Shown: positions 1 to 26,553 of the stretch, piece by piece
Position numbering within the stretch: position 1 is the stretch's first letter
Layout of the letters: each line of letters starts with the position of its first letter
From: a virus
Strand: one strand, 5' to 3'
Virus record (IMG/VR): IMGVR_UViG_3300037042_001152
Coordinates: 1 to 26,553 of that record
Length of the DNA stretch: 26,553 bases
Position numbers and translations under genes: made by a program
The notes under the pieces: model-generated
Database searches by the model: none
Told to the model about the DNA's origin: nothing
Seen by the model: only the letters and a program-made list of their open reading frames with translations

Positions 1-138
1 AAGAACGTCGATGCGCTTGCCTCGCTCCTCTTCTAGTACATCGAGTGTCTCCAGTAGCGGTTGCACGTGTTCTAGCAGCCAGAGCAATTCACGCTCTTGC
101 TCGTCATACGCTGCATATCTGTTCGTCTTCGTTGTCAT
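1..138 (-). CDS. Small hypothetical protein, partial (3' end beyond window)
   Basis: An open frame of 46 codons reads leftwards from an ATG at 136-138 and is still open at the window edge. A strong Shine-Dalgarno sequence (GGAGGAAC, complement of 143-150) sits at the right distance upstream, which is the main reason to call it a gene. The visible peptide begins MTTKTNRYAAYDEQERELLW and is rich in Glu and Leu, with an amphipathic helical look around LLEHVQPLLETLDVLEEE. No family is recognised. It is transcribed away from the late genes and is divergent from the regulator at 306, so it probably belongs to the early or regulatory half of the genome. The gene is incomplete here and its true length is unknown. 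Confidence 0.6.
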   Translation of the reverse strand, partial: MTTKTNRYAAYDEQERELLWLLEHVQPLLETLDVLEEERGKRIDVL

Positions 139-197
139 AGTGGTTCCTCCGTTGCTAGTCATTGAACGTAGCTAGTTGCTACTCTTCTATGGTGTAC

Positions 198-217
198 GAT
201 AGTGCATGATAGTGCAA
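198..217. repeat. Tandem 10-bp repeat in the divergent control region (candidate operator)
   Basis: GATAGTGCA occurs at 198-206 and again at 208-216, a period of 10 bp, close to one helical turn. It lies between the leftward gene starting at 138 and the rightward regulator starting at 306. Same-face spacing next to a small HTH gene is what a repressor operator often looks like. The operator role is inference. Confidence 0.4.
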
Positions 218-267
218 CAAATAAGTGTGTTTTTATTGTGAGTAATACCAGCTACTTGCGAAAGGTG

Positions 268-295
268 TTGTGTTTTAAGCAACTTAGGGTATAGC
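268..295 (+). promoter_or_regulatory. Candidate sigma70-like promoter for the XRE-family gene
   Basis: TTGTGT at 268-273 and TATAGC at 290-295 are separated by 16 bp. The predicted start of transcription (about 302) is only a few bases before the ATG at 306, so the mRNA would be leaderless or nearly so, as known for lambda cI transcribed from PRM. The match to consensus is moderate. Confidence 0.3.
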
Positions 296-305
296 GTGCA
301 CGTAT

Positions 306-593
306 ATGAGGGTACGCAAAAATTGCATAGTAGACGCAAGATGCGGCGGGCGTAACGCAATCAGCAAACGCGAAGCCGGAGTCTTGTACTCGATGCTGCG
401 CGCGAAGACAGGGCTCACCCAGAAGGTCTTCGGCGAGCGGCTCGGATTGAATCAGCCTACTGTGCACACGCGTGAAAACAATCGGTCGGCATACAGCGCG
501 AGCGAGCTGGTGTTCTTAGCGCGCGCACTGCACTACACGCCAACCGAGTTCTGGAAGCTGCTTGAGACGATAGCTAACTACCCGTCACGATAG
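306..593 (+). CDS. XRE/Cro-type helix-turn-helix regulator
   Basis: A 95-residue protein with one helix-turn-helix of the XRE/Cro/CI kind at about residues 20-85. The core reads LTQKVFGERLGL (37-48) followed by NQPTVHTREN (49-58), with Gln39, Thr52 and Glu57 in the usual positions. A helix with SASELVFLARAL follows. Its length fits a one-domain Cro-like or antirepressor-like phage regulator with no dimerisation or protease domain. ATG at 306 is chosen because the next in-frame ATG (393) would cut into the first helix. No clear ribosome-binding site precedes 306. It lies alone between a leftward gene and the late block, so it probably controls one or both. Its target is not known. Confidence 0.8.
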   Translation: MRVRKNCIVDARCGGRNAISKREAGVLYSMLRAKTGLTQKVFGERLGLNQPTVHTRENNRSAYSASELVFLARALHYTPTEFWKLLETIANYPSR

Positions 594-632
594 GCATTGT
601 GTTACTAACATGCTGGTATCATTAGGCATTGT
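591..632. repeat. Direct repeat TAGGCATTGT, two copies 32 bp apart
   Basis: TAGGCATTGT is found exactly at 591-600 and 623-632; similarity continues for a few bases with one base inserted (GTTACT versus CTACT). The first copy overlaps the stop codon of the regulator gene. The 32-bp offset is about three helical turns. A regulator-binding site is possible; no other copy was noticed in the window. Confidence 0.4.
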
Positions 633-881
633 CTACTTTACGAGAAACAGAAAACTAGTAAACTAAGATGCGTAGCGTTCTCAACACGTTAGCCCCTTTC
701 GGTTCGCCAGGAAAAACAAGTAGTTATGTTTTTGCGTTTCGTTTCCTAAATCGTTCCAGCAATTTACCAACCCTGGCACAGTTTTTGCTTTTCGTTTTCA
801 ATTCGAAAGCGCCGGGCGGTGGAGTAGACGGCGCACCCCACATTCCACATAAAAATCCCAACCCCACTATAAAACACCGTT
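594..881. other. Non-coding region between regulator and late genes
   Basis: About 290 bases without a convincing gene. It contains one copy of the repeated TAGGCATTGT, a T-rich stretch (about 720-800), a 6-bp inverted repeat GCGCCG (809-814) / CGGCGC (829-834) with a 14-base loop, and a TATAAA box at 868-873 just before the small terminase start. A 73-codon frame at 668-889 has no ribosome-binding site and no recognisable content. The region is a plausible place for the late promoter and possibly for a packaging recognition site next to the small terminase gene; neither can be shown from the sequence alone. Confidence 0.4.
868..873 (+). promoter_or_regulatory. Candidate -10 box (TATAAA) directly before the small terminase start
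   Basis: TATAAA at 868-873 places the expected transcription start at about 880-882, that is, on the ATG at 882. There is no good -35 hexamer at the expected distance (CCACAT at 845-850) and no Shine-Dalgarno before the ATG. Together this suggests either a leaderless transcript or chance. Confidence 0.25.
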
Positions 882-1451
882 ATGCCTAAAGACCCAGAAG
901 ACATAATTGTTGAGAAGTTATTGCCTGGTAATCGCGATGGCGGTTCAGCGCGTATACGAACGGCTGACGGCAAGACTTTTACGATGCCTGGGGATGCTCG
1001 ACCTGCTAAACCGCAGGATTTCTCCAAGCCTAGTCCGCAGCGTTCAGAGGAGGTTGCGGGGCAGGTACAGCGACTATCGGCGCTCGGCTTAGGCAAGACG
1101 GCGGTAGCAAACTGTGTGCGGGTGAGTGTTGAGCAGTTGAACAGGAATTATTCTGAGGAGTTTGAGTTAGGGAGAAAGTCGATGTCGGAGGTTGTTGCGA
1201 GTGCTGCGATGGAGCAGGTTAAGGCTGGCAATTCTCAGATGATCATGTACATGGCTAAAACACGGTTAGGCTGGACTGAGCATAATGTTGTTGAGCATAC
1301 GGGCACGGTGAATGCGGTAGTGAGTGCCAAGCCTTTAACGCGAGAGGAGTTTGAGCAGCGGTATTTGTCGGACGACGGGGCGGGTCGTGGTGGCTTGTTA
1401 GGGTCTGTGAGTATTGGCAGTGGGTCTATAAAGGACCGAGACGATGACTGA
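882..1451 (+). CDS. Putative terminase small subunit
   Basis: A 189-residue protein at the head of the late block. About residues 60-135 look like the DNA-recognition part of phage small terminases: a helix-turn-helix-like segment (VQRLSALGLGKTAVANCVRV), a charged helix (EEFELGRKSMSEVVASAAME), then KAGNSQMIMYMAKTRLGWTE, matching the family pattern of Gly-Asn near a K-T-R-x-G-W ending. The family recognises the viral DNA and recruits the large subunit to start packaging. The N-terminal 60 residues and the Gly/Asp-rich C-terminus are not recognised. There is no Shine-Dalgarno at 882. The next gene overlaps its end by 8 nt, and the large terminase lies about 1.8 kb downstream with five small genes between, a wider gap than usual. 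Confidence 0.75.
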   Translation: MPKDPEDIIVEKLLPGNRDGGSARIRTADGKTFTMPGDARPAKPQDFSKPSPQRSEEVAGQVQRLSALGLGKTAVANCVRVSVEQLNRNYSEEFELGRKSMSEVVASAAMEQVKAGNSQMIMYMAKTRLGWTEHNVVEHTGTVNAVVSAKPLTREEFEQRYLSDDGAGRGGLLGSVSIGSGSIKDRDDD

Positions 1452-1704
1452 GTACGACAATGGGTTTTTGTTATCGGAGTATTTAGGCTCGTTGAAGGGG
1501 CTTAGTAGACCTGTTGGTTGGGTTAGTATAGGGGACGTAAAGCCTGAGCCGTATGAGCCTGTGTTGCTTGCTGGACCTGTGTGGAAGCACGCGGTTGGTC
1601 ACTATGATCCTACGCTTAGTGCCTGGGTAGTGAATGAGAAGCTAGTGGAGTTTGGTGTGTTTCCGCACTGGCAGCCGTTACCCAGACCGCCATTTTATGC
1701 CTAA
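1444..1704 (+). CDS. DUF551-like small protein
   Basis: An 86-residue protein overlapping the small terminase by 8 nt, with AAGGA about 10 nt before its ATG. It shows the DUF551 layout: VGWVSIGDVKPEPYEPVLLA, a middle VGHYD...W, and a terminal FPHWQPLPRPP. DUF551 proteins are short phage and prophage proteins of unknown function, known by their W-I-S-V start and H-W-M-P-L-P-P end. Here the first element is altered (Asp-Val-Lys-Pro instead of x-R-L-P). A second DUF551 protein is encoded at 2147-2461. Its role in this phage is unknown. Confidence 0.7.
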   Translation: MTEYDNGFLLSEYLGSLKGLSRPVGWVSIGDVKPEPYEPVLLAGPVWKHAVGHYDPTLSAWVVNEKLVEFGVFPHWQPLPRPPFYA

Positions 1705-1900
1705 AGGGTCTAGGCGTAGCAAGGACGTTGAGATTTACTACAAGTGCCCTGAGTGTAGCTGGATTGGCTACCTAGTGACTGACCGTTATTGGGTCAGTTG
1801 TGGTCAGTGTCGAGTACGTTTTGGCGTGAGTGGCAACGAGGTGCCGAGGGCTGAGTATCGGCAGCGGTATTGTTTGGATGAGGAGACTAGCGATGAGTAA
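1697..1900 (+). CDS. Small zinc-ribbon protein
   Basis: A 67-residue basic protein. ATG at 1697 is preferred over an in-frame GTG/ATG further upstream because residues before it are a shadow of the DUF551 gene, and the start overlaps that gene's stop (8 nt), so translation is probably coupled; there is no Shine-Dalgarno. Four cysteines in two CxxC pairs (C17, C20 and C35, C38; KCPECSW and SCGQCRV) make a zinc ribbon likely. Such tiny zinc-ribbon proteins in phages are often nucleic-acid or protein binding, but no function can be assigned. Next gene overlaps by 8 nt. Confidence 0.65.
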   Translation: MPKGSRRSKDVEIYYKCPECSWIGYLVTDRYWVSCGQCRVRFGVSGNEVPRAEYRQRYCLDEETSDE

Positions 1901-2150
1901 GACACCTGAGCAGATGGCAGAGGAATACGCAGAAGATTGCTACAAAGATTCTGACTATCCTCCTGAAATTTTACGCCATACAAAAAAAGCTACTGCAAGT
2001 GTTTTCCTCGCTGGCTACCAAGCCGCAAAGGATGAGGAGGCAACAAAGGACCAGAAGATAGCAGCATTATGGACGGAAAGTATCAAAAATATGCTTCCAA
2101 GTGTGCATGAAATTACATTGTTTCCAAGCAAGTTAAAGGAGGACAAATGA
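1893..2150 (+). CDS. Small hypothetical protein with KTPEQ...AGYQAAK module
   Basis: An 85-residue protein whose ATG at 1893 is fixed by a good Shine-Dalgarno (AGGAG, 1881-1885) and by overlap with the preceding stop. It starts MSKTPEQMAEEYAEDCY and continues to VFLAGYQAAKDEE. The same two elements, KTPEQ and AGYQAAK, form the first 40 residues of the next protein, so the two genes are paralogous over this part. Here the module is followed by an unrelated tail rich in Lys and Ser instead of a DUF551 domain. Function unknown. Stop and next start overlap as ATGA (2147-2150). Confidence 0.65.
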   Translation: MSKTPEQMAEEYAEDCYKDSDYPPEILRHTKKATASVFLAGYQAAKDEEATKDQKIAALWTESIKNMLPSVHEITLFPSKLKEDK

Positions 2151-2461
2151 AAACACCTGAGCAGTTAGCCGTTGAATGGCTAAAAGAAGAATATGGTGAC
2201 ACATCGAATTGGACCTACATGGGACAAGAAATGTCGTTAGATGCTTTTTATGCTGGCTACCAAGCCGCGAAGCCTCAATGGATCAGCGTTAAGGAGCGGC
2301 TGCCGGAAGCTGAACAACGTGTTGTCATCTTTGATCGTGGTCAATTTAGCGTTAGTTATTTAACTGCTTGGGGGCATTGGGCGATTGAACAACAAGATGT
2401 GATGAAAGAACCTACTTACTGGATGCCGCTGCCTAAGCCACCGGAAGATGCTAAGGAGTAG
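2147..2461 (+). CDS. DUF551 protein with N-terminal KTPEQ...AGYQAAK module
   Basis: A 104-residue two-part protein. Residues 1-42 (MKTPEQLAVEW ... FYAGYQAAK) resemble the N-terminus of the previous gene product; residues 43-104 are a typical DUF551 domain, starting QWISVKERLPEAEQRVVIF and ending TYWMPLPKPPE. It has a strong Shine-Dalgarno (AAGGAGG at 2135-2142) and a 4-nt overlap with the upstream gene. The pairing of an x-A-G-Y-x-A-A segment with W-I-S-V is common in phage DUF551 proteins. Function unknown; probably non-essential accessory cargo sitting between the two terminase genes. Confidence 0.75.
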   Translation: MKTPEQLAVEWLKEEYGDTSNWTYMGQEMSLDAFYAGYQAAKPQWISVKERLPEAEQRVVIFDRGQFSVSYLTAWGHWAIEQQDVMKEPTYWMPLPKPPEDAKE

Positions 2462-2597
2462 TTGCGGCTGGTTGTCTAGTGGTGGGCGTTTTTGCTGTTT
2501 CCTGCCCCGGTAGGCGTTTGCTAGTGTCCGAAGATTAACAGCGTCAGGAGCTAGACAGCCGCACCATGAGCAGATCGCAAGTAGCTACAAAGCGAGG
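2462..2597 (+). ncRNA. Candidate structured RNA element between DUF551 and pre-TerL genes
   Basis: This 136-base gap has no open frame worth calling but can fold well. TGCGGCT (2463-2469) pairs with AGCCGCA (2557-2563), and after a 4-base bulge GTCTAG (2474-2479) pairs with CTAGAC (2551-2556), giving a 13-bp closing stem. Inside, GCTGTT (2494-2499) pairs with AACAGC (2537-2542), and CCTGC (2501-2505) with GTAGG (2510-2514, one G-U) closes a tetraloop. A near-repeat GGTGGGCGTTT / GGTAGGCGTTT lies at 2481-2491 and 2509-2519. The 3' side runs into CCGCACCA, which recalls a tRNA end, but no anticodon arm or T arm is found. It matches no RNA family that I recognise. Confidence 0.4.
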
Positions 2598-3215
2598 ATG
2601 CTTCTTTTGAATGTTGATTGCCCACCGTTAAAAGTTTGGGTTCACAACCGCCACCTAACGCAGAATGAGGAGGCGACGGGGTACGAAGCTGGTTACTTGT
2701 TTGCTGTACAGAGTTACAAGGGAAGGGCGCTACAATTTCATGTTTTGTTGCAGTCTGGCGCGCATTTTCGACACGTTCCTATTCATTGGTTGTTGTGGCA
2801 GCCGACTGCCAGTGAAATGTATGATCTGGAGCAGTTACAGCTTTGGGACTGTTACAGCTATAAGCCTGTAGTAACTGTTTTTGATTTCCTGCGTGATTAC
2901 GAGTGCCGAGCGATACTAAAAACAAAAACCGAAGTGCCTGCCAAATACTTTTGCACTGTGGACTGGCTTCCTGACAGTGATCAGCAGTCTGGCTATGTTT
3001 TGCAGCCCGACCAAAACAAATGCGCTCATATTCTGCTTTTGAGCACTGGACAGCTGTGCGCTTTGCCTACGAATCGCATAGCTTTTCAAGACGCTTTTTT
3101 TATTGGCAATAGTGGCAATCCCGGCGCTAAGGGATACAAAACTATCGACACAGTTTGGAGCGCAGAAAACAGCGAGCGTTGGTCAGTAGCGGATACGGAC
3201 GAGGTTTTTTACTGA
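2598..3215 (+). CDS. Conserved phage protein of unknown function upstream of TerL
   Basis: A 205-residue protein ending one base into the large terminase start (TGATG). It begins MLLLNVDCPPLKVWVHNRHL, then has a beta-rich body with AGYLFAVQSYKGRALQFHVLL, LEQLQLWDCYSYKP and a C-terminal NRIAFQDAFF. The CPPLKVWV opening and the LQLWDCYSY segment recall a conserved protein found just before large terminase in other podovirus-like and uncultured aquatic phages, which I recognise only loosely. No catalytic motif, signal or membrane segment is seen. The start is not well fixed: the ATG at 2598 has GCGAGG immediately before it, too close for an ideal ribosome-binding site. Confidence 0.6.
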   Translation: MLLLNVDCPPLKVWVHNRHLTQNEEATGYEAGYLFAVQSYKGRALQFHVLLQSGAHFRHVPIHWLLWQPTASEMYDLEQLQLWDCYSYKPVVTVFDFLRDYECRAILKTKTEVPAKYFCTVDWLPDSDQQSGYVLQPDQNKCAHILLLSTGQLCALPTNRIAFQDAFFIGNSGNPGAKGYKTIDTVWSAENSERWSVADTDEVFY

Positions 3216-4618
3216 TGGCTAGCAACGAGAAAGTTGTTTGGCAACCGCAACCGGGTCCTCAAGAGATACTGGTAAACTGTCCGATCACGTTGGTTGGCTA
3301 CGGCGGGGCGCGTGGTGGCGGCAAGACTGACGGGGTGCTTGGCAAGATAGCGGTAGACCAGCAGCGTTACGGGCAGGATTTCAACGCCATCTTTTTCCGC
3401 AAAGAGTTGCCGCAAGCAGATGATCTTATTGAGCGAGCAAAGCAGATATATTTGCCGCTTAACGCTCATTGGCAAGACCAGAAGAAGCAGTTCACTTTTC
3501 CCAATGGTGGGCGATTAAGGTTTAGACCGCTTGGGGATGATGGCGACGCTGAGAAGTACCAGGGTCAGAATTTGAGCATGGCGTGTGTGGAGGAGGCGGG
3601 AAACTTTGCCGACCCGTCGCCGATCTGGAAGCTGTTTGGAGCATTGCGAGGCAACGGCGGCTCTCAAGTTATCCTGACGTTCAATCCTGGTGGCGTAGGG
3701 CATCACTGGCTTAAGGAGTTGTTCATTAAGCCGCATCCGATGGGGCGCAAGGTTTTAAGGAAGAAGCTGCCTAACGGAGCTAGGTTTGAGTACATTTACA
3801 TTCCGAGTCGTGTTGGCGACAACCAGATCCTTTTGGCGAGAGACCCTGGGTATATAGATCGTTTGCACATGGTTGGCAGCCCGGAGCTGGTTCGCGCATG
3901 GCTAGAAGGCGATTGGGAGATCCATGAGGGTAGTTTCTTTCCTGAATTCAGCAGTCGTCACATTATTTCGCCTTTTAACATTCCTAAGCATTGGCATAGG
4001 TATCTTGGTTACGATTGGGGTTTTCGTAGCCCTTTTGCCGCTGTTTGGGGTGCTGTATGCAGTGGCAGAAATGACGAGGGAAAGGAGGTTCCGTATCCCA
4101 AGGGTGCCATTATCGTTTACCGAGAGATGTGGGGAAAGGGAGTTGATAACGTTGAGCAAGCAAACCGAATTGCAGCAGCTTCGGTTGGTGAGAACGTACA
4201 CGCAGCAGCAGACCCAAGCATCTTCAACAACCAGGGCGGTCCGTCTATCGCTGATCAATTCCACACAGTGTTTGCCAAGTACAAGCATCCTAGCTTTAGA
4301 CCAGCAGACAATGACAGACGGTCAGGATGGTCACAAATAAGACAGCGATTGGTTGCTAAACCCCCATTGTTGTATATTACGACTGCTTGCCCTTATTTGC
4401 TGGAAACTTTGCCAGCATTAGCGATTGACAGGCGGCATCCAGAAGATGCGGATAGCAGCGGCAACGATCATGCCTGTGATGCTTTACGTTATCTGTGCAA
4501 GGAGCGTCTTATTGATTCTAAATGGGAAGAGCCAAAACAGGCGTTTAACAACGGTGTTGTGCAGTTACAGGCATACGTAAACAGAATTCGTAAAGAACAG
4601 AGCAGACCACGAATATGA
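3215..4618 (+). CDS. terL: Terminase large subunit (packaging ATPase-nuclease)
   Basis: A 467-residue motor protein that hydrolyses ATP to pump DNA through the portal and cuts the concatemer. Start at ATG 3215 is chosen because it overlaps the preceding stop and has GACGAGG upstream. The N-terminal ATPase has Walker A GGARGGGKT (30-38) and a Walker B-like ACVEEAG with Glu126/Glu127. The C-terminal RNase H-like nuclease shows its acidic residues in order: Asp267 in YLGYDWGF, Asp333 in AAADPSIF, and Asp418/Asp422 in GNDHACDALR. Length is normal for the family. It overlaps the portal gene as ATGA. The sequence does not tell whether packaging is by headful or at a fixed site. Confidence 0.95.
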   Translation: MASNEKVVWQPQPGPQEILVNCPITLVGYGGARGGGKTDGVLGKIAVDQQRYGQDFNAIFFRKELPQADDLIERAKQIYLPLNAHWQDQKKQFTFPNGGRLRFRPLGDDGDAEKYQGQNLSMACVEEAGNFADPSPIWKLFGALRGNGGSQVILTFNPGGVGHHWLKELFIKPHPMGRKVLRKKLPNGARFEYIYIPSRVGDNQILLARDPGYIDRLHMVGSPELVRAWLEGDWEIHEGSFFPEFSSRHIISPFNIPKHWHRYLGYDWGFRSPFAAVWGAVCSGRNDEGKEVPYPKGAIIVYREMWGKGVDNVEQANRIAAASVGENVHAAADPSIFNNQGGPSIADQFHTVFAKYKHPSFRPADNDRRSGWSQIRQRLVAKPPLLYITTACPYLLETLPALAIDRRHPEDADSSGNDHACDALRYLCKERLIDSKWEEPKQAFNNGVVQLQAYVNRIRKEQSRPRI

Positions 4619-7083
4619 AAGCAAAGCCGTTAGTTGAGCGTTTTAGTGGGTCGTACTGGAAGTCAGAGATTACGAGAGCGAAGGATCGCAGCAAGAGGTT
4701 TATTGATGCTGCGGAGGAGTCCATTCGTGTTTACAACGCACAAAAGCAGGTGGGGTTGTATGACGATGCTGAGCGAAGACTTAATTGTTGGTGGTATTGT
4801 GTCAATACTCTTCTACCTGCTTACTACTCCTCGACGCCGAAAGCGGAAGTCACGCTTAGGAAAAGGACGGGCGGGACGCTTGAAGAAGTAAGTGCGGTTT
4901 TGCTTGAGCGAAACTTGCAGTACCAGATGGAGTGCGAGTTTCCGTTCGACACTGTTGGCTACAACGCTGCCTTGCAGTTTTTGCTGACTGGTCGCGCTAT
5001 TCTGTGGGCTCGTTACGAGGCTGAGTTCGAGGAAGAGACGGTAGAGATTGCGCTGTTTCAGGCAGAGGACGGCAGCTTTGTAGACGACAAGGGACAGCCG
5101 TTTGCGGGAGACGTGAGCAAGGCAAAGCCTGGTCCGGGTGGCGTGGTATTGGTTGAGGTTACCACCGAAGTTAAGGATGACGAGTCAGCCATTTTAGACG
5201 TTGTGCAGTACAATGATTACTTGTGCTCAGACGCCAGAAACGAGACAGAGGTTGAGTGGCGAGCAAGGCGAGCATACCTGGCGCGTGAGAAAGCCAAGGA
5301 GATGTTTGGCACAGAGGTAGCTGATGAGTTGAGCTACGATGCGTATCCTGACAAGGACAAGCGCAGCTACGAGAACAACGAGGACAAGTACGAGGGCAAG
5401 GCAGAGCTGTGGGAAATATGGTGCCAAGAGACTGAAGAGGTTTATTGGCTGCACCCTAACAGCGACAAGGGCATTGTGTTTCAGTCAGAAGCGCCGATTG
5501 ATTTTGAGGGCTTCTTTCCGTGTACTGTCATTGCACAGAGCCAAGACCCGGACAGTGTGCTGCCTGTAAGCGATTACTCGCACGTTAGGGATCAGATCCT
5601 GGAGGTTGAGCGGCTTACTACTCGTATTCATGCCGTGACACAGGCTATTCGTACCAACAGCGTGTATGACGCTACACTTGGTAATGAAATTGAGGCGCTA
5701 ATGTCAGGCGACCTTAAGATGATTCCTGTCATGAATTGGCCTAGCTACAAGAGTCGCGGTGGTTTAGCGGCTGGTGTAGAGACCAAAGATATTGCGCCGT
5801 ATGTCAATGCGCTTCAGGTTTTACAGGCTGCAAGGCAGACAACGCTTGAGCAGCTTTATGAGACGCTGAAAGTTTCTGATCTGCTTCGCGGCACAAGCGA
5901 CCAGTACAAGTCAGCAACGGCTAACCGGCTAGAAAACGCATGGTCGAGCCTTGGGCTAATCGTGCGCCAAAACATGTTCACCAAGTTTGTTTCTGACGCG
6001 ATTGAAAAGCTAGGAAACATTGTCGCATCACAGTTTGATGCGGAGCGCATTTTTGAGGCTGGTGACATAGACCAGTTATTGCTTCCGTTGTTGCCAGAGC
6101 CGCAGCCAGAACCAGAGCCGCAGGTTGGTCCAGATGGTCAGCCGCTGCCGATGCCACCGATGCAGCAGCCTGACCCGGCGATGATTCTGGACGGCATGAA
6201 GATGCAGTTGATTGCGTTTTTGAAGGACGACGACAGGGTTGCGTACCGCATAAAGATAGCGTCGGACTCAATGGTCGCCATTGATCAGGCGCAGGACCAG
6301 GCTGAAGGCTCACAGCTGATGAACACAGCCGGAGAGTTTTTCAACCAGATGCGAGCGCTTATTGAGCAATACCCGCCGTTGCTTGGCTTTTCCATTGAGC
6401 TGTTTCAGAACGTAATCAAGAGGTTTAAGGGTGGCAAAGAGCTGGACGGCATCTTTACGAAGGCATTGGGGCAAATTGGTGAGATTGCTAGGGCTAAGGA
6501 AGAAGCGGCAAAACAACCGCCACCGCCAGATCCAGTTATGCAAGAAATGCAAGCCAGGATGCAAATCGCACAAGTTGAAGCGCAAGCACGCATGTCAGCA
6601 ACTCAGATGCAAATGCAGGATGCTCACGAGAAGAATATGCTGGTGGCGCAAGAGTCACAGCTAAAGATGCAGCGTGATCAGCTAGACGCGCAGCTTGCTA
6701 TAAACAAGCAGCAGTTTGAGCAGTACATAAAGCAAGCCGAGCTTGGCATAGCGCAGCAGGAGGCACAGATTAAGGCTAACGCTGTGCAGGTAGACTTGCT
6801 GAAGGTTCAGTCGAGCACTGACGCTGGAAACGCAAAGTTGAGTGTGCAGCAAGAAGCTAACCGCATGGCTGCCATCTTGGACATTCAAAGCCAGCAGCTT
6901 GAGCAGACGAGAATACAGTTGTCTGAGACTGAAAAGCTGATGGAGGAAAGGCGGCTTGCTGCGGAACAGGAAATTGAGCGTATGCGGTTGGGGCTTGAGG
7001 CTATGAAACCCATGGCGCAACAGCCACAGCAACAGCCACAGCAGCCTGTAATTGTGGCAAACGTGGTGCCACCGCGCTCTTAA
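4615..7083 (+). CDS. Portal protein with long Gln-rich coiled-coil C-terminus
   Basis: An 822-residue protein immediately after large terminase, the usual place for the portal, the dodecameric ring through which DNA enters and leaves the head. The first 490 residues have the mixed alpha/beta look of podovirus portals (for example ENAWSSLGLIVRQNMFTKFV near the middle). A Pro/Glu/Gln linker (PEPQPEPEPQ) at about 495-520 precedes a helical segment, and from about residue 633 to the end the protein is almost pure Gln/Met/Ala/Glu heptad-like helix. Long C-terminal helices that form a barrel above the ring are known for P22-type portals. It is long for the family. No ribosome-binding site is obvious; it is coupled to the terminase by a 4-nt overlap. 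Confidence 0.85.
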   Translation: MKAKPLVERFSGSYWKSEITRAKDRSKRFIDAAEESIRVYNAQKQVGLYDDAERRLNCWWYCVNTLLPAYYSSTPKAEVTLRKRTGGTLEEVSAVLLERNLQYQMECEFPFDTVGYNAALQFLLTGRAILWARYEAEFEEETVEIALFQAEDGSFVDDKGQPFAGDVSKAKPGPGGVVLVEVTTEVKDDESAILDVVQYNDYLCSDARNETEVEWRARRAYLAREKAKEMFGTEVADELSYDAYPDKDKRSYENNEDKYEGKAELWEIWCQETEEVYWLHPNSDKGIVFQSEAPIDFEGFFPCTVIAQSQDPDSVLPVSDYSHVRDQILEVERLTTRIHAVTQAIRTNSVYDATLGNEIEALMSGDLKMIPVMNWPSYKSRGGLAAGVETKDIAPYVNALQVLQAARQTTLEQLYETLKVSDLLRGTSDQYKSATANRLENAWSSLGLIVRQNMFTKFVSDAIEKLGNIVASQFDAERIFEAGDIDQLLLPLLPEPQPEPEPQVGPDGQPLPMPPMQQPDPAMILDGMKMQLIAFLKDDDRVAYRIKIASDSMVAIDQAQDQAEGSQLMNTAGEFFNQMRALIEQYPPLLGFSIELFQNVIKRFKGGKELDGIFTKALGQIGEIARAKEEAAKQPPPPDPVMQEMQARMQIAQVEAQARMSATQMQMQDAHEKNMLVAQESQLKMQRDQLDAQLAINKQQFEQYIKQAELGIAQQEAQIKANAVQVDLLKVQSSTDAGNAKLSVQQEANRMAAILDIQSQQLEQTRIQLSETEKLMEERRLAAEQEIERMRLGLEAMKPMAQQPQQQPQQPVIVANVVPPRS

Positions 7084-7154
7084 AGGTTCTGTTGCAGTGC
7101 TGGTGGGTTATGTTACAAGCAAGCCTAGTTGAGCCTGAGTAGCACCTATTAAGT

Positions 7155-7472
7155 ATGACAAAATACAAACTGTTCCAGTGGTGTCCAGTTGAAAAGAAGG
7201 TTGTTCCGATTGAACAGGTTCAAAAACGAGTCCAGTCAAACGCCAGGGACTTGTTTATACAGGACGAGATGGCTCCGACCAGAAACCCTCTTGATACCAA
7301 GCAAGTTTACACAAGCAAAGCAAAGCTGAGAGCTGCGTATAAAGCAGCGGGAGCCGTTGAAGTCGGCGATGCTTACGACAGGGGCTATGATCCCCAAAAA
7401 GAGCGCAGCAGCAAGACAGATCAGATCGTAAAGAATGTAATGCAACAAATTAGGGAGCGCATGAATGGATAG
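7155..7472 (+). CDS. Conserved small phage protein between portal and scaffold
   Basis: A 105-residue basic protein starting MTKYKLFQWCPVEKKVVPI. The middle part, FIQDEMAPTRNPLDTKQVYT followed by SKAKLRAAYKAAGAVEVGDA and YDRG, has the look of a small protein seen beside portal and scaffold genes in many environmental phages; its function is not established. One Cys only, so not a zinc finger. No Shine-Dalgarno is visible before the ATG and 71 bases separate it from the portal. It overlaps the scaffold gene by 8 nt, which suggests a role in head assembly, but this is context only. Confidence 0.65.
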   Translation: MTKYKLFQWCPVEKKVVPIEQVQKRVQSNARDLFIQDEMAPTRNPLDTKQVYTSKAKLRAAYKAAGAVEVGDAYDRGYDPQKERSSKTDQIVKNVMQQIRERMNG

Positions 7473-8490
7473 CCAGGAGCCGGTTGTCGAAGCAGCAGAA
7501 ACAGAAGTTGTAACAGAGCGTGAGCAGGATACGCGAAGCATTAGGGATGTGCTTTCTCAGCACCTAGACAAAGGTGCAAATGATGCGACGGCTGCGCCTG
7601 TTGAGCCGTCTGAAAGTCCTGTTGAAGCGTCTAGCCAAGTTGCTCCGGTAGTTGAGCGTGTGCCATTGGTGCCACCTGCTGACATGAATAGGCAGGAAAA
7701 GGACGCATTTCTAAACCCCACGCCTGACAACGCTCACGTGTTGCAGCAGTACATGAATCGTAGGGCGTATGAGACGCGCAGCGATTACCAGCGCAAGATG
7801 CAGGAGGTTGAGCAGCTAAAGCAGCAAACTTCTGGCGTGTACGATGTGCTAAAGCAGTACGAGAATGATTACGCCAAGCATGGCATTAGTGTGGCTGACA
7901 TAGCCAAGCGGTCGATTGCTTGGGACAAGGCAATGCAAGCTAATCCGGTTCAAACAGCGTTAGAGTGGCTTGATTCTTATGGAGTCAACCTGCAAGAGCT
8001 TTACAACGGATACTCACAGCAGCCACAGCAGCCTGCAAACTATTTGACTCGTGAAGAGGCAGAGCAAATTGCAGAACAAAAATTTCAGTCAATTCAGCAG
8101 CAAGAGAAACAAAACGCAGTTGCCTATTACAATGAGCGGCTTGTAGAATCATTTATGAAAAACAAGCCCCTGTTTCGGGATGCTGAAACAGCTTCGCAGT
8201 TAGAAGCTGAAATGGCACCGATAGTACAAGGCTTGTCGGCGACTGGTAGGTATAGCTCTCCCGAAGAGATCCTAGAAACTGCCTACAATTACGTTGTCGC
8301 CGGAAATCCGACTTTCTCCAGCCTCAATTCTGCGATGGCTGCAAAGTCGGTTGTAGAACAAAAACAGGCTGTCGTTGCTCAGGCAAAAACAGCTTCTCGC
8401 TCTATATCTGGCTCCGCTGGTTCGGGGACTCCCAAGATAAAAGCAAAAGATTTACGGGACAACCTGCGGCGTCGCTTCGTCGGCGAGTAA
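7465..8490 (+). CDS. Putative scaffolding protein
   Basis: A 341-residue acidic protein directly before the major capsid gene, the usual position of the scaffold that guides procapsid assembly and is then lost. It is predicted almost wholly helical, with an acidic, low-complexity N-terminus (1-60), a Gln/Glu-rich helical middle with YLTREEAEQIAEQKFQSIQQ at about 192-211, and a short basic C-terminus (KAKDLRDNLRRRFVGE). A basic C-terminal tip that binds the coat protein is known from P22 and phi29-like scaffolds. Assignment rests on position, composition and C-terminus rather than on a strong family motif. Confidence 0.75.
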   Translation: MDSQEPVVEAAETEVVTEREQDTRSIRDVLSQHLDKGANDATAAPVEPSESPVEASSQVAPVVERVPLVPPADMNRQEKDAFLNPTPDNAHVLQQYMNRRAYETRSDYQRKMQEVEQLKQQTSGVYDVLKQYENDYAKHGISVADIAKRSIAWDKAMQANPVQTALEWLDSYGVNLQELYNGYSQQPQQPANYLTREEAEQIAEQKFQSIQQQEKQNAVAYYNERLVESFMKNKPLFRDAETASQLEAEMAPIVQGLSATGRYSSPEEILETAYNYVVAGNPTFSSLNSAMAAKSVVEQKQAVVAQAKTASRSISGSAGSGTPKIKAKDLRDNLRRRFVGE

Positions 8491-8495
8491 GTTTG

Positions 8496-8525
8496 TGGTT
8501 GTCCCAATAACCTTTAGGACAACCA
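8496..8525 (+). promoter_or_regulatory. Perfect 9-bp hairpin in the major capsid leader
   Basis: TGGTTGTCC (8496-8504) is followed by a 12-base loop and GGACAACCA (8517-8525), ending three bases before the capsid ATG at 8529. The only ribosome-binding-like sequence, AGGAC (8516-8520), lies in the 3' arm, so folding would hide it. It could also be an mRNA-end or RNase processing structure. No U-run follows, so it is not a standard rightward terminator. Confidence 0.6.
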
Positions 8526-8528
8526 AAA

Positions 8529-9485
8529 ATGGCAAACTTAGAAGAGGCAATCGTAGCAACTTTGTTCGATCAGAGCGAAGATATTGCTGACGAGATCATG
8601 CACCACAATCCGCTGCTCATGGCGCTAGACGACCAGGGGCTTATCCGCAGGTTTTCGGGGGGATACGAACTCCGCAAGCCAGTAATGTACAATGATTCAG
8701 CAGTAGGCGGCTTTTACAGCGGCTTTAGCTCGTTTAACCTTGACGCAATCGACGACATGACTGCGTTTCGGTTTGCGATCAAGCAGTGCTATGAGCCGGT
8801 AGCGATTGACGGGCGTAGCCGTCGTGCTAACCGCGATCAGGCACAGCTTCTTGATCTTGCTGAAACCAAGATGCAGGCAGCTATTGCGCGCCTCAAGAAC
8901 ACGGTATCTACCTCGCTTCGCGGCGACGGAACAGGTTCGGGTGGTCTTGAGTTTGACGGCATTAAGAAGGCTGTAAGCACTTCACCTTCGTCTGGCACTT
9001 ATGGACAGATTGATCGTTCGACTAATACGTTCGCTCGCAACTTGGCTGTAAACGTCACGTTGTCGGCTTCAAACGTACAGGAGACGATCACCGATACGCT
9101 TTCCCAGGTTACTCGCGGCAGTGAAATGCCTGACCTTGGAATGATGGATCGCACTGCCTGGAAGTTTCTGCACAGCTCCCTTACTGCAATTCAGCGTATT
9201 GCCCTTCCAACAAAGAAGGCGGTCGCTGGCTTCCGTGTAATGGAGTATGACGGTTGCAGCTTCGTATTTGACGGCGGCTATGGCTCAAGTGTTCTTGAGA
9301 CCAACTCATGCCGACTTCTAAACACGAAGTACTGGTCGTTTGACATGGTTCGAGGGGCAGACTTTAAGCCGCTCGCACCAGAGATGAACCGTCCAGTAGA
9401 TCAGGATGCTTTCTTCACAGTAATTCTTGTTGAAGGCAACCTGTGCTGTGCTGCACCTGCACTTCAGGCTGTTATTTACGCTTAG
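8529..9485 (+). CDS. Major capsid protein
   Basis: A 318-residue protein after the scaffold, with features expected of an HK97-fold coat protein: an N-terminal helical arm (MANLEEAIVATLFDQSEDIA), a long spine-helix-like segment around NRDQAQLLDLAETKMQAAIA, a Gly/Ser-rich loop GDGTGSGGLEFDGIKK, and a C-terminal beta-rich part with RGADFKPLAPEMNRPVDQDA. It forms the icosahedral shell. No prohead protease domain is seen and none is encoded nearby, consistent with a scaffold-based P22-like pathway. Codon use is more regular than in the neighbours (many CTT, CGC, AAC, AAG), as expected for a highly expressed gene. A hairpin covers the leader just upstream. Confidence 0.85.
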   Translation: MANLEEAIVATLFDQSEDIADEIMHHNPLLMALDDQGLIRRFSGGYELRKPVMYNDSAVGGFYSGFSSFNLDAIDDMTAFRFAIKQCYEPVAIDGRSRRANRDQAQLLDLAETKMQAAIARLKNTVSTSLRGDGTGSGGLEFDGIKKAVSTSPSSGTYGQIDRSTNTFARNLAVNVTLSASNVQETITDTLSQVTRGSEMPDLGMMDRTAWKFLHSSLTAIQRIALPTKKAVAGFRVMEYDGCSFVFDGGYGSSVLETNSCRLLNTKYWSFDMVRGADFKPLAPEMNRPVDQDAFFTVILVEGNLCCAAPALQAVIYA

Positions 9486-9501
9486 GTAGGAGGGACAGAA
9501 C

Positions 9502-9987
9502 ATGTCACGTTCAGGATCATTCGGAGTAAATTACAAGAAGGTTTGGGATGGGGTTACTATTCCCCTACCAGCACAGGTTGGCGATCTCGGAAGCTGTCCA
9601 GAAGGGGAGTTTCTTTTCGTACAAGCTGGCGCTGCTGTTGCTCAGTATGCCTTCGTTAAGCTGTCTGATGATGGTCAGGCAGTAGAGCTTACGACAACCA
9701 ATGCTGGTTCTAACAACCTGCAAGTTGGCGTTGCTCAGGTTGCTGCTGCTGACAATGACTACCTTTGGGTATGGGTTGGCGGCGTATTTGGCGGTGGAGT
9801 TGGAACAGGCATTAAGGGCAAGTGTGCGGCTTCGTACGCTGCTGATGCTAATCTTAACACTACTGCTACAGCAGGTGTGGCTGATGATGCTTCTACAACC
9901 AGAATTGTAAACGTTGTAGGGCTCACAACCCTTACGGGCGCTGGTACGGTAGAGCTGAAGTCAACGGGTCACTTGCATGTAAATTAA
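9502..9987 (+). CDS. Probable capsid decoration or head-associated protein
   Basis: A 161-residue protein, rich in Gly, Ala, Val and Thr, placed between the capsid gene and a transcription terminator. A strong Shine-Dalgarno (GTAGGAGGGA, 9486-9495) precedes its ATG, so it should be made in large amounts along with the coat protein. The body reads like a small all-beta barrel (FVQAGAAVAQYAFVKLSDDG, then LQVGVAQVAAADNDYLWVWV). Small beta-barrel cement proteins commonly follow capsid genes, which is why this role is proposed. No specific family motif was recognised; a head fibre or minor capsid protein remains possible. Confidence 0.55.
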   Translation: MSRSGSFGVNYKKVWDGVTIPLPAQVGDLGSCPEGEFLFVQAGAAVAQYAFVKLSDDGQAVELTTTNAGSNNLQVGVAQVAAADNDYLWVWVGGVFGGGVGTGIKGKCAASYAADANLNTTATAGVADDASTTRIVNVVGLTTLTGAGTVELKSTGHLHVN

Positions 9988-9994
9988 GCAACAC

Positions 9995-10024
9995 GGGGGT
10001 GCCAGTACGGACCCCCACTTTTTT
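9995..10024 (+). terminator. Rho-independent terminator after the capsid genes
   Basis: GGGGGT (9995-10000) pairs with ACCCCC (10011-10016) around a 10-base loop, followed after two bases by six T residues (10019-10024). This is a canonical intrinsic terminator shape. It closes the scaffold-capsid-decoration transcript, and read-through would feed the fibre and tail genes. Confidence 0.8.
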
Positions 10025-10032
10025 GTGTAGGT

Positions 10033-10227
10033 ATGTCACTCACACAAGAACTAATGGGTTTAGGCTTGGCTGCTGAAGTTGCAGTCGAGTTGTCTCAGGA
10101 AATTCAGGGAACAATAGCAGGCAAGCCGATTGTTGAAGATAGTGTTGCCAATGGCGACTCTTTGCAATTTTCGGCAAGCCTAAATGGTTGGATAACTACT
10201 AACGTAACTGACGGAGGAAATTTCTAA
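10033..10227 (+). CDS. Short virion-region protein of unknown function
   Basis: A 64-residue protein sitting between the terminator and the first fibre gene, sharing its stop with the fibre start (TAATG). It has a helical N-terminus (MSLTQELMGLGLAAEVAVEL) and a beta-like C-terminus with SLQFSASLNGWITTNV, a shape resembling short head-binding or trimer-connecting pieces of fibres. No ribosome-binding site is clear; the start lies only 8 bases after the terminator T-run, so it must depend on read-through or a promoter within the terminator. The reading frame is supported by the tight junction with the next gene; function is unknown. Confidence 0.5.
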   Translation: MSLTQELMGLGLAAEVAVELSQEIQGTIAGKPIVEDSVANGDSLQFSASLNGWITTNVTDGGNF

Positions 10228-12044
10228 TGGCTAATACAATTCGCATTAAGCGGCGCTTAACGGGATCGGCTGGCGCACCTGCAAGTCTGGTAAACGCAGA
10301 ATTGGCATTTAACGAAGTAGACGGAAAGCTCTACTACGGACAGGGTGGCAATTCGACAGCAGCAAGCACCATTATTGCTATCGGCGGTTCGGGTGCCTTT
10401 GTTGATCTTACGAGCAATCAGACCGTTGATGGCGACAAGTCTTTTGTTGCTACCGTAAACATTAACTCGCTTCAGTTGAACGGCTCGGCTGTTACGGCTA
10501 ACGCTGCTGAACTCAACAGGCTTGACGATGTTACTCCTGGCACCGCTTCTGCAAGCAAGGCGCTTGTAGTTGATGCTAACAAGGACCTAAATCTTTCTGG
10601 TGGCGATCTTACTGTTCAGGATCTCGTTGTAAACGGCGATCTGACCGTAAATGGCACAGAAACCATCCTCAATACTCAGACACTTGAGGTTGAGGACAAG
10701 AACATTGAGATGGGTGTAGTTGCTACGCCTAGCGATGCTTCTGCTGACGGCGGCGGTATTATCCTCAAGGGCACTACTGACAAGACGATTGTTTGGTACG
10801 ATGCTTCTGATGCGTGGACCAGCTCGGAACACCTCAATCTTGCTTCCGGCAAGAAGTTCCAGATTGCTGGCGCTGATGTTCTTACTGGCAGCGCACTTGG
10901 TTCTGGCGTTACGTCATCTTCGCTCACAAGCGTTGGCACGATTAGCTCAGGAACATGGCAGGGGACTGCTGTAGGAATTGCGTATGGCGGAACAGGGCAG
11001 ACGACTGCACAGGCTGCGATCAATGCGCTAACTCAGACAAGCGGCGCAAGCAACGGGCAAGTGCTCACTCGCAACAGCAGCGGAAATGCTGTGTGGGAAA
11101 CTCTTGCAGACAGCGGGATCTCGTCCCTCAACGGTCTTACTGTTGATACGCAGACTTTTGCGATTGGCACCGATGCTACGAACGAGGTTCCGTACTGGTC
11201 CTCAAGCTCAGGTGTACATACGCTTAACATCCCGTATGCAACCAATGCAGTGCGCGGTCTTGTTAGCAACCAAAACCAGGTGTTTGGCGGTCGCAAGGCG
11301 ATGCTCGACGGCGCAACCGTTGGCGAAGCGTCTGGAATTGGCGGCGTGTTTGACGTGTTCAACGCTGGCAACACACCAGCGGTTTTGATCAAGAAGGCAA
11401 ACGGCGCAACAGGCGAGGCGATCAAGTTTGTTGATCACACTGGCGCTTCAGTGTTTGTGCTCAATGCTTCGGGCGCAATTACTACTGGTAGCTGGTCTGG
11501 ATCGACTATCGCTGTAGCAAACGGAGGTACTGGAGCTACAACGGTGCTTGGCGCACAACAGGCTTTGGACGTTGAGCCAGGTGTTGACGTTCAGGCATAC
11601 AGCGCAAAGCTGCAAAGCATTGTCGATCTGTCTGGATCGTTCTCTTCCGGAGTGGTTCAGCTCGTCGGATACTCGGCTGCAAACGTAGCAGAGTTTGTTT
11701 CGACCACGACCTTCTCGCGATCATTGCTTGATGATGCTTCGTCAAGCGATGCGCGTACCACGATGGGTCTTGCAATCGGAAGCGACGTTCAGGCGTACTC
11801 GGCAAACCTTGGCGCGTTGGCTGGACTCACCAGTGCAGCAGACAAGCTCCCGTACTTTACTGGTTCGGGATCTGCCGCAGTTGCTGACTTCAGCAGCTTC
11901 GGACGTTCGCTAGTTGACGATGCTGATGCGTCGGCAGCTCGCACAACGCTGGGTCTTGGCACGATTGCGACACAAGCTGCTAACAATGTTAGCATTACTG
12001 GTGGTTCAATCGACAACGTGGTTTTTGACGGCGGCTCGTTCTAA
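10227..12044 (+). CDS. Fibre-like virion protein with Mtd-type N-terminus
   Basis: A 605-residue beta-rich protein. Residues 1-50 (MANTIRIKRRLTGSAGAPAS, then ELAFNEVDGKLYYGQG) resemble the N-terminal attachment domain of major-tropism-determinant-like proteins. Residues about 60-210 hold the common fibre pattern GDLTVNGTETILN ... DGGGIILKG ... IVWYDASDAW. Two copies of DVQAYSA and of RSL(L/V)DDA(S/D)xSxARTT(M/L)GL form C-terminal repeats (about 450-590). A middle block (297-376) is shared with the next protein. No lectin or enzymatic domain is seen and no S74 chaperone, unlike the other two fibres. Strong ribosome-binding site GGAGGA at 10212. It may be a head fibre or tail appendage that adsorbs to the cell surface; which is not determined. 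Confidence 0.75.
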   Translation: MANTIRIKRRLTGSAGAPASLVNAELAFNEVDGKLYYGQGGNSTAASTIIAIGGSGAFVDLTSNQTVDGDKSFVATVNINSLQLNGSAVTANAAELNRLDDVTPGTASASKALVVDANKDLNLSGGDLTVQDLVVNGDLTVNGTETILNTQTLEVEDKNIEMGVVATPSDASADGGGIILKGTTDKTIVWYDASDAWTSSEHLNLASGKKFQIAGADVLTGSALGSGVTSSSLTSVGTISSGTWQGTAVGIAYGGTGQTTAQAAINALTQTSGASNGQVLTRNSSGNAVWETLADSGISSLNGLTVDTQTFAIGTDATNEVPYWSSSSGVHTLNIPYATNAVRGLVSNQNQVFGGRKAMLDGATVGEASGIGGVFDVFNAGNTPAVLIKKANGATGEAIKFVDHTGASVFVLNASGAITTGSWSGSTIAVANGGTGATTVLGAQQALDVEPGVDVQAYSAKLQSIVDLSGSFSSGVVQLVGYSAANVAEFVSTTTFSRSLLDDASSSDARTTMGLAIGSDVQAYSANLGALAGLTSAADKLPYFTGSGSAAVADFSSFGRSLVDDADASAARTTLGLGTIATQAANNVSITGGSIDNVVFDGGSF

Positions 12045-12050
12045 TTAAAA

Positions 12051-12080
12051 GCGGGGAGAGGCTCGTATAGCTCTCCCCGC
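12051..12080 (+). terminator. GC-rich 10-bp hairpin between the two fibre genes (likely terminator)
   Basis: GCGGGGAGAG (12051-12060) pairs perfectly with CTCTCCCCGC (12071-12080), loop of 10 bases. It is followed by ATGTTTCTTACT, a weak U-rich tract, and preceded by AATTAAAA, so it may act weakly in both directions. It lies directly after the stop of the first fibre and ends 12 bases before the next start, so it could also tune translation of that gene. Confidence 0.6.
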
Positions 12081-12092
12081 ATGTTTCTTACT

Positions 12093-13235
12093 ATGGCAAA
12101 CACCATAAAAATTCGCCGTAGCACTAGCGCAAGCAGCGTTCCTACAACAACGCAGCTTAGTGAGGGAGAGCTAGCCGTAAATGTTTATGACGGCAAGCTA
12201 TTCTTCAAAAAAGTGCAAAGCGGCACTGAAAGCATTGTTACGCTGCAAGAAGGTGGTTCTAGCGGCATTTCAAGCCTAAATTCGCAGACGGGTTCAACAC
12301 AAACTTTTGCCATTGGCAGCGGCAACAGTGGCGGTCAGCCGTATTGGGCGTCAGCCTCCAACATTCATACGCTTCACCTTCCGAGCGCAACTAACGCTAT
12401 TCGCGGCTTAGTCAGCAATGGCACTCAAATTTTTGGCGGTAGAAAGGATCTTCTAGACGGTTGCACTGTTGGGGACAGTGGCGTGTCCGGCGGAAGGTTA
12501 AGTGTCTACCACGGTGCTGCTACTATTGGACTTTACGTTAAACAAACGTCAGCCAGTCCTACGGCAAATTATTTTTCGTTTGTAAATTCTTCAAATTCTG
12601 CCGTTTGTGCGCTTAACTCAAACGGATGTTTGTTAGTCAATCGAACTTCAGCACCAGTATTCACAAGCGAGAAAATTGCGGTTGGTGCAAGCACTGGTCA
12701 AAACTACATAACGGTCAGCGGTGGAACAACGAGCAACGGTGACGGTTCTGCCCTTGTTGCGCGTGTTGCCGACACAACGATTGTAGCGATTGGCAATTAT
12801 AGCGCCGCATACAGTGGTGGCGCTTACAGTGCTGTGCCTACCCTATATTTTAATGCGACTCCCAAGGTTGTAGGCATTGGCACTGGCGCTGGCACCAACG
12901 CCATGAAATACGACACTACAAACAATCAGTGGACGTATGACACTTCTTCGCTACGTTACAAAGACAATGTACGCAATTCTACCTACGGACTGTCAGCCGT
13001 TCTTGCTATGCAGTCACGGCAATTTTCCTACAAGGACAGTGGGCGCGAGGATGTTGGGTTCATTGCGGAAGAAATGGCAAGCGTTGTGCCGGAGGTTGTC
13101 AGCAAAACTAGCGACGGGTTGCCTGACGGCGTTAGCTACGACAGGTTAGTTTCTGTTCTTTGCAAAGCAATTCAGGAACTGTCAGCGCAAGTGTCCTCTC
13201 TACAAAGTCGGGTAGACGTTTTAGAGGGCACATGA
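12093..13235 (+). CDS. Fibre protein with Mtd-like N-terminus and S74 chaperone C-terminus
   Basis: A 380-residue protein. ATG 12093 is chosen over the in-frame ATG at 12081 because the resulting MANTIKIRRSTSAS matches the first fibre's MANTIRIKRRLTGS, and 12081 lies directly against a hairpin. Residues 58-138 resemble residues 297-376 of the first fibre. The C-terminus (from about 250) is a peptidase S74 intramolecular chaperone: the self-cleaving Ser-Lys pair fits Ser285 and Lys290 (SSLRYKDN), followed by DVGFIAEEMASVVPEVV and YDRLVSVLCKAIQEL. S74 domains trimerise beta-helical fibres and then cut themselves off. This C-terminus closely matches that of the fibre at 23468. Confidence 0.8.
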   Translation: MANTIKIRRSTSASSVPTTTQLSEGELAVNVYDGKLFFKKVQSGTESIVTLQEGGSSGISSLNSQTGSTQTFAIGSGNSGGQPYWASASNIHTLHLPSATNAIRGLVSNGTQIFGGRKDLLDGCTVGDSGVSGGRLSVYHGAATIGLYVKQTSASPTANYFSFVNSSNSAVCALNSNGCLLVNRTSAPVFTSEKIAVGASTGQNYITVSGGTTSNGDGSALVARVADTTIVAIGNYSAAYSGGAYSAVPTLYFNATPKVVGIGTGAGTNAMKYDTTNNQWTYDTSSLRYKDNVRNSTYGLSAVLAMQSRQFSYKDSGREDVGFIAEEMASVVPEVVSKTSDGLPDGVSYDRLVSVLCKAIQELSAQVSSLQSRVDVLEGT

Positions 13236-13256
13236 ACATCCTAGTACAAAGCAGTG

Positions 13257-13293
13257 TTTCATGTAACCATTGGCTAAACCTGTCTACATGGGA
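13257..13293 (+). promoter_or_regulatory. Hairpin overlapping the ribosome-binding site of the gene at 13302
   Basis: TTTCATGTA (13257-13265) pairs with TACATGGGA (13285-13293), seven Watson-Crick and two G-U pairs, around a 19-base loop. Its 3' arm includes most of the Shine-Dalgarno GGGAGA (13290-13295). It could lower translation of the gene at 13302. Weaker than the capsid-leader hairpin. Confidence 0.35.
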
Positions 13294-13301
13294 GACAAAC
13301 A

Positions 13302-13994
13302 ATGGCACAAATTGATTGGAATACTTTAATGAATGGGGGCGAGAATCGTAAGAAACGGTTCCACGGTGCAAACGTAAAATTTTTTAATGCGTACCAGGAA
13401 AACAGAGAAAAGACTCTTGTTGCAGGGCGTCCTGTTTTTGACGAGATTCCAAGCATTTCAATTCAATATCCAGGCGGTGACGAGACCGTAAGACGCATCG
13501 AGCCGCAGGACATTCGGGAGTATTCAGAGCTGTATGCCGCCTTTCAGTCAGGCAACGTGCCTATCGAAAGCGGCACACCACTACAGGAATGGACCCCTTT
13601 GAATGGCAGTGCGCTGCGCGAGTTGCAGCACATGGGCTTCAAGACAGTTGAGCAGTTGGCTGAAACTTCAGACGACGTAAAGCGGCGTCTTGGCACCCTT
13701 TCAAAATTCGTAAAAATTGCAAACGATTGGATCGAAGCTGCTAACTCAACACAGTTTCAGGTGACTGCATTGAAGCAGCAGCTTGAGCGTGAGCAACGCA
13801 GAACAGAGAAGTTGGAAGGACAGGTCGAGCTGCTAATGCAGCGCATTGAAGCAAACGAGGGCACAGACATGCGTCCTCAGAGAAAGGAGGTGATCCGTTC
13901 TACTGCGCCAATGGAGGAAGAGTTTGTTGATTATGGAGAAGCTCTGCCTGAAACAGAGCCAGTCAAGCGAAGGGGGCGACCCAAAAAAGTATGA
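13302..13994 (+). CDS. Virion-region protein with coiled coil and C-terminal AT-hook-like tail
   Basis: A 230-residue protein with Shine-Dalgarno GGGAGA before the ATG. The first 80 residues form a globular part (VRRIEPQDIREYSELYAAFQ), then WTPLNGSALRELQHMGFKTV (about 96-115) looks like a helix-hairpin-helix-type segment, followed by a coiled coil (ALKQQLEREQRRTEKLEGQV, about 156-175). The C-terminus is VKRRGRPKKV, where RGRP is the core of an AT-hook that binds the minor groove. The layout suggests a protein that may touch DNA in the head or at the neck. It overlaps the tail adaptor gene as ATGA. Its true role is unknown. Confidence 0.6.
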   Translation: MAQIDWNTLMNGGENRKKRFHGANVKFFNAYQENREKTLVAGRPVFDEIPSISIQYPGGDETVRRIEPQDIREYSELYAAFQSGNVPIESGTPLQEWTPLNGSALRELQHMGFKTVEQLAETSDDVKRRLGTLSKFVKIANDWIEAANSTQFQVTALKQQLEREQRRTEKLEGQVELLMQRIEANEGTDMRPQRKEVIRSTAPMEEEFVDYGEALPETEPVKRRGRPKKV

Positions 13995-14854
13995 GTCTTT
14001 CCACCGTTGTTAGTAACGTCGCAAACGAAGCTGGCTATACAGTCGAGTCGAACATTATTGCTTCGACTGAGACGACAACTAAACAGCTTCGCACGTTAGC
14101 AAATCGCATAAACCAGGAAATGTCAGATGCGTATCCCTGGACTTCCATGTATGCGAGCGGTGCAATCACCTTGGTGGCGGGTCAGTCTCAATACGAGCTA
14201 CCCGCCGCCTTTTCTTACTACCTGTACGAAACGTTTTGGAACAGCTCGACCCGTTGGCGCGTCATTGGTCCGATGACGCCGCAGGAGTATGCAGAGACGC
14301 AAGGCTATGGGCTCAACACTTCGATTTACACGCGCTTCCAGCTTCGCGGGATAAGCAACAACCAGTTGCTTATTTACCCAACTCCCACCGCTGGAACAGC
14401 AGGACAAACAATCATTTTTGAGTACATAGCTGATCGCAGTGTGCGTCCTGCAACTTGGGCTGCTGGCACAGCGTATGAACCAGGGGCTTATACTTTCTAC
14501 AACGGAAATTATTACACAACGAGCGCAGGTGGCACGAGCGGAGCGACTGCACCGACGCACACAAGTGGTTCTGTTAGTGATGGCGGTGTTACTTGGGCTT
14601 ACTATTCGGGAGCGTACAAAGAGTTTTTGGCTAATACGGATGTAAGCATTTTCAACGAACGCACTTTAGAGCTTGGGGTGCTAGAAAGGTTTGCAGAAAT
14701 ACATGGGCTGGACACGATTCAGCCACGTTTTGAAACGCAGCTTAATGAGGACTTTTCGCGGCAAAACCCTGGCAAACTTATTTACGCTGGTGGTTATGGA
14801 AGGGGAAACATGTTTGCGCGAAACAACGTAGTCGTTTTTGGAAGCTGGATCTGA
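13991..14854 (+). CDS. Head-tail adaptor/tail tubular protein A-like protein with inserted beta domain
   Basis: A 287-residue protein. The N-terminus (LRTLANRINQEMSDAYPWTS) and the segments TLVAGQSQYELPAAFSYYL and NQLLIYPTPTAGTAGQTIIF match the pattern of podovirus connector proteins of the T7 gp11 / P22 gp4-like neck, which join portal and tail hub. Residues about 153-208 (PATWAAGTAYEPGAYTFYNG to GGVTWAYYSG) are an inserted small beta domain of the W-x-x-G-T-x-Y-x-x-G kind common on phage surface proteins and possibly carbohydrate binding. The C-terminus returns to the adaptor fold (ERTLELGVLERFAEIHGL). Placement before the hub and internal proteins supports this role. Confidence 0.7.
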   Translation: MSLSTVVSNVANEAGYTVESNIIASTETTTKQLRTLANRINQEMSDAYPWTSMYASGAITLVAGQSQYELPAAFSYYLYETFWNSSTRWRVIGPMTPQEYAETQGYGLNTSIYTRFQLRGISNNQLLIYPTPTAGTAGQTIIFEYIADRSVRPATWAAGTAYEPGAYTFYNGNYYTTSAGGTSGATAPTHTSGSVSDGGVTWAYYSGAYKEFLANTDVSIFNERTLELGVLERFAEIHGLDTIQPRFETQLNEDFSRQNPGKLIYAGGYGRGNMFARNNVVVFGSWI

Positions 14855-14855
14855 C

Positions 14856-16025
14856 ATGGCAAACATTCCACCGCCGCAGAGCGGCATGAAACCGATGGAT
14901 TATTACCTGTTCCTGTATAGGTCAGGCGTTAGTCCTTACGAAGCATACCAGGCTACTAGCTCGGCGTATGGACCGCCGAAAAGCAAAGAGCAGTTAGCAC
15001 AAGAGGCACAGAGCAATGCTGCCATGTCGAATCTCGCTGCCGTAGGCGGTCAGACGGCTGGTGTTATTGGTGGCGCGTATCTTGGCAGTCAAGCAGCGGG
15101 ATTGTTTAGCACTGCTCCCGCTGTCGCTGGTGGTACCGCTGTCGGTGGTACCGCTGTCGCTGGTGGTACTGCTGCTGGTGGTACTGCTGTTGCTGGCGGT
15201 ACTGCTGCTGGCGGTACTGTTGCCGGTGGTACTGCTGGTGCTGGCGGCGCTACAACACTTGGAGCAATCGGTAGTTATGCCCTTCCGGTTGCTGCTGTAG
15301 TTGGCACGTTAAGCACTGCTTGGGAAACTGGCATGAAGGACATACTTCGTGGTCGAGGGGATCGCGCTGATTGGATCAATCAGGGGGCAAACTTGGCTAC
15401 AGCTTTTGTCCCTAATGCGCTACTGAAACTAATGGGCAAACGGTCCATTGGCAAAATGATGACCTCCGGCAAATCAGACGCGCAACTAATTCGCGATGAC
15501 TTTCGAGGAACACTACGCGAAACGGGCGTAGCAGATGACAATTATGAGGTCACACTTGCCGACGGATCTAAGTTTAACATCGGATTGGATGGCAAAACTC
15601 GTTATAAAAATGTTGACAGCAAGACAACTCGTCAAGCCTGGGACATTGATTTTTCAAATCCCTTAGCAGTGTTTGCAACCGAACAGCTAGATCCAATGAT
15701 TCAGCGCATCTATGAGGGAGTAGATCGCAGCAAAATTCCTACTGAACAGTTTACGGGAATGCTAGTCAACGCTGTGGCCAGCAACGCTAAAAGTAACGAG
15801 GATGTTTTGGCAAACATTCGTACCGTACTTGGGCAGTCGAGCTTTGCAAGAGAAGCGGGTTTTGATCCGACTCCGGTGCCGGGACCGACGCAGCCAATCG
15901 TTAGACCAGAAGCGGGAAAAGTTTTGCGGGTATCGCCCGGCATGTACATGAACGATCAGGGCAAGGTTAGTCCGGCGCTGACAATGCGAGAAGCCCTAGA
16001 ACTGAATTACGGTAAGGAGAAATAG
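14856..16025 (+). CDS. Virion protein with Gly-Thr-Ala repeat and SPGxY motif
   Basis: A 389-residue protein. The ATG at 14856, one base after the adaptor stop, is preferred to an upstream TTG. An N-terminal helical part (DYYLFLYRSGVSPYEAYQAT) is followed by hydrophobic Gly/Ala-rich sequence and a striking Ala-Val-Ala-Gly-Gly-Thr repeat at residues 89-132. After this comes a soluble domain with an acidic/basic mix (DDFRGTLRETGVADDNYEVT) and a C-terminal LRVSPGMYMNDQGKV. Together these suggest an internal or membrane-interacting virion protein that moves with the DNA, as in T7 or P22 ejection proteins, but no homologue is recognised. Expected to be structural from its position between adaptor and hub. 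Confidence 0.55.
   Translation: MANIPPPQSGMKPMDYYLFLYRSGVSPYEAYQATSSAYGPPKSKEQLAQEAQSNAAMSNLAAVGGQTAGVIGGAYLGSQAAGLFSTAPAVAGGTAVGGTAVAGGTAAGGTAVAGGTAAGGTVAGGTAGAGGATTLGAIGSYALPVAAVVGTLSTAWETGMKDILRGRGDRADWINQGANLATAFVPNALLKLMGKRSIGKMMTSGKSDAQLIRDDFRGTLRETGVADDNYEVTLADGSKFNIGLDGKTRYKNVDSKTTRQAWDIDFSNPLAVFATEQLDPMIQRIYEGVDRSKIPTEQFTGMLVNAVASNAKSNEDVLANIRTVLGQSSFAREAGFDPTPVPGPTQPIVRPEAGKVLRVSPGMYMNDQGKVSPALTMREALELNYGKEK
15120..15251 (+). repeat. In-frame tandem repeat (15/18-bp units) encoding Gly-Gly-Thr-Ala tract
   Basis: Mixed 15-bp and 18-bp units of the form GCTGTCGCTGGTGGTACC, with silent and small changes, encode AVAGGT or AVGGT/AAGGT units over 44 residues. Unit lengths are multiples of three, so copy-number change would keep the frame. 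The units contain runs that can slip during replication. Confidence 0.8.
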
Positions 16026-16026
16026 T

Positions 16027-16686
16027 ATGGCAATGGATAACCGATCACGAAGGATGGAAAACCAAGCTAGTCGGCTTGCCTCTGCGTTGAATAGGATGCC
16101 GGGGACGCCGGGGCGCAGACCTCCAAACATGGAGCGGATGCCGCGCATGATTGTGGATGATATGAAGGCACAGCCAATGCCGGGTGACGGCACAGCGCGT
16201 ATTCAGCCTTACCCTGATCCTCAAAACCCAGCAATAGGAAGGGATATTCGCAATCTGCAACGCGACATGCAGCAGATGCCACGCGAGCGTTTAAGCCCTG
16301 GGGTTTATCGTGGCGCTGACGGTTCGCTGGTCAGCCAGCAGGGACAAATGCTGCCTAACCAACCACGGCGCGATCAGCAGCAGCCGCTAGTGCAAAACTT
16401 GCAGCCTTTGCCTTTTGCGCGTGATCAGTTTCCGCAAAACGAAGGGATGCAGTATTACCAGCCGCCGCCTCAAGACGTTTACATTGGTCGTGGCATGAAC
16501 ATGCCAATACCGCAGCGTCGTGTCCCTGTGCCGCTTGGCATGGAAAACTATTACGGCAATATGTTGGGGTACGGGGAGAACATGACGCCGCAACAGATAC
16601 AGCAGTTAGAACAAAACTTACAAAATACTCGACAAGGTATGCAGCAGGGTAGGCAGCAGTTTCCTTGGAGTTACCCTCTAAAATAA
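16027..16686 (+). CDS. Gln/Pro/Met-rich virion-region protein with SPGxY motif
   Basis: A 219-residue low-complexity protein, with a strong Shine-Dalgarno (AAGGAG) before its ATG and one base between it and the upstream stop. It is rich in Gln, Pro, Met, Arg and Asn and is probably largely unfolded. It contains RLSPGVYRGADGSLVSQQG at about residues 88-106, matching motifs in the genes on either side, and ends with an amphipathic helix (QQIQQLEQNLQNTRQGMQQG). No function is recognised. Its place between neck and hub genes suggests a minor structural or assembly protein. Confidence 0.5.
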   Translation: MAMDNRSRRMENQASRLASALNRMPGTPGRRPPNMERMPRMIVDDMKAQPMPGDGTARIQPYPDPQNPAIGRDIRNLQRDMQQMPRERLSPGVYRGADGSLVSQQGQMLPNQPRRDQQQPLVQNLQPLPFARDQFPQNEGMQYYQPPPQDVYIGRGMNMPIPQRRVPVPLGMENYYGNMLGYGENMTPQQIQQLEQNLQNTRQGMQQGRQQFPWSYPLK

Positions 16687-16692
16687 ATTTCG

Positions 16693-18234
16693 ATGCCGTA
16701 CCAAGGTGTAACAATGCCTCCACCGTCTTTAGGGCTTGATCTAGTCAGCCCTATTGATGGCATGGAACCAGCAGCAGCACTTGAGTTAGTGAATATCTTT
16801 CCAGGCGCAGGGGCTCCCACCGTTCGCCTTGGTTATGAGAATTTCGCTGACTTGGGTACGGCATCACCTATTTTATTTATGCACGAGTATCCGTTGAAAA
16901 ACGGAACCGCGCAGTTGATAGCAGCACAAAACACAGCTTTGTTTTCCGTTAGCGATACAGGAACGGTCACAAACATAAGCAAAGTTGGCGGGTACCTGTC
17001 TGGCTATTGGAACAAGGAGATGTTTGCAGGGAACATTTACTTTGCAAACAATGGGGGCGATGCGCCGCAAGTTTACCAAGGCACAGGGTTAGCAGCTAAC
17101 ATAAGTGTTGGCGGCAGTGGCTATGCCTTGACTGACTTAATAAACATAGCGTCATACCGCCAGCGTTTATACCTCGTTGAGCGCAACACCGCTAAAATGT
17201 GGTATCACGCGACTGAGGGCGCTACCCTAATCTCCGGTGGTGCTGTCCTTACAAGTTATGACTTTCAATACATATTCCGTCGTGGCGGCTATCTTCTTTT
17301 TACTGGTAGCTTTACGAATCAAAAGAATGTGACAAGCCAAGACTTGTTTATGGCTGTGTCGTCGGAAGGCGAGGTAGTTTTCTACACAGGAGCTTCGCCT
17401 GATGATACAGCTTGGGAATTAGTAGCACATTTCATTATTGGCAAGCCGCTCGGTCCTCGCGCATACGTTCGCGTAAACCAAGACGTATTGATTATTACGC
17501 AGCAGGGAATAGTGCCTGTTTCTGTGTTGTTTAGCCAAAGCCCACAGGAGGCTTCCGACACAATTAGTCGTCCGATCAATCCACTGATAAGCCAGTACGC
17601 AACACAAGTTTCCCTTAGTGAGCGATGGAACGGCTTCTTCTGGGCTGCTGGTCGTCGCGTTTACATAATGTTGCCCGACAGCGGCACCACTGCAACACTC
17701 CTAGTTTGGTCATTGGACACAAAAGCATGGACGCAGTTTGCATTGTTTGTTGGTGCTCACTGTTGCTCTAGCTGCAAATTTCTAGACCTGCCGTTTTATG
17801 GCTCTGCAACAGGCATTATTTACCAAGGGGAAAGCGGCTATTCGGATGCTAGTGTCAATGGAGCAGGAGAGTCGATAGAGTTTTCTGCGCGCATGGCGTT
17901 TTCATTTTATGGCAGCAGAGGGAACTACAAAGCGTTTAAGGACATTCGACCGCTAATGCGTGGAAAGCGAGGTTTGACGCTTAACCTTGGCTTGGACACA
18001 GACTTTAAGCGAGCAACTACAGTAACAACAGTTACGACTGCTGCTGGACCATTTACGCCATGGGGATCGCCTTGGGGCAGCCCTTGGTCTACTGACGTTG
18101 AATACGTGTTTGACCGTTTTGCGGTTAAGGGGCAAGGACACTGCGCCGCAATTCGGTTTGGTGGCAGCATTAAAAATACTCCGTTACAACTTTTTGGGTT
18201 CGAAATACGATACGATTTAGGTGGGCAGGTCTAG
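16693..18234 (+). CDS. P22 gp10-like tail hub / DNA-stabilisation protein
   Basis: A 513-residue, nearly all-beta protein. The opening (MPPPSLGLDLVSPIDGMEPA, then NIFPGAGAPTVRLGYENFAD) is typical of the beta-propeller hub proteins that plug the podovirus tail and keep packaged DNA in place. Repeating blade-like stretches follow, such as RQRLYLVERNTAKMWYH and LLVWSLDTKAWTQFALF. Odd points are a Cys cluster (HCCSSCKF near residue 356) and a PWGSPWGSPW repeat near 455. It is followed by internal virion proteins, as expected for this part of the tail. Six bases separate it from the preceding gene, without a clear ribosome-binding site. Confidence 0.75.
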   Translation: MPYQGVTMPPPSLGLDLVSPIDGMEPAAALELVNIFPGAGAPTVRLGYENFADLGTASPILFMHEYPLKNGTAQLIAAQNTALFSVSDTGTVTNISKVGGYLSGYWNKEMFAGNIYFANNGGDAPQVYQGTGLAANISVGGSGYALTDLINIASYRQRLYLVERNTAKMWYHATEGATLISGGAVLTSYDFQYIFRRGGYLLFTGSFTNQKNVTSQDLFMAVSSEGEVVFYTGASPDDTAWELVAHFIIGKPLGPRAYVRVNQDVLIITQQGIVPVSVLFSQSPQEASDTISRPINPLISQYATQVSLSERWNGFFWAAGRRVYIMLPDSGTTATLLVWSLDTKAWTQFALFVGAHCCSSCKFLDLPFYGSATGIIYQGESGYSDASVNGAGESIEFSARMAFSFYGSRGNYKAFKDIRPLMRGKRGLTLNLGLDTDFKRATTVTTVTTAAGPFTPWGSPWGSPWSTDVEYVFDRFAVKGQGHCAAIRFGGSIKNTPLQLFGFEIRYDLGGQV

Positions 18235-18235
18235 T

Positions 18236-19117
18236 ATGGCAACACGAGGCGCTTTAGCAAAAGATCCACAACAGTATACTAGAGTATCGCCGGGAATTTA
18301 CCGCGACTCTTCAGGCAAATTGGTGCAGCGTTTGCCTGGTCAGCAAGGTGGCAACCAGCGCAAGAATCGTCGCCGGGACAAGACCCCAGGCATACCGGGT
18401 GCTGCTGCTGGCAGCGATGAGGCAAAGTTTCGCAACTTGCCAAGTGAAAAGCAGGTAAATGAGCTTCGTTCAGACGTTGGAGCTTTTGCTAATCAGATGT
18501 TTGCCAATGCAATGGGGTTTAATCCTAACCAGCCGTTTGTAGGTTACGAGCAGCCTTTTAGCCAGGAAATGCAACGCGCTCGTGAGTCAGTCATGGGCGA
18601 GTTTGAGCGCACGATGGCACCGGAATTTGAGCGCCAAGACATGCAGTTTCAGCAGCGCATGATGGAACAGGGCATTGACCCAAATAGCGGAAGTTACCAA
18701 GCGCAGTTTCGTGCACTCAAAGAGGCTCAAGGTGGCGCTCGACAAGCTGCGATGAGTAATGCGTTCCAGCTTGGCTCAGGGTATCAGCAGCAGGGTTTTG
18801 AGCAAGGTCGCGCAGCAGCGATGCTTCCGTTCCAGCAGTACACTGCAACAGAAAACTTATGGGCGCTTCCATATCGTACTGAAGCAGAGGCAAGGCAAGC
18901 AGAGCTTAACCGTCAAGCACAGATTACCGCAGCACGTATGGGCGGTGGATCAAATGTTACAGCGGCGCAAATTCAAGCACAGGCAGCGCGTGACGTTGCA
19001 GCTATGGAACTAGCGCAGGGCTATAACCAGCCAAGGCAACCTAGCCCTTGGAACGCTGCTATCGGCGGTCTTGCTCAAGGTGTCGGCGCTGGCTTGACTA
19101 ATTATTACACGAGATAA
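18236..19117 (+). CDS. Internal/structural virion protein, Gln-rich helical, SPGxY motif
   Basis: A 293-residue protein. ATG at 18236 is chosen over an upstream GTG (18221) because GGGCAGG lies 6-7 bases before it. Near the N-terminus is the motif TRVSPGIYRDSSGKLV (about residues 17-32), then a basic linker (RKNRRRDK). The rest is helical, with FERTMAPEFERQDMQFQQRM and EQGIDPNSGSYQAQFRALKE, a pattern seen in a common podovirus structural protein that lies beside ejection proteins, and a Gly-rich C-terminal tail (AIGGLAQGVGAGLTNYYTR) suited to membrane insertion. Role in DNA ejection is a guess from context and composition. Confidence 0.55.
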   Translation: MATRGALAKDPQQYTRVSPGIYRDSSGKLVQRLPGQQGGNQRKNRRRDKTPGIPGAAAGSDEAKFRNLPSEKQVNELRSDVGAFANQMFANAMGFNPNQPFVGYEQPFSQEMQRARESVMGEFERTMAPEFERQDMQFQQRMMEQGIDPNSGSYQAQFRALKEAQGGARQAAMSNAFQLGSGYQQQGFEQGRAAAMLPFQQYTATENLWALPYRTEAEARQAELNRQAQITAARMGGGSNVTAAQIQAQAARDVAAMELAQGYNQPRQPSPWNAAIGGLAQGVGAGLTNYYTR

Positions 19118-19119
19118 TT

Positions 19120-20496
19120 ATGGCTGACAGTTTAGCAGAAGCACTTCTTGCGTTGCCAATTAGACCCATTGAAACTCCATACGGGGCTGCGGCAAAAGTC
19201 ATTTCTACAAACATCCCAAACATGATTGACCCGTATGGCAATCCTTGGGGCAACCTGGCTATTGGTTTGGGTTCTGTTTTGTCAACAGCACTTCTCGGCT
19301 ACCAGGCTAGGCAACAGGCGCTTGAAGAAAATGCCACGCTAGGACCGTTGATAACTGCTGGCTTGAAAGCACAAACAGCAGACGAACTTGATGCGCTAAT
19401 TGCACAGCCAGGAAATGAGCGACTTGGACAAGTTGGCACACAACTAAAACTGCGATTGCTTGAAAACCAGTTATTTGAAAAGCAAAACGAAGAGAAACTA
19501 AAGCAACAGCTTTTGCTAGAGCGTGTGCGATCTGGCTACACCCCGCCAGGCTATGAGGGCATGTTAGGCGCAAGCGAAACTCCTGAAGATCGGCTAAAAC
19601 AGCAAATACAGGGTGAATTATTGAGAGAGGTTGTGCGCCAGGGCAGAACACCTCCGGGCTATGAAGATGTTCTGGGAACGGCTCCATCCTACTTCGCTGG
19701 ACCTCCAGACGCTGAACGCAAAGCAAGCATGTTTCCTGGCATTGAAAAAACCTATAACGAGCGCCGGAACGAGTACATTCAGCAAGGCATTTCAATGGGT
19801 CTTACGCCAAATAAGGCTTCGGAAGAAGCTGATAAGCGTTTGACTCAGGAGAGAGCGGCTAACGCTTCTGCGTTTAAGAAAATTGAGCAATCAAGAGAAA
19901 CTTCTTCAACGTACGAAAGGCTATCTGCTACGGCTGCGGAAGCTATGACAGGAGCCGGGGAAACGGGTGGGCTTCTTCCTGGCGCTAGAGTAGCAGGTGC
20001 ATATCTTGCTTCAGCGTTTGGCAGCAAGACACAAGCCGAAAAAATGGCAGCAACGAAAATGCTAGACAGTATTCGTCCCGACATTGTGAAGGCTGGACGA
20101 TCTCCGGGCAGCGTCAGTGAATACGAAAACAAAATGCTTATTGGTGCAGGACCATCGAGCAGCAACACGCCGGAAGAAAACGCACGACTAATAAAAGGAA
20201 TGGCATTACGCGCTGAATTAGAGCGTGATTATGCCGACTTCCTTGAGCAGTATGTGCAAGACAAGGGTGATGCAGTTGGCGCTGACAAGTTATGGAACGC
20301 ATACAAACAAGCGGAAGTTTTTGTTGGCGGAACCTACAATCCTGAGCGAACTAACTGGCAGGATTATTTTGCTGGCACCAGACAATCGCGAACAAGCACA
20401 GAAAATGTGCCTAAAGCAGTAGAGACACCATCTCCATACACTCGTGAAGAATTGTTGGCTGAATTAGCTCGTAGAAAACAAAGCGCAAACAAGTAA
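19120..20496 (+). CDS. Large virion-region protein with 36-residue internal repeat
   Basis: A 458-residue helical protein, two bases after the previous stop and three before the next start. A short Gly-rich hydrophobic segment (GNLAIGLGSVLSTALLGY) lies at about 45-65. Two repeats with a spacing of 36 residues carry GYTPPGYEGMLG (139-150) and GRTPPGYEDVLG (175-186), each after a Gln/Leu/Glu helix. The C-terminal half is helical with LERDYADFLEQYVQDKGDAV and ends in YTREELLAELARRKQ. Its place between two putative ejection proteins suggests it is one itself. No enzyme motif was found, and no specific family is recognised. Confidence 0.55.
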   Translation: MADSLAEALLALPIRPIETPYGAAAKVISTNIPNMIDPYGNPWGNLAIGLGSVLSTALLGYQARQQALEENATLGPLITAGLKAQTADELDALIAQPGNERLGQVGTQLKLRLLENQLFEKQNEEKLKQQLLLERVRSGYTPPGYEGMLGASETPEDRLKQQIQGELLREVVRQGRTPPGYEDVLGTAPSYFAGPPDAERKASMFPGIEKTYNERRNEYIQQGISMGLTPNKASEEADKRLTQERAANASAFKKIEQSRETSSTYERLSATAAEAMTGAGETGGLLPGARVAGAYLASAFGSKTQAEKMAATKMLDSIRPDIVKAGRSPGSVSEYENKMLIGAGPSSSNTPEENARLIKGMALRAELERDYADFLEQYVQDKGDAVGADKLWNAYKQAEVFVGGTYNPERTNWQDYFAGTRQSRTSTENVPKAVETPSPYTREELLAELARRKQSANK

Positions 20497-20499
20497 GTT

Positions 20500-23466
20500 A
20501 TGGCTGATCTTTCCGCACTTACCGATGAACAACTTTATGCAGCTTTAGCTGCTACGCCTGAACCTGCGCCAACAGCAGCATCGAATTTTTTGGCAACTAC
20601 TTCACCGAGTGCGACAACACCAGACAATTCCACTAGCAGTTCTTTGTTAGATTATTTATCCGGGTTTACCACAAGCACCGGCTCTCCGTCTTTTGCTGGT
20701 GCTAAAATTGGTTACGTGCCAACAGAAGTAACCATGCAAGAACTTAAACCAGTCGTTTCGGAGGCGGCTGGTCTTGGTGGAAGTCTTATCGGCGCAGAAA
20801 TTGGCGCAGGGTATGGAACTTCTGTTGCGCCTTTTCTTGGTCCTTTTGCCCCTGCTGGTCCGTTTATTGGTGCAGGTTTAGGTGGTGCTTTAGGATATTT
20901 AGTGCCGAAAGCTGGCACAGAAATCGCAATAGACGCCGTTACGGGACAGCCGGTTGAAGTTGGTGCTGCATTAAGTGAAGCATTGCCGACTGCCGCTTTG
21001 ACGGGAGGATTGGAAACTGGCACTCGTGTAGGAATGGCAGCATTGCCACCGTCATTACGCACGATTGGCAAAGGACTGGAACTTCTGAGGGCTTTAGGTG
21101 GCAACAAACAGGCACTAGAAAGATTAGCAACGCAAGAGATTGCACGAGCAGCAGGACCAAGCGGGGTCGCTGCAATAGAAACTGCACAAATGATGCCAGA
21201 GCTTTTGACTGGCACTGGTGCCTCAAGACTTACTGCTGCCGAGATAGCGCAAACACCCAACTTGGCGGCGCTACAGCAAAAACAGCGGTTGCTTGAAGCG
21301 GGTAGAACATACCTAGAGCCAACTTTGCAGACTCGTGAATCAGAATTGTTGACTGCACTGAATAAGTTTGGACTTGCGCCTCAACAGGGCGAAATGGCGC
21401 TCGTTATGCAACAGGCAGCGCAAAAACAAGCGGCAGAAAAGAGTGCAAAAGAAGCGGATCTATTGGGGCAGATCGTGCCCGGTGAAGTGCGTAACGTAAC
21501 AAAGATGGAACGTGGCACCGAATTTAGAACACAAATGCAAGCCTTGGAGGATGCCAGCAATAAAAAGGTTAGGGAGGCTTGGGAATTGGTTCCAAAAAAG
21601 ACACAAATTGACGCATCTGTACAGCTTCAGGAAGCGGTAAAATTATACAATTCGTTCGGCACTCTTTCTAAACAAGCTCTAGGTGCAGAAGCAACACGAG
21701 TTGTTAAGCAAATGCAAACTCTAATAGAGAACAAAGTTAAGAAAACAGGCGCAACAAAACCAATTAGCGTTACAGACTGGCTGGATCTTCGCTCTGCTGC
21801 GGGTCGTGCTATGACGGATGCGGATGGCATGAATGAGCCAACAGTTCGTTTAATGAGTTTTGTCCGTGAACAGTTAGACAATGTAGGCGAAACAACGGCT
21901 GCTTCCTTAAAAGAATTTAAGGCGCTTTCAAAGTATCGTGAAGGAATTAGTGAGACGCGACGGCATAAAGAAATGTTTGCCAGAGGCGTTCTTGGGGACG
22001 TTTTAGCAACACGCAGATTCCAGCCAAAACTGAAAGAGAGCCAACTTGTAGACAAAATCTTGCAGTCGCCTGAAAACATAGTGGAGCTTACTGGCAAAAT
22101 TGGCGCGGATAGCGCGGAGATGATTGGGCTTCGCGGCGAAATGGTGAATCGATTAGAGGCTGCTGCTAACCCAACAGAGTTTTTAACTAAGCATCAAGAC
22201 ACATTCATAAAGTTATTTGACCAAGACTTTGGCAAACTTGCTCAATACGCTAATAGTCGTGCTCAGGGCGCACCGCTAGGCGAGTTTCTAAATATTACTG
22301 ACACAATGATCCCATCACGGATCTTTAACGACGCAGAACAAACCAAGCGTTTTGTAACTTCATTTAAGAACACTCCCGCTGTAGATTTTGCGAAAGCACG
22401 ATTTATAAACGAGCGAATTGTAAAAGGTGATGCTGTTGGCAACCTTGCAAAGAACGAACAAATTGCTCGCAACTTGTTTGGCGAACAATACGGAGAGTTG
22501 GAAAGTGTTGTACGAGATTTACAGCTTTTTCGCACACCGCAACAGCTAGAAAACTTAGCAAGTCGCGGTCAGAGCATTACAGCACAGCGACTTACAACTT
22601 TAGGGCAGCTTACAGAGTTTAGGAACATTGCAAAGGCAGCACAAAGCAACGGAACGTCAGTCGGGGCAATTATTGGAGCTGTTACAGGAGGCTCTGAAGG
22701 TGGCGTAAGTGGTGCTTTGCTTGGCTATTGGATGCGTCATGTTGCTGGCATGAGTTTGGAACAATATGAAACCTTGATGGCAAAAATGCTGGCAGATCCC
22801 AGTATGATAAAGTTTGCGTCAGAGCAGCCAAACAAGCAGAACATAGAAAAATTCCTAGGTAATGCAGTACGATCTGGCTATTTTGCGGCACGACTAGACG
22901 ATGCTGATGCTTCAAACAATTTGCAGCCTCAAAGCACAACGCCAGTAGGCAAGTCGCTATCGCAAGCGTTGCCAGTAAACACTTCGCGGTTAGAATCAAT
23001 GAGCGATGCTGAAATAGAAGCGTTGCTAAACCCAACGTCAACAACCGCAACAAAAAATGACGTGCAAGCATTGGTCACAGGTCGCAGCAAACTTGTGCAA
23101 GCAGTAGTTGCTCAAGAGAGCGGAGGCAACGCAAAAGCTAAAAGCCCTGCTGGTGCCGTAGGCTTGATGCAACTTATGCCAGCAACAGCCAAAGCATACG
23201 GTGTTACAGACCGTACAGATCCACAACAGAGCTTGGATGCTGGTGAGAAATATCTTAGGGATCTTTACAAACAGTTTGACGATGTAGAGCTGACGCTAGC
23301 TGCTTATAATTGGGGACCGGGCAACGTGCGTAAGGCTCTTAAAAAGATTAAGGCAAAGGGTCAAGCAGAAACGTGGGACAACGTGTTGCGCTTTGCAAGC
23401 GTTCCGAATGAGACAAGCAACTATGTTGCTAAGGTGTTGAACAACTATCAAAAATTAGAGGGCTAA
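20500..23466 (+). CDS. Internal virion protein with C-terminal lytic transglycosylase domain
   Basis: A 988-residue protein. Residues about 85-155 contain Gly/Ala-rich hydrophobic stretches (GAEIGAGYGTSVAPFLGPFA), then a long helical body. The C-terminal 130 residues are a soluble lytic transglycosylase (SLT) domain: catalytic Glu873 in VVAQESGGN, the GLMQLMPATAKAYGV motif, and AAYNWGPGNV with Tyr936. This enzyme cuts peptidoglycan and in podoviruses opens the wall locally so that the ejected proteins and DNA can cross. In T7 gp16 the SLT is at the N-terminus; here it is at the C-terminus. The start (ATG 20500) has no ribosome-binding site. It is followed directly by a tail fibre gene. Confidence 0.85.
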   Translation: MADLSALTDEQLYAALAATPEPAPTAASNFLATTSPSATTPDNSTSSSLLDYLSGFTTSTGSPSFAGAKIGYVPTEVTMQELKPVVSEAAGLGGSLIGAEIGAGYGTSVAPFLGPFAPAGPFIGAGLGGALGYLVPKAGTEIAIDAVTGQPVEVGAALSEALPTAALTGGLETGTRVGMAALPPSLRTIGKGLELLRALGGNKQALERLATQEIARAAGPSGVAAIETAQMMPELLTGTGASRLTAAEIAQTPNLAALQQKQRLLEAGRTYLEPTLQTRESELLTALNKFGLAPQQGEMALVMQQAAQKQAAEKSAKEADLLGQIVPGEVRNVTKMERGTEFRTQMQALEDASNKKVREAWELVPKKTQIDASVQLQEAVKLYNSFGTLSKQALGAEATRVVKQMQTLIENKVKKTGATKPISVTDWLDLRSAAGRAMTDADGMNEPTVRLMSFVREQLDNVGETTAASLKEFKALSKYREGISETRRHKEMFARGVLGDVLATRRFQPKLKESQLVDKILQSPENIVELTGKIGADSAEMIGLRGEMVNRLEAAANPTEFLTKHQDTFIKLFDQDFGKLAQYANSRAQGAPLGEFLNITDTMIPSRIFNDAEQTKRFVTSFKNTPAVDFAKARFINERIVKGDAVGNLAKNEQIARNLFGEQYGELESVVRDLQLFRTPQQLENLASRGQSITAQRLTTLGQLTEFRNIAKAAQSNGTSVGAIIGAVTGGSEGGVSGALLGYWMRHVAGMSLEQYETLMAKMLADPSMIKFASEQPNKQNIEKFLGNAVRSGYFAARLDDADASNNLQPQSTTPVGKSLSQALPVNTSRLESMSDAEIEALLNPTSTTATKNDVQALVTGRSKLVQAVVAQESGGNAKAKSPAGAVGLMQLMPATAKAYGVTDRTDPQQSLDAGEKYLRDLYKQFDDVELTLAAYNWGPGNVRKALKKIKAKGQAETWDNVLRFASVPNETSNYVAKVLNNYQKLEG

Positions 23467-23467
23467 C

Positions 23468-24892
23468 ATGGGCTGGTCAGGTGGAACGTACAGAAAGGGA
23501 AACTACGCCTCAAACGGTTGGACGGGCGATGCTTCTCTCGGCATAGGCATCCAGGCGGGGCTCCATGACGATCAAGACGATGACTTTGAAACAGGCATTA
23601 ACACGTGCTTAACCAAGGATGGCACTAACACTGCCACTGCTAACCTTCCAATGGGAGGTTTCAAGCACCTAAACATTGCTAACGCTACAGCTCGCAATAA
23701 CTATGCTGCGGCTGGTCAGGTACAGGACAGTGCGTTTATCTGGTGCGGCACTTCTGCTGGCACTGCAAACGCGCAGACGCTTACTCCTACTCCTGCGATT
23801 ACTGCCTACGCTGCTGGTCAGGTGTTTCGTTTTATTGCGGGGTTTACGCCGACTAGCACATTGACGATTGCGGTTAGCGGTTTGGCTGCGAAAAGTGTTT
23901 TGGCTGAACAGGTTGGCACAGCTCTTGGCAATATAGCTGTTTATGCCGGAATGATCTGTGACGTTATCTATGACGGCACTTCTTTTGTTTTGCGTAACGG
24001 CTTTGGCTCAAACATTCAGTTAGCTGATTTCGCCCTTGGCGCAAGCTCACGTGCTTTGCAGTTTTTCAAGAGTCGTGGAACGTCTTACCCAACCAATGCA
24101 ATAGTTGCTGCTGACGATTCTCTTGGCGTTATAAATTTTTGGGGCGCAAACGGCACTGGTTATGATCGAGCCGCATTTATAGGTGGTTTTGTTGATGGCA
24201 CTCCTGGCGGCTCTAACGACATGCCAGCAAGAATAACTTTTGCTACAGCGCCAGACGGTTCTGCAACAGCTGTTGAACGGATGCGCTTGAAGTCAACAGG
24301 TCAGCTTCTTATTGGTCAAACGACTGCTGCTGGGACTGAAGAAATTTTAGCTGCTGGTACTGGTACTGGACAGCAAGTTGTATCTGTCAATGGTGGCAGT
24401 TCAGGCACTAACGGTGGTGGAAGCTTCACAGTTCGCAACGGCGGTACGGCAATACTAGCTATTGGAGGAAGAAGTGCCATTATTGGCGGCGCTTATGATG
24501 CAACACCACAGCTCTATTTTAATGCCACACCAAAAGTTCTCGGCATCACATCTGGTGCTGGTGATCGTTTTATGAAGTGGTCTACCACTACTACTTCGTG
24601 GACCTATGATACTTCTTCCGAGCGATTCAAAGAAAACATTGAGGACTTGCATTACGGATTAGAGACGGTCAAGCAGCTTCGTAGCAGAGAGTTTGATTAT
24701 CTTGGCGAAGATGCTCGGCGGGACATAGGTTTTATTGCTGAAGAAGTTGTAAAGGTAGTGCCGGAAGTTGTTGGACTAGACCTTGAAGGCAAGCCAGAAG
24801 CGGTGATGTATGATCGGCTAACTTCGTTGCTTTGCAAAGCCATACAAGAGCTTGCTGCCAAGGTAGAGGCGCTTGAGGCGAAGGTAAAGTAA
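23468..24892 (+). CDS. Tail fibre with podovirus-type N-terminus and S74 chaperone
   Basis: A 474-residue protein. The N-terminus (GWSGGTYRKGNYASNGWTGD, LHDDQDDDFETGINTCLTKD, then ATANLPMGGFKHLNIANATA) is the well-known virion-binding start of many podovirus tail fibres. The middle is beta-rich and Gly/Thr-rich. The C-terminus is a peptidase S74 chaperone: Ser383/Lys388 (SSERFKEN) fit the self-cleaving pair, then DIGFIAEEVVKVVPEVV and YDRLTSLLCKAIQELAAKVE. It recognises the host surface; the S74 domain trimerises it and is removed. The last 150 residues are closely similar to the fibre at 12093. Stop and next start overlap by one base. Confidence 0.85.
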   Translation: MGWSGGTYRKGNYASNGWTGDASLGIGIQAGLHDDQDDDFETGINTCLTKDGTNTATANLPMGGFKHLNIANATARNNYAAAGQVQDSAFIWCGTSAGTANAQTLTPTPAITAYAAGQVFRFIAGFTPTSTLTIAVSGLAAKSVLAEQVGTALGNIAVYAGMICDVIYDGTSFVLRNGFGSNIQLADFALGASSRALQFFKSRGTSYPTNAIVAADDSLGVINFWGANGTGYDRAAFIGGFVDGTPGGSNDMPARITFATAPDGSATAVERMRLKSTGQLLIGQTTAAGTEEILAAGTGTGQQVVSVNGGSSGTNGGGSFTVRNGGTAILAIGGRSAIIGGAYDATPQLYFNATPKVLGITSGAGDRFMKWSTTTTSWTYDTSSERFKENIEDLHYGLETVKQLRSREFDYLGEDARRDIGFIAEEVVKVVPEVVGLDLEGKPEAVMYDRLTSLLCKAIQELAAKVEALEAKVK

Positions 24893-25281
24893 TGCACTTG
24901 CGGCTTGTGCGAGTAGCAGAGCATAACGACGCCACTCTTGGGGTACTGTGCCTCAATGAGCGACCTATGTTTGTTACGCTTGAGGACAAGTGGCGTGACA
25001 ACGAGCGCAACGTGTCCTGCATACCGAAGGGCAGCTACGTTGTGGCGTTGCACAAGTCGCCAAAATTCGGCAAGTGCTACCAGGTTGTGAACGTGCCTAA
25101 CCGTTCTGACATTCTTATTCATGCTGGCAACACGCATGTAGACACTCAAGGCTGCATTTTGCTTGGGATGATGTATGGATCAATGGGAACCGCAAACGCG
25201 ATTCTGTCGAGCCGTACAGCGGTCACAGCGTTTATGCACGAGATGAATGGCGTAGAGGCAGCAACGCTTGAGGTTGTATGA
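24892..25281 (+). CDS. DUF5675 protein, possible lysis-linked enzyme
   Basis: A 129-residue protein that opens the lysis-like cassette, sharing the last base of the fibre gene. It matches DUF5675 as I remember it: LRLVRVAEHNDATLGVL, FVTLEDKWRDNERNVSCIPKG and DILIHAGNTHVDTQGCILLG. The last segment, with His77, His82, Thr85, Gly87 and Cys88, resembles the His...(S/T)-x-G-Cys active site of YkuD L,D-transpeptidases, so action on peptidoglycan is possible. DUF5675 genes are often next to phage lysis genes, and no characterised activity is known to me. No signal peptide is visible, so a holin or other partner would be needed to reach the wall. Confidence 0.7.
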   Translation: MHLRLVRVAEHNDATLGVLCLNERPMFVTLEDKWRDNERNVSCIPKGSYVVALHKSPKFGKCYQVVNVPNRSDILIHAGNTHVDTQGCILLGMMYGSMGTANAILSSRTAVTAFMHEMNGVEAATLEVV

Positions 25282-25517
25282 CGGGCGGTGATGTTACAGA
25301 GCTTCGGTATTGGCTAGACCTTGGGATCAAGGGCATTATTGGAATAGTGGTTAGCGTAGTTGGAATGGACTATCGGCACGTTAAGAACACCTTGCAGGAC
25401 TTAGAGCAGAGCAAGTACCAGGTTGCCATGCAGGTAGAAGTTTTGCAGGTTGAGTTGTCTGGCATTAAGCAAAGGTTGGACAAGATAGACGAGAAGCTAG
25501 ACCGGGCGCTTCGATGA
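25278..25517 (+). CDS. Small membrane-anchored coiled-coil protein (spanin/holin-like)
   Basis: A 79-residue protein with one likely transmembrane helix at about 11-30 (LGIKGIIGIVVSVVGMDYRH) and a C-terminal coiled coil (QVELSGIKQRLDKIDEKLDR). It overlaps its neighbours on both sides by 4 nt (ATGA). An N-terminal membrane anchor plus a helical rod is the layout of inner-membrane spanins, and similar small proteins are found in many podovirus late regions. A lipoprotein outer spanin was not seen, so a different role, such as a holin partner or virion protein, cannot be ruled out. Confidence 0.55.
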   Translation: MTGGDVTELRYWLDLGIKGIIGIVVSVVGMDYRHVKNTLQDLEQSKYQVAMQVEVLQVELSGIKQRLDKIDEKLDRALR

Positions 25518-26311
25518 GAAGTTTTTTGTTGTGGCTACTTTTAGTAGGCACAGCAAACGCGCAAGGCGTTAGTTACATAGGCTTATGCAATTCGACCTGG
25601 GATTGCGATGCAACGCTTAAAACATTTCGGGATCGTCCAGCGGTAGTCGGCTGGCTAGAAAACTCTTTTGGAAATAGGTGTGTTTGTGCAGACAGAATCT
25701 TGCGTGAGCCGACTCGTGAGAAAATTATCCGGGTTCACTTGGCTAACTCGCCGTGTTTACGAAACAAGCGTTGCGGTAGCCATGATCTCTTTTTCAATCA
25801 TACGGTCAAAACTGCGAACCAGGAAATAAAGCGACCGCGTTCTCGGCTACGAAAGAAATTCAATCGGATTGTCACTCGGTTTGCAGAGCGGTTAGCTGCG
25901 GCTAGGGGAGCAGTGACTTGCTACGTGTCACCTTGTTTGGAGTGTGATCTTGATGACAAGTCTCGAAAGATTTTGCTTGGCATTGTACGTGAGCGTTTGC
26001 CTAGCTGCGTTCCTGTCGATAATCCTTTTGGAGCTGCTTGCTTACGAGGCTTCGTGTGTGAAAAGCATGGACCCGATAGACCTAAGCGTGAGCCGTGTAT
26101 CTACGACTTTGACGGCACTGAGGCTGAATCAGTGATTGACTTGCGGCAGACGGCTCGTGAGACTAGGGCTTGCGACTTGCGGTTTTATTGGTCGCACTGG
26201 ATGAATTGCAACACGGTGGGCGGAGCGTTTGTGCCACCTATGGAGCGTGAGTGCAAGGCAACAGGCAAGATGATGCAAAACGCAGGAGACAGAGCATGGG
26301 ACCATTTGTAG
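25514..26311 (+). CDS. Secreted cysteine-rich protein of unknown function (lysis cassette)
   Basis: A 265-residue protein with a good Sec-type signal peptide (MRSFLLWLLLVGTANAQG, cleavage likely after ANA, residue 16). The mature part holds 16 cysteines, an even number, suggesting many disulfides formed in the periplasm. SPC appears twice, in HLANSPCLRNKRCG and CYVSPCLECDLDDK. Alternating strand-like and helix-like stretches hint at an alpha/beta, perhaps barrel, fold, which would fit a glycoside hydrolase acting on the wall, but no catalytic signature is recognised. It lies between a coiled-coil membrane protein and a holin-like gene, where an endolysin is expected. Function is not established. 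Confidence 0.6.
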   Translation: MRSFLLWLLLVGTANAQGVSYIGLCNSTWDCDATLKTFRDRPAVVGWLENSFGNRCVCADRILREPTREKIIRVHLANSPCLRNKRCGSHDLFFNHTVKTANQEIKRPRSRLRKKFNRIVTRFAERLAAARGAVTCYVSPCLECDLDDKSRKILLGIVRERLPSCVPVDNPFGAACLRGFVCEKHGPDRPKREPCIYDFDGTEAESVIDLRQTARETRACDLRFYWSHWMNCNTVGGAFVPPMERECKATGKMMQNAGDRAWDHL

Positions 26312-26487
26312 GGTCGTTGGTGCGGCACTTGTTGTCGCTAGTGGCTGGTGGCTTGTTTGCCATTGGTGTGGGTGACGCTGAAGTGGACAAGCTGGCAGAG
26401 GCAGTGACGCCTGTTGTGTCGGGCGCTATTCTTTACGGCGTAAGCCAGGTTTGGTCGATTAAGGACAAGAAGAAGAACTTGTTCTAG
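26296..26487 (+). CDS. Small holin-like protein
   Basis: A 63-residue protein. ATG at 26296 is chosen over 26251 because AGGAGA (26283-26288) lies at the correct distance and the extra residues of the longer form are a shadow of the upstream gene. It has two likely membrane helices, about residues 9-22 (VRHLLSLVAGGLFAIG) and 37-50 (VVSGAILYGVSQVW), separated by a short acidic loop (GDAEVDKLAEA) and ending in a basic tail (KDKKKNLF). This looks like small phage holins of the Pam3-gp28 type, which form holes in the inner membrane at lysis. Overlap with the previous gene is 16 nt. Confidence 0.65.
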   Translation: MGPFVGSLVRHLLSLVAGGLFAIGVGDAEVDKLAEAVTPVVSGAILYGVSQVWSIKDKKKNLF

Positions 26488-26553
26488 GGCACGTTGCGAT
26501 AGCGTTTGTATTTAAGCGAGCTGACGAAACTCGCCGGATGCACTTGATCTACG
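26488..26553. other. Right-edge sequence after the holin-like gene
   Basis: The last 66 bases contain no gene. A short inverted repeat GCGAG (26516-26520) / CTCGC (26530-26534) with a 9-base loop is present, with no T-run after it, so it is a weak candidate for a terminator or nothing. The window ends before any following feature can be judged. Confidence 0.3.

Follow-up and report, generated by a model that had tools for sequence, protein, structure and literature searches.

We analyze a 26.5-kb virus record (IMG/VR IMGVR_UViG_3300037042_001152) over its positions 1 to 26,553; hereafter, "the window" refers to this whole stretch of 26,553 nucleotides. Near its 3' end, two large genes lead into a cassette of four open reading frames, all on the plus strand and overlapping or coupled:

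20500-23466, plus strand: presumed virion protein of 988 aa, with a C-terminal SLT lytic transglycosylase domain (residues 863-956)
23468-24892, plus strand: tail-fiber-like protein with a C-terminal Peptidase_S74 chaperone
24892-25281, plus strand: DUF5675 protein of 129 aa, no signal peptide (Pfam DUF5675, E = 3e-33)
25278-25517, plus strand: "TM-coil" protein of 79 aa, an N-terminal hydrophobic (membrane) segment plus a coiled coil
25514-26311, plus strand: "16-Cys" protein of 265 aa, with a hydrophobic leader containing A-x-A and exactly 16 cysteines
26296-26487, plus strand: holin-like protein of 63 aa, with a near-threshold match to Phage_holin_10

ATGA overlaps join the TM-coil gene to both of its neighbors. 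For the holin-like gene, the GTG at 26251 that had been proposed as the start is replaced here by the ATG at 26296, which has an AGGAG just 5' of it and is where most relatives start (61-63 aa); with this start, the gene overlaps the 16-Cys gene by 16 nt. Its product scores 26.6 bits against Phage_holin_10 (PF23987, the Pam3 gp28 family), for which the gathering score is 27 bits. Downstream, opposite-strand genes (RecT and others) converge on the cassette.

Relatives were gathered by IMG/VR searches, which yielded about 75 distinct contigs, in places with several loci per contig. All relatives with room show the same order, namely SLT protein, S74 tail fiber, DUF5675, TM-coil, 16-Cys and holin-like, with the S74 gene as the constant immediate upstream neighbor of the cassette. 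The DUF5675 and TM-coil genes lie upstream of the 16-Cys gene in 158/158 loci with room, and the holin-like gene lies downstream of it in 156/159 (some contigs contribute more than one locus). As this order is held across the distinct contigs and all 16 cysteines are invariant in 78 distinct sequences, conservation of the cassette far exceeds chance, and the four overlapping genes of the original prediction are confirmed. Genomes of the clade measure approximately 33-37 kb; four have end repeats of 123-127 bp and are probably complete. The best explanation is that the cassette is the late lysis module of an uncultured tailed-phage clade with a terminase/portal/SLT/S74 gene order.

The original prediction also held that no lysozyme, amidase or peptidase of a known endolysin family is to be seen. 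This is correct for the cassette but not for the window, where the presumed virion protein carries an SLT domain (PF01464, E = 6e-29) that probably serves entry. The domain is present in 14/14 clade contigs searched, two of which have an extra small, membrane-anchored SLT gene in the early block, as one might expect if lysis were carried out by the virion-protein transglycosylase, or by an unrecognized enzyme, and DUF5675 were incidental. However, the open frame that bears the SLT domain is ~700-1100 aa long and lies among the structural genes, and PF01464 has no match in any of the seven DUF5675 phages from outside the clade, so that we regard this explanation as very improbable. When two clade genomes with end repeats were scanned against Pfam, SLT was the only muralytic domain among the first 25 of 27 families, and our search for a standard endolysin elsewhere in the complete relatives found none, the one muralytic Pfam domain seen there being the SLT of the virion protein. 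A tail protein at 16693-18234 bears the PHROG label "amidase"; Pfam detects no amidase in it, and we do not count it as an endolysin.

Membership of the first cassette protein in DUF5675 (PF18925) is clear, at 114.4 bits against a gathering score of 26.7. The His...Thr-x-Gly-Cys motif noted earlier as resembling that of YkuD enzymes is genuine: His77 (25120-25122) and Cys88 (25153-25155, within T85-Q-G-C88) are invariant in 76 distinct clade sequences, most of which read T-H-G-C, and also in Vibrio, Salinibacter, Microcystis, crAss-like and microvirus homologues. In alignment with E. coli LdtB and LdtE, these residues fall on the catalytic His and Cys, and they provide the [ST]-x-G-C cysteine and upstream histidine of the L,D-transpeptidase (YkuD) superfamily. 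The His-Cys spacing is short, at 11 (7 residues separate H77 and T85), compared with 16 in E. coli LdtB and 18 in LdtMt2, and it departs from the canonical His-x(14-17)-[ST]HGC pattern. YkuD itself (PF03734) has no match in the window at E ≤ 10, and its best value in DUF5675 relatives is 0.0088. Given the short spacing and a Pfam YkuD cut-off that is not reached, we file DUF5675 as LDT-like rather than as a YkuD member. Among 33 DUF5675 members, Tlde1_dom (touched by 23/33) and YkuD (10/33) are the only recurrent other families, in weak agreement (best E 0.009).

Structure prediction points to the same superfamily. An AlphaFold2 model built from 33 clade sequences (pLDDT 85, pTM 0.82) was realigned to Foldseek candidates, giving 34 PDB entries with Z of at least 2. 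The top 32 are all of the L,D-transpeptidase (LDT) fold, at Z 6.4-8.7, and include LdtMt5 (Z 8.7, 2.6 Å across 98 residues), Pgp2, LdtMt2, DpaA and Tlde1a, whereas the best non-LDT structure reaches Z 2.6. The comparison with the YkuD fold suggested by the original prediction is thus borne out, and DUF5675 is predicted to have an LDT fold. The LDT matches emerge only on realignment, as Foldseek alone returned no significant match for the model; a PDB profile search with DUF5675 gave no match. Profile alignment by hhalign to five E. coli LDT-fold proteins, with shallow profiles, is weak; locally, it is the active-site segment that aligns best (P 0.017, versus 0.12 for a barrel control). DUF5675 resembles LdtMt2, LdtMt5, E. 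coli LdtB and DpaA in the predicted fold of its core, in its catalytic His and in the [ST]-x-G-C motif, but differs from the YkuD/L,D-transpeptidases in that the latter have longer His-Cys spacing and are host enzymes with their own export signals.

The strongest argument for function is synteny. In phage Mu, the order is C, endolysin (lys), Rz, gp24, DUF2730, gp26 and terminase small subunit; in Vibrio phage martha 12B12, it is C, a small exported protein, DUF5675, a 91-aa protein, a 196-aa protein with a hydrophobic segment, DksA, DUF2730, one gene and terminase small subunit. In HP1, tail tube, holin, endolysin, Rz and orf26 are followed by the tape measure, which we take to be orf27 from its place and size; Vibrio phage 10N.286.45.B12_PE001 has tail tube, TraR, DUF5675, a 173-aa TM protein, a 92-aa TM-coil protein, an orf26-like gene and tape measure. 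In cultured phages, DUF5675 thus occupies the lysozyme slot at two unrelated positions, that of Mu (in martha 12B12) and that of HP1 (in B12_PE001). A lytic podovirus has the order TM-coil, DUF5675 and small TM protein, and in 37/40 further loci a TM protein lies at most two genes from DUF5675. At these 40 loci, 66/159 neighbors of DUF5675 are TM proteins versus 36/320 in the background (Fisher p = 2e-13), with loci that are related to one another. As expected of an endolysin gene, DUF5675 stands in a lysis cassette or slot beside a holin, allowing for a holin match just below the cut-off.

The standard lysin families searched have almost no match in these phages. Phage_lysozyme (PF00959), the family of the Mu- and HP1-type lysozymes, matches Mu and HP1 as positive controls, and matches 0/7 DUF5675 phages outside the clade and 0/9 clade records. 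Amidase_2 (PF01510) and M15_4 (PF13539) are also absent from the DUF5675 phages searched, and the phages with DUF5675 in a lysozyme slot have no match to PF00959, PF01510, PF13539, PF01464 or PF07486 (Hydrolase_2) in single-family searches. The exception among DUF5675 phages is Salinibacter M31CC-1, which carries a Hydrolase_2 protein as a second wall hydrolase domain. For PF00182 and PF05838, even the controls gave no match, so that these two families do not bear on the question.

Because the model matches only LDT folds well, His77 and Cys88 are invariant, the gene takes the lysozyme slot and the slot phages have no match to the standard lysin families searched, DUF5675 is most likely a cytoplasmic, holin-released endolysin, a putative role that we infer, with good support, from synteny. 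The proposal that DUF5675 might be the wall-degrading enzyme of a lysis cassette that lacks a classical endolysin is therefore strengthened, by the predicted fold and the His/Cys pair as well as by gene position. The known toxins with an LDT fold, Tlde1a for instance, trim or edit peptide stems and do not cut crosslinks, so that lysis by an LDT-fold enzyme alone is not assured. Tlde1a is a T6SS effector of Salmonella (PF10908) that attacks tetrapeptide stems, with catalytic H121 and C131 at a His-Cys spacing of 10 (PMC9638812). DUF5675 shares with it an LDT-like fold and the short spacing; Tlde1a, however, is T6SS-delivered and carries two disulfides as well as a capping subdomain, whereas DUF5675 is minimal, cytoplasmic and encoded in a holin cassette. 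Both this spacing (PMC9638812) and the nearest weak Pfam link of DUF5675, Tlde1_dom, would suit an enzyme that, like Tlde1a, trims or edits stem peptides until the growing wall fails, leaving crosslinks unhydrolyzed. We consider this unlikely, as the DUF5675 gene replaces true lysozymes, which are fast wall cutters, at two unrelated positions.

The 16-Cys protein is the second candidate that had been put forward as a wall enzyme. Its leader (~25514-25561) is short and strongly hydrophobic and ends in A-x-A, with A16 kept in 38/42 members; it therefore reads as cleaved, which suggests an ordinary Sec signal and a periplasmic mature protein. The 16 cysteines all fall within the mature domain, so that structural disulfides fit better than a switch. 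SAR-type or disulfide-switched activation, as the original prediction envisaged, is accordingly not supported: the leader looks ordinary, there is no sign of an isomerization switch, and the 42 members of the family have no significant match to muralytic Pfam or PHROG families, i.e., no known muralytic catalytic domain of the kind found in SAR endolysins.

The predicted structure (pLDDT 91.5, pTM 0.89) has eight strands alternating with helices, giving a high-confidence prediction of an exported (beta/alpha)8 barrel. Significant Foldseek matches are to glycosidases (E 5e-4), and the top structures on realignment are GH5 mannanases (VIA, Z 14.6), in line with the suggestion that the protein be compared with glycoside hydrolase folds. 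Invariant residues include E143 (25940-25942), D198 (26105-26107), D200, D169, E183, H185 and H75. In (beta/alpha)8 barrels, the C-terminal strand ends form the active-site side, and 14/27 conserved polar residues of the model lie there (p = 5e-5). As the TIM barrel is a very common fold, resemblance to one does not by itself indicate a substrate. Like GH5 and clan GH-A enzymes, the 16-Cys protein has a (beta/alpha)8 barrel (in the predicted model), a Glu after strand 4, a His after strand 3 and a Trp after strand 8. Unlike them, it has L142-E143 rather than Asn-Glu at strand 4, Asp (D198/D200) for Glu at strand 7, 16 cysteines and no sequence match; as its acids depart from the clan pattern, we do not file it in GH-A. 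A PDB profile search gave nothing meaningful. The family spans over 160 viral stretches and was not found in a collection of bacterial and archaeal genomes; among viral proteins, its only close matches in structure are three uncharacterized ones from uncultured phages (TM-score up to 0.84). The idea of a Cys-rich wall enzyme therefore survives in part: the protein looks like an exported TIM-barrel enzyme with glycosidase-like neighbors, and is probably a putative glycan-active enzyme of an undescribed family, but it matches no muralytic family.

Could the barrel itself be the actual endolysin, secreted and acting like a muramidase or glucosaminidase, with DUF5675 as an accessory wall modifier? 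Its export, its predicted resemblance to several glycosidases, the invariant acids on its catalytic face and a gene never missing in the clade would all fit. However, no homologue was found in 50,697 records of named phages, including the DUF5675 phages outside the clade, where DUF5675 alone fills the slot of the lysozyme. Unless regulated, a muramidase exported freely would act prematurely, and no muralytic family is matched. We judge this quite improbable. A barrel that acts outside lysis, on envelope or surface glycans, e.g., by freeing progeny from debris or blocking re-adsorption, deserves somewhat more weight while still being on the unlikely side. The Sec signal, the glycosidase-like fold and the restriction to one phage clade agree with it, but at every locus the barrel gene lies, with translational coupling, between those for the TM-coil and holin proteins.

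The TM-coil protein may be a holin partner, or it may be releasin-like or inner-membrane spanin-like, an assignment that is uncertain. No lipobox-bearing outer-spanin frame is consistently placed in or next to the cassette (none at all in 50/62 distinct loci), and no embedded one is conserved within it; the outer-membrane lipoprotein of a two-component spanin was thus not found in the cassette, and the mechanism proposed below does not account for outer-membrane disruption.

Taken as a whole, we think it fairly likely that a holin-released, LDT-fold DUF5675 protein serves as endolysin and is helped by an exported, disulfide-rich barrel enzyme, both activities being putative. DUF5675 would be made without a signal and fold like the catalytic domain of an L,D-transpeptidase. 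The holin-like protein would open the inner membrane and give it access to the wall, with the TM-coil protein probably acting as a membrane partner in this step. DUF5675 would then attack peptide stems through His77/Cys88, perhaps most likely hydrolyzing the bond after meso-DAP as an L,D-endo- or carboxypeptidase. The 16-Cys barrel, Sec-exported, locked by some eight disulfides and with conserved acids toward its active-site side, might most likely cut envelope glycan and so aid lysis. A bolder version is two-enzyme lysis, in which the LDT-fold peptidase works on stems and a waiting periplasmic, eight-disulfide TIM-barrel glycosidase works on glycan, replacing the missing outer spanin; this we offer as speculative and rather doubtful.

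The endolysin idea is already known for martha 12B12. In 2022, an mBio paper devoted to Mu lysis put forward an LDT-like protein of this phage as its endolysin, in a single sentence based on synteny and on weak HHpred similarity to L,D-transpeptidase, with DUF5675 unnamed (PMC9239132). In our reading, that protein and the DUF5675 protein of the window belong to the same family, since the martha 12B12 gene in the Mu lys slot is DUF5675. That paper has no structure or family survey, and the window cassette adds an exported barrel and a different phage lineage; what is new is the step from that phage to DUF5675 as a family, together with the barrel protein, a conserved family that is likely enzymatic, as predicted from its model. 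In PhaLP, YkuD is a rare catalytic class among phage lytic proteins, with only 10 cases (PMC8310338). Our analysis offers a testable function for a gene family so far without one. If DUF5675 is an endolysin, many phages seemingly without a lysis enzyme would gain one, and the LDT fold would take its place among endolysin folds in Gram-negative phages and be more than a curiosity there. DUF5675 occurs in 198 phage records, from 5-kb microviruses through crAss-like phages, and one crAss-like homologue is already annotated as "transpeptidase catalytic domain protein".

A small second SLT transglycosylase, bearing an N-terminal membrane segment, is encoded in two clade genomes:

L112:2396-2884, small second SLT transglycosylase, early gene block
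L115:2263-2733, small second SLT transglycosylase, early gene block

In both genomes the gene adjoins a small ORF whose product resembles a lipoprotein, as well as a gene for an exported protein; the arrangement is reminiscent of the VirB1 type. In one clade contig (L009:6001-6825), the 16-Cys gene is interrupted by a stop codon, which may reflect either a sequencing error or decay.

DUF5675 also occurs outside the clade, in a 5-kb circular Microviridae genome:

L106:7-384, DUF5675 protein, 49% identical

Given a genome of only 5 kb, this microviral gene is a candidate for the lysis gene. A small exported protein without family assignment (L129:23639-24097) is encoded directly before DUF5675 in Vibrio phage martha 12B12.

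Two window genes carry PHROG labels:

16693-18234, presumed tail protein, 513 aa, PHROG 5107 (“amidase”)
2598-3215, late strand, 205-aa gene (PHROG “ferredoxin”), immediately upstream of the terminase

The “amidase” label seems doubtful, because no Pfam amidase is found in the 513-aa protein. Several relatives have the “ferredoxin” gene in the early block, on the opposite strand. In the window, two tail-fibre-like genes (12081-13235 and 23468-24892) terminate in very similar S74-type chaperone sequences, a likeness that suggests paralogous fibres.
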